Source: Parietichytrium sp. I65-24A
Taxonomy: Eukaryota; Sar; Bigyra; Thraustochytrida; Thraustochytriidae
Length of the DNA: 64,000 nt
Direction: 5' to 3'
Assembly (NCBI GenBank): GCA_012862575.1
Contig: BLSF01000011.1
Location: forward strand, 248,001-312,000
Positions 1-64,000 of this stretch are shown piece by piece. The translations under genes and the position numbers were made by a program. The notes beneath the pieces were generated by a model. The model ran no database searches. It saw only the letters and a list, made by a program, of their open reading frames with translations, and was not told the origin of the DNA. The number at the start of each line of letters is the position of its first letter. Position 1 is the first letter of the stretch.

Positions 1-585
1 TAGGTTGTCCGCTGTGACCGGAATTTGGACGGCTGGGTACGCCATAACATCTCCATTCGGACAGCTCATCAAGTTGAGCTTGTTGTGGTTGTTCAAGATG
101 TCAAACACCGTGTCGCCGGCCAGCTCCACAAAAGAAAGATGAGCGTCAATCTCCCGCCCAGTTGCAAACAGCTCTTCCGAAACTCTCTTGTAGCAGTGCG
201 ACATCGTGTACGTTTTCCCACTCCCAGTCTGGCCATACATCATCACAGTTCCGTTCCCGCCTCTGCTCACCAAAGTGACGAGCGGCTTCACAACATTTTG
301 AAACACCGTTTCCGTATCGTCATCTTCAGAAAAGACATAGTTGAAGTCGAAATGGTGGTGATCTAAAAACCGTTGCTTCATATCCGCGCCCATCCTCGCA
401 TCGTGAATAGTCAACCTCGTCCCTCCAGGCACACACGTCACAACGTCAAACTCTTCTTGCTCGATCTCGTGCGGAAAGATAGGTCTCTTCCGCACGGCGA
501 CTTGCACGACCTGGTCCCGCAATCCACTGGCATCTTTGCAGCCTGGTCCACTCGGATTCGCTCGGAAACTTTGGATCCCTTTCAT
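1..585 (-). CDS. Kinesin motor protein, N-terminal part (runs off window)
   Basis: Microtubule motor ATPase. The minus-strand frame stays open from an ATG at 585 down to base 1, giving 195 residues. It shows the first kinesin strand (QVAVRKRP, about residues 28-35), a FDFNYVF segment, and an intact P-loop GQTGSGKT at residues 118-125 followed by YTM. After that come the SFVELAGDTVFDILN region and the start of loop 8. The RKRP and H-F-F-N-F spacing recalls kinesin-13, but the subfamily is uncertain. The start at 585 is the first in-frame Met after a stop near 683. A separate open frame at 636-977 could be an upstream exon, because it contains a good GTGAGT donor near 820, but no acceptor restores frame convincingly. 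The gene is head-to-head with the EF-hand gene at 2413. The C-terminal part lies outside the window. Confidence 0.85.
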   Translation of the reverse strand, partial: MKGIQSFRANPSGPGCKDASGLRDQVVQVAVRKRPIFPHEIEQEEFDVVTCVPGGTRLTIHDARMGADMKQRFLDHHHFDFNYVFSEDDDTETVFQNVVKPLVTLVSRGGNGTVMMYGQTGSGKTYTMSHCYKRVSEELFATGREIDAHLSFVELAGDTVFDILNNHNKLNLMSCPNGDVMAYPAVQIPVTADNL

Positions 586-1679
586 AAAAGTATCCCGATT
601 CTCTCGTCGCGACGTGCGTTTATCCGCATTTCGAATCACAGACTCTCCAGCCCCCCTGCTTTGTTCAAACGCCGTTCAACATCAACATGCACCGCAGTTG
701 CAAAGTTGCAAAAAGTTGCTCGATTAAACCATGTTTCACCAGCACAATATTCAAGAGCGTCCCAATCGTCAGTACATCTCCAGCAACACCTTTCCAACTT
801 TGACCAGAAACGGCAACTCACATAACGGCTAGCCTCTCGCGGAGGCTCCTCACGCTTAAGTACTACTCGCACGCCAGTCTCAAACAACGGAGAAACGGCG
901 CTGATTGGATGTATACCCCTTGCCACCCTCAATTTTGCGATGTCTCGACCTCCTGTTCGAACTTCGCGTTTGGCCATGTTTGGCCCAATGTTCCTTGCCT
1001 ATAGTTATAGCTAACAGAAGACTAAGGACCCCCTCTGGCAGTCCGGTAAGTCATCAGACAGTCTGGTAATAAATTGGGACTCGTAGTATCTAGTCCGTCC
1101 GCTGGCATGAGCATAAGGCTTTGACGCCGGGTTTTGTATGTATGGCCTCGTCCCCTAGTGGTTGACAATATAGGATACAGTAGTACGGCACGTAGGTTAC
1201 GTACTATAGTATAGGAGCTAGGTGCTTGAGAAGTGAAAGAACGGTTCGTGTGTTCACGAATGATCGATGCAACGGAAATGTTGGGAACGACATTTCCAAC
1301 GCAGTTTGCATCTTTGGCATCTTTGCATCGCGCCGGCGATTGATCCTCTGTCAGTCGAGTCAGTCGAGTGGAACTGTGTTTACTGAAATAAAAGAAAGGA
1401 TTTCGCTCGGCTTGCTCTCTTGGATCATCACCGATGGATGATGTCATTGCATTCGTAAACCGTAGACACATTGTCATGTCTTGGAAGCAATTGGAAGCGA
1501 CCGTTTGTTTCTTCTTCACACGTCCCACGGTCATCCAAAGTTGAAGCTTTATGGTTTCAGAAGTTCCAAACGTTCTCAAATCTAAACTGGTTCGTTCACG
1601 AATGCCGCGAAAGCAATGTGCTTGGCATTCGAACACTTTCCTTGTTCGAACGAGTGTCACCAGAGTCACACCAAATCTC

Positions 1680-1717
1680 CAAATGCAAACGCAAACGCAA
1701 ACGCAAATGCGAATGCA
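1680..1717. repeat. CAAACG-type hexamer repeat
   Basis: Five to six near-perfect copies of a 6-bp unit (AAACGC, drifting to AAATGC and GAATGC at the end). Non-coding by context. Confidence 0.8.
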
Positions 1718-2167
1718 TTAGTGAACCAACCAAAGACTCCGAAGCGTTTCCTGTTTTCACTGACTTGCGTGAGGTCAGAGACTGTGCAAACCGTGCAATC
1801 CAAACTCACCGATTCGCGAAACGCTTTTTGCGCACTAGCGGGAGGTCATTGTGTTCCTAGAAGTCCGGACCACTTTTCCCACTTATCCCTCTTTTCCTCT
1901 TTCGAAAAACATCGTTCGTTCATTCATTCTTTCTTTCTTTGTTTCCTTTCTTCCATTGCACAGACTTTCATTCACAGCCAACTCAGCCAACCCGCGCCGC
2001 TCTCCGCGGTCGAACAAGCAAGAGGAGGTCGGCAGCAGGCGCTGTCGCGTTGCCACGTTACTCGAGTACCGCGTTGCCTGGTTGATAGGTGGATTGCTCG
2101 ACTGACTGATTTGACTGGCTGTTTGGTCGGTCAAGCGTTGCTCAGATCAGTCGTTTCGCTGGTCTGT

Positions 2168-2350
2168 TGCTTTGCTTTGCTTTGTTCTGCTCTGCTTTGC
2201 TTTGCTTTGCTTTGCTTTGCTTTGCTTTGCTTTGCTTTGCTTTGCTTTGCTTTGCTTTGCTTTGCTTTGATTTGGTTTGATTTGATTTGGTTTGGTTTAG
2301 TTTGGTTTGGTTTGGTTTGGTTTGGTTTGGTTTGGTTTGCTCTGCTTTGT
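2168..2350. repeat. Pentanucleotide microsatellite (TTTGC)n / (TTTGG)n
   Basis: About 180 bp of 5-bp units. A first block is mostly TTTGC, and it changes through TTTGA to a second block of TTTGG, ending 60 bp before the start codon at 2413. The unit switch suggests two successive expansions from a point-mutated copy. It lies in the presumed promoter or 5' UTR of the EF-hand gene. Confidence 0.95.
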
Positions 2351-2412
2351 TCGCCTGGAGGGGTTTTCGGGTGGCACAGGCGCTCTGGTTTTGAAGCAGC
2401 TCTGCGGCAAGG

Positions 2413-5400
2413 ATGACGAGCGACGTGGAGAGCGTTTCAGAGGTGGAGGAAGAGTACTACGATGAGGAGTTTGATGACGAAGAGGAGGAAGAGTCCGCTG
2501 TGATTGGGCAAAGGGAGGGTCTCGACGAGGAGGATCTGCGCTCTACGAACGGAGATGAGGACTCGAGCGAAGAAGAACAGGACAGCGGAGCCGAGATTAA
2601 AGGCCTGGGGGATCTCGACTTGGAAGAGGAGATGGTTAAGCAGAGCGACGAAGACGCGGAGCTCGAGAACGAGCTTGCTGGTCAAGAAGACGACGGTGCG
2701 GAAGAGGAGAGTAACGTGATCGACCAGGAGTCCGACGATGCGGACAACGGGAGTGACGTTCTTGGTCAAGAAGACGACAGCGCGGAAGAGGAGATGAATT
2801 TGATCGACCAAGAGTCCGACGATGCCGACAACGAGAGTGACGTTCTTGGCCGAGAAGACGACAGTGCGGAAGAGGAGCATAATTTAATCGACCAGGACTC
2901 CAACGTTGTGGACCACGAGAACGACTCCGTTGGCTATGAGAGGAAGGACATGGAGCTGGAGGACGAGGGCGTTGCGGAAGGGGAAGAGAAGGATGCAAGC
3001 ACCGAGAGGGCTTCTTTTCGAGAGGGAGATTTCGGGAGTGAAGATGAGCAGCATCAGAGCTTCAACGAAGATGAATTAAATACTTGTGATCTCGCTCCGA
3101 AAAACAAGCTTGGCGAAGAAGAAGGGGATGGAGAAGAAGAAATAGAAGGCGAGCAAAGCATTGAAGAGGTAGTTGAGGGTTTCCATGGTGTAAAAGTTGA
3201 GGCTGAAGAGCCTGATGTGACACAGGGAGTGGCGGATAACGAAATCGGGGAGGTTTCGTCGCACTCCGTGGACGTGCTGGAAAGTGGGTACCACGAATCG
3301 TCCGAGGAGATAAAAGAAGTCTCCAAAGCTCAAAAGGAGACAGGGGTGTCTTCAAAGCTTGCTCAGGTCGCATCACTCTTTTCGGAAGATAAAGACCATG
3401 AGAAAGCGACATTCACCTCCAGAATACCTGCATTCAGGTCAAAAGCCCCAGATTCTCCGGAGTTGTTGGCATCTCGGCGTGGCACAAACCTCTCTCCTGT
3501 CGCCACGGGTAGTCCAGGGACAGATAGCGATGAGTCTCCAGATGACAATTTGGACGATTCAATCATTCGTGACGTAAGTCTTTCCTCAATTTGTTTTGGC
3601 ATGTTTCTGCAGGTGGCAACTAACATCACAGTTTCGATTCAAACTTGGCCAACATACACAGATGCTTCTCAAACACAAAGATGAGCGCAGTAAAGCAAAA
3701 GAAGAGGCCGTGCAATTTCACCACAAAGTTCCAGCACCGAAGCCGCCGTTTTCGCCATTCTCCGCAAATTCGCGAAGCGGAACGATGTTCTCAAGCACTC
3801 ACGACTCGCTAACGCCAAATACGGGCCAGCTCTCGCCAGCGAGCCACCTCTCGGGAATTGACCCGGAAATCCAGAGCGACATTGTGCAGGCAGTTAACAG
3901 GGCTGCTGGAAGTACAAACAGTAAGCTTTATGACGTGTTCCACGTTATGAGTAAGCGAAAAGTAGGGTATCTCTCGAGACCGGAGCTGTTTGACGGTCTG
4001 AGCAAACTCTGTCCGGAGCTGGGGCGCGACAAGCTTAAGAAATTCGTGCGGTCCGTTCCCACCAATAACGAGAGTATGATTCCGTTTCACGAGTTCTTCA
4101 ATATTTTCAACCTCGATCACGTGGACAAAAGCAAGCAGACTTGGTCTCCCCCAACTGGCAAAAGCTATGGTTTCTCTCCGGGCTCAATACACTCTTCGCC
4201 TGTACGAGAATTAGCGTCTGATCGTGTGGGACGACAGACGCGCAGTGCTCAAGAATCTCGTGGGCCAGACGGAGAACGTTCTCCTCTCCCTTCGGACTTT
4301 CTAAACGAGCTGGAACTTTCGCGAGGCAGCAAGAGCAGTGCTGCACGTGGAGACTGGGACCCTATGAACGAGTCGCTGAGATCCGAAGCTTCAATGCAGA
4401 AGCTGCCGCAAGGGCTGGACGAAAGCTTGATTTCTTCGGTGTCAAATCGATCTCAGCTAGAGGACCATGACCAGCTTGCAATCGGTGAAAGCTTTGATGT
4501 GATGGGGGAATGGCATGGCGAGGAGGACTCTTCGGTCATCTCATCCCGTCTGAGCGGGCGAGACGCACCTTCAGAGGAATTTGCTCGATCAAGCACTTTA
4601 ACGCTGTCGCTCTCTTCAGTATCTGCTTGGCAAGGGCTCCTGAACAATCTGACCACCACCAGGGAGGATATTGCAGGACTGACTGTTGTGTGCACCTTAG
4701 GCGACGAGATCTTTCGGAGTAAGGAGTGGCCAGTCGCTGGGCGCCCAAGATGGGACGAAGTGATGACCTTTGGCTCTATTTGCGGTTTGCCTATTGATGG
4801 ATCGGAGGCGTGCCTCCTCTTCACGTTGCAATGCCGTGACTTTGATAACAAGGTAGCAAAGCTTGGAACGGGGTTTGTGCAGGTGTGGGATCTCCTGAAC
4901 ACCCCCGCCAGTCAAGATGTCCAGACTACTCGAGACGAGCTCAAAGTCCAGCTTCGGGTACCCGTCGTAGGGGCAGATCCTAGCTCGCCTGCAATCATTC
5001 ACTGCACCTTGGGGCTGAATGGGGATAGCATTGAGGATTTTCGAAAATCTCCGCAATCAACCAAGGCGGAGCCTGGTACTCGAGAGCTTGAAGCCGATCG
5101 TTCCTTCCGCGGCGTTGATGCTGATGATGCCAAGCTGCCAGCTGTACAACTAGAGGCACATGAAAAGGAGGGATCACCACTGCCTTTGCCGTCGAGCACC
5201 TCAAACAACGAGGAACTGGAAAACTTGCGTGACGAGGTCGGGTCCTTGTCTGCGCAACTGAAACACTCCCAAGATCGTGAGAAAGACCTCAAAGCACAGG
5301 TACAGCTACTCACTTGGCAAAAGGAGGAGAGCGAGGAGGCTGGAGGCAAAGAGTTACTCGAGGAGGCTCTTCGAACGCGCCATCATCTCGAAAACAAGAT

Positions 5401-8400
5401 TCGGGTGATGGAAGCCAGAGAAGAGGAGGTGACTGAGGTGGCACAGGCCCTGAGAAAGGAGCTTGCAGACATGAAAGAGGCTGCAACTCACTCTGAAAGT
5501 TCACACCAGAAACAAATTGCAGCGTTGACGAATGAGGTTGAAAGCCTTCGATCTCAGCTCTCCCAAGTGAAAAAGGAACTCGCTGCTCAGGTGAAGCGGG
5601 CCAGCGAGGCCGAAGAGGCGAAGCGAGCATTGGAAAGCGAAATCATTGCGCTAAAGGCAGATCTGGAGGAGGCACTTCAAGCTAAAGATGAGTCAGACGC
5701 AAAGCGTAATTTTGTCGAGGCGAATGCTGCTCATGTATATGCTGCTGCGGGAAAGCGCATTGAGACGAGGTCGAAGTCTGGCAACGAGGACAATAGTGAA
5801 CATGTACAGAGCTTGGTTGAGACGGTGAGTAAATTGAATCGTGTCATTGAGCAATTGCGGGACGCAGAAAGCAAGGCCATCCGCGATGCGCAAGAGGCAC
5901 ACTCTCGTCTGCAGCAAACATCGTCGGAGCTTGGCAAGCTAGCCGCAGAAAATACGTCGCAAGCTCGCGAATTGGCTCGTGTGACGCAAGAGTGCGCCAA
6001 GCAAACGGAGTTGGCCCGCAAATTCGAGTTGGAAAACGAGAAAAGCTCGCGTCTCGTGCAAAGTCTTCGAGAAGACCGCGAACGCCACGAAGGGGATCTG
6101 GACCTGGAGAAGTCTGAGATGGTAAAGCTCAAAGAATCCAACACCAAGCTACAAGGGCAAATCGATTTTATGCATGGTCAGTTGACCCAATCGAACGACA
6201 AATTTATCTCTCTGTCCGGCGAACTGATGGAACTTCGAAAGTACCGATCCGGAAGTTCCGCACACTTGCACGCCCAGGCACTCGTCATCGAGCGTCTTAA
6301 AAACCAAGAGAAAAATATGGATTTGCTGCGGACTTTGCACGCCGAGCGATGGAGAAAATCTTGGGATATGCAAGTTGTCTCAAAGCTGGACGGGCTGCGA
6401 AACGGTCTTCAGTCAATCAAACAGCCACTCGCTGAGATGAGTGCAGTATTTGAGGACGCAATCCGATCTCTTAGTGTAGTAACAAAGCTCTCCATCGACC
6501 GCCGAAACGCCAAAGCAGCCACGCCGAGCAACCAGCCGCCTACGTCAGGCCTGGAGCAGTCCAGTCCCTCTCCGGCGAGTACAGCAGAAACGAGGCTTCA
6601 AAATGTCAGCACGAGCAATGTAAGCGTTGGGTTTGGTAGCATTTCTGCCTATGAGAGGCCTCTGCAGGCTTCTGACGCACGAAAGTCCTATGAAGTGGAA
6701 CGGCAACGGCGCCGATCTTTGCATGCCTTTTTGTCAAAGGGCGTCAGGACGGTGTGCTCAGTGTACAGACAGGGGTCTGCAAGATCGCTCATCGACCCTG
6801 AGCAATCGCCAACGTTCCCCAGCATGTCGCCGACTCGTATACCGATGGAGGCGCAGCCGTGCTTGTCGACCAGCGAATTACAAATCAATGGATCCCTTGC
6901 AAACCGCTTCTTTGGCTTTGACAAGGTGCTTGTTGAAGACAAGGCCCCAATAAACCAGGAACAATCGTCAGAATATCAAGGCACAGGAGTATCATCAAGT
7001 TACAAACGCGAGATTCAAGACTGTATCATGCCACTCGTCGATGCATTGTTTGATGGAGACCGCGGCATTGTGGTAACCAGTGGGCCGGCAAGTGACTTTA
7101 CAACAGAAACGCTGACAAAGGCCGTTTTCGAAGTAATCGAAGGGCTGGACTTTGGCCCGCAATCATCTGTGTCGGATGTCGCACAGAGGCAAAAGCAGGA
7201 GGGAGCTGCGATTGTCATTCCCTCGGTGAGCATTTCCTGTGTTGATGTTTTGGGAAACAATGTTTTCGACATGTTGAGCAACGATCAGCATAACGGGGGC
7301 AAGATGGCTTTTGATCGAATTACCGCGCGGGCCACTGGTCGTGTAAATTTAGAGCAAGCCGGGCTCACGGTTGTCGAGGTGCAGTCCAAATATCAAGCCG
7401 GGATGGTCTTGGCAATGGGTCTTGGAAACCGCGCAGCGGCCTCGGCTGCCAGGCGAATGTCGGACAACTCATCAGCACGAATTCCCGAGGGACATTTAAT
7501 CTTCACCCTTTGGGTGGAGTTTACCGATCCTTTCACCGGTGTAGTTTCTCAAGGAAAAATGCACATTGTTCAGTTGTCCTCGGGGCCGCTCGACGCTGTT
7601 GGAGATGATGAGAGCCTCGAGAGCTTGGTGCAAGTGCTCGGGGCGCTCCCGGGCGGATCAGATGTCGACCGCGCCAACCGTTCCTCGCTGCAGTCTGAAA
7701 CAGATAGCTCTATTCCTGCGGCAGGCATGACCCGTAGCCCGGGTTCTTTGTCTCGACTGTTCTGCAACTCCGTCTTGCTTGGTATCTTGAGGGACTGCAT
7801 TGATGAAGATACCTTGGGACTGAGCGCCATGAGTCGAAGGTTCGCAGGAAGTACGTCTGGTACAGACTTTCCAAATTTCCATGTGTTTGTGCACCCTAGC
7901 TTTACCCAGAAGAGCAGCAACAATGCCGCAATGCTGACCGCACTCCAGTTTGCCAAGCGACTTCGTACCGAAAACGTTTTAGTTCCACAGACTGCGATGC
8001 CATCCCGACAGCCATTCGATAGCACGACAATTGTTCACTCTCCTCGTCACCAACACCAGCCGGCACCGGAACAAAGGAGCCGTGCAGAAAGACTGCCGCG
8101 AGCGGATTTGAGAGAGCTTACGAAGGATTATTTCACCCCCGAACCAAAACGAAGCATTCCCGCAAAGCTCGACGGACATACGCGCAGACAAAGTACACAG
8201 CCGCGAAAAAGCAAGCGGGAGTCTCCGGAACTCCGTGAACATCGAATTCCAGTGCCAACTTCTCGAGAACCAAAGTGGGAAGACGAGCTCGACGTCGATG
8301 ATTCATTCGGGGATTCGTTAGGGAACGAATCCGACGATCAATGGACCCAAAAGCGGAGTTCTGCAAAACCTCGCTCGCGTCGGGCCTCGGGCTCGACGGG

Positions 8401-8962
8401 TCCTTCCAGACGCTCGAGCCACTCTCCAGTTCCCAGACAAGGGCAGAAACTCAGCCTCGAATCATCCCAGGCCCGCAAACGTGTTTTGAATGTCTTGATG
8501 GACCACGATGACCCTGGTTTGTTACACACGCTTTTCATCTCTATGGACAAGGGGAGGACGGGTTCTTTGTCGCGCTCCGAGTTCCGCAAGGGGCTGATGA
8601 AGATCGACCCATCGCTCACTAAACGCGAGATAGAGCTCTTCACGGACAGCATGGACCAGAAACGGGATGGCCGAATCGACTTTCAGGAGTTTTTCCGTGT
8701 TCTTGGCGACGCCCGCAGTGGCAACCAGCATCAGATATTTATGGAGAACAAGAGCGCCTATCAGATCGCTCTTCGAGAGCGCAAGAAAATTCGTGAGCAG
8801 CTCTCCCCCGAGAATCGCGACAAACTAGCTGCGAACTTTGAAGGATTTCCCATCTCCAACAATGGTCCACCGACCCGCCGCACCGCCACCGCAGGCAGCA
8901 GTAAAGACTACATCCTCGCGTACACCCCCCCGGTGGACTTTAAATACTCTCTTCGCCGCTAG
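2413..8962 (+). CDS. Giant EF-hand / coiled-coil protein with degenerate kinesin-motor fold
   Basis: Two exons, 2413-3573 and 3632-8962, give 2163 residues. The N-terminus (1-330) is extremely acidic and holds three 28-residue repeats at about 93-176. EF-hand-like helices follow at about 487-547, then a possible C2-like beta region at about 727-837 and a long coiled coil at about 912-1310. Residues about 1478-1837 follow a kinesin motor from end to end: FGFDKV, then IMPLVDALFDG, then NSSARIPEGHLIFTLWVEF (the N-SSR-SH region), GKMHIVQLSS (the DLAGSE position), and a final QFAKRLR helix. The P-loop is replaced by VTSGPASDFTTE, so no ATP binding is expected. Two C-terminal EF-hands at about 2020-2077 have Asp at loop position 1 and Glu at 12. 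Probably a cytoskeletal or axonemal Ca2+-responsive scaffold (inference). The adjacent gene encodes a kinesin with an intact P-loop. Confidence 0.88.
2689..2940 (+). repeat. Three 84-bp in-frame coding repeats
   Basis: Three consecutive 84-bp units start at 2689, 2773 and 2857. They encode 28-residue acidic repeats of the pattern DDSAEEE..LIDQESDDAD followed by a .SDVLG segment. Units 1 and 2 are nearly identical and unit 3 has diverged at its end. Confidence 0.9.
3574..3631 (+). other. Intron (58 nt) of EF-hand/pseudokinesin gene
   Basis: Donor GTAAGT directly after codon 387 and acceptor CACAG at 3627-3631, phase 0, with a CTAAC branch-like motif at 3620-3624. Removing it joins the acidic N-terminal frame to the 1776-residue downstream frame. 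Without it the first frame stops at 3684. Confidence 0.88.
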
Positions 8963-9711
8963 CTAGCTAGTGGTGGTCCCGCTTCTTGTTTCATCGCTAT
9001 TTTCCATACGCCAAATCACAGTGTCATAATCCACATTTCTTTCTTCTCTTTTTGCTTGGATCTTGATAGAACCAATCAATCATCAATTGCAGAGATTGAC
9101 ATTTTTTGACCAACGTACTCTTCTTTACTCCACTCGTTAGTGCAAATTAACAGCTAAGACTCCTACGGGCACTCTTCTGACAAACTTGACAGTTTCATCC
9201 CGATTAGCGTGAAACACCATACCGTATAGTTTCCCGTACCTGCTCAGGGGCAAAAAATATTGTTTTACAAAGGAAAACAAAAGGTGGACAGTTTTTTTGG
9301 ACCTAGCAGAGGCTTTGAAGAATAGGAAAGTTGGGAAGGAAGAAAGGAAGGAAAGAAAGAACGGGAGAGGCGATGCGGTGGAGAAGTAGCGTATTTGGCG
9401 AAGAAGATAGAACTGCCATTTGGGGTACACCGTCTTGGTCCCCGACTATATTGAACGGAGGAGACGGGCTTGGCCGGCGAGGGGGAAGCGTTTCATAGCC
9501 CGAGCCGCAAGCACCGATTGGAGGAGGAGCTTTCCGGGAGACGCTTCGCAAAGTGTGCTGCGACGCTCATGCAATTCGGGAGTTGGGTAGAAGAGCGCGA
9601 GCCCCGAGAGAGTGTGATTGATTGTCTTCAGTGAATAGTCCAGCCGGGTCGCACGCGGCTCTGGGGAGACGAAGGAATTTTGGTGGGTGGGAGGACAGAT
9701 TGGTGCCCAAC
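8963..9711. other. Intergenic spacer
   Basis: 3' flank of the EF-hand gene and 5' flank of the J-domain gene. The downstream frame is open for about 90 bases before the chosen ATG at 9712 but contains no earlier ATG. A purine-rich stretch lies around 9325-9375. No other gene or RNA was recognised. Confidence 0.5.
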
Positions 9712-10710
9712 ATGGCAGATTGTGCTGCTGGCCGATCCGGGGAGATCTTTGATGCGAAGAAGTCTGAGCCATGCTTCTACAGGGTCCTTCAAATTGACAT
9801 TGGCGCGAGCCAGCAGGAGGTCCGTAAGTCGTACCGGCGGCTCGCAAGACAGTTTCATCCTGATCGAAGGCAGCAGCATGCAAATCCACAGTCTATGGAC
9901 TTTGTGCCCGATGGCTTGAGCGATCACGATATGTTCTCCATCATTGCGCGTGCCTACGAGGTTCTCATCGACCCAACAAAGCGCGCGACGTACGACATGC
10001 TCAACGGGCACACTCCAGAGGGAAGCTATACTAAGATCGGGGAAATGAAAAAGCAGGATGCCTTTCAGGCCGTGGATCTGATGAAGGTGAGCTTCGACAT
10101 GAAACGCCGTCTTGAGCTGTCCAGAGGGGGGCTCGTCATCGACGATGCAATCTACGGCCCTCGCATTCTCATCGAGACTCGGAAGCTTGAAGACCTCGTG
10201 AATTGTGACCAAGTGGTAAACGTGACTCGGCAGTTGCAGTGCGCCGTCGAGAACTCTCGGCTCGTCCTTCCCGGCAACGAGCCCAAGCACCTGCTTCTGG
10301 ACGGCGTTTATGATCCTTGCGAAGACGAGGAGAAGCTATTGTTGGTCAGGTACTACTTCCGAGGCAAACTCCATCGTGTGATAGTGTCAGACATGCAAAG
10401 ACTGATTATGCCCGTTCGGTCCCATTGCGTGAGCGGGATGGCCACGCCAAGGAGCTGCCGGAGCGCGAGACCGATGCCAAATATCGCGGCGACCAAGGTG
10501 GCGAGCAACCGCCCTCGAAGTTTGCTGGTGCCGCTGTGTATTGCGGGGGCCTCCGCGCTCGGCCTCGGCTCTCTTGCCTTGGCGCTAAACTCAACAAAGC
10601 CAAGCAGGCCACAATTTTTCGGAGCTGGGCAAATCTTGAGGCAGGCTTTCGGACGCATCCCCGGAACTCGCCTGTTCTCACAGTCAAGCCCAATCGCCGA
10701 AGCGGCTTGA
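9712..10710 (+). CDS. J-domain (DnaJ/Hsp40) protein with C-terminal membrane segment
   Basis: 332 residues. Hsp70 co-chaperone by its N-terminal J domain (about residues 19-105), which shows the CFYRVLQIDIGASQQEVRKS helix I-II region, an intact HPD at 49-51 and the AYEVLIDPTKRATYD helix III-IV region. J domains stimulate Hsp70 ATPase. The middle third has no domain I can name. Near the C-terminus a hydrophobic stretch (LLVPLCIAGASALGLGSLAL, about residues 270-290) is followed by a basic tail, which suggests membrane anchoring with the J domain on the cytosolic side (inference). A Cys/Gly-rich zinc domain is absent, so it is a class C type. The start is the first in-frame ATG. Confidence 0.85.
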   Translation: MADCAAGRSGEIFDAKKSEPCFYRVLQIDIGASQQEVRKSYRRLARQFHPDRRQQHANPQSMDFVPDGLSDHDMFSIIARAYEVLIDPTKRATYDMLNGHTPEGSYTKIGEMKKQDAFQAVDLMKVSFDMKRRLELSRGGLVIDDAIYGPRILIETRKLEDLVNCDQVVNVTRQLQCAVENSRLVLPGNEPKHLLLDGVYDPCEDEEKLLLVRYYFRGKLHRVIVSDMQRLIMPVRSHCVSGMATPRSCRSARPMPNIAATKVASNRPRSLLVPLCIAGASALGLGSLALALNSTKPSRPQFFGAGQILRQAFGRIPGTRLFSQSSPIAEAA

Positions 10711-11414
10711 TTTTGTTATAATCTAAGAATAGGACTCAGAAAAACACATCTATCTCGTTCCTTTGATTGACTGAGGCGCACTTTGTTCGCACCTTGAAAC
10801 TCGTGGAGCTCCTGCAACCCCTTGTGGACCCCATCGCATCGATACACATCGATGCCAGGTCGTACCAAGTGTGCCAGCACCCTAGGGTCGTCACGGTGGA
10901 CCTACCGGTTGTCCACCCACTCAACCCATCCTGTCGCTCACCGCGGGGCTCGGCATGGCTCGGCGAACGAAAGAACGAACAGACACGTCCGCAGCGCTCC
11001 GAGTGACATTTGGGCCCACATTTGTGACCTTGCACACCTTGGGCGGCTTTCACGGCTCTGCCTTTCTCCCACCTAGAGGCCACCGCGGTCACAAATCGCT
11101 CGCGCGGTTCGCTTTCCGCGGCTCCACTACGCACGGCCAGCGAATCCCGTAGCACACCCGACGCTCGAGACTCTCGAGACCTGAAAATTTATACCTTGAG
11201 ACTTGCGAGCCGAGAATGCCTCCCGTCCTTACCGTCCTTAGTGTTTCGCGTGGCCTGCCCGCCGCGTCGTTCTCGCTCGAGATCTGTCGAGCACAAGGTG
11301 TGCGCTTTGCGTAGCGCCAGTTTACTTGCATTTACTCTCGTTTACTCACGTTTACGCCGCGCCTTTATACTCACAGTCAGTACCTCCGCTCCCTCTGAGT
11401 TGTGACTTGTACAA

Positions 11415-11450
11415 ATGTGAATTGTGAATTGTGAACCGTGAATTGTGAAA
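11415..11450. repeat. GTGAATT(GT) short tandem repeat
   Basis: Four to five imperfect copies of a 9-10 bp unit (TGTGAATTG, with one CCGTGAATTG variant) in a non-coding region. Confidence 0.7.
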
Positions 11451-13454
11451 TGAAATGTGAACTGATGTTGGTAAATAAAAAGCGGCGATGGGATTCTTCC
11501 GAGAGGATTACACTTTTGAAGCCCTGGAAGCTCTGCAAGCTCTCTCGTCAGCCACCACTTTCGCCAGATTTGAGGAGGTTTCGAGTGCGGTGTGATTTGC
11601 TTGCAGGGGAAGTGGCAATCCTGCGCGTAATTAATAGCAAATGAGGGCCCTCAAGCACTCATGCCCTCAGACGAGCAGTGGAGAAGGCGTGACATCCATC
11701 TCATCACGTCTCACTGGCTACTCCAATGCCTTGGACTGACTGTGAGTACCTCGTACTGTACTTGCAGCGATTTGAAGCCCTGGACTCGACTAACCGGAGA
11801 CAAGACCAACCTTGATCGATTCAATTTTCCGTCTACGTAGTTCACCTTCACAGGTCACAACGTGACTTGTACGCCGCATGACAGCTAGCCAGATAGGAAA
11901 AGAGAAAGACGGTCGACCGCCTGAACAGAAAAAAACAAAACAAACCAAAAGGCAGGGTGCATCCATTTGTCATGCCAGGTGCCACAAGAGTAGGGAGTCC
12001 GAGCATGATTACCTCGACTGTTTGTGCTTGCTCGCCTCCCTGTCTTGAAAGTGAGAACTGGCGCGACGTTAGGTTTTGGCACAGGTACCTTCACACTCTC
12101 TCTCTTTCCCAGCGAAGAGGTGCAGCTACAGCTGCAGGTATGAGGATGTACGAGGTACGAGGTGCACGAACTCCTTTCGCGTGACTCTGCAATGCCGCAG
12201 CCCTTTCAATGAACATAGCTTTCGCTGACATAATAGTTCGCGCATGGTGCAAACAGTGCGAACTAACCTCGCACAAATGAGTGCCACTCACCTTCTGAAC
12301 TCAGCGCCAGTTTCATTCGCAGCGTTCAGAAGCCTCCCCATTTTGTGACGCTACGCATTTCCCGTACCGCCCGCTCACGACACACATTCACGGCGCGGGG
12401 TTGGTGGACCGCTCAGTTCGACTTTGTGCGGTCAGTTTGAAGTTACGACTCCGCAATGGGGACTTTCTTTCGACTCGAGGTACCCACTCAGTACTATACA
12501 CCTCTCGCTCACGTCGCTCACGAATGCTCACGAGCAGCCTTTGAAGTAGAGAGCGCAGAGCTGGAGGTCATAAAAACCTCTTTTGGCGCATCACAAATGC
12601 GTTTTTTTTCAATTTACAATTTACAATTTAACATTTGACAATTACAAAAAGAAGAAAGAGTGACCAGTCAGCCACCCTATCTTGGGCTGAGAGATGCTGA
12701 GAGGGTGAGAATCGTTCTTTATTATTACAGCCTAAGCTGTCAACAAAGAGCTCTACGCTCCTCACAGCGCACAGACGTACTCTGACTCTGCTTGAACAAA
12801 CGGGAGCTGTTCGCGGTCCACCTGAATATTCTCGGCACTTGCGAACAACCCTCCACTTTGCTCATCCATGGTCAGACTGTCCTGGGCAATTGGCAGTGAT
12901 GGCAAATGCGGCGAATCGTCATAGTAAACCGATTAACTCATGAGTACTTTCCACCCTGGCAGCGGAATTTGTGTCTCGGCTGCTGTCATGGATCGCTCGG
13001 CACTGCACGTACCCTCACACACAACACACAACGCACACCTTGCAAGTGAACAACAGAGTCTCCTTTGTGTTCGTGACATGTTCCTCAAGACAGAAGACAG
13101 CTAATTCCCTAATTGATGAATGAGTCGGCAAAAGAAGCGCAACAAGACTTTTACAGAATAGAGAAATTTCATAACAGTTGATTGCTTTTCCCGGCACAAG
13201 GAAACAGAAGAACTAGTACAAGGCTCTAATTGTGCTAGACAGATCCGCAAACCATCTGAGAAGGAGAAGCCGAGCTATTTTTAGCCTTACTGTTCTCACC
13301 TGCAGTGGTACACTAACTCGGAAACCATGGAATGGAAAGAGTCTCGGCAGTCTTGACGATGGACTACTCCTTTCTTTAGCTACCCAAGGTTCTCGTTATC
13401 ATGAAGCTACTCTTGTCATAGTACTTCGAAAAGGGAGAAGGGACACGGGTACTT

Positions 13455-13464
13455 GTACTAGTAC
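13455..13464. repeat. GTAC-type palindrome
   Basis: Perfect 10-bp inverted repeat GTACTAGTAC in the long spacer, one of a set of GTAC-rich palindromes found only between genes in this window. Confidence 0.55.
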
Positions 13465-16352
13465 GTGTGTGATTACCGACTTTACGAAATCTCCCGAACC
13501 TCTTTCCTCATGCTTTGTTTGTCAATGCTTTCACGTCATTTGATTGAAATTTGTGTTTTGTATACTCTAGTAGTGCTCACCATCGTATCGTTGACCGAAC
13601 AACAGGCTGGCGAGTTCCCTCACAGGCATACTCTCTAGCTTAGACTTTCACTCTCTCACCTTACCACCCCTCCAGCCCGAGCTCGCGAGCCTCTGCGTCG
13701 AGTAAGGCTCATCTATGCGTATATGTAGCAGTGCGAGACTGCTCGCCCTGTGTGCCAGGTCTCGTCGCGAAATGGGCTTACACGCTCCTTCGTGGCCGCA
13801 TATAGCAGCATTGATAACAGTCCTTAGCCAGCTTGTTCACCTCGATCAGGGCACTGTTAGCTGGCTAGACTAACTGCTGCTCGGGAAAAGGTGTGCGACG
13901 TTGGATTTACTTCTACTTACCGGTACCACTGTCGATCCCAAGAGAGGCAGGGGTGAGTTTGTGAATGAGTTTGTTTGATGACAGTAAAGTCTATGATGCC
14001 AAAGAAAGTTGACAGTACAAGCGATGAAGATGTAAAATGCACGGTCAACAACGACTTTTTTGACCACTTTTGCCAAGTTTGGCGGGGCTACTCGCCATGT
14101 CAGAACTGCCCCCGAAAGTCTTGAAGGCGGGAGGGAAGAAGAGCGCCTGGGGTGAAGTCGCCCTGGTGCTCGTAAAAGATCGTGAAACTCGGCGATCACA
14201 TCAGCCTTGTACTCAGTACCTCTATGGATTGGCTCGCAGCTCATTTGAGGAAAGGTCGGTCGAAGGAGGCTCAAGGTTTGGACATGGAGATCATAAAAAC
14301 AATATAAACTTACGATTAACTTACCTTCAAAGGGGTTGGCACCGTGCCAAGGGGAATCAAGTGATCACTTCCCCGGCTCTGAGTCTAGAGGTACTAGCAG
14401 TAAGTACTGACGCAGTGAGTACATTCTTACACTCGAAAAGTTCACGTAGACGAACTCAAGTGGCGTTCAGGGCTTCTTTTCTCCTTTCTTCCCTCCCCTC
14501 CCTTCTTCCCAGTCTCATCCCATCTCCCATCTCCCGCCTTCAAAGTCTCCAAGGCTTCATGCATACAGCTTATCAATGCGCTCACCCCATCTCTCATCTC
14601 CCATCTCCCACCTGACTGCAGACGTGTGGGGCTTGTGCAGTGATTCCTGACTAGGCTAGCACACAGAGCCGTGAAGCGTGGTGTTCGTGCGGCGGTTGGT
14701 TGAAGTGCGAAGGTGTGGCGCACACTTGGTGAGCTGTATGTAGAGAAGGAGTTAAGTTAGTGGCGCAGAGGGAGGAAAAGAAAGAAAGAAAGAAGGAAAG
14801 AATGGAGGAAGGGGCGTGGCGAAGACTGAGTTGGGTGTTGTCGAGGTGCCGTTCAAAGTAAGCCACGCCAGATAGCCGAGTGTCTATTCGTGATTGCAGA
14901 GTGGTAAAGAAGGAAGGGAGAACGGAAGGGGAATGTAATGAAGAGGACGCTTTTTAGATTCGAGAGTTCGATTAGTAAATAACAGTATGCATAAACAAAG
15001 AAATGATTTCATCTGTGGAGCAATGCGATAAACACTTCTCGACGATTCGATTCCCCTGACTTTTTCACGAGTTGCGATGGCCGACGGTGAGTTCCATTTT
15101 TCGAGGTCTTCGAAGGCCATCCTACTCTAGTGGGCTGAGCTCAAGGAAACAGTGACCAGTGGGTGGTTGTGGCTGGCGATGTGTGAGTTTGACGAGTCTG
15201 CAATTCGCCAGTGGTTATCTGCATCGGCATCAGAAAGTACTGAGACATTACTTTCTCGCCTCCTTCTGATTCCCCATCTCACGGTACTGCTAGACCAAGT
15301 TGTTTGAGTCTAGATTTCTCGTCTCGCTTGCAAGCATGATAGATTGTTTACAGTCGATGCATCCACGCTCGTTCTATGCCATTCCACATCGCAAAAATAC
15401 AATTCGAAGCCGTGCTGGCAGCCAGCCTCCTCGTCAGCATCCCCCATTCCATGGAATGAGAACTGACATGTTCGAACCCAATGTGTAAGAACCAGCAGCT
15501 CACAAAGTGACTATTGGCATTGAAGAAAGTACTACAAGCAATATATGGCGAAAACGACCGTGCCAGAGCAAACAAAAATAGTCTTACCGGAAAGAGTTTG
15601 ATGAAAGTTATTTCTTGCAACGCTGTTGAGAAATTGCTGCAGGTACTGAGTGGATGCTATCTAGCTAGTAGGCCAGTAGCAAGCGGCTATCTGCTCTCAG
15701 GAAAGTGTGTTACTTGGAGGTTACCTTGTCCGCAGGGTGTGCGAAAATTGTGTGACAGTGAGTAGAGCGTTTAGAAAGGTTTTGGAGAGGGTAAGGAGGC
15801 GTGGAGAAGGATTGGGAAGAGGCTTAGCGGGAAGGGATAGGTTTGGAGGTGGGTCGGGTGTCGCCCTTCTCGAGGTGTCAAGTTGTCAAGAACAAGAGCA
15901 AATTTGCCACCTATTTCTGAATCCCGGATTTTTTGTGATCGAGATCTGACCGAGACTGCGAGGCGAGTCAATGCTAAGGGTCTTGTAAGAGAAGTTCCTC
16001 GCGCGGCGAGTGAGCCACAGAGGAAGCCCTCATGCCATCGTTAACACCAGGCGCAGGGCTTCGGAGTTGCTCGAAACATTGCTCTCGAGACTCGTGGTGT
16101 GTGCTTTTTTGTGCTTTTCCACGCCTTGTTTAGGAGCGCCTATCGACCCAAATTGGATCTGGGGTGACATTGCAATGCAAATGCATGCAAGAGCACATAA
16201 AATGTATGGCGAGCAGACGAGCAGGGTCGAGACATGGAGCTGCGATTTGGAGACTGGCAGACCCCAAACACGAGCAAGCCTGAGAACAAGAGGCAAAACA
16301 AAAGCCGAGCAACGAGACTCGACAAACAGCTTCTGACAAGATAGCAGCGAAA

Positions 16353-18137
16353 ATGTCCAAGGCAGTCGCTGTGCGCACCGAGCCTGAGGAGGCCCCAGCG
16401 GGCATCTTCGCCGATGAGACCAAGGACTTCGACGTCGAGTCGGAGCTCGAGCTCATTGCGAACCCAATCACCGCCAAGGACTTGTACACCAAGGCGCGCT
16501 TCTTTGGTATGCCAATGAACTACCTCGCTGTCGGTGTCATCTACGGAGGCCAGGGTTCTATCCTTTACCCACTGTACCAGCTCATCCTCGAGAAGCCACA
16601 GAACTACCAGAATGCTATCTACTCTGTGATTGCTCTCTTCTGGTCCTTCAAGATCTTCTACGGATTCCTCTCTGACTCCGTGCCAATCATGGGACTTCGC
16701 CGCAAGCCTTACCTTATCTTCGGCTGGATTTTCTCCACCCTCCTTACCGCTATCCAGGCTATCTACCTCGGCGCCAACGAGACCAAGCTCTACTGCTACT
16801 ACCTCGACAAGGATGACTACCCAACCGAAAACAAAACCCAGCAGTACTTCGAGACCTGCCCAGAAGACACCCACTGGGAGACTTACTCTGTGGACGGCAA
16901 CACCTTCAACGGAGAGAACTTCATCATCCTCATGTTCTTCACCAACTTCGCCTACATGTTTGCTGATGTCGCTTGCGATTCCCTTGCTGTCGAGTACGCT
17001 CACCGCGAGCCTGCTGACCAGCGCGGACGCATCCAGGCATACAACTACTGCATGCGCTTCACCACCTCTTGCCTTACCTTCATCATCTCTGCCTTCCTCC
17101 TCAACACCCCACTTTACGGAGGAGACTTCAACACCGGTATCTCCATGTCTGGCTACATGTGGGCTCTCACCATCGGCCAGGCCATCGGACTTCCATTCTA
17201 CTTCATCATGGAGGAGGAGAAGGTTGACCCTAAGACCCTCACCACCTTCGGCTACAAGATGGGACAGGCATGGCAGCTTCTTCAGAACAAGGCATTCGCT
17301 GCTCTTATGATCTTCAACGTGACCTACAACTGCTTCACCGCTATCGGAGTCGTCGGAGGATATGGACTTGCTGGATACTGGGTTGGAGTTAACGCTCTTC
17401 AGTACAACTTCTCTTCCATCTTCCAGTACATTGCTATCACCCTCACCATCTACATCAACGGCCGCTACTTCATCACCTACTCGTGGCGCTGCCTTCAGTC
17501 CTTCGGTCTCATCACCTCCACCATCATGGGACTTCTTTCCCTCATCATCATCTACGACATCAACCGCGACCCATGGTTCTGGATCTTTACCCAGGTTGAT
17601 GCCACTATTCTGTCTATGATCGGATGGATGACTGCTATCTGGGCAACCAACGAGATGGCTCCACCAGGCCTCGAGGGAACCGCTCTTGCTCTCTCCACCA
17701 CCTCCAACAACGCTGCTCTCTCCGTGTCCACCTTCTTCCGCAACCTCATCGGAGGAATGTTCCCTCACCTCCAGAGCAGGGCAGGATTCGCCCACCCAGA
17801 TGCTCCACAGGAGTTCGCAAACAACCTCTTCATCGTCATGGCTATCAACTTGTTCGGCCTCGTGTTCATGTGGCTCCTTCCACACCAGAAGGCTCAGGCT
17901 CGCCGCCGCTTCGAAACCTGGGGATCCCACGTTGGCTTTGGATTCTCCGGAGTTGCTATTGTCAGTGTCGCTATGTTCTACGGAACCATCACCAACCTTT
18001 CCACCCTCTTCTGCCCATGCGCTACTGCTTGGGGTGGCCAGGGATGCATTGAAGGCACTTGCGACGCTCTCCCAGAAGAGGAGGCGCCTGCTAACACCAC
18101 CAACACCACCAACTCCACCAAGATCCTCCTCTTCTAA
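16353..18137 (+). CDS. Folate-biopterin transporter (FBT/BT1) family carrier
   Basis: 594 residues with about 12 hydrophobic membrane segments. It belongs by pattern to the FBT/BT1 branch of the major facilitator superfamily, which moves folates, pterins or related compounds. Diagnostic stretches are SFKIFYGFLSDSVPIMGLRR after the second segment, the acidic in-membrane ADVACDSLAVEY motif, and the following DQRGRIQ loop. The acidic N-terminus (about 1-45) has no signal peptide. The C-terminal tail is rich in Asn-Thr-Thr sequons. Codon choice is extreme: Pro is almost always CCA, and Ile, Phe and Tyr are mostly ATC, TTC and TAC. This is unlike the neighbours and suggests very strong expression. 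The same bias creates a 596-codon antisense open frame that is not a gene. The substrate is not determined by sequence. The start is the ATG of MSKAVAV. Confidence 0.88.
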   Translation: MSKAVAVRTEPEEAPAGIFADETKDFDVESELELIANPITAKDLYTKARFFGMPMNYLAVGVIYGGQGSILYPLYQLILEKPQNYQNAIYSVIALFWSFKIFYGFLSDSVPIMGLRRKPYLIFGWIFSTLLTAIQAIYLGANETKLYCYYLDKDDYPTENKTQQYFETCPEDTHWETYSVDGNTFNGENFIILMFFTNFAYMFADVACDSLAVEYAHREPADQRGRIQAYNYCMRFTTSCLTFIISAFLLNTPLYGGDFNTGISMSGYMWALTIGQAIGLPFYFIMEEEKVDPKTLTTFGYKMGQAWQLLQNKAFAALMIFNVTYNCFTAIGVVGGYGLAGYWVGVNALQYNFSSIFQYIAITLTIYINGRYFITYSWRCLQSFGLITSTIMGLLSLIIIYDINRDPWFWIFTQVDATILSMIGWMTAIWATNEMAPPGLEGTALALSTTSNNAALSVSTFFRNLIGGMFPHLQSRAGFAHPDAPQEFANNLFIVMAINLFGLVFMWLLPHQKAQARRRFETWGSHVGFGFSGVAIVSVAMFYGTITNLSTLFCPCATAWGGQGCIEGTCDALPEEEAPANTTNTTNSTKILLF

Positions 18138-19289
18138 ACCCGCTGTGTTCCTCTCGGTGTTTAGTTGGGAAAGTTTTCCAAACTCATATCAATCTATCAT
18201 ATAAAAATAAATCGATGTTGTCTCTCAATAAAAAATTGTCCACTCTTTCTCTCGTCCTCGATGCAGCAGCTGCAAGATCTGTTTCTCTTTGCAGTCAATT
18301 TTAGTTTAGTAGCCGAGCTTATTCACTGGACTATTCTTGCTTTTCTCGAATGGGTGTGAGTACGGATCAGCCTTCCATGGCCGAATTTCCGCGTTTCATA
18401 TTACACCTCGTTGTCGCTGCAACGAATGGGACCGAACAGCCCACCGTGCGACCAATACGTCCCGTCAGTATGCATGGCAAATGCCTTTGAGCGCCCCAAC
18501 TACACCCAACCCACCGCGTACGCCTCCGACCTTTCTGCAGCGAAAGCCTCATTGTCCCATAGCCACCGCTAACAGTACGCACTCTGGACTAGCAGTGAGT
18601 GGTACACACCTCGCAGACTCTCTCTGCCAACCTATCTGACTTAGTACTCAGCTATATCAGGATAGCTCAGCTCAGACTGTGCATAACGGATCTATCACCA
18701 ATTATCTAATTGGGTGACTGACAGAGGTAGGATGTCACTCTTAGCGGACTGGATATCGAGCCGGGTAGAAGTCCGTTTGGGCCGTTTAGCAGTTCCGAAA
18801 TGTGCGATGCGATGTGTGGTGGTTTGGTTGCGAATGGCGACAGAATCGACAGAATCGACAGAATATATTTCAGATTCCATGAGAAGAGAAGATGAGAGTG
18901 GAGCCGGCTTGTGTCGGTGCTCATCGATGTCTTCTCCGAGAGATTTACTAAGAAGAGCTAGACTGCGGAGAGCCGGCTAGGCAACATGCTGGTGCTCGCA
19001 GTAGCCCCCAGGCCAAGACTTTGCGAGATAGGCTCCTTTCTAATGCATGTCTGAGTCTCAAGGTCAAAGCACACCGGACATTGAGCCAGTTGCCCAGAGT
19101 TGGCAACTAGCGTGGCAATCGCGAGCAAGGGTGCTGGCTGGCTTAAGCGGACCGCCTGTAAAGTGCTGAGGGCTTCGTGTGCTCGTGTGTGTCTGTGTTT
19201 GTCGCTGTGCACATCTGTGCTTGCGCGTAGAGCGCGAGGCGATCCAAGGTCTCCATCCAGCACTCGGTGGAGGTTTTTGAAAAGAGCGA
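18138..19289. other. Intergenic spacer
   Basis: 3' flank of the carrier and 5' flank of the coiled-coil gene. An AT-rich stretch just after the stop (around 18180-18240, with AATAAA near 18226) may hold the polyadenylation site. A short CGACAGAAT triplet repeat lies at about 18839-18865. No gene recognised. Confidence 0.5.
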
Positions 19290-20396
19290 ATGGAAGTCGT
19301 ACGTGTGCGGAAACCGCTGGTGCGGTCGCACTCAGCTTCCGGGTCACTGAGCGGGGCCGGAACCAAAGGACAAGTAGTGAGCCGCAGATTGCAACGCGTG
19401 GCGACTGCGAAATCGATTGTATCGAACCTGCAGGTCAGGCAAGTGGGAAAGGATGGAAGAGGCGTATTTGCTAAAGTGGAGGTTGGCGACAGGCACGCGC
19501 CGGGGGCGGCCAAGCATCTTTCTTTACCCGCGATCGCGCAGCAGCAGCAGCAGCAACTACTTCAGCAACAGTCGCAGCAACAGCTGATTCCGCAGGCACG
19601 ACTCGATTACTTGCGCAGCGACGAGGTCATTGACAGGGCTCGAAGACGATACGAAGAACGCATTGCGCTCAAGGAGCAAATCAAGACCGATATTGCTGCG
19701 ATGGAAATCGAAGAACTGGAAAAGGAGAAAATGAAGCACCAAAAGTTACAGCGTATTTTTGAAAAGGAGCGCGCGGAGCGCAGCAAACAGCTCGAAGACT
19801 GGAAAGCTCAGTCCGAGCAAAAGGAATTGGAGAAAAAGAAGAAAGAGCAAAGAAAAATGGAAAAGAAGAAGAAGGAATTGGAGGAGGGTCTCAAGCTCCG
19901 CCAAGAAAAGTATTTGGAAGAAATAAGAAGGCGAGAGAGAGAGCACAAGCACAAAAAAATCACCGAGCTTGACGAGCAAGCATCTGAAAGAGAGGAATCA
20001 GACCGTTTGCCAACTGCCTCGCGAGCTGCAACGACCAAAAAGACAGGCGTACCTAAGCGCCAAACGAAAGGAAGGATACAAGATGTGAAAACTCTGTACG
20101 ATCCCACTCAAAAGTTTTCCGCGCCAGTCTCGCAGAAGACGCAAAGGAAGAAAAAAGCTGCCAAACGGATGTCTGATAGTGAAATCGTTGAGATGGCAAA
20201 ACAACTTGTGCAAAGTTCGTCCAATCATACGACTGTGGACTCCATTTCCAACAATGTTGACGGCGGTGGTGAGTACGACTGGGAGGCCACTGCCTCTCAA
20301 TTCTCATCACAGACTAACCAAGATGCAGACACAACTGTCTCTGAGGAGATTGAAAGCTGGTATAGGCAGCAGTTGAAAAGCGTAGAGATACTCTGA
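19290..20396 (+). CDS. Lysine/glutamate-rich coiled-coil protein, function unknown
   Basis: 368 residues. A basic N-terminus (1-75) is followed by a polyglutamine-rich patch at about 83-101. A long charged helix predicted as a single coiled coil (about 115-235) then contains runs of Lys and Glu such as EKKKKEQRKMEKKKKELEE. After it come a basic region (about 245-290) and an acidic C-terminus ending EIESWYRQQLKSVEIL. I recognise no named domain. The composition resembles cytoskeleton- or cilium-associated coiled-coil proteins, but that is weak inference. The gene is convergent with the channel at 20694-22805, with about 300 bp between their ends. Confidence 0.7.
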   Translation: MEVVRVRKPLVRSHSASGSLSGAGTKGQVVSRRLQRVATAKSIVSNLQVRQVGKDGRGVFAKVEVGDRHAPGAAKHLSLPAIAQQQQQQLLQQQSQQQLIPQARLDYLRSDEVIDRARRRYEERIALKEQIKTDIAAMEIEELEKEKMKHQKLQRIFEKERAERSKQLEDWKAQSEQKELEKKKKEQRKMEKKKKELEEGLKLRQEKYLEEIRRREREHKHKKITELDEQASEREESDRLPTASRAATTKKTGVPKRQTKGRIQDVKTLYDPTQKFSAPVSQKTQRKKKAAKRMSDSEIVEMAKQLVQSSSNHTTVDSISNNVDGGGEYDWEATASQFSSQTNQDADTTVSEEIESWYRQQLKSVEIL

Positions 20397-20693
20397 GTCA
20401 TTTCGGGACACTGCTAACCTTTTGTCGTTGACTTGACAACATAATCATGAGCATTAAATATTTTCTGAACTTCAACCATTACATTTGCTTCCTCGAGGGA
20501 CAGACAATTACCCTACTACTCTTGCTTGGCGGTGCTGAAGGGGGCCTAGCTTTGGGAGGTAAAGCTCACCGACTGCCGCAACTCTCGAGTACCAAAGAAA
20601 CTTGTCGAAGGCAGGCACACTTTGGTTGGTTCTTTCCAAGAAAAGCAACTCATCACAATCTAATTCTCCTCAATTATACAATCAAAATACAGT

Positions 20694-22805
20694 TCATCGA
20701 GTCAGCAAGGCTCTCTGCAACTTGTCTATAAGAATTTGTTGCATTTTGGCCTGCTTTGTCATGGTTTCGACAGCCTTGGAAAGCGACAGGAACTCCTCAG
20801 CTCGGACGTAAACTGCAGTCTCTTCACTGCCTTTGAGATACAAGCTGTTGATGGTCATCATCTTCAAGGCGTACTCCTCGTCCAAGCTAGCAGACTGCAA
20901 CGGACCGAACGCTAGGTTGGAATTATTGTCAAGAGCTTCGGCAACAACATCGATCTGCTCCTGGTCCATTACCATCTTCTGGCACTTGTTGCGAAGTCTT
21001 AAATTTGTCGTGATGGACTCGTTCCTTTTGTGATGCAAAGTGAGTCGTCTACGAATCGAGGGAAATTCGTCTGCAAGTTTCTGCAGCTTCTCGCGACTGA
21101 GCACGAATAGCTCGCATTTGGTCACCGCCCGAACAGTTGCTGTGTGAACTTCATGGCCATACCTAAGAAGACTCAGCTCTCCAAAATGGTTTCCCGGGCC
21201 GAAGCGGGCCAAGACAACTTCGTTGTCGTTTTCTGCAGTAATCACATCAGCGTGTCCTTTCAGTAAAAAGTACATTTCGATGGCCTCGTCCCCGGATTTG
21301 ATGACATCGTCACCTGGGAAAGCGATACAAGGCTTCAAACTGTCCACCAGGCTCAGAATTACTTGCGGATTCGAGATATCTCGGAACACATCGAGCTCGT
21401 TGAGAGCATCTCGGAGAAGAAAATGACTGAGGTCCTTCTTCAGATCTGATGTCAAAGACTCCAAAATGCTCATCTCATCGAAGTCTCTCTTCTTTTGATA
21501 CAACAGCTTCAGGTACTGGTTGATTCGCATAGACAGATTCGCAGGCACTTTCCGATAGGAGAGGTAAGATTGTACGGCGCGCAGCTTTTGCTGTTGGGCA
21601 AAATCTTTGTCGTTCCTTGCTCGCACAACTGAGCTCACATAAGCGATAACCATGCCCCCCAGAAATGAACTTGCGTAGCAGGCCATGATCGAATATACGT
21701 ACTCAACCTTGCTCATTGGAACAATATCTCCGAAGCCGACCGAGGTAAGTGTGGAAGCAGTCCAATAAATACTTGACAGGTATATAGTAAGCGTTGTGGG
21801 GATCGCGCTTTCTGAAAAGTATGCTGTGGACCAGGAGTCTAACGACTTGCCTTCTACCTTCAAGCCCCAGGCACAAGCCACAACGTTAGATACGAGAGGA
21901 ATGGTAAAAATCAACGCAATTAATCTCCGCTGACCCCGCCCCAAATTGAAATACTCTCCTGAAAGAACGGTGTCAAATTGTAAGGCTCGAAAGCCTTTCG
22001 TCAAGCGTAGAAACAGAAAAGTGCGGAGAATCGTACCAGCTACGTCGCCCAAGTCTGGAATATGGTGGGTGGAGTCTGAGATCGAGTATGCCACTAAGCC
22101 AGCTGGGAAGCAGCTGATAGCATCTAATATGAACCACCATGAGCGAAAGTACTTCTTTGCAACCTCTTTCGGGTCCAGAACGGTGAATAGTTTAGACTCG
22201 TCCATCCTTCCCGTGTAACATTTCACTCCAATATCGCAGATGAAAATAGCCGAAATTATGAAGTCCACAATCGCAAAAGGAAGCGTGAATTTGCTTGTGT
22301 ACAGAAATGTTCCAAAGACGGGGTACACCGCAATCAAGTAAATCGTCAATAAACCGAGAAAGGCTGACCACCGAGAGAGCTGTGTACTGTCGGGATGAAT
22401 ACATCCTGAGCTCAACTTGAAAAATCTTTGGAGCAGCTTTTGCGACCGAGTCAGCTCCTGTTCGAAAATCTGGCCAGCAGCTGTCTGCGCAACGGAGCTG
22501 TTCCGAAAGGACTTGCCTTCGAAGCTATCGAAGCGTAGTGAGCGAAGTCTTCTCGACTTGCTCTGTTTTGTACTCTCGTCCAGTCCAATGCTGTTTGCTC
22601 TACGCTCCGAAGTGTTCCTTCGCAGCACATCCTCGCTGCTAGTCAGACCTCCGTCGGCAACATCGATCTCCTCTCCATGGCTCTCCTCATTGATGACTTC
22701 GTTTTTCGCCCTACCTTCAGAATCCCCACCAGCCTCCTGATATGACTGCCTGCGGCTGCTCGAGTCCAGCGCTCCCCAGCGAGAGACGAATGAAGTTCGC
22801 CGCAT
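20694..22805 (-). CDS. CNG/EAG-like potassium channel with altered cyclic-nucleotide domain
   Basis: 703 residues. Six-transmembrane channel: S1 at about 147-167, further segments to about 320, a pore loop with the selectivity sequence TSVGFGD (GFGD at 357-360), S6 at about 370-393, a C-linker and a cyclic-nucleotide-binding domain at about 488-590. GFGD marks K+ selectivity in the EAG/HCN/plant Shaker superfamily. The S4 region (about 258-280) has few regularly spaced basic residues (RTFLFLRLTKGFRAL), so voltage sensing may be weak. In the phosphate-binding cassette, FGELSLL is followed by HEVHTATVRA. The arginine that normally contacts the cyclic phosphate is His here, so ligand binding may be lost or changed (inference). 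Plasma membrane or ciliary membrane is likely. The Ser/Arg-rich N-terminus could be regulatory. Confidence 0.88.
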   Translation of the reverse strand: MRRTSFVSRWGALDSSSRRQSYQEAGGDSEGRAKNEVINEESHGEEIDVADGGLTSSEDVLRRNTSERRANSIGLDESTKQSKSRRLRSLRFDSFEGKSFRNSSVAQTAAGQIFEQELTRSQKLLQRFFKLSSGCIHPDSTQLSRWSAFLGLLTIYLIAVYPVFGTFLYTSKFTLPFAIVDFIISAIFICDIGVKCYTGRMDESKLFTVLDPKEVAKKYFRSWWFILDAISCFPAGLVAYSISDSTHHIPDLGDVAGTILRTFLFLRLTKGFRALQFDTVLSGEYFNLGRGQRRLIALIFTIPLVSNVVACAWGLKVEGKSLDSWSTAYFSESAIPTTLTIYLSSIYWTASTLTSVGFGDIVPMSKVEYVYSIMACYASSFLGGMVIAYVSSVVRARNDKDFAQQQKLRAVQSYLSYRKVPANLSMRINQYLKLLYQKKRDFDEMSILESLTSDLKKDLSHFLLRDALNELDVFRDISNPQVILSLVDSLKPCIAFPGDDVIKSGDEAIEMYFLLKGHADVITAENDNEVVLARFGPGNHFGELSLLRYGHEVHTATVRAVTKCELFVLSREKLQKLADEFPSIRRRLTLHHKRNESITTNLRLRNKCQKMVMDQEQIDVVAEALDNNSNLAFGPLQSASLDEEYALKMMTINSLYLKGSEETAVYVRAEEFLSLSKAVETMTKQAKMQQILIDKLQRALLTR

Positions 22806-23628
22806 GACGTCTCCTCCGCCTCACAAGAGCGATCTTGTTCAGGTCGTCATCAACGCACTTGCCCTCACGACGCAGACCTCCCTCACCTTGCTCCTTTTCT
22901 TCAATGCGGACACTCGAGACGACAGGCCAGCTCTTACCGCCGATTAGAAGGGCCATACTGTCGCTTCCCTCCAACGTTATCTCTCCAAATTAGTACGGGC
23001 AGGGCTCCTACCGATACCTCAGTTTGGAGCCTAGCATTAGCTCGTCCCCCGCATGCCTGACGGGCGCGAATGCACTTGCCGAAAATAGCTTCAGAGGCTA
23101 GGAGGTCTTTTGCTACTTTTAGAACTGTAATTTTTGAAAAGCACTTTCGCTTAATTTATACTTCACATTCAGGCCTTGGAAAGCAGATGGCATTTTTCAA
23201 GCCGCCACTTCTGGTCTCGGCGTTGCGCGACCTGCCCAGGCTGTCCCACTTGGACTGACTCAGAAATACGTATTGTAACGGAAACAATTATGGTTTAACC
23301 TGGCCATGGCGCTACTATCCCAAGTTTACAAGTGCAAGGTTCACAATCAGAACCCGGAAATCGGTATTGAAACTCACAGAGGTCTCGTCGCCTAAGGCTC
23401 GGTTCACGCTCTTCAAGAAAAGTCATTCGTCGTCTCAGAGGTGTAGAACGTGTATGCTCGATGGTAAAGATATTTTTCGTCTCAGGTTTTCGTGACGTGA
23501 CGTAAATGTGGAAGTTTATTATCACTCGTTGGAAGGGACCTTCGTCTAGAATACAGAATGTGAACGTGGGAAAATTAGAAAGGAAGGAATACTTTTTTCT
23601 CTGCTCAAAAGGAAATAGTGCCCGGATC
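22806..23628. other. Intergenic spacer between two minus-strand genes
   Basis: Holds the promoter of the channel gene and the 3' end of the orphan gene at 23629. No domain-bearing frame was seen. An overlapping minus-strand frame at 23295-24065 is a frame shadow of the neighbouring gene. Confidence 0.5.
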
Positions 23629-24975
23629 TCAAAGCGGGGTGCCCCCAAAGTCGACGTCTTCAAATTCTGCGAGCAAGTCCTCTTCGTCATCACTCGTGGG
23701 AGCTTGCTTGAGCTTGCTTGTAGCAGAGCTCGCGTAAGATTTAGTGGGCTGTTGTTCAATAGTGTTCTTCGCAGGCCTAGAGGAATCTGGCGACGCCGGG
23801 GTTTCTGGAAACTCCTCCTCTTCATACTTCTCATCAGTCTCCTCATCCGAATCCACTTGACGAACCCTCTTGTCTTGCTTTGGCGACACTGCAGCTGGCA
23901 ACGCCTTCTTAACTGGTGGCTTCTCTGGCGACTTTGGACTGGCTGGACGATCTTGCGGACTCTCACTTCCCGAGTCTGCCTCGAATTCCTCTTCCTCAAA
24001 CTCATCGTCATAATCTTGATCATCATAGTCATCCTCTTCTTCCTCCTCTTTCCCGGCGCCTTCATCCTTTTTTTGGTCCATCTGCTTTGTTGTACTCACG
24101 TTGACGTCAGCGTCCTCGCTCTCGCTGTCGCTGTCGCTGCCGTCCTGGCCCACACCAGACTTTGCTGTCAAGGGCTCTGTGGCATTGTTTGACTTGTTGG
24201 GCAAGTCGCTATCGGCAGGTGACCTAAGCGAGCTTTTGCTACTCTCGCGAGATCGGAGCGCGCTTCTGGCGCTTCTCAACCTCTCAATCTCCTTTTTCTG
24301 CTCCTGAACTTTCTTTCGAGATGTTTTGTCAATGGAGGCTCCGCTTACCGGGCGGCTCTTGGAGCCATTCGGAGGCTTCGAGTTCTTCTTTTTGCGTGCT
24401 TGAGACGTTTTCGAAGGCGGGGTGAACTCGTCTAGACCAGCAGTTCTCCTTTGCATTGCATCCGCTTCTTGATTACGCTTTGCTTTCTTCTGGCGACTTG
24501 GTGTTTGCCTTGGTTGTCCGGCCTGCTCTCGAAGTTGGTCCAGGATGTCCTCGTCCACAGACTCTGGGGTTATAGTGTCTCGCGAAGGCGGAAGCGCTGT
24601 TGTAGAATATCTCAGCCCTCTCTTGCCATTCTCCCACGACTTGGCGGAATTTTTAATAGTGGGAAGTCCCTTCTTTGTGTCCTTCCCAGGATACAGCCGT
24701 GAAGAGGCGCTCGCGACCTTCTTCGAGCTGTTGGACGTCAGCGGCCTCTTCAACGACGGGTCCTTCTCCATCTTCCGGTGAAGCACAACCGCCTCGAGTT
24801 GCTTCGCAGTGTCTCTCAACGCCCTGTCAACCTCTCTTCTTAGCTCGGCGGCGGGAGTGCATTCCAGATTGTCGTTGCTCGTGATCGCCAACATGTGGTC
24901 GATGAGCCTCTTCACGACGACCTTGTCTCGCTCCCTCAGGCGGACCTGCTCCGCACTCAACTTGGTTTTGGCCAT
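23629..24975 (-). CDS. Low-complexity Lys/Ser/acidic protein, function unknown
   Basis: 448 residues from the first in-frame ATG (MAKTKLSAEQVRL); the frame is open for another 53 codons upstream but without an ATG. Residues 1-75 are helical and charged (ERDKVVVKRLIDHMLAI, then AELRREVDRALRDTAKQLE) and are the only part that looks folded. The rest is disordered. It has basic Ser/Lys-rich stretches, then an acidic block (EEEEEDDYDDQDYDDEFEEE, about 310-330), and ends in a short acidic motif DLLAEFEDVDFGG. Similar YDxxFxE acidic motifs occur in two other proteins of this window (genes at 2413 and 43701), a pattern often seen in cilium-associated proteins of protists. No named domain. Confidence 0.7.
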   Translation of the reverse strand: MAKTKLSAEQVRLRERDKVVVKRLIDHMLAITSNDNLECTPAAELRREVDRALRDTAKQLEAVVLHRKMEKDPSLKRPLTSNSSKKVASASSRLYPGKDTKKGLPTIKNSAKSWENGKRGLRYSTTALPPSRDTITPESVDEDILDQLREQAGQPRQTPSRQKKAKRNQEADAMQRRTAGLDEFTPPSKTSQARKKKNSKPPNGSKSRPVSGASIDKTSRKKVQEQKKEIERLRSARSALRSRESSKSSLRSPADSDLPNKSNNATEPLTAKSGVGQDGSDSDSESEDADVNVSTTKQMDQKKDEGAGKEEEEEDDYDDQDYDDEFEEEEFEADSGSESPQDRPASPKSPEKPPVKKALPAAVSPKQDKRVRQVDSDEETDEKYEEEEFPETPASPDSSRPAKNTIEQQPTKSYASSATSKLKQAPTSDDEEDLLAEFEDVDFGGTPL

Positions 24976-26284
24976 CTTCCCGCTCGTCGTTGCGAAGCAG
25001 ACTATTTCGAATTCGCTTCCTCCGCCCGCCACTGCCTCATCTATCGCCGCGACCGGTTCGCTGCTCTCTCTCCCGTGGCCTCTCCGGTGGCGCTTCTTGA
25101 CCGGCGTTCGCAAATTGAAAATCAGACAGAACAAGCCAACGACTCCACTCGCGCGCTCTTGAAGGCTCTAAGTTGCGGGGAGATAGATGCCAATGGCTCC
25201 AACTAGTTCGTGCCTGCCGGCTGTCAAAAATGTGATCAAGTAGTGAGCTGTCCGGCTATTGTGCTATTGTGCTATCCTGTTTTGAAGACTGGGAATGCTT
25301 TTCGCAGTCAGGACGAAGAAATGAGGAGCGCGAGCGTGGAAGGAAGACTTTGGCAGTGAATGGATGGCACATGTGGCTTGAGCAAGCTGTTGCAACAAAC
25401 ATCGTCGAGTGAATGGCCGCATGGAGCTGTTATGATCTTCGAAAACGAAAGTGGGTAGGAAACCGAAATGGAAAAGGAGAAATGGAAACGAAAATGAAAA
25501 TGAAAGCTTTTTGTGTTAGCTTCCTCACTCAATGAACATTGAACAACTGAGACAGTCATAACATCAAAACATCAATCTTGAATTGAAATAAAAACAAACA
25601 TCAGTCTCATCAATGAAAACACCCCAACGGATACATGAAGAACACAGAGCTATTCTCTCGACTACAAAAAAGAGTTCCGCAGCGAGTTTCGAGGAATTCA
25701 AACCGCGTTTCGCTGCTTATACTCCTCTCTTAAGAAAGCACGTGGTGGGTTACGTGCGTGCGTATGCCGAGGGGTACGCGCAGAAGGAAAAAGAAGAAGA
25801 GAGGAGAATTGAGGGACTGCTAGAGAGAGGAAGATAGCGAGGACGCTTTAGAAAGTGCGGCAGCGCTGTTCGGTGGCTTTAGCCCGGACAAGTGGACAAG
25901 TCCAACAAACTCTTTCTGGTGCCTGAAAAGCAGAGACACAACTTTAACTATCTCTCGAGCTCTTTGATTCTTGTGTCTGTGGCCTCTCTACTCTGCTTTG
26001 AGCATTCGCAAAAGCTGCGAGAAAACAAAGGTTTGAGCCCCACGATCCACAGAGACTCGGCGTCTGTTGTGGCCTTTGAGATTAAATCAAATCGCCGGCC
26101 CGTGCTTTAGCACAGATTAAATTATCGAAGAAACACTCTGCCGGACTGGCTTGGAACAGGTCTGCATTGCATTGTCAACTCACAAGTCAAGCCCAACCAT
26201 CATCACAGCAGTCTCAATTGTCAATTGCCACCGAACCGCGAGTGCAGATATAGCTACAGATTACAACCAGAAGGCCGTAGTGTC
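24976..26284. other. Intergenic region between divergent genes
   Basis: Promoter-containing spacer for the minus-strand orphan and the plus-strand GPKOW gene. It contains one small open frame (25613-25837, listed separately) and a GAAAATG/GAAATGG purine-rich repeat near 25455-25505. The GPKOW frame is open upstream of its first ATG but lacks an earlier ATG. Confidence 0.5.
25613..25837 (+). CDS. Possible small protein (74 aa)
   Basis: ATG-initiated frame encoding a charged, mostly helical 74-residue peptide (FEEFKPRFAAYTPLLRKHVV, then VRAYAEGYAQKEKEEERRIE). Amino-acid balance looks more protein-like than nearby random frames, and it has no membrane segment or signal peptide. I recognise no family. 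It could be an exon or chance. Confidence 0.35.
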   Translation: MKTPQRIHEEHRAILSTTKKSSAASFEEFKPRFAAYTPLLRKHVVGYVRAYAEGYAQKEKEEERRIEGLLERGR

Positions 26285-27901
26285 ATGGACGGCAAGGTGT
26301 CTCTCCAACTTCAGCGCCGTCGCAAGCACAAGCTTCCCGTTGGCGAGGACCAAGATGACCTTGCTCATTCTTCCTCTGAAAACTCGGACACTGGCGCCGA
26401 CGCAAAGCCCCAGCCAGATCTCGTGATTCCCGTGCCAGCTGGGTCCCGTCGCACGCTCCTGCAGCCCAGCGAAGGCGACACCAAATCAGAAGCTCAACCG
26501 GGAACCACATCGGATGCTGCAGATACGGACCCGGCGGAGAATGTGGAGTGCTTCTCAAGAGTTGCCGTGGAGGACTTTGGCAAGGCTCTGCTACGTGGCA
26601 TGGGCTGGAAAGACCCACCCGTTTCGTCGAACAAGGCGCGCGACAATGACTCGCCCATGGTTCGGCCGGCGTTGCTCGGGCTTGGCTCGTTGCCCAATGC
26701 GCAGAAGAACGCGGCTTCCCAGAGCAGCCGCCATCGCGGGAGCAGGCAGGTGCCCAGGCGGAGCGTGGTCAGGCTCGTCGCCGGGAGATTTCGCGGGCAG
26801 CTGGCGGTAGTGAGACAGGCTGAAGGTGTGCCTGGGCTGGACAATTTGGTGTTGGTGTTTGACCCTGGCAATGAGGCGCAAGCGTTGGCGCGCTTGCCTG
26901 AGGCAATTGTGAAACGCGGCGACGTGGAGATCGTGCATGCTGACCAGCTGCAGGACGCCGAGGCGAGTGATGAAGCTGCCAAGGCGAAGGCGCTACTCAA
27001 GGCCTTTGACGCTGAAGAACTAGCGAAGCGCCAGAGGGAGGAGGAGATCAGAAAGAAAGAAGAGGAGGAACAGAAAGAGAAGGAAGAAGAGTTGCGCAGA
27101 CAGGAGGAAGCTCTCCGGAAGGAGGAGGGGCGAGAGAGGTCTGAGCCAAGGAGCCGTGGCGGTGAAGGAAGCTTGGTGAGCAGACACGAGTCGTCGCGAA
27201 GCCGTGGCCGCGAGAAACAGGAGCAGTCCAAGTCGCACGATAGAGATCATCGGAGGGATAGTCGCCGGCGTGGTGAAACGAGCCGAGATGGTGGCATGGA
27301 CGAGGCATCCGAAAAGGCACGGTACTCAAGCAAGGATAAGGATAAGGACCGGAAGAAGCGCAAGGAGAGTAGAGGAGACCGGAGTAGTAGCAACGGGCGG
27401 GACCGCAGTCGGAAGCGCAGTAGGTCTGCGGATAGGGGGCGAGAGAGGTCATCACGTCACGAGCACAGGTCTGAAAGGAAAAGGCAGAGGGAGAAGGAGA
27501 AGGACCAGCGCCATGCTGACGATGGCCCTCGAGATCAAGACACAATCTGGGTTCGAAGCGGCATTCGGGTCCGAATAGTTAGCGAGTCTTTGGAGGGTGG
27601 AAGGTACTATGGCCAGAAGGCAGTGGTACAAGATGTGCTGGACAAGCGCAAGGGGACATGCATCTTATCCGTTGGGGAGGGAAGCTCTCGGCGAATCCTG
27701 GAGCACGTTCGACAGAGGCACTTAGATACGGCGCTCCCCAAAAAGGATGGCAAGGTAGTAGTGCTGGTTGGCCCAGACCGGGGCGAAGTGGGAAAGCTGA
27801 TCGAGAGGGACTCGAAGAGTGGGAAGGCTACGATTCAACTCAACCAAGATCTAAGTATACTCAGGCTTCCCTTTGAAGATGTTGCAGAGTACTGTGAGTA
27901 G
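26285..27901 (+). CDS. GPKOW: GPKOW/MOS2/Spp2-like splicing factor (G-patch and KOW)
   Basis: 538 residues. Spliceosome-associated protein that in other eukaryotes activates the DEAH helicase Prp2/DHX16 through its G-patch. The N-terminal Spp2-type G-patch core VEDFGKALLRGMGWK is at about 95-109. A first KOW-like region at about 160-225 (VVRLVAGRFRGQLAVVRQ) is followed by a long charged helix and an RS/RD-rich segment (about 285-410) typical of nuclear splicing factors. KOW motifs follow at about 415-450 (WVRSGIRVRIVSESLEGGRY) and 485-535 (GKVVVLVGPDRGEVGKLIER). The start is the first in-frame ATG (MDGKVSLQL). The gene is convergent with Ric8, with about 200 bp between their stops. Confidence 0.88.
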   Translation: MDGKVSLQLQRRRKHKLPVGEDQDDLAHSSSENSDTGADAKPQPDLVIPVPAGSRRTLLQPSEGDTKSEAQPGTTSDAADTDPAENVECFSRVAVEDFGKALLRGMGWKDPPVSSNKARDNDSPMVRPALLGLGSLPNAQKNAASQSSRHRGSRQVPRRSVVRLVAGRFRGQLAVVRQAEGVPGLDNLVLVFDPGNEAQALARLPEAIVKRGDVEIVHADQLQDAEASDEAAKAKALLKAFDAEELAKRQREEEIRKKEEEEQKEKEEELRRQEEALRKEEGRERSEPRSRGGEGSLVSRHESSRSRGREKQEQSKSHDRDHRRDSRRRGETSRDGGMDEASEKARYSSKDKDKDRKKRKESRGDRSSSNGRDRSRKRSRSADRGRERSSRHEHRSERKRQREKEKDQRHADDGPRDQDTIWVRSGIRVRIVSESLEGGRYYGQKAVVQDVLDKRKGTCILSVGEGSSRRILEHVRQRHLDTALPKKDGKVVVLVGPDRGEVGKLIERDSKSGKATIQLNQDLSILRLPFEDVAEYCE

Positions 27902-28109
27902 TCAATACTGACGTGCGTCGGGGATGCTTGTCATTCAATAGGAATTTCGAGAGAAGGTCTTCATGGACGTCCAAACCTAGTACCGAATCATGTCCACAGG
28001 GGTGACAAGTTGGCCTGTTTTGTGTTTCGTGTTTCATTTTAATTACTAGTCGAGGGGAGCTGAGCGTGGGGTGTATGCGTCATAGTGAACAGACTGTGTG
28101 CACGGCAAG

Positions 28110-29860
28110 CTAGCCCGAATCGCTGCGATTCTGCTGTTGCTCCATGATTTGACCGATCGTTCCCGCCTTGATGGCAATAATATCTGTGTGTGAGATCAGC
28201 AACAGGCAAAGTGAGCGGTTCGCAAAAGGGGTGCAATTATATTCATGGGTCTCAATCCTTTCCATGCCAACTTACGTGCAGAATTCCCATACCCGCACCG
28301 CAGAGTCATTTCTCCGGCGTTGTTGTCGCAGAGCTCAAAGAGAAGCTCTCCGGTGAGCCTCTTGAGGTTTGACTCCAAGCACGTTAGTAAAGAAATTAGG
28401 TACCCTCCGAGGGACTCTTTGGGCGTATTGCCCTGCATTTTCCGCTCGTTCAACACAGCTTCAGCTTCACTGTCGGAGAGCCCTTCAATGCTAGGGGGGT
28501 CGATCTCGTAGGGAAACACCTTTCCCTTGATTTGCTCCCTGGCAGACTCGCTATTCTTTGCGAGATTGGAGCAAGCCATAATCAACGGCAAAAGGTATTT
28601 AAAATGCTTGACGCTCTCCTCGCTTGGGGCACTGACAACAATCTTCATCTTCTTCTCCAGGAGCGATGCAAGTGAATTCGCAATACCTCTCTCTGCCATA
28701 AACTCGGCAAATGCTTTAAACTGGAAGGCCAGCATGAGGACAATAATTGCCTTTGCTTTGAGTTCGTCCACGAGTTCAGCATGCTTCTTCTCAACAGGGT
28801 CCTCAGCGTCCATCACGGCAATTAAGAGCAGGCCCAGCCGGTCCAGAGCCGGAAACGTGGAGTCGGAGATCCGTAGACGGGCAACCAGCTCATCGATGGA
28901 TGAGAATTTGCCCGACGACCTCAACTGCCGCGCCTGCTCCTCGCTTTTAGCCAGGGCAGATTCGATTGCGCTTGTGCATGTCGCCTCAACTGCATATACA
29001 AGCTTTAATCCAGCGACTATTGCCTCGTGAGCTTGTTTATTGGAGTCGTCTGCGTCAAAAAGTTTGTTTACGTCCAAGCTTTCAGGGTTTTTTGCATCAT
29101 TCGGACTCACGAATGGCGCGGCAATTTGCAAAATGCTTTCGCTGCATTCATTCAGAACTTGCTCGCTGAACGAGTCTATCTTCACTCCGTGGTCACCCGC
29201 CAGGAGAAACATGGAAACAAAGCAGGCTCGCAAGAAAAGGTCTGGGCGGCTAGCGCTTGCCCGAATAAATTTTGCTAGACTGTTCAAGCCAACATCGTTC
29301 TCCAACCTGCAAAATCTCTCTTGGTTCTCTGTACTGTCATAAAGCACGTTATTCAGGCACTTTGAGGCCTCGTCCCCGCGATCGTCCTGCAAGCACTTGA
29401 GAGTGAATTCAGAGTAAGACCGCATTGCCGCGCTGTCCTCAAGTGCAGCAATGCTCTCGCTCCTTTCGCACAGCAAGACCTTGGCTGCCTGAAGAGCTGC
29501 TTTCTCCGCAGGTTCGCACGTCTCCGATACCTCCTTTGACCGCTCTGCAAGGAAATTCGCAATGCTGTTGCAGAACTGCTTCTTCGCGTCGGGAGTCTCA
29601 AACCTGTACATATTATGAACCGAAAGGCAACATTCGGTGGTCATTCATATCAAAAAAATCAAACCAAGAGCCGCATGGCAAAGGCAAACGTAAGCCATCT
29701 ATTGCGTCCGCCAACCATCTCGCCCATGAACAAAACCTCAAACAACTCACATGCCGTCAGTGGACTTGCCATTTGCCTCGCGATCATCCAAGAATTTGTT
29801 CAATGCCTGCTCCCAAGCGCTGAGCCCGGAGCCCGGTTCCGGTGCTGCATACTTGGCCAT
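28110..29860 (-). CDS. RIC8: Ric8/synembryn-like G-alpha chaperone and exchange factor
   Basis: Three exons, 29751-29860, 28276-29603 and 28110-28183, join in frame to 503 residues. Ric8 folds heterotrimeric G-alpha subunits and stimulates their nucleotide exchange in the cytosol. The body is an all-helical armadillo-type repeat. The family C-terminal signature is clear: LESNLKRLTGELLFELC, followed by CGYGNSA, which matches the KR...EFLF.LC...TGYGNAAG region of animal Ric8. The third exon replaces the unrelated tail read by the unspliced frame with HIIAIKAGTIGQIMEQQQ, which fits the family better. Exon 1 starts MAKYAAPEPGSG. All splice junctions are GTRAGT...CAG. The gene implies that the organism has G-alpha signalling. 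Promoter faces the lipoyl-protein gene at 31145. Confidence 0.85.
28184..28275 (-). other. Ric8 intron 2 (92 nt)
   Basis: Minus strand: donor GTAAGT after GCAC, acceptor CACACAG, phase 1. Its removal continues the conserved GYGNSA helix into a 25-residue end. Confidence 0.8.
29604..29750 (-). other. Ric8 intron 1 (147 nt)
   Basis: Minus strand: donor GTGAGT, acceptor TGTACAG, phase 2. It joins GAC GGC AT to G TTT GAG and recreates a Met codon across the junction. Confidence 0.82.
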
Positions 29861-30219
29861 TTCTCACTCCTTGCTCTCGGCCTCCTCTCTGGCGAACTCT
29901 TTTACCGGCCGAATGCTTTGTACTCGCGCATTCCCAGTGTACTCGCTGCGTACTTGGTATTACAAGTTATTTGGGAAACGGTTTCTCACATTTTCTCACA
30001 GAAGAGAAGATCATAGAGGAGGATTAGTCTTTCGCTTAAGTCTCGCCGTAGTGGATTGCTGTAGACTTTAGGAGAAAAAGCGTGATTGATAATTCGCCTG
30101 TGAATAAAAAGAATATGATTTTGCTCGTGAAGCATTCTTTTGATCTTTAGTACCGGTATTTAGGACCGGGGTGGCGGGTATTGCAACATCGATGGAAAGT
30201 TGATGTCTCGCACAGATCA

Positions 30220-30242
30220 TCTATCTATCTATCTATCTATCT
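30220..30242. repeat. (CTAT)n microsatellite
   Basis: Five to six perfect copies of CTAT in the spacer. Confidence 0.85.
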
Positions 30243-30351
30243 CACAGGCTCTCAAAATCAATCCCTCAACTCCTCAACTCCATTGTGTTCAATGAACAAA
30301 TGGATTTTTAAAAACAAAATCAATCAATTGAAAATCAACAAAGCTATGACC

Positions 30352-30369
30352 GTGAGTACCGGTACTCAC
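30352..30369. repeat. 18-bp perfect palindrome with GTACCGGTAC core
   Basis: GTGAGTACCGGTACTCAC equals its own reverse complement. One of three 18-bp perfect palindromes with a GTAC core in spacers of this window; could be a dimeric regulator site or a hairpin. Confidence 0.6.
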
Positions 30370-31076
30370 AAGCCAACTTCTGTTGCAAGCATCCTCGAGT
30401 GACCCTGCTACCACTCACGAGCCACTAACTCTCTCTTATTCGAAGGACTAACATAGCCATTAGCGAGCTTCTAATATCGCACACTAACCTCACTGACAGC
30501 AGTAAGCTTATCTCCATTTTGCTATGAAACTCTCGAAGCTTTTTCAAGCGTAAACCATCCTACCGAAAAATATAGCATTCCGAGAAGCCACACGCTTAGC
30601 AAGATCGTAATACCCATTAGGAGCTTGTCGGAGTAACAAACACCCGAGCGTTCCGCCCGTGTTACGGTATACAGTAAGCACCAATATCCGAATCGGACTA
30701 TGACAATATAGTCTATTCACTAAGCTCGAGATGGCGGATCTGAGTATACCGTAGCACGTAGAGAAGGCTGAGTGATGGAAAGGAAGAGTAAGGCGTCGCT
30801 AGTAGATACTCTATTCCGGTGCAGTGGGTACGCGCTGAGGACAGCTTGAGTGACCGAAGCAGCTTCTAAGAGAGAGAGAGAGAGAAGAGCAGAAGGCTGG
30901 AGGTGGTGCAACCGCACTCGACCAAGTGTCTGTCTCTCTGTCGACTCAAACAGTGATCGTCTGTGGATCCATACTGTCTCAGCACAGTCTCCGTAGCTCT
31001 CACGTGCTTGCAAGTTTCGATATTGGCATATCATAAACATACATCGATCGCCCGGCCAGGATTTATATCCACGTGT

Positions 31077-31110
31077 GATATATATATATATCAATATATA
31101 TATATATATC
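31077..31110. promoter_or_regulatory. TA-dinucleotide tract, possible core promoter
   Basis: Two TA repeat blocks separated by TCAA, about 35-68 bp upstream of the ATG at 31145. The position is suitable for a TATA-like element or easily melted promoter DNA, but it may simply be a microsatellite. Confidence 0.4.
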
Positions 31111-31144
31111 GTTGGGAAGACATATATTCTTATTTTGGGGCAAA

Positions 31145-31861
31145 ATGCTCGCTCTGCGGAGATCGGCGCTGGGCGTAATGAGGCGTCAAGTGCCGTACTC
31201 TGGCGCATGGGGACGTTTGATGGCGACAGTGGCAGTCAAAGTGCCGCCCATGGGCGAGGCCGTCACGCAGGGCGATGTGGTGGAGTGGTTGCGCAAAGAG
31301 GGCGAGGCTGTTAAGGCCGATGATGTGATCTGCGTGCTGGAAACTGACAAGGTCACCGTCGACATTCGCGCTCCAGAAGCAGGCGTGCTGGCCAAGCTCT
31401 TGGCGAACGTGGACGACACCGTCAAGACTGATCAGGTCATTGCGGAGATCGACACTGACGCCAAGGCGTCCGCAAGTGGCGATGCTGCTTCTGCTTCTGA
31501 TTCGGCGTCGGAGTCGGAGTCGAAAGCTGCGCCATCAAAGAAAGAGGCAGCAGGAGAGTCGGAGGCGAAGGATGAAGCAAACGCCGCTGAGGACCACGAG
31601 CTGCACCTTGCGCCTCCCAGAGAACCACTTATTCATTTCAGATACGGCAAGCGGGACGAAGAGCAAAAGGACAGTTCCAACGCGCAAACGCCTGCGCAGC
31701 CACAGGCAGCTGCCGCTCCAGCTCCAAGGAGTAGCATTCCGGTTCCAGCTGGCCCAAATACGAAGACTGTGTACGTAGACTTATCGCCGGATTACGGCCG
31801 GCTTCCACCTATGACGGAAGAAGAAGCGCTTCGACTGCAGCTGGGCGGAGCTGATCCTTAA
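31145..31861 (+). CDS. Mitochondrial lipoyl-domain protein fused to Kgd4/MRPS36 (E4)-like tail
   Basis: 238 residues. A basic, hydroxylated N-terminus (MLALRRSALGVMRRQ, to about 26) looks like a mitochondrial presequence. Residues 28-104 are a 2-oxoglutarate-dehydrogenase-type lipoyl domain (VKVPPMGEAVTQGDVVEW) with the lipoylation site ETDKV at Lys69. No E3/E1-binding domain and no acyltransferase core follow, so it is not an ordinary E2. Instead, after an Ala/Ser/Glu-rich linker, residues 158-170 (PREPLIHFRYGKR) and 213-236 (LSPDYGRLPP, then EEEALRLQLGG) match the two conserved segments of Kgd4/MRPS36, the adaptor that joins E3 to the E1-E2 core in the eukaryotic 2-oxoglutarate dehydrogenase complex (human: PHTPLIRFPDRR, and LPQKYRRK with EEMEFIQRGG). 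It probably acts in that complex. The start is the first Met of the presequence; an upstream in-frame codon at 31112 is TTG. Confidence 0.85.
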   Translation: MLALRRSALGVMRRQVPYSGAWGRLMATVAVKVPPMGEAVTQGDVVEWLRKEGEAVKADDVICVLETDKVTVDIRAPEAGVLAKLLANVDDTVKTDQVIAEIDTDAKASASGDAASASDSASESESKAAPSKKEAAGESEAKDEANAAEDHELHLAPPREPLIHFRYGKRDEEQKDSSNAQTPAQPQAAAAPAPRSSIPVPAGPNTKTVYVDLSPDYGRLPPMTEEEALRLQLGGADP

Positions 31862-32265
31862 TTTAATGGCGCCGTCTGGTAGAACCTAATTGCACAAGTT
31901 TTTCCCTTTTCCGACTTTGGCATCCTCGGACGCTCCGTGCTCGTTGTAGTTGAGCCACCAAAGCAAATTTCGTTTCTCTCTGTCATCTAGCATTGGTAGT
32001 GTGGGGCATATTTTCAGAATTCAGAATTCAGCTCATTGTGAAGCAGCGTCCCGCAACATCGTTTTAATTCGGAGCATGGAGCCAAAGATGTTTCCCTACG
32101 CCCCCGCCTACTCGCACAACGCAGACCCAAATACAACACCACTCTCTGCTGGAATTGTGCATGCTTTTACCCACACCGCGGCCTCCAATGCTCGGGCGCT
32201 TGAACAATGTGAGTCTGTGGTACTATTATCTACGCCTATCATTCGGTAAGGGAGTGTCATAAAAG

Positions 32266-33374
32266 TCAGGCATCAGAGGAAACGAAATCCTGTTCGGTAA
32301 ATTCCAGTCTACAAGAAACCCCAACATCGGTCTGATTCCTCCAAACTAATCTGCGAGAGTGACTACGTCTTCGACCACTTATCTCTGTATTTGTTCAATG
32401 AAAGAGCACAAAATCCCTCGCTGCCAATCTCATGCTATGCCTCTGCTCATACCCTGCACTCCTGTAGTGACGCTATCACTTGGCAGTTTTTTCTACCAAC
32501 GGTAATGCATTCTCCGTTACCAGTATTCAGTAAACGACGACCAGTCCGTGAATTACAAAGTGACCGTTTCGACCAATCCGCTCACAGTCAACTTGCCATG
32601 GTCATATGATATAATTAACAGGCCCAATCAAAATTGGAAAATGTGGCACCGGTAAAAGCTCTTCCATCCGCTCCTTCCTTCCTTCCTTCATGCAAAAGGC
32701 TTCCTTCGTCTTTGGAGATCCCGTCAAAAGTGGAGCAAATCTGGAAGTGAGTTGGTGATAAACTGTACTTGTAAAAAATTACAGTTACTGTTCATGTAAA
32801 ATAAGTCAAAGCGTCACGGTTGACCTGAATTCTAAATACTGAATTCTGAATTCTGAATTCTGAATGAGAGCAGCCCTTGAAGGCAAGTAGGTGGCACGAT
32901 GACAGCGAGATGTGCTGCGCGTTGTCGAGTATTCGCGAACGGTACGGACAGTGAGTACAAAGAGCACAGAATACCGGTAAACGCAAATGCCTCACTCAGG
33001 CTTCTTCTGGTTGCTGGAACTAACTGGAACTGACTTGTGAGAGAGCATCGACTGGTGGGGAGGGGAATAAATGGGCGGAGGGAACGAACAGTGAAAGCGG
33101 CACAGGTTTGGGGTGCCGTAGCTCCGTCTAGCTCGTTCTCGTTTGCCTCCCTGCATGCATATGCATGGATGCCTGCCTACCTGCCTGAGCGACGGGTCGA
33201 AGGAGATAGTTAGCTTGCTTGCACATTGTGGCAAACCTCACGGTCTCTGAGACCCTCCAACTACCAACACCACGGAGCGCCGACCCATCCTTACATCGCA
33301 GAGGACCGGACTAGCTCTGAAGTGTCCGGCATCTCCATCCTACGATCTAAAATGTAATAGCTTTGCTTTTTTTA
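32266..33374. repeat. 1.1-kb direct repeat, copy 1
   Basis: Starts TCAGGCATCAGAGG and ends in the poly-T after AAAATGTAATAGC. About 98% identical to copy 2 by eye, with scattered substitutions and several small indels (near 32450, 32525 and 32575). Contains a (GAATTCT)n stretch (about 32828-32862), a TTCC repeat and a GCATGCATATGCATG near-palindrome. No gene. Confidence 0.92.
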
Positions 33375-33375
33375 N
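33375..33375. other. Ambiguous base (N) at repeat junction
   Basis: The only N in the window lies exactly where copy 1 ends and copy 2 begins, after a poly-T run, which points to an unresolved assembly join. Confidence 0.95.
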
Positions 33376-33376
33376 A

Positions 33377-34501
33377 TCAGGCATCAGAGGAAACGAAATC
33401 CTGTTCGGTAAATTCTGGTCTACAAGAAACCCCAACATCGGTCTGATTCCTCCAAACTAATCTGCGAGAGTGACTACTTCTTCGACCACTTATCTCTGTA
33501 TTTGTTCAATGAAAGAGCACAAAATCCCTCGCTGCCAATCTCATGCTATGGCTCTGCTATGCTCTGCTCATACCCTGCACTCCTCGTAGTGACGCTATCA
33601 CTTGGCAGTTTTTTCTACCAACGGTAATGCCTTCTCCGTTACCAGTATTCACAGTCAGTAAACGACGACCAGTCCGTGAATTACAAAGTGACCGTTTCGA
33701 CTGCTCACTGCCAGTGTCAGTGAGTCAACTTGCCATGGTCATATGATATAATTAACAGGCCCAATCAAAATTGGAAAATGTGGCACCGGTAAAAGCTCTT
33801 CCATCCGCTCCTTCCTTCCTTCCTTCATGCAAAAGGCTTCCTTCGTCTTTGGAGATCCCGTCAAAAGTGGAGCAAATCTGGAAGTGAGTTGGTGATAAAC
33901 TGTACTTGTAAAAAATTACAGTTACTGTTCATGCAAAATAAGTCAAAGCGTCACGGTTGACCTGAATTCTAAATACTGAATTCTGAATTCTGAATGAGAG
34001 CAGCCCTTGAAGGCAAGCAGGTGGCACGATGACGGCGAGATGTGCTGCGCGTTGTCGAGTATTCGCGAACGGTACGGACAGTGAGTACAAAGAGCACAGA
34101 ATACCGGTAAACGCAAATGCCTCACTCAGGCTTCTTCTGGTTGCTGGAACTGACTGGAACTGACTTGTGAGAGAGCATCGACTGGTGGGGAGGGGAATAA
34201 ATGGGCGGAGGGAACGAACAGTGAAAGCGGCACAAGTTTGGGGTGTCGTAGCTCCGTCTAGCTCGTTCTCGTTTGCCTCCCTGCATGCATATGCATGGAT
34301 GCCTGCCTACCTGCCTGAGCGACGGGTCGAAGGAGATAGTTAGCTTGCTTGCACATTGTGGCAAACCTCACGGTCTCTGAGACCCTCCAACTACCAACAC
34401 CACGGAGCGCCGACCCATCCTTACATCGCAGAGGACCGGACTAGCTCTGAAGTGTCCGGCATCTCCATCCTACGATCTAAAATGTAATAGCTTTGCTTTT
34501 T
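33377..34501. repeat. 1.1-kb direct repeat, copy 2
   Basis: Offset of 1111 bp from copy 1 at the left end, growing by about 16 bp through small insertions. Same order of internal motifs as copy 1. Ends AAAATGTAATAGCTTTGC followed by unique sequence. Confidence 0.92.
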
Positions 34502-34850
34502 AAATAGAAAACATCAACCTTACAGCTCGTAGCAGTGCTCCAGATTGTAAGCACGACAAGCCTTACGACCGGTCGCCCTGAGGGGAGAGGGGGGAGAGGC
34601 GCAATACGGCCAACTGCCTAACAAACTTCCAACATTTGACCGCTTGGAAGAAGGAAACGGGAATCTGCCGCCTTCTCCACACTCTTTCGACCTCGGTTTG
34701 GTACATGCACTCGCGCACTGGCAAGTGTCCGCGAGGTGATTTCAGAGCGCTGGCGACTTTGGCGGAGCAGGGGATTTGGGTGGCAGGGACTGGGTGTTTG
34801 TGCAGCCAGAGAACGCGGCGGTGGCCAAAGACAACAGCAAGGCGGGAAGT

Positions 34851-37196
34851 ATGGTGAACTCTTCCAGCATCTTGGAGTCCATAAAGCGCAAGGAGTCTTT
34901 TAAGCAAAGGGGCTTGAAGAAACCTGGAGATGCGCCGTTAACTCTCGAGCCGCTGCTGGAGGAAGACGGCGCAGGGAGTCTAGAGGATGAGAGCCTCCAA
35001 GCGTATATGCTGGAGGAAATGACGAACAACGTCACTTCCTCGGCCCGTTCAAATACTTCATCGAGCAAGTCTTTGCCCAAGGTGCGACCCGGGGCAGTAG
35101 TCCCCGTTCAGAAATCTCCCGCAGATTCCCCCAAACAGAGCTCCTGTGATGACCTTGACGGGGAGGAGCGCGATCAGGTTGCGGACCTTGCAAACCCGAC
35201 CAGAGACCGCCCAATGACATTAACCGAGAAAAGATGGGCCAAAATTAGGGTCGCGGCAAAAACAATTGGGAGTCTCAAGCAAGTGGAAAATGATCTTCGG
35301 CTGTACGGAGCGAAACACGAAGAGGAAATGATGGCCGACCCAAACGACCCAAGATACTACACGAATGACGCTTCCAAGAATACAAAATGGTACATCTTAC
35401 TCCCCACGAACCGATTTCGCAGGATTTGGGAGCTGCTGATCATTTTCATGCTATTCTACGTCGTGGTGACCGTCCCTGTGCGCGTGTGTTTTGATATTGT
35501 GCCTACGGACTCTGCGGCAGATTTTGACACGGCAGTTGACATACTTTTTATTCTCGACGTCGTCATCAACTGTTTTTGTGCCGTAGTTCTGTCCAATGGA
35601 GATCTCGTCGTAGACCAAAAGACCATTATCATATTGTATGCAAAGGGCTGGATGTTTCTGGACGTTGTCGCATCCATTCCGTTTTACCAGTTCTTCGAAA
35701 GCGACTTGGAGACCGCACAATTGAATCGCTTGAGCAAGATTGCCCGTCTTCCGAAACTCGTTCGACTCATCCGTCTTTTGCGACTGCTGAAACTCCTGCG
35801 CGTTGTGCGTCTTGTGCGGTACTTCAACCAATGGGAAACCGTAAGCTCTGGACTCAATGTGGGGATGACGCGCATGTTCAAGGTTACATTCGGAGTGTTC
35901 ATGGTGACGCATTTAATCGGATGCTTTTGGTACCTCACATCTTGGGCTGGGCAAGATGGACTGCAGCCTGATTCCTGGGTCGTCCGGCACGGCATTCAAG
36001 ACGATAATTCCATGACCAAGTACCTCACAGCTGTCTACTGGAGTTTTTCGACTCTCACGACGGTCGGTTTCGGGGACATCTCTGCGCGAACCAATGTTGA
36101 GAGAGTGTTTAGCATCATCTGCATGGTTGTTGGTGTCACATGGTACGCTTTTGTGATTTCCACGATATCATCCATTATGGCAATGTTTGATCGGCGTAAC
36201 GCAGAAGTCAAGAGAAAGCAAAGACTTATTCTCGAATTCATGCGGGAAACCAAGACGCCTTGGCAACTTCGAAGACGCATCTTGGCGTACTTCAACTTCC
36301 TGTCATCTCGCGAAAATCTTGAAAGTGACAGCAACGAGATGGAGAAGGTGCTCTCAATGCTCAGCACACAGCTTCGAACGGAGGTCACTTTACACGTTCA
36401 TCGAAACCTCATTCCACAGATTCCTTTCTTCGACAATAAGACGCCACAGTTCATTGCTGCGTGCGTAACTCTTCTCAAGCCGCTGAGATTTCAAGCCGGG
36501 GACTACATCTCCACCCGCGGCCAACACGCGGATGAGATGTACTTTTTGCTGAGTGGAAGAGCCATCGTGGTTCTGCCTAGTGGCAAAAAGTTCAAGTCAA
36601 TCGTCAAAGGCTCCTACTTTGGGGAAATTGGATGCATGCTCTCTGAGTTGCACCGCGTTTCTATCGTCGCTGCCAACGATTGCGAGATTTGTGCGCTGTC
36701 AAAACAAGAACTCAAGGATCTGATGGCCGATTTCCCTGATGTTGCGAACGAAATTCGCCAAACTGCCAAGAAGAGAATCGAGCATCTGAACCACAAGGAC
36801 GGCGATGAGGAGAAGAGCGGCGAGAATCGTGAAGAGCGGTCAAACAACAATATTACCACCAGTTTCCCTGGGGCTTCGTTTGAGCAGAGCGAGGAGGTCG
36901 AGGAGAAGGAGCACTTGCGGGAGAAGCTACGAGCGGACGCCAAACGTACCAACTCGCCTACAACTGGTTCAGTTGGGTCCGGGCTGATTGCAACCGCGTC
37001 TAGCAATTCGATTGGTGGGGACTCCGCTTTCGAACAGTACCTGGATCAAGGCGATACTGAGAGTGGACTCAACTTGAAGTTACTGCGCATGGAGACTACC
37101 ATGGATGCGCTCCGCGGAGAGAATCGTGAGCTGCGCAACTCATTAGAATCTATGCGGCAAATGTTGTTGCAGATTCAAAATGCTGTGTCCAAGTAA
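34851..37196 (+). CDS. CNG/EAG-like potassium channel with canonical S4
   Basis: 781 residues from the first in-frame ATG (MVNSSSILE). Six-transmembrane voltage-gated-type channel: S1 at about 190-208, S2-S3 to about 285, S4 at about 296-326 with basic residues every third position (RLPKLVRLIRLLRLLKLLR), and a pore loop STLTTVGFGD (GFGD at 406-409). S6, a C-linker and a cyclic-nucleotide-binding domain (about 540-650) follow. The phosphate-binding cassette FGEIGCMLSELHRVSIVAA keeps the arginine that contacts the cyclic phosphate. The C-terminus is acidic and ends in a short coiled coil (MDALRGENRELRNSLESMRQ), suitable for tetramer assembly. K+ selectivity is expected from GFGD, with cyclic-nucleotide gating or modulation possible. 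It is a distant paralogue of the channel at 20694-22805, which has a poorer S4 and an altered cassette. Confidence 0.9.
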   Translation: MVNSSSILESIKRKESFKQRGLKKPGDAPLTLEPLLEEDGAGSLEDESLQAYMLEEMTNNVTSSARSNTSSSKSLPKVRPGAVVPVQKSPADSPKQSSCDDLDGEERDQVADLANPTRDRPMTLTEKRWAKIRVAAKTIGSLKQVENDLRLYGAKHEEEMMADPNDPRYYTNDASKNTKWYILLPTNRFRRIWELLIIFMLFYVVVTVPVRVCFDIVPTDSAADFDTAVDILFILDVVINCFCAVVLSNGDLVVDQKTIIILYAKGWMFLDVVASIPFYQFFESDLETAQLNRLSKIARLPKLVRLIRLLRLLKLLRVVRLVRYFNQWETVSSGLNVGMTRMFKVTFGVFMVTHLIGCFWYLTSWAGQDGLQPDSWVVRHGIQDDNSMTKYLTAVYWSFSTLTTVGFGDISARTNVERVFSIICMVVGVTWYAFVISTISSIMAMFDRRNAEVKRKQRLILEFMRETKTPWQLRRRILAYFNFLSSRENLESDSNEMEKVLSMLSTQLRTEVTLHVHRNLIPQIPFFDNKTPQFIAACVTLLKPLRFQAGDYISTRGQHADEMYFLLSGRAIVVLPSGKKFKSIVKGSYFGEIGCMLSELHRVSIVAANDCEICALSKQELKDLMADFPDVANEIRQTAKKRIEHLNHKDGDEEKSGENREERSNNNITTSFPGASFEQSEEVEEKEHLREKLRADAKRTNSPTTGSVGSGLIATASSNSIGGDSAFEQYLDQGDTESGLNLKLLRMETTMDALRGENRELRNSLESMRQMLLQIQNAVSK

Positions 37197-37465
37197 TCTC
37201 GCTGTCGTCGGCGTGCAAAGTAGTAGAACTTTGTATGGCTTGAATTCAAAACTAGTTTTCTCGTGTATTTTTAAATTACTTGATTGACATGTGTGTGTAA
37301 TTGGACGGAGTATCTTCGAGAATTTTCTTTTCGAGCTTTGGACAGGGGCGCTCATGAGTGAGAGCAAGAGCCGATGGAGTAGGTCTCAACAGCTGGTCAT
37401 TGAGAACACAATAAAAGAAAACCGAACCCAAGTTCGCGAAGCACTCCAACTATCTACTAGCTCTT

Positions 37466-40400
37466 CTAGACATGTTTAAAAGCTGGCTCGTCCATGTCAT
37501 AGCCATTGTCTGCCTCGAGATCGAGAGAAAATGGTGAAGAGCGGTTGACAGGGCGGCCAAAACGACGCCTTGCTTTGTCAAGCATTCCTCGCTCCAACAG
37601 TCTCCGGGAAAGGAACTTGACGAATTCGTCGATGAAGACTACCGGGATAGAGAACCAGAAAACAGCAAGCCATTCATCAAAGCTGATTGGCGCCACCGCG
37701 AATATATTGGCCATCCATGGAACGTACAGGATCATAAAGTGAAGGATGAACGACAATGCGATTGCACCCAGAAGCCATGGGTTAGACCATGGCGGCACAT
37801 CCAAGAGGCTTTCGTTCTCGGAGAGCGAATTGATAGCATTGAACATCTCGATGGTGACGAGAATCGAAAGAGCTACTGTGGACGGATACTTGATTAGCCC
37901 GTTTGGCCCGTGCTTGAAGATCCGACAAGAATACCCGTTGATACCAGCTTCCTCTTCTGTACAAGACTCGAACGATATGAGCTGCGAAAAGGTGATGCGT
38001 GGACCTTGGTCAAAGTACAGGTACCACCAAACGAACCCGAGAACAACGGCAAGTCCAACGTACAAACCAACAATAGCGTAGCGAAAGGCCATCCAGGAGT
38101 CCACGATGCCCTCCTTCCTGCTACGCGGCTTCCTACGCATCACGTCAGAGTCCGGCACGTTAAAGCTCAACGCCGTAGCTGGAAGGCCATCAGTGACAAA
38201 GTTGACCCAAAGCAACTGGACCGGGATGAGGGCTTCTGGCGTGCCAACCATCGCCGTAAAAAAGATACAAGCCACTTCGCCAATGTTGGAGGAAATGAGG
38301 TAGCGGATGAACTGCTTAGTGTTTGCGAAGATCGCTCGGCCTTGGCGAACTGCGCTCACAATGGTGTTGAAATTGTCATCGACGAGAACCATGTCACTTG
38401 CTTCGCGAGCAACTGCGGTACCTGAGCCCATGGCGATTCCAATGTCGGCTTGCTTGAGCGCTGGGGCGTCGTTCACGCCGTCTCCAGTCATAGCCACAAC
38501 TTCACCGCCTTGTCTCAGGTACTTGACGACGCTGAGCTTATGGTGTGGCTCCACGCGCGAGAAGACGGTGAGCCTAGAAACGGCTTCTCTTTGCTCGTCT
38601 TCGGTCATGTTATTCCACATGGCTCCAGTCAGAGACCGCCCTCCAAGAGTGTCATTGTTGCCAAGCACCTCGCCATAATCGCCCATCTTTGTGAATGGTG
38701 TTGTCTCAGCATGGTCGCCCTCCTCCAAAATGCCGATCTCGCGGCATACTGATTCTGCAGTCTCTTTACTATCACCAGTGATCACGACAACGCGGACCCC
38801 TGCACGTCTGCACTCCGAGATTGCTTGGCGGACCTCTGGGCGCGGAGGATCGTGCATGCCCACCAGTCCCACGAATGTAAGCTGCTGTTCGATGGCTTCA
38901 TAATGGGCCGAATTGCGGATGTCCAGAGTTGTCTGGCTGGCGTCAGGCGCTTCGCCCTGGGCGAGCGCCAAAACTCTGAGACCGGTGGAGCCCAGATGCC
39001 TCACCTTGGCCATGTAAGCGTCGCGAAACGACTGAGTCATCACCACTGTACCTCCAGAGTTGAGCCGTATGCGGTTACAGCGATGGATGATAGCCTCAGG
39101 GGCTCCTTTCACAAAGAGCAAACGCGAAGAGTGCTGAGAATGTGGATGATGCGCGTCTGAACCCATGTAATTGGCATTCTCACTCGCACCACGAAGCACC
39201 GGCGTACAGATCACACTCATAGACTTACGCTGTCGAGTAAATTCGAGGACTGCGTTTCTTTCAAACTGCTTCTCCCAGTACTCCGAGCACACGCGTGCGT
39301 GCTTGGTGATAACTGCCGGGCTCTCTCCGCGCTGAATGAGAGACATAACGTCGTCTTTGTCGTTGACGATGTTATCGTTTGGAAGCCCGAGCTTCTCCAC
39401 CAGGACCCGAAGAGCAGCTTCGGTAGGTTCTCCGGTGCGTGCGAATTGGTGGGTGGTAGGGTCGTATTCCAGAGCAGCTTCGTTGCAAAGGGCCGCAATC
39501 CTTGCAACGTCCGTGAGAGCTGGGTGGCTGGCAGCAGGGTTGTCCACGACAAAAGAAGAATTGGCCCGAACCCTCCCGCTCAGAGTTCGTGCTTGCTGGT
39601 GAACCACAACACGGCCCACCGGAGTGTAGTCTGAGCCCTCCACGTCGAGCTCAAGCAGCACCGGGTCTCTGCGAGCGGAACCAGGCTCGCCGCCGCTGCC
39701 GCGACTGTCAGTAGCCAATACGATTTTGAGGACAACCATTTGATTCGTGGTGAGCGTTCCAGTCTTGTCGGCGCAGATTACAGAAGTGCAGCCGAGAGTC
39801 TCAACGCTTGGAAGAGCACGGACGATTGCACCTTGCTTTGCCATCAGCCGCGTGCCAAGGGCAAGGCAGGTGGTGACTACTGCGGGCAGCCCTTCGGGAA
39901 TGGCAGCGACGGCCAATGCCACGGCGATTTTGAAATAATAAATCGCTCCGCGAAGGATTCCGCCGTGGATGGGATCGTCAAAATGGTGGATGTTTATGAC
40001 CCACACCACGACGCAAATTATACCAATCAACTTGCTTAGCTGCTCGCCAAACTCATCGAGCTGAATCTTGAGAGGAGTTTTCTCCGGTTCCTGATCAGAC
40101 ATGCTACGGTATATGCTACCGATTTCCGTGTTTATGCCCGTCGAAGTGACAATCGCAAGCCCGCTCCCCCGCGTTACCAAGGTTCCGGCGAAAAGCATGT
40201 TTACCTTGTCTTGATTGACGATGTGCTGCGAGCCTACATCGTTCACCGAGTTGAGGAGTGGAGACGAGACTCGCTCCAGGACGTCGACGGTTTTGAGGAC
40301 AGAGTCGCTTTCTCCGGTGAGCACAGATTGGTCCACGGTCATGACCGAGCTGTGGATCACCACCAAGCGCGAGTCTGCGGGTACCTTTTCACCCACGCGC

Positions 40401-40867
40401 ATCACAATGAGGTCGCCAGGAACAAGGTCCGAAGCGGCGACGTGCCTTTCCTCGCCATCACGAAACACCAGCGCTTTAGAAGCTTCGTATTCCTTCAGCT
40501 CTTGGATCGCGCGTTCCGCGTTGGACTCTTGTGCCACCGCAACGACGGCGTTCGCCACCAAGATGAGCAGGATCACCAATGGCTCCACAAAGGCCGTTAC
40601 CATGTCTCCCTCGTCCTCGAAAAGGGCCAAAACAAACGACACCACTGCAGCACCGAGCAGAATAAGCACCAGTGTGTCTTCAAATTGTTTGAGCACTAAT
40701 TTGAAGAAAGGCGTGGGCTCGTCCGGTGGTAATTCATTCTTTCCGTGCATCTTCAGCCTCTGCTTTGCCTCCAGCAGGTCCAACCCTCTGCTCAGACTCG
40801 TCCCAAGAAGGTCCACTACCTCCGTTACATCCAGGAACCATGGTTCCTTCACGCGGCCGCTCAACAT
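37466..40867 (-). CDS. SERCA-type (P2A) Ca2+-transporting ATPase
   Basis: 1133 residues. Pumps Ca2+ from cytosol into the ER or a related store. It shows TGES of the actuator domain (184-187), the phosphorylated Asp in ADKTGTL (Asp367), the hinge MTGDGVNDAPALKQADIGIA, and about ten membrane segments. The Ca2+ site residues look intact: VAAIPEGLPA in M4, SSNIGEVACIFF in M5, and LLWVNFVTDGLPATALSFN in M6. These match SERCA more closely than Golgi or plasma-membrane pumps. It is longer than animal SERCA (about 1000), with extra length in the nucleotide-binding domain (a loop around ENANYMGSDAHHPHSQHSSR) and at the C-terminus. No KDEL-like ending; it ends FKHV. An earlier codon at 40900 is GTG, so the ATG at 40867 was chosen. 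Confidence 0.93.
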   Translation of the reverse strand: MLSGRVKEPWFLDVTEVVDLLGTSLSRGLDLLEAKQRLKMHGKNELPPDEPTPFFKLVLKQFEDTLVLILLGAAVVSFVLALFEDEGDMVTAFVEPLVILLILVANAVVAVAQESNAERAIQELKEYEASKALVFRDGEERHVAASDLVPGDLIVMRVGEKVPADSRLVVIHSSVMTVDQSVLTGESDSVLKTVDVLERVSSPLLNSVNDVGSQHIVNQDKVNMLFAGTLVTRGSGLAIVTSTGINTEIGSIYRSMSDQEPEKTPLKIQLDEFGEQLSKLIGIICVVVWVINIHHFDDPIHGGILRGAIYYFKIAVALAVAAIPEGLPAVVTTCLALGTRLMAKQGAIVRALPSVETLGCTSVICADKTGTLTTNQMVVLKIVLATDSRGSGGEPGSARRDPVLLELDVEGSDYTPVGRVVVHQQARTLSGRVRANSSFVVDNPAASHPALTDVARIAALCNEAALEYDPTTHQFARTGEPTEAALRVLVEKLGLPNDNIVNDKDDVMSLIQRGESPAVITKHARVCSEYWEKQFERNAVLEFTRQRKSMSVICTPVLRGASENANYMGSDAHHPHSQHSSRLLFVKGAPEAIIHRCNRIRLNSGGTVVMTQSFRDAYMAKVRHLGSTGLRVLALAQGEAPDASQTTLDIRNSAHYEAIEQQLTFVGLVGMHDPPRPEVRQAISECRRAGVRVVVITGDSKETAESVCREIGILEEGDHAETTPFTKMGDYGEVLGNNDTLGGRSLTGAMWNNMTEDEQREAVSRLTVFSRVEPHHKLSVVKYLRQGGEVVAMTGDGVNDAPALKQADIGIAMGSGTAVAREASDMVLVDDNFNTIVSAVRQGRAIFANTKQFIRYLISSNIGEVACIFFTAMVGTPEALIPVQLLWVNFVTDGLPATALSFNVPDSDVMRRKPRSRKEGIVDSWMAFRYAIVGLYVGLAVVLGFVWWYLYFDQGPRITFSQLISFESCTEEEAGINGYSCRIFKHGPNGLIKYPSTVALSILVTIEMFNAINSLSENESLLDVPPWSNPWLLGAIALSFILHFMILYVPWMANIFAVAPISFDEWLAVFWFSIPVVFIDEFVKFLSRRLLERGMLDKARRRFGRPVNRSSPFSLDLEADNGYDMDEPAFKHV

Positions 40868-42048
40868 GGTGAAAACCACACGCTTTCCTTCCACGATCAC
40901 CCAAGACCAGCGTTTTTCTACGAGCTTGCACCGGAGCTCAGCAGACCAATCGATTCACCGACCAACCAACCAACCAACCAATCCGACTGTGAATGCCACG
41001 AGTACACGTGCCTCTGTGCATATATCTATTCAAACTATATTCGTTTCGTGCATACATGCACGATCCCCGTCGCCCGTAGAGTCAATCCCACGCCCCACTA
41101 TTCGAACAGTCCAACTGACCCAACAGACCCAAAAGACCAGAAAAGCCTTCGCCACAGATATAATAACACACCTTTCACACAGTTCACAGTTCACAGTTCA
41201 CAGTTCACTTTTCACAGTTCACTTTTAGACAGTTTACAGGTCCCCGCTCAAGACAGGTCCGCAGCCTTTTCAAGCCACACCGTCTCGCGCTGTCTATTCT
41301 CCTGTCGAGACGTCTCGCCCGCGTTCTCCGCTCTCTGCTCTCGTTGCTCTCACTGCTCTCATCTGCTCTCATCTGCTCTCCCTTCCTGCACCGCTCGCAT
41401 CCTTATCTGGCTGGCTCTTCGCTTCTACCGAATACTTTAACGCACGCTACTCGCGACGCGCGCAGCGACGTCTTCACGTGGATTTCGAATGAGAAGCTAG
41501 AGTTTGTGGTAGCAACCCTGTTCCCGTGGAGAGTTTCCCGGCGAGGTACAGGGGTAGCGCCGCGATTAAGGGGAGGTGTAAGGTTTTAGTTAGTGAGTGG
41601 CTATTGTCTGGGAGTAGGAGCTCGAAGCCGATTTGATAGACTTTTTTTGATCAAGAGTTGATTTGAGTTGATTTGATTGCAAGAGAGATTGATTGTTGAT
41701 TGATGATCAAGATCATGAACTTCATGATGGAAGACCAAACTTGAAATTTGTCGTTCGGTCTGTACAGATTTAGTATGGAGAGGGGATCAAAGACATCGGG
41801 AAGCAAGGTCAAATAGGGCAGCCGTCGGCTCAATAGGTTTCCTCAGAGCTAGTCCTGTTCAGTCGTCTCCCACAAGTAGTGCAGACGAACAGCCTGCGAG
41901 TATCAGGTGCTTTTTCAAGAGGGTTCCGTTCTCGGGGAAAGAGTGCTAGGAAATTAGATTGGGCATGCGAATGAAGTTTCGGAGAGCAAAGCAAGTTCGG
42001 AGTGCGTCTGTTTGATTGCCAACGCAGTGTTGGGTGGTGCGCATTTGA
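40868..42048. other. Intergenic spacer
   Basis: Presumed promoter of the Ca2+-ATPase gene and 3' flank of the secreted-protein gene. Contains a CAAC tetramer run (about 40962-40982) and an ACAGTTC heptamer repeat (about 41175-41226). No gene recognised. Confidence 0.5.
41175..41226. repeat. ACAGTTC heptamer repeat
   Basis: Six to seven copies of CACAGTT, one interrupted by CACTTTT, about 300 bp upstream of the Ca2+-ATPase start. Confidence 0.75.
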
Positions 42049-42765
42049 CTACACGCGGAGATAAGTGTGTAACAGCATTCTCCAAGGCCAGCCGCCAGCA
42101 TTGTCAACGCACTCCTTGTGAGTGGCAAATTCGTTCGCTTCGCGACGAAGCGCAGCAGCTTCTTCGGGGCTTAGCTCCGCCAAATCTATTATGTCATACG
42201 TGGTTAGAAGTTCCCTGTCCCCAGGGTCTCTTCCATTTACAAATGCCACCTGAACCTGGGAGACGAATCCAGTCTCTCTGCTCGCTTTGATTTGAACAGT
42301 TTCGAATCCAACTCCATTCTTGCTAGCAAATTGACGCTGCTCGAACCTCCAGGTATCGGTAGCGAGCCTCTCCACGAGGTCGCTCGTCGGAAACTCCACC
42401 GCTGGCAGTTCATCCATCAACACTGAAGTCTCGCACCTGCCGGCAAAGTCAGAGTACTCCACTTCGTTCCTCACGTCCTTGAGCTCCACCAGTCCCACAT
42501 GGTCTCCCCGCAGCATTTTCACCATGGACACGCCGTCATCAGCATCCACTGTGACTTGCAACTCGGTTACTCTGGCAGGATACTCCAGCTCCGCAGGAAC
42601 TCCGTGCTGCTCGATCTTCACCAAGGCTTTCCATTTCCGGGGCCACTTGGCCGGGTAGTCCATCTCCAGCTCTCCGCTGTCCTCGCACTGTTCCGCGGCA
42701 ACCACAGCTGCGCAGAAGAGCGCGATACTTGCCACGCACAGCAGTGCGGCGTGGAGAATGCGCAT
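42049..42765 (-). CDS. Secreted or ER-lumen protein, function unknown
   Basis: 238 residues. A clear signal peptide (MRILHAALLCVASIALFCAA, cleavage probably after VVAA near 24) precedes a soluble domain with mixed beta/alpha composition. No further membrane segment and no HDEL/KDEL are present. Four Cys occur after the signal peptide (EQCEDS, GRCETS, HKECVD and one more in the region), which would allow disulfides. I recognise no family. The last residues (GWPWRMLLHTYLRV) look unlike the rest, so the true end could be altered by an unseen splice, though no strong donor is visible. A perfect 18-bp palindrome lies 7 bp upstream of the ATG. Confidence 0.7.
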   Translation of the reverse strand: MRILHAALLCVASIALFCAAVVAAEQCEDSGELEMDYPAKWPRKWKALVKIEQHGVPAELEYPARVTELQVTVDADDGVSMVKMLRGDHVGLVELKDVRNEVEYSDFAGRCETSVLMDELPAVEFPTSDLVERLATDTWRFEQRQFASKNGVGFETVQIKASRETGFVSQVQVAFVNGRDPGDRELLTTYDIIDLAELSPEEAAALRREANEFATHKECVDNAGGWPWRMLLHTYLRV

Positions 42766-43700
42766 TGCACGTACTCGAGTACTCGAGTAATGACAGTTAG
42801 CGAGCCTCCTACTCTCCCGAGGACACCTCCATCTTCTTTCATTCTACACGTGCTAACTAAGAGGGGACAGCAGGGGGAAAAAATGAACACTAACTTTACA
42901 GTTAATTTACAGTGAAGATATGTGAAGATCCAAGTCTTACGTGGGCAATGGGGGGTGTTCCACGTCACGAAGGAGACCAGAGTGACTTGGGGTGGAGGGT
43001 GTAAGGGGCGGATGCGCGTGGAATGGGGTCCTTTGAGACAGAGGATTTGTCCGGTGAGAGATTGAGACACGGATGTGATGATCATGATGATGATGATGAT
43101 AGAGAAAAGTGAGAAAGAGTGTGACACCTGAGATGGCGTGAGATCTGCGAAGTGGTCTGCGCTCATTGTCTTCGCTCTTTCGAATGGACCGCAGTGGTCA
43201 GAATGCAGAAGCGCCGGTCTGTCAATGTGTCTCCCCATTCATTCATCCATTCATCCATTTATCCATGTATATATTCGGGCGTTCATGCCTTCTGTCAGGT
43301 TTTGTGACTCCTCTCGAGTTGCATAAGCGGAAGATTAGCGTTGGATCAAACCCTTTCGACTGTCTCATGGTGCTGACTGTGAGTATAGTGAGTATCGTCC
43401 ATCCACGTACGACCAAGTGCCTCACCAAGGACGCCTCCCGAGGGCCACAGAGCGCGTAGAGTCGCGGCTTTGTGTGCGAAGTGTTTGTGCCAGTCGGCAA
43501 AGTAGCTGGCTCTGCTGCGAATTGGGCACTTGCGCTGGGTGCCAGTCGGTGCTGCTCCGGCCTGATTGCGAGACCTAATGCACCGGCGCGTCCAGTTGCT
43601 GCCGATTAACGCAACGACAGAAACGCCAAGCAGCGGCAAAAGAGGGCCGGCCGATTGTTGACCCAGAAAACGCGCTGCACAGCTGACCGTCCGTCCTGGG
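42766..43700. other. Divergent intergenic region
   Basis: Promoter spacer between the secreted-protein gene and the 43701 gene. Contains the 42772-42789 palindrome, a GAT trinucleotide run (about 43078-43100) and CATT repeats near 43240-43262. No gene recognised. Confidence 0.5.
42772..42789. promoter_or_regulatory. 18-bp perfect palindrome next to a start codon
   Basis: TACTCGAGTACTCGAGTA is its own reverse complement and consists of two overlapping TACTCGAGTA palindromes. It lies 7 bp upstream of the ATG of the secreted-protein gene, so it would be in the 5' UTR or at the transcription start. Confidence 0.45.
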
Positions 43701-46652
43701 ATGGATGACTATGGGTCAGACTTTGAAGCAGACGAGTCGCCCAGGAGAAGGCTGACAGCTGAAGATGAGGAATGGCTTCGCGAGGAGCAAGCCAAGGATA
43801 AGGCGCAGCTGGAAGAGGGCAGAAAGCGGCACTTGGTATACTTGGATCGGATCGTTGAAAGAATCGCGATGCGTCCGCAACCCAAAGTGATCGAGCAGTT
43901 ACGGGAGCTAGTGGAGGCAGATTCGATGGCGATGCAGTACGTGGTGGAGAAAGGAATCGTGGGGAGTCTAATCAAGCAGCTAGACTGGGACGATACTCGC
44001 TGGGAAAGCATGAACACTCTGCTGTCCATGTGCAAGTTCTCAGACGCAGCAAGAGGTGTTCTATTTAACTATCATGACTACGGAATTGAAGACATTTCCG
44101 AACTATTATCGACCCACATGGGCAAGTCTGCGTTCTGGGTGGTGGGTGTCGAGCTTTTAACCTGGTGTGTTCGCTTCACTTGTTCCCGCGCTCCACCACA
44201 CGTGATTCGATGTGTTTTGCACGGCTGTGCACTGCATTCTGCGTCCCGTTATCCGGTTGCGCTTGCAACCTGTGAATTTTTATACATTTTGCACATGTAC
44301 AGCGAGAATCAGCTGGACGACGCGATCGCAAAACGGAGTCGAGACTGCTTTAAGATGGGCATCCACAAAGAAAACCTGTTGACTATATTCACTCGAATCT
44401 TTCGGGTTGCCGACGCAGCCGGGAAGCGAATTGTCCGAATCGGAATGCTTTCTCTCTGCTGTCTTGCCCAAGAAAGAATGACTAAGAAGCAGGAGAAAGG
44501 CTTTAACCTGGACCGACTTGCTTCGGTCGAAAAAGAAGATCCCCGACTGGCAGCAATATTAGAGTCCTATAACACGGAGTTTGAGTTGGTCAAGGCCTCC
44601 TCCACTTTTGTCGATGATATTGCTTTTCTCTATGACATACCAGCAAAACAAGCAAGGCAAATAGATCAGGGCAGTCGACAACGGCCATCCAGTTCCTCGG
44701 GTCGACCGCAAGCGCGTCCATCGACTGCATCGAGTCCACGACGCACGAAGACAAACTTTACAGGAAGAGAAATCGACTCGGCCATTGGCCCCCGACCCGC
44801 ATTGGATGGAAATACGGCTCCAGTGATTGCGTCTAATCTGATTCCGAAAGATGAAGATGAGCTCAATTCGGGCAGTCGCACAAACGTGACATTTCTTGGG
44901 TCAGAGGTCTCACCAAGGCATACAATGAGACCCTCCACCGCGCCAAACTCCAAAGAGGGCTCGCTGTTCCCGAATTTCCCTAAGGCAAAGGTCAAGAAAA
45001 CTGGAATGCCTCACAATGGCCGGTCAACCCGAGTCAACAGGATTTACGGTCGCAGGAGTGGTCAATCGGGACGAAAGATGCGACCGAAATCTGCCAAACC
45101 GTCGGCACCCCGTCACAAGAAGAGCTCGGTAATCTCGAAAAGCTCTCCTGCGACTGTTCTTGAGCGTGCTGTAAATACTATTGCACCTGGAAAGTTTTCT
45201 CCGGAACAGGTGACTAGCATGCTCACCCCTACAAGAAAGAAGGTTAACAGAGAAGAAAAGGCTCCTGTTCTCCCAGATCATAACTCTGAAATCGACATGC
45301 ACGAACTTTTAGCAGAGTTTGAGGCTCACGAGAAGAAGCAGTCCATTGTGGAAGAAAGTGAAACCGCTCTTGCCATCAATGCCATTGGGAAAGATGAGGA
45401 GATGCGCACAAAGCCCTCCACTTCCGAGATTGCTGTTCAGACCAGTGTGTACAAAACAAACAATGCTGAAACGCAATGTATCAACGCTCCTATCAGCTCT
45501 GATCCTTTGGAAGGATTTGCAAGCACCGCGCATGACAAGGCAAAAAGTGGCAGTCCGCGCAAAGCACAGCCGCGAAAAAGTCCTGCAAAGTATGTCGTCG
45601 CCCGTAAAAAGAAGCTTGCGGAATTCCAGTCTGGACTGAGTTTCGCTGATCGATTGCGAGTGATGATTGAAGAAACGCAACACGAGCTCACCGAAGTCGA
45701 AAAGGACGAGAGCGAGCGCAAAGACCAGCGCAGCGGGCAAAACAATAGTATTTCCGTGCATGAAGATATTGAGGAGAGCAGAAGCAAGCCGGGCGATTCT
45801 TCAGTCGACACTGCGAGAGAAGAGGAGCAACAGCAAGTGGCAGACGAAACGAAGGTCATAGAAAGAAAAGAAGATGACCAGACGTTTGACCTTGAAAAAT
45901 CTGGTACATCTGTTTGCAATGAAGGAAATGGCGTAGGGCCAGGCAGTCCACTTGACAGGGACTACTTTCAAGCTGGCCAGGAAGACTTGACTCCGAAGGA
46001 GGCGAGCCAGGACCTTGACGGCCGTGGAAACGAGGTTTTTGAAAATGGTAGCAAAGAGCTAATGTCCGACGAAGAGTTTGAGGAGTATGAGAACACGGCA
46101 GAGTTTGACTACGACAGTGCGGTTCTTGCTGGATCACCGAAAGATCCTGTCAAAGGCCGTGGGAGTGAATGTAGTTCTGGCCAAGTAAGCGCCCAATCAT
46201 CAGCAATTGTCGCGTCACATATTGAAGATGTTGATAACGAAGGGCTCGTTATCGAGAATGGTTCCAGCCCCATTAGCTGCGAGGACCCAAACGAAAACCA
46301 GTTGTCTCCAACTAGTCTCGCCGACGAGTCTTTGAAGGAGCAAGAGAACCCAACTATTGAGGAGGGAGGTGCAGCAAAAATCTCGCAACAGCTCACAAAT
46401 GATTCCCACCAAGATGTCGAAGCGGCTTTGGATCAGGAAGCGCCAGATGGTGCGGGTCAGAGCACTGGGAGAACTAAGCCAGAGTCTGTAGCTCAAGCTG
46501 AGTCTTTGCTTAATGATCTCGCCGTGGAAGAGGAAAGAGAAGGCGGCCAAAGCGATGATGACTACAATGACGAAGAATTTGACGAAAATGATGACGAGCT
46601 GGACCTTTCTCAATCAGGCTCAAAGCTGGATGAGCTCCTTGGAAGAAACTAG
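43701..46652 (+). CDS. Large acidic protein with helical-repeat N-terminus, function unknown
   Basis: 983 residues. It begins with the acidic motif MDDYGSDFEADESP. Residues about 30-290 are helical, with repeated leucine patterns like an armadillo/HEAT-type fold (VVEKGIVGSLIKQLDWDD, and later ATCEFLYILHMYSENQLDD). From about 310 onward it is disordered and Ser/Arg/Pro-rich, with a few short basic patches (GRPQARPSTASSPRRTK), then acidic, ending DDDYNDEEFDENDDELDL and DELLGRN. No catalytic motif seen. The combination of an N-terminal repeat fold and acidic Y-x-x-E-F-D motifs recalls cilium- or centrosome-associated proteins, but this is inference. Single exon. The start is the ATG following CCTGGG. 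Confidence 0.78.
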   Translation: MDDYGSDFEADESPRRRLTAEDEEWLREEQAKDKAQLEEGRKRHLVYLDRIVERIAMRPQPKVIEQLRELVEADSMAMQYVVEKGIVGSLIKQLDWDDTRWESMNTLLSMCKFSDAARGVLFNYHDYGIEDISELLSTHMGKSAFWVVGVELLTWCVRFTCSRAPPHVIRCVLHGCALHSASRYPVALATCEFLYILHMYSENQLDDAIAKRSRDCFKMGIHKENLLTIFTRIFRVADAAGKRIVRIGMLSLCCLAQERMTKKQEKGFNLDRLASVEKEDPRLAAILESYNTEFELVKASSTFVDDIAFLYDIPAKQARQIDQGSRQRPSSSSGRPQARPSTASSPRRTKTNFTGREIDSAIGPRPALDGNTAPVIASNLIPKDEDELNSGSRTNVTFLGSEVSPRHTMRPSTAPNSKEGSLFPNFPKAKVKKTGMPHNGRSTRVNRIYGRRSGQSGRKMRPKSAKPSAPRHKKSSVISKSSPATVLERAVNTIAPGKFSPEQVTSMLTPTRKKVNREEKAPVLPDHNSEIDMHELLAEFEAHEKKQSIVEESETALAINAIGKDEEMRTKPSTSEIAVQTSVYKTNNAETQCINAPISSDPLEGFASTAHDKAKSGSPRKAQPRKSPAKYVVARKKKLAEFQSGLSFADRLRVMIEETQHELTEVEKDESERKDQRSGQNNSISVHEDIEESRSKPGDSSVDTAREEEQQQVADETKVIERKEDDQTFDLEKSGTSVCNEGNGVGPGSPLDRDYFQAGQEDLTPKEASQDLDGRGNEVFENGSKELMSDEEFEEYENTAEFDYDSAVLAGSPKDPVKGRGSECSSGQVSAQSSAIVASHIEDVDNEGLVIENGSSPISCEDPNENQLSPTSLADESLKEQENPTIEEGGAAKISQQLTNDSHQDVEAALDQEAPDGAGQSTGRTKPESVAQAESLLNDLAVEEEREGGQSDDDYNDEEFDENDDELDLSQSGSKLDELLGRN

Positions 46653-46890
46653 TGAGGGAAGCGGAGCTTGTGAATGCCTACAGTCATTCTACAACACAAG
46701 TGAAAGTCCGTCCAATCTTAGACGTTGTGTAAAAATAGAAATGTAGCAAGATTCATTTTTTAGGTATGCACTGCAAGTGCAAGTCTGTGTTCTATACATA
46801 AGCAAAAGGCATGTGACAGTGAGGTTTTTGAAGCGAGCGACAAGCTCACGCCAAACCCTCAAACATCAACAAAGAGAGTTCGTAGACCAT

Positions 46891-48546
46891 TTAATTGGGC
46901 CCACTCTCTGTGTTAAAATTAAGTTCTTCGAGTGGCTGCCCGACTTTGTTGTCCTCGTCAAGAGTACCAGGACTTATTGATTCTTTCTCAGGGGGTAATG
47001 CAGCAGAAGGAGAATGAACCCTTCCAAGAGGCTCCGACTTTAGGTACCGTTCTTTGGCACTTTGTGCCAATCGGTCCCGTTTAAGACCAAGACTGCACTC
47101 CGACTCGCGATGTTGTTGTACATCTGACAGCGGTACGATGCTTCCACACCCATCCCGGCACGGCACAAGCCTCCTTTCACACAACAGCTCAAGATGCGCA
47201 GAAATATGTGTTCGTTTCAGCACCATCCCACATCCCAGCACACAGGGCTTGTCAGCAGTTTGATGCATTTGTCCTTTTTCGATTTGCTGGCGATGCTTTA
47301 GAGCTCCAGGGCACTCGTCAGATAGATGCCGAGCCATCTCGTCCGCAGTTACACGAGCCCCTCCCAGATTGCAGGATATATGAGTGTACTTGCAAACCAA
47401 TTTGCGTTTTAGGCATTCGTTTTCCTGATGGGCACGCACAGCTATTTTTGGTATATACACTCCGCAATTACTCGGGCACGGGATGAGTCCTGGCTTGCGA
47501 TCTCGCGCAATGGACAGCGCTGCTAAACCATCTCGACGTACTGCGAATAAGCACCGGGGGACTGCATGTATGGTATAGATGATGTCTTCTTTTGAGTGCC
47601 GCGAGAGGTCTTTGCTTCGAACCGAAGCACCACAAGAACACTGTACGAATCGAAAAGGGCATTCTCGGTGACAGTGCGTGCTGATTTCTGCCTTGGATAG
47701 CATCGCTCCGCAACGAAAGGGGCATTTCTGAGCTGGAGCCTGCCGGGCTTCCTTGGCTTTCAGTAGATCTTGCCTATGAAGCGCTGTCACACACGTCAAC
47801 TGGATATGCTCCTCCAAATATCTGAAGGGAATGTCTTTTTCCTCGCAATTTGGGCAAGGCATGGGGCGGTCCGAACACTCCTCCTTTTTGTGTCTGCGGA
47901 TGTTTTTCTCTTCAACAGTTTCGTGGCAGCTGGAGCACTCTACCACACTAGTCTGCAAGTCGTGAAACTTTTGCGCGAGTGCGCCCGTCGCCTTGCGAAC
48001 CTTGCATTCTTTCTCCAGATGGTGCCTTAGCGTTACGTTGATAACAAAAGCCTTGCAACCCCTGCTTTCGTTCGGACACTTTACGATTTTCGCAGGGCAC
48101 TCTGACTCTTTGTGTCTGGTCTTTTCTGCCAAGGACGGGCCAACCGTTTGCTTGCACCACTCACAAGGCGTGGACTCCCTCTGGCCTTTCTCTTTCAAAA
48201 GCTTTCGCCGCCGCCACAGCGCAACGCAGTCATCTTTCTCATGCCTGGCCAAGTCTAGAGCCTGAAACTCTTCCCCGCAGCCTGGGCGTCTGCATTGAAT
48301 GACTCTAAACCAACAGTCCGAGCTGCGATGAGAGCCCACGTTCGCTACCATTGCGCCGCAGTCCGAGCAAACGCCCCCAAGCCCTCCGGTGAGTTCCAGC
48401 TCTTCCTCGCGCGCGTCCTGGACGCCATCAACTCCCAGGGCTTTTGCAACCCCGACCTCTACCGAAGCAGCCGGGAGAATGGTCTCCGATGACTGCACCT
48501 CAGGCACATTTCTCCGCAGCCGAGCCGGAAGAAGCCTCACCGGCAT
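46891..48546 (-). CDS. TRAF-type zinc-finger protein
   Basis: 551 residues. An array of roughly ten TRAF/SIAH-like zinc fingers of the form Cx2C...Hx3C is visible across about 55-490 (for example VCSDCGAMV...SHRSSDC, CPFRCGAML...HCHRECP, CVLGCGMVL...LELLCERR, CRDGCGSIV...HRESEC). The fold binds zinc and usually makes protein contacts. No RING finger precedes the array and no MATH domain follows, so it is not a classic TRAF ubiquitin ligase and is more like the zinc-finger-only proteins of protists. The N- and C-terminal ends are low-complexity. Convergent with the 43701 gene. Single exon with ATG at 48546. Confidence 0.85.
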   Translation of the reverse strand: MPVRLLPARLRRNVPEVQSSETILPAASVEVGVAKALGVDGVQDAREEELELTGGLGGVCSDCGAMVANVGSHRSSDCWFRVIQCRRPGCGEEFQALDLARHEKDDCVALWRRRKLLKEKGQRESTPCEWCKQTVGPSLAEKTRHKESECPAKIVKCPNESRGCKAFVINVTLRHHLEKECKVRKATGALAQKFHDLQTSVVECSSCHETVEEKNIRRHKKEECSDRPMPCPNCEEKDIPFRYLEEHIQLTCVTALHRQDLLKAKEARQAPAQKCPFRCGAMLSKAEISTHCHRECPFRFVQCSCGASVRSKDLSRHSKEDIIYTIHAVPRCLFAVRRDGLAALSIARDRKPGLIPCPSNCGVYIPKIAVRAHQENECLKRKLVCKYTHISCNLGGARVTADEMARHLSDECPGALKHRQQIEKGQMHQTADKPCVLGCGMVLKRTHISAHLELLCERRLVPCRDGCGSIVPLSDVQQHRESECSLGLKRDRLAQSAKERYLKSEPLGRVHSPSAALPPEKESISPGTLDEDNKVGQPLEELNFNTESGPN

Positions 48547-49011
48547 GGTAGCATCGCGCGGTTATTTGCAGGCCCCGGGCAGATTTTCACATGTACTCGA
48601 CTCTCCGGAACCCCCTACTTTTGCACACACCGTATGTACTAACCTCCGCTTTGCTATTGTATCGCCTACAACGGCGCTTCACTGCGGCACGCACGGCGCT
48701 GCCAGTCTTGCCAGTCGCACTATGCGGCGCCGCACAGCCAGCTCAACGGCTAGTTCCATTAGTCTGGTGGTATCAAACTTTTAGTAGACACCGGAATCAA
48801 GCAGCGATGGGCTGGCGCAAGGTGGCGAGGGCTTTTGCATTTCTGCGTGCGCGATCCTGGAAGCTGCTAAGCGTTCTTTTCTTTTGCACCTCTTGGAGCT
48901 GTAGCCGCTCGCATGATTCATCGAAGCGGCCTCAAGAGTGCTGGCCCAGTGCGTCAAATGTTTTTTGGAAGGAGACGCATTCCACACGAGACTGTTCATG
49001 ATCGAAACGGC

Positions 49012-49296
49012 CTAGTTGCCAGAGATGCTCGTCGCGCTGCCGTCAATGCCTCGAGAGGGCCAAAAGACTGGAACTTGTTTTTCACCAAGGCAATCTAGCG
49101 CCCAGAAGCGAACTTGCCCACCACCACACGCAGACACTAGAGCCGAGCGTGGTGCTCTCAACTTTAAGACCTGAATTGCCATTGCCATGAATGGACTCGT
49201 TGTAAGTCCCGTTCCATGGGCTCCGTGGTATGCGAGCGACTGTGGAGGGTGTGTTCCAAATGTATCGTGGACATGCGCTGCACTTTCGCTGCCCAA
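49012..49296 (-). pseudogene. Possible WD-repeat-like remnant or exon
   Basis: The minus-strand frame encodes one blade-like stretch, SALVSACGGGQVRFWALD, which fits the end of a WD40 repeat (xxSACxDGxVRFWxL). The flanking frame gives HPPQSLAYHGAHGTGL, which is compatible with the preceding strand. No further repeats are found in frame on either side, and no clear splice sites extend it. It could be a decayed gene piece, an isolated exon or chance. Confidence 0.22.
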
Positions 49297-49668
49297 CTGG
49301 AACCGAGATGGTCTGTCTGGCCGCGCTGCACGGTAATATCTGCGTTCGCGCTGCGTCGGTGCGCCTGTTCACAAGATCGGGAGAGCCTCGCTCGTTTGCA
49401 TCCGTTCTTGCTCTCAAGAGGCACTAACTGGAGATTCTAGAGACGCTGAAAGAAAGAGAAGGAAAGAAAGGAAAAAGGGAGATAAGCTTAGCGAATGCTT
49501 CGACCAAACAAACCCCCGTCGCATGGCCACATGCCGCGCCACGGGCCTCACAGGCCACGAAAATCTCGGATCCATCGCGCTTCCGAGGTTCCCGAGGCGT
49601 GAGGTGTGCGTCTTTTGTTGTTGAGCTGCTCTTCCGGTTCGTTTCGCTACTGCTAAGTTACCGTGATC

Positions 49669-49807
49669 ATCAATCACATCAATCACATCAATCACATCAA
49701 TCACATCAATCACATCAATCACATCAGTCACATCAATCACATCAATCACATCAATCACATCAATCACATCAATCACATCAATCACATCAATCACATCAAT
49801 CACATCA
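49669..49807. repeat. 9-bp minisatellite (CAATCACAT)n
   Basis: About 15 copies of a 9-bp unit, all but one identical (one has CAGTCACAT). The unit length being a multiple of three makes long artificial open frames on both strands. Confidence 0.95.
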
Positions 49808-50075
49808 TGCCATTCATGCCATCATGACGCAGTGCCAGTGACCGAGACCAACTGAAGAGGGCGGTTCTAAATTAGTGAGAGCTGCATTATCTTTTAGGCA
49901 CAAGTCCGAGGTTCCGAGCTCTCCGAGCTCAAACATTAAAGTTGTGGAGCTCACAAAAAAGTCTAGAAACAACCTTGGAAACAGTGGAAACAACAAAAAA
50001 ACATTAATTATTAAATTTTGCCAGAATCGAAATCGAAAGAAAATAAAAAGATCTAGCCTGCAGGGCGGCCAGGTC

Positions 50076-50306
50076 CTATGCGTTCTGCCTGTGACGTATT
50101 AGTAACTTCCTCTGGATCTGTTTCCGGTAAGTGGCAATAGGTTCCGGATAAGGGGCGATAGAAGCTATATAGAAGATCGTGTAGCCGAGAGCGATCCAGG
50201 TTGTCTTGTTTGTCATTCCAACGAAAGAAGATGCTCTCCGATCTTTTTTGTACATTTCGTTGCGGGATCTTCCTTTGCTTGCGGCTTTTGTGCCTCCCTC
50301 TTCCAT
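50076..50306 (-). CDS. Possible small membrane protein (76 aa)
   Basis: ATG-initiated minus-strand frame. A basic, polar N-terminus (MEEGGTKAASKGRSRNEMYK) is followed by one hydrophobic segment (TTWIALGYTIFYIASIAPYP, about 34-53) and a basic tail. The layout is that of a single-pass small organellar or ER membrane protein. I cannot name the family, and no homologous neighbour supports it. Chance is possible. Confidence 0.35.
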   Translation of the reverse strand: MEEGGTKAASKGRSRNEMYKKDRRASSFVGMTNKTTWIALGYTIFYIASIAPYPEPIATYRKQIQRKLLIRHRQNA

Positions 50307-50684
50307 CTGCTCTCAACAAGTTGCGCTTCCTCTCACTCCCTTTCCGGAAAAATCTAGTCTGGAGATTGCAAGAATCGATGCAAGCGTATGTTCTGTCTGA
50401 CAGCGAAGGAAGAAAATTTCAGGGTCTTCAACTAACTAACTACCTAACTAAAAAAGGTACTCAGTGCTAGTAGTACCAGAACTCAACGTCTCCGCAGTCA
50501 TTCGCAGTCTCCACTGTCTCCACTCCAACTCGAACGTCATAGCTGTACGAACCACGAATCCTATCATTCCACTAATGGTATAGTGAGGCTAAAAGTCGTT
50601 TACGCAAGGAGTCTGAAGGATGTTATGAGGGTAGTAGCTTGGTAGCACACCTCAGACTCAAAAGTTGGCACTTCAGGGAGGAGA

Positions 50685-50719
50685 CAGAATCAGAATCAGA
50701 ATCAGAATCAGAATCAGAT
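50685..50719. repeat. (CAGAAT)n hexamer repeat
   Basis: Five to six copies of AGAATC in the spacer. Confidence 0.85.
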
Positions 50720-50936
50720 CTTTTCTCTCTGGAGTGGCAACAAACGCGTTTGATTGGAGAATTCGAGTGTGAGAAAAGTTAGGGGACTTGGAGTTAGCGC
50801 ACCGGTACGTACATGTTTTCAATCCATCAAAGCATCAGATTCACTGTCAACAAGAATCAAAGAGAACCAACGCCAAAATGCCAGAACCCACTCACTCACC
50901 CACTTCGGCCCTGCCAAATCACAATCTTTAGGCTTG

Positions 50937-50948
50937 GGTACTAGTACC
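50937..50948. repeat. GGTACTAGTACC palindrome
   Basis: Perfect 12-bp inverted repeat, same GTAC-rich class as the 18-bp palindromes in other spacers. Confidence 0.55.
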
Positions 50949-51792
50949 TGACTATATGGACCTCCTAATAGGCCGTAGAGCTGGAGGGCCAATCTTGGCT
51001 TGCGACCCAATTCTGCTTCATTAAGACTAGTGTTTAGACTATCTGCCCCTATCGCGTCTCCCAGCGAGCCAGCCTCCGGCTAGCAGTGTGTGCCAAGGTT
51101 CTACCTGATCGTATTAGGTTTTGATGTAGGAGCGAGCGACCAAGATCGTGCTTCTCGGCAGGCGCCTCTCAACCACCGTTTCTATTCCCGCCTATACCAA
51201 CCCTAGCTGCCGCCCCACCTTCCCTGTCAAGGGAAATGGTGAGGTGAGCTAAGGTGCAGGACACACCGTGACTGCCTATCCAAATACTTAGTGGCCGGCG
51301 ATAGGAGTCGCGAGCGGAGAGGGAAAAAGTGTGTGAGGGAAACCGCCAATCTGCCATACTAGCGCCACAGGTAAGATACCTTTAAAGCCTCTGTCCTTGG
51401 CTTTGGAGCGCTAGGGAGCTGGCCATAGCGGAGCCTAGTGGTCGGCGTGTCAAACTTCTCTGCTTGTTTCATGACACGTCCCTCCCGTTATTCCATTCTT
51501 CACATGTCAGTTTGGAAGGAAGATTTCATGGCCAAGCATCTGGAGATGTAGTGTGCTGTCTTCATTCAATCATTCATTCATTCACTCGAGACGAGAACTG
51601 GAATGAATGAACAAAGACACTGTCAGAGCAGGAGTGTGATGCGTTTCTTTGCAGTAGAATTTGGAAATCTCCAACTTCTTTCAAATGTTTTCTTTTAGTA
51701 CAGTGGACAATCCGTTATTGTTCATTAATGAAAGGTCTTGGGGATTTGGAAATGGAAAGCATTGGTTCTTGCGCCCAGAAACCAAACCACTG

Positions 51793-51810
51793 AGTACCAG
51801 TACTGGTACT
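51793..51810. repeat. 18-bp perfect palindrome with AGTACT core
   Basis: AGTACCAGTACTGGTACT equals its own reverse complement. Flanked by a further ACTGGTATT half copy. Confidence 0.6.
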
Positions 51811-52728
51811 GGTATTCCCAAGCGTCTGACGAGCCAGCCCGTCTTCCAGGGACTTTTTATCTCCAACTTGCTGTGATCGCTTCGCAAATAAGTTCTTGCG
51901 TTGTGGTGATCAGCCACTTGATCAGCAAGCAGCAAGTGGGATGGGTCCACCCACACATGTCCACCCACTAACCCTCTCACCATCTCTCACCCACGTACCA
52001 CCACGCACCCACGCATGCGCTGGTTCTCCACTCACTCGCTGTCGATCCACATGCAATGCAACTTTGAAATGAGCATTGATTTTGAACGAAAGAAACAATC
52101 AGCACAAGTTACAGCTTCGCTCGATGCAGACCTTTCTCGAAAATTGCACACATACAAGATGCCTTTTCAAATTCTGTAAAAAAATTAAAATAAAACGGGG
52201 CGGGCCTCTTCTTGAGTCACGGCTCTAAAAAAATATTTCAAAGCGAGAGCCATTCTAAAAGTTTGAATCACCAGCGATACCGGCGAGGCGGAATGAGCCA
52301 AAAATGCCTCCCTCTCCTCCTTCCTTTTCCCTTGGGTTTTTGGTATCCTGTCACTAGGACACCATCCCACATCCCTCCCTCCTCCCGAGGGCACACTCTC
52401 TGGCCCTCACAGCCACCCCGTCCCCCTCACAGCCTTAAGCGCCTACACCCGGCCAGGATTAACTTCTAGCCGAGCCACCCCACTCTCTCTTTTCCCTCTC
52501 AACTCTCACCTCTCACAGCCGCAGCCATACCGGCAGGTAGCACTCTTACGGCGCGCTGCTAGTCTCTGACGAGCCGAGAGACACAGAGAGAGACGGAAGA
52601 AAGAGAAAGAGAAAGAGGGAGACAGAGAGAGGCAAGAGGCAAAAGACATCAAAAGACGAAACGAACGGCACCACTCTCGCGGACGCGCAGGCACAGAGGG
52701 GACGACGCACGGACGTTGTTGGTCGCGC

Positions 52729-52730
<2 letters not shown>

Positions 52731-52769
<39 letters not shown>
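52731..52769. repeat. (GA)n microsatellite in RhoGEF 5' region
   Basis: About 19 GA units, 230 bp before the RhoGEF ATG. Confidence 0.95.
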
Positions 52770-52772
<3 letters not shown>

Positions 52773-52783
52773 TGGAGTCCTCG

Positions 52784-52834
52784 AGTTGCAACAGTTGCAA
52801 TCGTTGCAATCGTTGCAATAGTTGCAATAGTTGG
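52784..52834. repeat. GTTGCAATC 9-bp repeat
   Basis: Five to six copies of GTTGCAAT(C/A), immediately after the GA tract and about 170 bp before the RhoGEF ATG. Confidence 0.85.
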
Positions 52835-53000
52835 GGCAGCGTGCTCTCGACAGCGCAGGGAGGAGAGGCGGCGTTGGTGGTTTGACTGTAGCCGGCGCTG
52901 AGGAGAGCGTGGTTGCTGTAGTGGCTGGCGTGGCTCTCGGCTCGTGAGAGTGCGCGGTGAGCGGTATTGCGGTATCTGCGTTGGTACGTAGACGGCGAAA

Positions 53001-56000
53001 ATGTCGGGCAAGAGCACATCTGGGGAATGGAGTGATGAGATCTCCGCACTGGAGAAGGTGATGGAAGTGTACAATGCGTTGGGCGGCGAGCAGGAGGACA
53101 AGCTGTCCGACTTGGTGACACCGTTTAGGAGACTGGTCAAGACGGAGGAGGTGCTGTACAGGGTGATGCCATTCTCTTCCAACCCGCAGCTGAACTGCAA
53201 GCTGTACGTGTTTAAAGATATGGTTCTCATTGCCACGGAGCTGGAGAAGAAAAAGTCTTTGGATAGACACGGAAGCGGGTTTGGTAGCTTTTCAGGCTGG
53301 CTCGGAACGTTGACGGGGTCTGTGAGGAGGAGCAGTCGGCACTCGTTGAGATCTCTTGCGCAGTCAAGCACACATTCGGCATCGTGGAACTACAAGCTTG
53401 TGTCCAGGCTGGACCTGGAAAAGTGCACCGTCCGTCGGACCCCGAAAAACACAGGGTTCCAAATCAACCACGTGTATCGTCAGCGGGTCGGAGGCAAACT
53501 TGTGACCAAGATTGACATGGTAGAGATCTGGTGCCCTTCGAACGAGATGCGCGAGGAGCTCTTTCAGCAGATTTCCAGCCAAATTGAGGAGATTAGAGAT
53601 GAGAAGACAGAGTCCACCACGGAGGAGGCTGCCGCTCCCAAAGAGGAGGGCGTTGGAACGCAGAGAAAATGGGCTCGCGGAAAGAACACACTGCGCAGAG
53701 GTGCAAGTGGCCGGTGGGGGAGCCGCTCCGAGCCAGGTCGGGAAAGCCGGGCAGAGAGCTCAGGAAGTGGAGACTCTGCCATTTCTGGCAACGAGAGTGT
53801 CTCAGGACTCTCTCTTTCTGACCTGGAGAGCAGATACCAAGTAGAGTCTACCGACACTTCGGAGAACCAAGAGGCAGAATTTGCGGTCACATTCGGAGAA
53901 GGCCCGATGGGCTTCTCCCTCAGCTCAGGCTCTGGACTTGGTGTTATTGTAGGCAAGGTCGCAGACGATTCGATGGCGTCAGTTGGCGGTGTGGAGGTTG
54001 GTGACAGGGTCATTCAGATCAACGATGAGACGATTGGCTTGGAGATATCCTGGCGCGACTGTGTCGAAGTAATCAAGCGCTGCGAGCGCCCGGTGGAAGT
54101 CAAATTTGTTCGCAACTTTACCGTAAGCGCGCAACAGGACGCGGCTGAGGAGGCAAAAGCAGCGGCCGGCGGGACAGGTAGAGCTTCTGGGCAAAGGTCC
54201 TGGGCCAAGAAGAAGATGCAGCGCACCAGGTCATTTGGAGCGACTATTATCTCGCTCAATGAGCTCGAGAAGATGTACAAGAGCACCGCCAATCAAACTG
54301 GCGATTCTGGCCGAGTGTCAAACGCTGACGAAGAAGAGGAGGAGTCCAAATACTCCAACAAACAAGTGGAGCGGTTCCTCAGCATGTTCAATGTCCTCGA
54401 ACGCTCAAGCAAAGAGTCGGAACGCGCGTGTGGCTCCGTGTTGCGCGAAATTTACGAGACCGAGCGCGCCTACGTCAGCGACCTGAGAACTCTGATTGGT
54501 GACTACATGATTCCGTTGAGGCGCACGGTGCGTCGTGTGAGGTGCAAAGACCGAAAGGACGGGTCCACCTTCTGCGAGCACAGAACGCCACGGCTCGCGT
54601 GCTCTCGCATCAGCAGCGATTCGCGACCGGTGCTTGAGCCTAGTGAGATCAAGGACATCTTTCTCAACGTGGAGACGCTCGTAAAGGTCAACACCGAGCT
54701 TCTTGGGGTGATTCAGTCCGGAATGCGCAAGCTGATTGACGCAAACCCGAACCCATCAGTCACTGATGTGGTTCGCGTCTTTACGCCAGCATTTGTTCGC
54801 GTGATGCCCTTCTTTAAAATGTACTCTTTATACTGCCACCAGTACCCGGTGGCTATCGACAAGCTCCTCATCGCTCGAACCCGCAACAAGGAGCTCAACC
54901 AGCTCTTGAAGGCTCGTGAGGATAGGTCAGAAACTACGCTTCAAAGTTTGCTCATCAAGCCGGTGCAGCGCATTTGCAAGTACCCATTGCTCTTTCAGAG
55001 TCTGCTCAAGTCTATTATTCCATACGTCTCCGAACAGGTGGCTGCCGGAGCGGATATGGACGCGCTTGAGCACTTGGTGACCGAGCTTGAGAAGGCGCTC
55101 GACACCGTTGATCGAATTGCTAAATCGGTCAACGAGAAGGTGGGCGAGCAGGAGAGCCTCGAGAGAATGATGGAGATTTACGCCGAACTTGGAGGTGAGC
55201 AGGCCGTTCCTGACCTTGTGAGCCCTCACCGTCGATTTATGGACAAATATGAGATCCTTGTCAGACGCCCTCCGTTCGACCAGAACCCAGAGCCGATGCC
55301 CGAGTTCCTCTACGTCTTCAACGACCACTTGGTGTTTGCTGTTCCTCGCAACGGCAGTTTTACCTCTAGCTTTGGCAGCCTCAAGCGAAACGGAGGATCC
55401 CTCAAGAAGGGCACTTCGTTTCGCGAAAAGCACGGCAGCCTGAAGAAGATCATCTCCTTCGCAAGTAAGCGCTCAAGTCCAAAGCGAAACTCCGACAGTT
55501 CAACCGGGTCTTCCGGCTCTGGAAAAACTGGCGGCCGTGGGTCCGGCACTGGTTCGATGCGGAAGTCGGGCGGAGTTTTACAGCCCAACGTTTCCGTGAG
55601 CGCTCGGTTGGATATGCGGAAATGCCAGGCCAAGGCAATTGATCGTCCGGATGAGGCAGATTGCTACGGCTTCACATTGACTTTTGTTGGCCGTGTTCTC
55701 AAAGATGGAACCCCGATCCCAAGCGGCAAAGGTTCTCTTTCCGACAAAGTTGTGACTACCATTGACAAATTCGAAGTGTGGCTCGGAACCGAAGCGGCAC
55801 GCAATGATCTCCTGAAAGTCATTCGCAAGCAGCTTGAGATTCTTGCTGACCAGGATGCGCAGACCCGCCAGGCAACCAGCACTGTTGGGCCAGTCTCACG
55901 CCGCAAGACCCGCGACTGGAAGACCAAAACTCGTACCAAAGAGATCGAGCGCAAATACCACGCCATTCGGAAAGCTTCGAGTGGCGGCTCGATCGCTGCT

Positions 56001-56003
56001 TGA
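53001..56003 (+). CDS. RhoGEF (DH-PH) with central PDZ and duplicated PH module
   Basis: 1000 residues, single exon. Guanine-nucleotide exchange factor for Rho-family GTPases. A first PH-like module (about 10-200) begins LEKVMEVYNALGGEQ. A linker leads to a PDZ domain at about 292-374 (PMGFSLSSGSGLGVIVGKV, then GVEVGDRVIQINDETI). The Dbl-homology domain (about 480-710) has VLREIYETERAYVSDLRTL in its first conserved region and the core helix TTLQSLLIKPVQRICKYPLL. A second PH module (about 715-950) begins LERMMEIYAELGGEQ. The N-terminal module copies not only the PH fold but also the helix that links DH to PH, so it arose by internal duplication. Both PH modules have Ser/Gly/Lys-rich insertions. 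It probably acts at the membrane on the actin cytoskeleton. Confidence 0.92.
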   Translation: MSGKSTSGEWSDEISALEKVMEVYNALGGEQEDKLSDLVTPFRRLVKTEEVLYRVMPFSSNPQLNCKLYVFKDMVLIATELEKKKSLDRHGSGFGSFSGWLGTLTGSVRRSSRHSLRSLAQSSTHSASWNYKLVSRLDLEKCTVRRTPKNTGFQINHVYRQRVGGKLVTKIDMVEIWCPSNEMREELFQQISSQIEEIRDEKTESTTEEAAAPKEEGVGTQRKWARGKNTLRRGASGRWGSRSEPGRESRAESSGSGDSAISGNESVSGLSLSDLESRYQVESTDTSENQEAEFAVTFGEGPMGFSLSSGSGLGVIVGKVADDSMASVGGVEVGDRVIQINDETIGLEISWRDCVEVIKRCERPVEVKFVRNFTVSAQQDAAEEAKAAAGGTGRASGQRSWAKKKMQRTRSFGATIISLNELEKMYKSTANQTGDSGRVSNADEEEEESKYSNKQVERFLSMFNVLERSSKESERACGSVLREIYETERAYVSDLRTLIGDYMIPLRRTVRRVRCKDRKDGSTFCEHRTPRLACSRISSDSRPVLEPSEIKDIFLNVETLVKVNTELLGVIQSGMRKLIDANPNPSVTDVVRVFTPAFVRVMPFFKMYSLYCHQYPVAIDKLLIARTRNKELNQLLKAREDRSETTLQSLLIKPVQRICKYPLLFQSLLKSIIPYVSEQVAAGADMDALEHLVTELEKALDTVDRIAKSVNEKVGEQESLERMMEIYAELGGEQAVPDLVSPHRRFMDKYEILVRRPPFDQNPEPMPEFLYVFNDHLVFAVPRNGSFTSSFGSLKRNGGSLKKGTSFREKHGSLKKIISFASKRSSPKRNSDSSTGSSGSGKTGGRGSGTGSMRKSGGVLQPNVSVSARLDMRKCQAKAIDRPDEADCYGFTLTFVGRVLKDGTPIPSGKGSLSDKVVTTIDKFEVWLGTEAARNDLLKVIRKQLEILADQDAQTRQATSTVGPVSRRKTRDWKTKTRTKEIERKYHAIRKASSGGSIAA

Positions 56004-56750
56004 GTCCAGTTTCCTGTCCTGCTCCTCGCATTTTACCTTCTATATTGACAATTACGTACTATGTTTTCAGTTTTTACTTGCTTTTTTACAAATTCTCTCT
56101 TTTAGTTTTTTTTTCAGCTTATGGTGACAATGAGCTGCATGCTTACGTGCGTTTTCGCCTGTGCCGAATTCGCGTCGACAGCCAAAGGCATCTTGCAAAG
56201 TCAAGACAGTCTTCTTCCCAACTAGGACGAAAAAGAAAGAGGTTGTAAATTCCAGAGAATAAAAACGAATTCATTATCAAAATTCGCCAATAACATCCAA
56301 TCCCTCTTTCTGCTACTAATTCACAGTCAGTTAAAGTTAACTTTAATTTAAGCACGCCTCACACCTGCAGTAAGAGCCCCTACCCTCAATTACACGGTGT
56401 ACGCGAGGACCCTCTTTTCCTCTTTTCCTCTTTTCCTCCTTTCCTCCTCCCCCACTCCCTCTTTCTCTCTCTCTCTCTTTCTTCCTTTCTTCCTTGCTGT
56501 TGCTGTTTATCATTTCTCATAGGTAGCATCCAGAGACAAGCAAGCTTGAAAAGGGAAAGAGCGAGCTTTGGCCGAGTTGATGCGAGTGCGAAACAGTCAA
56601 GGAGCGTTGGGTCTTGAAAAGAGTTGAGCTGTGTGAGGAAGTTGAGGCGAATCGGTGAGAGCCAGAGAGTCGCTTGTGGCAATTAGTTGCTTTTCAAAGC
56701 TCAAGCAAGGAGCAGTGAATATTCAATATTCAATATTCAGATCTTTCGAG
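56004..56750. other. Intergenic spacer
   Basis: 3' flank of the RhoGEF gene and promoter of TAF9. A polypyrimidine tract (TCTTTTCC repeats and CT run, about 56411-56490) and an ATTCAATATT triple repeat (about 56718-56739) directly precede the TAF9 start. No gene. Confidence 0.5.
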
Positions 56751-57776
56751 ATGGATACGGAGATGACGAACGGGGAGGAGCTCCCGCCGCTGCAGCCAGT
56801 CAGCCATTTGTTGAAGGAGAACGGGGTGGAAGACTGGGACGAGAGGGTCTTGTACCAGCTGCTGGAGTTCCAATATCGTGAGTTGCCCTTTGGCAGATTT
56901 TGATCCGGGACGATTATGCATGAACATTTAAGTTGATTGACGGTATACAATTTCGCCGATGGTGCAGGCATCACGAAAGATGTGTTGAATCAGGCATTCG
57001 CGTTCTCTAAACACCGCGGTGGAACCCGAGGGATGGTGGAGAAAGATGTCAAGCTGGCGATGGAACTTCAGGAGGATACCAAGCTGTGGAGGCGGCCGAC
57101 ACGTTCGTATGCAAGCTCAGTCAACAGTGTGGCCTTGCCCAGAGTTTCCCCAAGCCCGTTGCGACTACCTAGAAATGCTTTTCTTAATGATGAGTGCATG
57201 GCGGAGCTTATCGTGGAGGAAGATGTGACGGAAACATCAGGGTCCGGTTCAGATGAACACCTCGAGAGCGCACAGCGTCGTAGTAGCCGCGCGGTAGGAA
57301 AATACAATATTAAGAAGCGCAAGTCCAGTGTTCCAATCTACACGCAAGGGAAGGGTCCTAGCTTGCCCGCGGACACTAAGCAGGAGGGTTCCGCACCGAA
57401 ACTGTCATCGTCGCAGGCACCGGAACAAACTCCTAGTCCTCCTGCTCCTCAGGCACCAATTTCAAGCTCAACTCTCTCCACGGCACCTGTACCGGCGCCC
57501 GAGTCGGCACCGCCCCCTTCACAAACACCAGTTCAAGCAGTCTCCCAGGATACACCGTCAGCTCCGACTCCTTCGCAGGCACCAATGGCTCAGGTTCCGC
57601 CTCAAACACAAATAGCCACAACCGAGCCATCCGAAGATTCATCTGCGCCACCGGCTGCTTCAGGGACGCCAGCAGGGACCGGAGAGGAATCTGCAGCGAC
57701 CACATCAGCTTCTGCGGTAAACCAAGATCACCCAGAGGAGAAGTCTGATACCCAACCTATGGATCTTGTAGAGTAG
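56751..57776 (+). CDS. TAF9: TFIID/SAGA subunit TAF9-like, histone fold
   Basis: Two exons, 56751-56877 and 56968-57776, encode 311 residues. TAF9 pairs with TAF6 through an H3-like histone fold in TFIID and SAGA to support RNA polymerase II initiation. The fold spans the splice junction: VSHLLKENGVEDWDERVLYQ, LLEFQYR, then ITKDVLNQAFAFSKHRGG and EKDVKLAMELQ, which line up with human TAF9 ([38 protein letters not shown]). A Leu/Pro segment (SPLRLPRNAFLNDECMAEL, about 105-125) corresponds to the PLPLIKP conserved stretch of TAF9. The C-terminal half is Pro/Ser/Gln/Ala-rich and unstructured. Convergent with the carrier-like gene, 200 bp apart. Confidence 0.87.
56878..56967 (+). other. TAF9 intron (90 nt)
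   Basis: Donor GTGAGT after CAATATC, acceptor GGTGCAG, phase 1. Removing it makes a continuous histone fold that aligns with the known family almost without gaps; the unspliced frame stops within 50 codons. Confidence 0.88.
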
Positions 57777-57974
57777 AATCTGAACTGTCGAGCAACTCAT
57801 TTGAAACTGACTATTTTTTTAAATTTCAACAGTAAATTCGAGCTCGTTGCTGCTTACTTTCCTGAGACCGTCGTAGTTACAGGGCTGTCTTCAGTGTGGC
57901 AGGAGTCCATAGAACGAGACTCGATTTTTTGTTCCGTAATATCTATTATACTTGTGATTTAAAAAAACGCTGTG

Positions 57975-59423
57975 TTAGGAGTTCAAGACAGAAGGCACAG
58001 CATCCATGTATGACAAAGATAGAAGATTCACATCCGCGAGACCTTCAGATTCGTTGTTGATTACGCCCTCTAGACGAGGAATCACCTCTCCGCTGCGCTC
58101 TTTCGTGTATACCACAACGTTTTCAACCTTGATGGAGCAGTCAGCTATCAGGACGAAGTATGGGATCCTGATGTGAGGGAGTAAAATGTTCAAATATTCA
58201 ATCCGATCGACGTCTCCAACCAAGAAGCTTACATCGCAAGCCTTCGAGTACATTTGGACGTCACGAAGCGCACATTTTGAGTCTTCAGAATCGTCATGGA
58301 CCAGCAAAATCAGGGGTTTCTCTCGGTGCGAAGCCAGCTTGGTTAAATTCCGCAAGTGGTCTTGGTCTAATACATTTACAGGCTCGCGGCAGTTTAATTC
58401 CAAGGTTTCTCTGGCGTTATCGACTTGCTCCTTGTAAAGCTTTTTCCTGCTCTTTCCGAGTAATTTTTTCACACCTCTCTTCACAACCTCACCGATCACC
58501 AACGTAGACACCATGCTCAGGCAGTAGAATCCAACACCCCAATAAAAGCCTCGCACGCCACCTCGAGAGACGTATATTTCTTTAATCGTAGAGCCAAACG
58601 AGATTTTAGAGGGATGGGGTTGATTCGGAGCTGTAACCGCCGACCGTATGTTTATGACCTGGAGCGGTATGTGAGTCAGAAAGTGTGTCAAAACATAGCC
58701 AATGGCATCTAATGGCCAGATGCCAGGCCTTTCCTCTCGAAGATCTTCTGTCAAAGGCTTCAACTTTTCTTCAACAAACCCAGGCAGGTTCAAATAGTCG
58801 AATGCACCTACAGCCAAAGTGACTGGAAAAGAGTTCCACATTTCGACTGACAGATCTTGCACTAAGCTCTGCAAGGACTGCCCCAAAACCGATTTTCTCA
58901 CGATGGCAACATTGAATGGGTGTCTGAAGAATGCGATCACACCAATGCCGCCAACTGCGCATATTCTCTCAGACATCCCCGGAGGGCATTCAATGCTCGC
59001 TACTGCAGTTTCAACAGTCTGGCAAACAAAATTCCCGGCGATGATCGCGGGAATAGGGTCAAACACAAGGGTCCGCAGTGCGTGCTGGGGGAGAGCGTCT
59101 AGGCCAAGCGACGCTCTGCAAAACATGAGATCGAAAGGTTGAAGTACAATAGACTGCGATAGGTAGATCAAGAAATTACGAAAACGTTTCTCTGCCACTC
59201 TCTTGCGCTTGTCTTTTTGGCGAGCGGCCGCGAAGAAACGATTCAAGAGAATCACCTTGTGATACGTTCCTTGCCACCTTTCCCTCGGTGTCTTCCTGGG
59301 CGCCATTGCTGTCACCTCACCTTCATCGTCCGTATCGTCATCTTCCAATTCGTCGTCCGAGGAAGCGCTCCGCAGCCGCGACGGGAGCAGTCTCTCTGCA
59401 CGCTTGAACTCCGAAAAACCCAT
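57975..59423 (-). CDS. Degenerate mitochondrial-carrier-like protein with thioredoxin-like C-terminus
   Basis: 482 residues. Residues about 75-320 resemble the mitochondrial carrier fold with weak repeat signatures: QPFDLMFCRASLG at about 95, RHPFNVAIVRKSV at about 167, and HIPLQVINIRSAV with GGVRGFYWGVGFY at about 251-300. The Px[DE]xx[KR] motifs are only partly kept, as in MTCH2-type outer-membrane relatives, so transport by the usual mechanism is doubtful (inference). Residues about 368-452 look like a thioredoxin fold: KPLILLVHDDSEDSKCALRD where CxxC would be, VGDVDRIEYL, and IRIPYFVLI with the cis-Pro position. The redox motif is absent apart from one Cys. The N-terminus (1-45) is acidic and disordered. 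The start is at MGFSEFKRAE. Confidence 0.75.
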   Translation of the reverse strand: MGFSEFKRAERLLPSRLRSASSDDELEDDDTDDEGEVTAMAPRKTPRERWQGTYHKVILLNRFFAAARQKDKRKRVAEKRFRNFLIYLSQSIVLQPFDLMFCRASLGLDALPQHALRTLVFDPIPAIIAGNFVCQTVETAVASIECPPGMSERICAVGGIGVIAFFRHPFNVAIVRKSVLGQSLQSLVQDLSVEMWNSFPVTLAVGAFDYLNLPGFVEEKLKPLTEDLREERPGIWPLDAIGYVLTHFLTHIPLQVINIRSAVTAPNQPHPSKISFGSTIKEIYVSRGGVRGFYWGVGFYCLSMVSTLVIGEVVKRGVKKLLGKSRKKLYKEQVDNARETLELNCREPVNVLDQDHLRNLTKLASHREKPLILLVHDDSEDSKCALRDVQMYSKACDVSFLVGDVDRIEYLNILLPHIRIPYFVLIADCSIKVENVVVYTKERSGEVIPRLEGVINNESEGLADVNLLSLSYMDAVPSVLNS

Positions 59424-60820
59424 CTTCCTCGCCTTCTACCTCTTCTACCTCTTCTAGCTCTTCTTGCTTCTCAGCAATTTCCCGTCCAACCAACTCGCCT
59501 CTCTTTCCGCCAAGCGCTCGGGACACCAAACACACTTTGTGCTTCCACTGTGACAATAATGACAATCGTCAAAGTCAAAGTTGGGCTCCAACGGAACGAA
59601 CACTCAGCTGTCGAGCACCTTGGGTCGACTACCACGCGCACACTCGCGCTACTACTATCCTGCCTAAGAGCAAACTTGCAGTGAGTGCTCGAGTACTGGC
59701 TGCCCGTATGCTACTACACGATCAATGTATGTGCGATCGATCTCTCAAACGATTTCAATGACAGTTCCATCTCGCATCTCAAATGATCTTCCTCACTATC
59801 TCTACTATCTCGATCAAATGTTTGCTTGGTAAGGAAGCTAGTAAGATAAACTGCGGCGGAACGTCTATTCTCGAGTATTGCTCTCTTCGTTCAAGCATCC
59901 AGTAATTAAATCTGAGGCTCTGTGTTAGTAGCGTTACACCGGACAAAATAGATCCATAACGAGACGTCCCGACGTAGTTCTGACACCTCGTCACCTTTCG
60001 TCACTGCTGTAACCTCCGTTACTTCACCTATCAACATCTCTACAGTCGCACGCGTCACACAAAAGTCTATGTGACGAAAGTCAGGGTAGATAGAACGTAA
60101 CATCGGGGCCCACTTCGTAACGCTCGGCACGTGCGTTTCGTTCGCTCTACCAACCTTGGCGAGTAGGTAAAAAGTGTGCACCATGCACGATACAATTCTA
60201 ATAGTCAATTCGCTAGCACCGCCGAAACGTGCGCACGGAACAGGGGGTCCTACCCGCAGCGGTAGACGTTTGAGACCATCCCTAGCGCGCCAGCGCTACG
60301 AGGTCCTAGTGGCCTTCCCTGTTGAATTGCACCCTTCCTCCTCCCGGCGGGGGCGGTATCGCCTCTCTAGCTTAAACGGTGGGAGTCCTGAAGAGGGAGG
60401 GAAGACAGTGAAGACAGTCACGTCTCTCTCTCTCTCTCTCCTTCGCTGAGAAAGAGAAAGAGGAAGAGGAAGAGAAAGAGAAAGAGGAAGAGAAAGAGGA
60501 AGAAGGAGAGGCCCAGCAAGTAACTCTCCCACTGCGGGGACTACCTCAGCTGAGGGCGAGCGTGTGCATCGCAGAAATCGGCGACCCGCAAAGAACCGTG
60601 CGCCACCCACCGCTCGCCAGTCTATGCGGACTGCCCGCAACGTCCTGCGGACTGTCGGAGGAAGGGAGGAAGGGAGGCGGGAGAAGGAAGGAGGAGGTGT
60701 CCTCGCTGGTTACTGCGGAGTGGAGCGCGGACCGGGTCCCCACTCAGTGGGTTCCGCGGAGCTGCTGGCGAAGAGAGAGGACAACAAGAACAACAAGAAC
60801 AACAAGGAGAGGCAACAAGT
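59424..60820. other. Divergent intergenic region
   Basis: Promoter spacer between the carrier-like gene and the phosphodiesterase-like gene. Contains a CT run followed by a GA/GAAAGAG run (about 60422-60510) that is a large imperfect inverted repeat, and an ACAAGAACA repeat (about 60781-60805) just before the downstream ATG. No gene recognised. Confidence 0.5.
60422..60510. repeat. CT/GA tract forming an imperfect inverted repeat
   Basis: About 20 bp of CT dinucleotides, a short break (CCTTCGCTGAG), then about 60 bp of AGAGAAAGAGGAAG units. The arms are complementary and could fold as a hairpin or triplex. Confidence 0.7.
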
Positions 60821-63800
60821 ATGAGGGGCACAGGGAACGGCAAGAAGAAAAAGTCCGAGAGGCTGAAAAGCATGAAAAGTGCGAAGAGCAATAAGAGCAA
60901 CAAGAGCAACAAGAGCAATAAGAGCAATAAGAGCAGCAGCGGTAGAAGAAGCATTGGCAGTAGTAGTAGCAGCAGCAGCAGCAGCATGAGTGGCACGCTC
61001 ACCAGCGAGGAGGTGGATCGCCATGCACGGTCGGCGGAATCAGTGCACTCGCAGCGGTCGAGGAACTCGGAGGCGAAGATGTCGCGCAAGAAGACGCTGG
61101 CTCAACTGGAAGAGGAGGGCGCGAGAATGCAGAGCGATTCGAACTTCAGCTGGTGCACGAAGAACCTCTTTTCGGAAGAGAGCGACGAGCTGGAAGATGA
61201 CACTGACGGGAGCGTGGCGGCAAGTTCAAGGTGCGATGAAGATGTGCGTTTGGAAGAGTACCTTGACGACGAGATTGGCGCAGCGCAAGTGGATGATGAG
61301 TCACCCACGCAAGTGGAGGGCAAGGGCGAAGGGGTTCAAAAGAAGAGCAGCCGAGAGTCGGTTCGAAAGGTAAATGTCCAGGCTAGAATAAATTCCACTG
61401 TTCGGAAGCAGCTCGCGGATCTCATGTTACGCCAGAACGCGCTGGACAGCATAGTACATAGCCCCCAGCTTAAGGACGCTGCAGAGGGTAAGCGTAGGGT
61501 CGCCGGTCTTCGCAAGGCGAGTAGCACGAACGTGCCACCGACTGAGCAGTCCGCGGGAAGAGGTCCTTTGATGCGCCGCCCCTCTCGCAGTCCCAGAAAG
61601 AAAAGCTCCATATGGAGCGAACTTAGCATCAAGGGCCCTGATGACGGCAAAGAAGGTGAAAGTGACGAAGTTACAGCAGACCGTAAACCGGAGAATGGGA
61701 GTAGTATGAGGGCCTTTGCTGGCTCCCTCTCCTCCAAACTTTCCAAAATTGTCTCCAACTCGAAAAGTAGCGTTGACTCAACCTATGTCGACACTTTTCT
61801 TGACACTGAAGACAGCGGCGACTCGCTGGACGCAGTATTGCGCAGAGATTCCACGGAAACGTTCGCCTCGGCACACACAAGCGCGGAGAAGAAGTCACAG
61901 GTTGTGAAGACCACCACTAGGAGCCCCATGCCGCCTCGCAAAGAGCCACCGCCAGAACCTGATCGCACCGGCCCGCTACCGGACGAAGAGAAAAAGGCGG
62001 GGCGAATGACGTCTTTTATGATGAATGTATCAAAGTTCCTCTCGGCATACCAAAAGAAGACTCTAAAACAGAAGGACAGCAAGTCCTTGCAACGCCAGCG
62101 CAAGCGGGAACAAAGGCAGTCCTTGCGGCTTGGGGATCTCATCCACTACTTACCGCGCGGGGGAGTTTATGTGATGACTAGTGTCGGTCCTGTGCAATTT
62201 GGCATGCCACCAGAGACAGTGAAAGATAGTATGGAGATGGGTCTGCGCGTTCCGTCGGTGTACGTGGTCCCGCGCGAGCGATTCAATCTCTCAGCGGGAG
62301 TCAACGTTTGCGAAATTGAGTTTCCTGCGTTCTTCAATTATTTTGTTCTGATGAAATCAACCACACTGATCACATACGAGGACTGCTACGAGGACCTGTT
62401 GACCATCATGAGTGAGGCTCTGAACGGGCCAAATTCGAGGTTTCTCTTTGCGGACCAGGAGTACAGCTCCATGTGCCCAGAGTCTCTTCGTAGTGCATGC
62501 CCAGACCACTACGCAGAGATCCTTCACTTTCGCGCCCCAAGCCGGTCCCCGGACGGCAAGCAAAAGCTCCTCGACGTGGAGACCCTTCTTGACATTCGTT
62601 TCTTTGACGAAAATGGGCGCTGTGACCTTGGCGAAGGGGTCTATGTGTTTGACGACGAAGAGAATTCCCGCTTTGAGTTGCAAGACGAGGGAATGCAGCG
62701 AAGAATTGATATACAGCAGCCTGGTCTGACTCGGATGAGTCAGACGTCTTCCAGGCCCATGAGCGTGCGGTCCTATCACCGAAACGGCAGTTTTGCGGAT
62801 GACGGAATGATTTCAAGTCACAACAGCCAGTCCTCAAGAGTTAAGTCTGCACGTGCTTCGCACACTGTCAGCAAGTCTGATGAGCAAGAGCGAAACAGTG
62901 GCAAGGAACTTTCCGACCAAAACATGGATGCCGAGGAGGAAGAGGAAGAAGAAGATGAGTTGGAGATTAAGGGAATCATTATCACCTATCGAGATGCGGA
63001 GTCTTGCACGATTCCGCATGCTTCTGCGTTGGACACGCATGATGAGATGATCACGAACGGGCGAGAAGATGGCCTACGTGGAAGTCAAGTCGCCGCAGCG
63101 CTGGAGGCAATGGCGAACGAAAATAGCCGTGTAGACGCCGGCCGGCAACGTGTGCTCAGCGAACCTTCGCCGGATTCAGGCAGCATGTCGCGCAACAGAA
63201 ATGGGCAGGCGAAGCCTCCTCAGGCCCGTAAGGCGAGGAAGTCGCTGGTGAAGATTGGAGAGCGATCCGCCACCTCGAAAAAAGAAGAAACCAAGCACAT
63301 GTCCCTCAGCTCAGACGCAAGGATATCTGTGGATAAAGTCCGAGCAATCGAGCTTGAGGAGCCACCCCCGATTCCCGTTGGTATACACCAATGGAGGACC
63401 AGCACGCGCTCCCAGCAGAGGACGGATGCATTCCAAATCCCGAAATTCGGGCTTACAGTACTCGGAAACTCGCACGGTTTCGATCCAGCTGGGTCTACTT
63501 CAGGGTTTGTGCTATGGGTGAATGGCCAAGGCGTGATGGTGGACCCTCCGCCACACTCTACAAATCTTCTTTTGGAGGCTGGCATTCAGCCGAACGCAAT
63601 TACAGCGATAATTTTGACACACTGCCACGCGGACCACGACGCCGGGTTGTTCCAGAAAATGATCACAGAGAATAAAGTTACCCTGATGACCACGGTCACC
63701 GTGTTCGAGAGTTTCAAGCGCAAATACGCTGCAGTGTCTGGTTTGAAGCCGGAATTCATTCAACAGCTTGTGCAGTTTCGCCCTATGTTTTTGGAGGAGC

Positions 63801-64000
63801 CCAACTACTGGAACGGGGCATCGTTCAGGTTTTTTTACTCTCTACATTCCATCCCATGTGTTGGATTCCAGGTCTCGCTGGAGGGCAAGAGCGTCGTTTA
63901 CTCTGGTGATACGTTCTACGATCCTCCGGCGCTACAAAAGATGCACGAGGCAGGAACTTTGAGCAAGGCGAGGTTGGACGCCCTGCTCGATTTTCCATGG
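60821..64000 (+). CDS. MBL-fold cyclic-nucleotide phosphodiesterase-like protein (GbpA/PdeD type), N-terminal part
   Basis: The frame runs open from an ATG at 60821 to the window end, 1060 residues with no stop. The N-terminus (1-50) is Lys/Ser/Asn-rich from a repeat (AAG AGC AAC units). Residues about 50-420 are disordered and charged. A conserved-looking domain at about 436-540 (LPRGGVYVMTSVGPVQFGMP, then VNVCEIEFPAFFNYFVLM) is followed by more linker with an acidic run near 710. The metallo-beta-lactamase core begins at about 880: THCHADHDAG supplies His934, His936, Asp938 and His939, and SLHSIPCVGF supplies His1009. YSGDTFYD supplies Asp1030, so the metal ligands seen are intact. The HCHADHDAG form is that of Dictyostelium GbpA/GbpB-type phosphodiesterases, where cyclic-nucleotide-binding domains follow the MBL domain; here they would lie beyond the window. 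Confidence 0.82.
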   Translation, partial: MRGTGNGKKKKSERLKSMKSAKSNKSNKSNKSNKSNKSSSGRRSIGSSSSSSSSSMSGTLTSEEVDRHARSAESVHSQRSRNSEAKMSRKKTLAQLEEEGARMQSDSNFSWCTKNLFSEESDELEDDTDGSVAASSRCDEDVRLEEYLDDEIGAAQVDDESPTQVEGKGEGVQKKSSRESVRKVNVQARINSTVRKQLADLMLRQNALDSIVHSPQLKDAAEGKRRVAGLRKASSTNVPPTEQSAGRGPLMRRPSRSPRKKSSIWSELSIKGPDDGKEGESDEVTADRKPENGSSMRAFAGSLSSKLSKIVSNSKSSVDSTYVDTFLDTEDSGDSLDAVLRRDSTETFASAHTSAEKKSQVVKTTTRSPMPPRKEPPPEPDRTGPLPDEEKKAGRMTSFMMNVSKFLSAYQKKTLKQKDSKSLQRQRKREQRQSLRLGDLIHYLPRGGVYVMTSVGPVQFGMPPETVKDSMEMGLRVPSVYVVPRERFNLSAGVNVCEIEFPAFFNYFVLMKSTTLITYEDCYEDLLTIMSEALNGPNSRFLFADQEYSSMCPESLRSACPDHYAEILHFRAPSRSPDGKQKLLDVETLLDIRFFDENGRCDLGEGVYVFDDEENSRFELQDEGMQRRIDIQQPGLTRMSQTSSRPMSVRSYHRNGSFADDGMISSHNSQSSRVKSARASHTVSKSDEQERNSGKELSDQNMDAEEEEEEEDELEIKGIIITYRDAESCTIPHASALDTHDEMITNGREDGLRGSQVAAALEAMANENSRVDAGRQRVLSEPSPDSGSMSRNRNGQAKPPQARKARKSLVKIGERSATSKKEETKHMSLSSDARISVDKVRAIELEEPPPIPVGIHQWRTSTRSQQRTDAFQIPKFGLTVLGNSHGFDPAGSTSGFVLWVNGQGVMVDPPPHSTNLLLEAGIQPNAITAIILTHCHADHDAGLFQKMITENKVTLMTTVTVFESFKRKYAAVSGLKPEFIQQLVQFRPMFLEEPNYWNGASFRFFYSLHSIPCVGFQVSLEGKSVVYSGDTFYDPPALQKMHEAGTLSKARLDALLDFPW

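Follow-up and report, generated by a model that had tools for sequence, protein, structure and literature searches.

A lipoyl domain joined to a Kgd4/MRPS36-like (E4) tail in a thraustochytrid and its relatives, a putative E3BP-like subunit of the 2-oxoglutarate dehydrogenase complex

Introduction

To our knowledge, the described proteins of the Kgd4/YMR31/MRPS36 family, also named E4 or E3BPo, carry no lipoyl domain. In this study, we ask what is encoded by a gene of Parietichytrium sp. I65-24A in which a lipoyl domain and a tail resembling that family stand in one reading frame, whether this tail is indeed related to E4, and what such a protein would do in the 2-oxoglutarate dehydrogenase complex (OGDHc). 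The window referred to below is the whole stretch of DNA that was analysed, 64,000 nucleotides of contig BLSF01000011.1, and the 238-residue lipoyl-E4 fusion protein encoded in it is called P0001.

Passages of Hevler et al. (2023, PMC9974300) report cross-links of N-terminal residues of MRPS36 to E3 and of C-terminal residues to E2o in bovine and mouse heart mitochondria; they also put the size of MRPS36 at about 11 kDa and describe eukaryotic E2o as devoid of an E3-binding domain. A review (PMC8146983) states that OGDHc activity in human cells was not increased by transfection with MRPS36, so that even the E4 role is open to dispute.

Results

The gene and its lipoyl domain

The features of the gene and its product are as follows.

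31078..31109, + strand: AT dinucleotide repeat, 35 bases 5' of the start codon
31145..31861, + strand: lipoyl-E4 fusion gene, a single uninterrupted frame of 238 codons plus stop
31145..31225, + strand: residues 1-27, mitochondrial presequence-like N-terminus
31232..31450, + strand: residues 30-102, lipoyl domain of E2o type (Pfam Biotin_lipoyl PF00364, E 1.3e-21)
31349..31351, + strand: codon of Lys69, the expected lipoylation site in ETDKV (invariant in the 40-sequence alignment)
31457..31609, + strand: residues 105-155, Ala/Ser/Glu-rich flexible linker (composition, low pLDDT)
31616..31654, + strand: residues 158-170, first E4 segment PREPLIHFRYGKR, counterpart of the E3-binding N-terminal part of MRPS36
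31781..31858, + strand: residues 213-238, second E4 segment LSPDYGRLPPMTEEEALRLQLGGADP, counterpart of the E2o-core-binding C-terminal part of MRPS36

An earlier note on this DNA, made from the letters alone, had described a 238-residue single-frame gene with a presequence-like N-terminus, a complete E2o-type lipoyl domain bearing Lys69 in ETDKV, and a flexible Ala/Ser/Glu linker, and all four were borne out. The frame, stop included, fills 31145-31861 of the forward strand. Its first 27 residues hold five Arg/Lys and no Asp/Glu, an Arg-rich composition free of acidic residues that suggests mitochondrial targeting. The lipoyl domain is supported by the Pfam match, by the AlphaFold model, with pLDDT of 92-97 in the blocks covering residues 31-100, and by Foldseek, in which this model matched lipoyl and biotinyl domains, with 1ghj, the lipoyl domain of 2-oxoglutarate dehydrogenase, at rank 7. 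Ala, Ser and Glu together make up 33 of the 51 linker residues, and pLDDT in the linker mostly falls below 50 (disordered). Among the matches listed, P0002-P0008 are close full-length relatives, and P0004-P0008 are colinear with P0001 at 42-51% identity over 90% of the length; P0008 comes from Mucochytrium quahogii, and P0005 is an MMETSP transcript ORF marked complete. Such colinear relatives, the transcript ORF included, argue against the frame being an artefact.

With regard to the type of the lipoyl domain, the turn ETDKV is identical to that of the E2o of the same genome, where the E2p turn reads ETDKA, and in the lipoyl-domain tree the domain lies outside the E2p clade (support 100/100). 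The E2o label rests on this turn and this tree, because a search of PDB sequences with the full-length protein ranks a pyruvate-dehydrogenase E2 first (9y7v, E 3.1e-25), above the highest-scoring E2o (9njt, E 9.5e-15). At E up to 10, P0001 has no match to the acyltransferase domain (PF00198) or to the E3_binding domain (PF02817). All five residues of the ETDKV turn are invariant across the 40 aligned fusions, and each of the 42 fusions retains the lipoyl lysine. Elsewhere in the genome, contig C83 (133516-133911; L005) encodes a lipoyl-like domain and, after it, a SAM domain (Pfam SAM_1, E 1.1e-9); the turn of the former reads ETTDYVYD and has no acceptor lysine, so loss of this lysine does happen in the genome of P0001.

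Two other observations concern the window itself. A direct duplication of about 1.13 kb lies at 32825-34364, and an 806-residue frame at 34776-37196 has a GFGD filter motif and was judged by eye to look like a potassium channel gated by voltage or cyclic nucleotides. The parts of the duplication are the following.

32992-33234 and 34122-34364, - strand: near-identical frames of the duplication (frame list)
32825-32865 and 33962-33995: CTGAATT arrays, one beside each duplicated frame

Relationship of the tail to E4

Both Kgd4/MRPS36 segments that the earlier note had read in the tail are present at residues 158-170 and 213-238. In the first, P161 and F165 are invariant and I163 nearly so (20-sequence alignment), and the AlphaFold model gives it intermediate confidence; in the second, E227, G234, G235 and A236 are invariant (40-sequence alignment) and a helix is predicted at 225-232. 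By analogy, the first segment would bind E3 and the last the E2o core.

The profile check that the same note had proposed for residues 150-238 alone gave a divided outcome, since Pfam Kgd4-YMR31 (PF10937) matched neither P0001 nor the isolated tail at E up to 10, whereas a profile built from the tails of five relatives scored these residues at 45.3 bits. That profile comprises P0260, which exceeds the Pfam cut-off, and P0219, P0028, P0011 and P0061, which fall below it (E 0.00078-0.019), and it holds no member of the clade of P0001. As controls, the best shuffle reached 13.1 bits (997 scored of 999 given) and the best E2 decoy 5.4 bits (151 scored of 155 given).

The metagenome protein P0260 is the strongest link, as it bears both domains above the Pfam cut-offs on a single chain: Biotin_lipoyl at E 1.1e-13, and Kgd4-YMR31 at 27.4 bits against a cut-off of 22, covering profile positions 16-116 of 116. 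Its HKPLIRFRYGKRD closely resembles REPLIHFRYGKRD of P0001, and the two tails share 33% identity over 79 aligned columns in a pairwise comparison. P0219, with a lipoyl domain alongside, scores 21.5 bits for Kgd4-YMR31, within half a bit below the cut-off. Over the 40 aligned fusions, PF10937 matched five at E up to 1 and none above the cut-off.

Other tail profiles gave P0001 44.8 bits (25 tails), 58.7 bits (nine non-green tails) and, from 16 green-algal tails alone, 12.2 bits against 7.3 for the best of 999 shuffles. When run over the 519 window frames of at least 60 residues, the 25-tail profile scored the P0001 frame at 40.2 bits and the runner-up at 5.9, and the 16-tail green-algal profile hardly separated it (8.0 against 6.2 for the next). 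These bit scores are not fully independent, as the training tails came from family-seeded searches; the Pfam matches of the relatives are independent of those searches. Against PDB sequences, the tail as a single sequence found just two chains of RAP-domain proteins (E 0.97 and 5.6), and the tail profile found no match. On this comparison of sequences, we take the tail of P0001 to be homologous to Kgd4/MRPS36, through its relatives and not by a direct Pfam match, and the claim that an E2o-type lipoyl domain is fused to such a tail is supported by the two domains of P0260 and its resemblance to P0001.

Distribution of the fusion

The first search for relatives gave 449 proteins at E up to 0.001, of which the best 120 were used. 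A profile search with 13 fusions gave 1095 proteins at E up to 1e-6 of 7997 scored; here, too, the best 120 were used, so that more fusions may exist. Under a strict pattern, the tail motifs occur in 40 of the 226 proteins collected, P0001 included, with both segments in 38 and the last alone in two, and all 40 match Biotin_lipoyl. With P0258 and P0260, added from 85 tail-only matches, at least 42 of 311 proteins are lipoyl-E4 fusions, and so the search for the fusion in relatives, which the earlier note had recommended, succeeded. Their sources are thraustochytrid-like, ochrophyte-like and green-algal, and the named carriers among the matches listed include Chlorella vulgaris, Parachlorella kessleri and Symbiochloris irregularis. 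The E2 catalytic signature was found in none of the 42, and the spacing from the lipoyl lysine to the first tail segment ranges from 70 to 111 residues (median 92). P0002 and P0003 have two tandem lipoyl domains ahead of the E4 tail. Since P0061, P0160, P0224 and P0260 start inside the lipoyl domain, they are probably incomplete. Several fusions are labelled 'E2 component' by their sources, and this naming may explain why they stayed unnoticed.

The 85 tail-only matches were also considered as stand-alone E4. By eye, many resemble exon pieces of green-algal fusions, several of them starting with the end of a lipoyl domain, and these were not counted as stand-alone E4. P0240, P0255, P0270 and P0295 look stand-alone and are candidates; P0240 was judged from its first 45 residues and its motifs.

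Related components in the genome

The genome searched comprises 42.5 Mb in 172 contigs and contains four acyltransferase genes. The separate E2o that the earlier note had advised looking for is present on contig C20, with one lipoyl and one catalytic domain; E3_binding has no match in it, the genome's E3_binding matches being confined to E2b (C4) and E2p (C39). An E2o that lacks an E3-binding domain of its own would need a tether. Two E1o-type genes were recognized by their C-termini (C36 and C23), E3 candidates lie on C22 and in four other places, and the lipoylation genes lipA and lipB lie on C86 and C3, respectively.

As for a second E4, the P0001 tail as a query of the genome returned itself and one match at E 0.37, a search that a diverged E4 could escape; the stand-alone E4-like P0295 as a query returned nothing, not even P0001, which again means that a diverged E4 could be missed. 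The absence of any PF10937 match over the whole genome is uninformative because none of 14 control genomes gave a match either.

Three further loci were observed. The lipoyl domain of the E2o (C20:467855-468976; L002, L009) has an end branch of 1.27 against 0.12 for the arm of P0001, two lengths that are not strictly comparable because close relatives are present in the tree for P0001 but not for the E2o. At C5:185384-185899 (L003) lies the gene of a lipoyl-only protein of pyruvate-dehydrogenase type, with ETDKATVDF, a Lys/Pro/Ala linker and a short tail containing YEDLYGHTLMRRP; its frame shows no catalytic or E3-binding match, and the protein may be a counterpart of P0001 in the pyruvate dehydrogenase complex. 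A second pyruvate-type E2 at C21:109050-110411 (L006, L011) has a lipoyl and a catalytic domain, with E3_binding not reaching E 0.001.

Discussion

Proposed function and its alternatives

We consider it likely that P0001 is an E3BP-like, non-catalytic, lipoyl-bearing E4 of OGDHc whose own arm can reach the E3 that this chain binds. We read it as E3BP-like because the order of lipoyl domain, E3-binding segment and core-binding segment is that of E3BP/PDHX. According to this proposal, the C-terminal segment would anchor P0001 on the E2o core, and the PxIxF...KR segment would hold E3. The N-terminal lipoyl domain, carried by the Ala/Ser/Glu linker and lipoylated at Lys69, would provide the complex with one more swinging arm, which would be charged and reduced there and then reoxidised by the E3 bound to the same chain. 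P0001 would thus act as E3BP/PDHX does, with a lipoyl domain, an E3-binding element and a core anchor, and without an acyltransferase domain. The observed support consists of the sequence, its domains, the tail homology via relatives, the conservation across several lineages, the E2o without E3-binding domain and the lipoylation genes, and from these we infer import, lipoylation, binding partners and catalytic use of the arm. An E4 chain could bind without use of its arm.

This last point leads to the best of the alternatives, an unlikely one, in which the tail is a true E4 tether and the lipoyl domain is merely docking or structural, parking on E1o, E2o or E3 to raise local affinity, with no turnover through Lys69. 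The E2o retains its own lipoyl domain, so an extra arm is not strictly required, and Skalidis et al. (PMC10203282) suggest that unloaded lipoyl domains act structurally, as an 'anchor'. Pure docking, however, would need neither the lysine kept in all 42 fusions nor the invariant turn of the 40 aligned ones, and the lipoyl-like domain on C83 indicates that the lysine can be lost in this very genome.

Even less probable is a role of P0001 as a mobile lipoyl carrier for a different 2-oxoacid dehydrogenase (that of pyruvate, of branched-chain 2-oxoacids or of 2-oxoadipate) or for several complexes. The two E1o-type genes fit this idea, as a 2-oxoadipate enzyme may share the core, and so do the lipoyl-only protein on C5 and the pyruvate-dehydrogenase E2 that heads the PDB matches of the whole protein; against it stand the turn, which is like that of E2o and not of E2p, the position outside the E2p clade, the descent of the tail from the OGDHc tether family, and the E3-binding domains that E2p and E2b already have. 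That the frame is misjoined or due to chance, with the lipoyl part and the tail on different transcripts or the E4 likeness merely compositional, is hardly credible, for although low-complexity Ala/Ser/Pro-rich linkers can yield false similarity, as the one shuffle at 13.1 bits illustrates, the frame is continuous, the tail scores far above shuffles and E2 decoys, and colinear relatives come from independent sources, including the transcript ORF P0005 and Mucochytrium quahogii.

Origin of the lipoyl arm

For the lipoyl-bearing E4 that we prefer, the origin of the arm was approached with lipoyl-domain trees of 77 columns, which are few, and 25 of the 42 fusions entered the first tree and 22 the second. 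A single clade of all E4 lipoyl domains was rejected (AU p 0.0116 with 71 rows, 0.0137 with 59 rows). The 59-row tree left out P0019, P0219, P0258, P0260, P0129, P0138, P0141, P0160 and P0152, as well as every other protein from the genome of the window; its additions are P0006, P0124, P0134 and P0206. Lineage labels of unnamed metagenome proteins were inferred from similarity, and the source codes Picsp_1 and Galph1 presumably stand for Picochlorum and Galdieria.

In the second tree, in which long branches meet, green-algal E4 arms stand beside green E2o arms (all green rows 71/84, not starred), and stramenopile-like E4 arms stand with stramenopile-like E2o arms (one side of a branch with 88/74, not starred). 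The clade of P0001 is supported at 100/98 with 71 rows and 100/99 with 59 rows, and a single clade of thraustochytrid-like and ochrophyte-like E4 domains was not rejected in the 59-row tree (p 0.259). The first tree is less clean: in it, five second lipoyl domains of stramenopile-like E2o are separated from the stramenopile group, P0129 has one domain among the green rows, and P0019 and P0258 have E4 arms that lie beside green E2o.

This pattern suggests that the arm was captured repeatedly from the host's E2o, or that gene conversion occurs between both genes. As a tentative proposal, which we find plausible without favouring it, OGDHc has repeatedly rebuilt an E3BP-like subunit, the E4 having taken (or exchanging) the lipoyl domain of its own lineage's E2o independently in stramenopiles and green algae. 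If true, an arm tied to E3 would have a kinetic or regulatory value that is missing from animal- and fungus-based models of OGDHc. As a separate observation, several E2o proteins (P0122-P0128, which except for P0123 are from Phytophthora, P0132, P0141, P0147, P0148 and P0162) have two lipoyl domains, with no E3-binding pattern in them and no PF02817 among their listed domains.

Comparison with known systems

Like Kgd4/YMR31/MRPS36, P0001 ends with the first and then the second conserved segment and is expected to tether E3 to the E2o core; unlike these proteins, it has a complete E2o-type lipoyl domain ahead of the tail. The E4 of Chaetomium thermophilum is reported (PMC10203282) to form the N-terminus of a chain that is annotated as holocytochrome c synthase. 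With E3BP/PDHX of the pyruvate dehydrogenase complex, P0001 shares the order of modules and the expected lack of acyltransferase activity, whereas it has a short E4 segment in place of the folded E3_binding domain, a short C-terminal segment and not an inactive catalytic domain as its anchor, and an E2o-type lipoyl domain. P0001 would resemble E3BP in its action, yet it is not a member of E3BP/PDHX, having neither PF02817 nor PF00198. Bacterial E2o, too, combines a lipoyl domain with a subsequent E3-recruiting element in a single chain and in the same module order, but P0001 has no E3_binding or catalytic domain match. The P64k-type dihydrolipoyl dehydrogenases (1gjx, 5u25) likewise place a lipoyl domain beside E3 and outside E2; they are bacterial, with the lipoyl domain fused to E3 itself, and are not known to have tether segments.

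The earlier note knew of no described protein with such an architecture, and none was found in the openly licensed literature: among the openly licensed papers listed by the searches, no title or abstract deals with a lipoyl-bearing E4, and no lipoyl-E4 fusion is described in portions of the article text of PMC9974300, PMC10203282, PMC7050145, PMC8146983 and PMC13311838. In PMC9974300, the word 'fused' is absent and 'fusion' occurs once, as part of an instrument name. The parts are known; their combination appears to be undescribed, and the family wider than one genome.

Conclusions

The recruitment of E3 to the mitochondrial OGDHc has been worked out only lately, with proteins of animals and fungi. 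If E4 bears a lipoyl domain in algae and protists, eukaryotes would differ in the subunits that make up the complex, in how many swinging arms it has and perhaps in the path that electrons take to E3. The fusions thereby offer a natural test of whether an E3-tethered arm alters the flux through OGDHc, with E3BP as a clear comparison.
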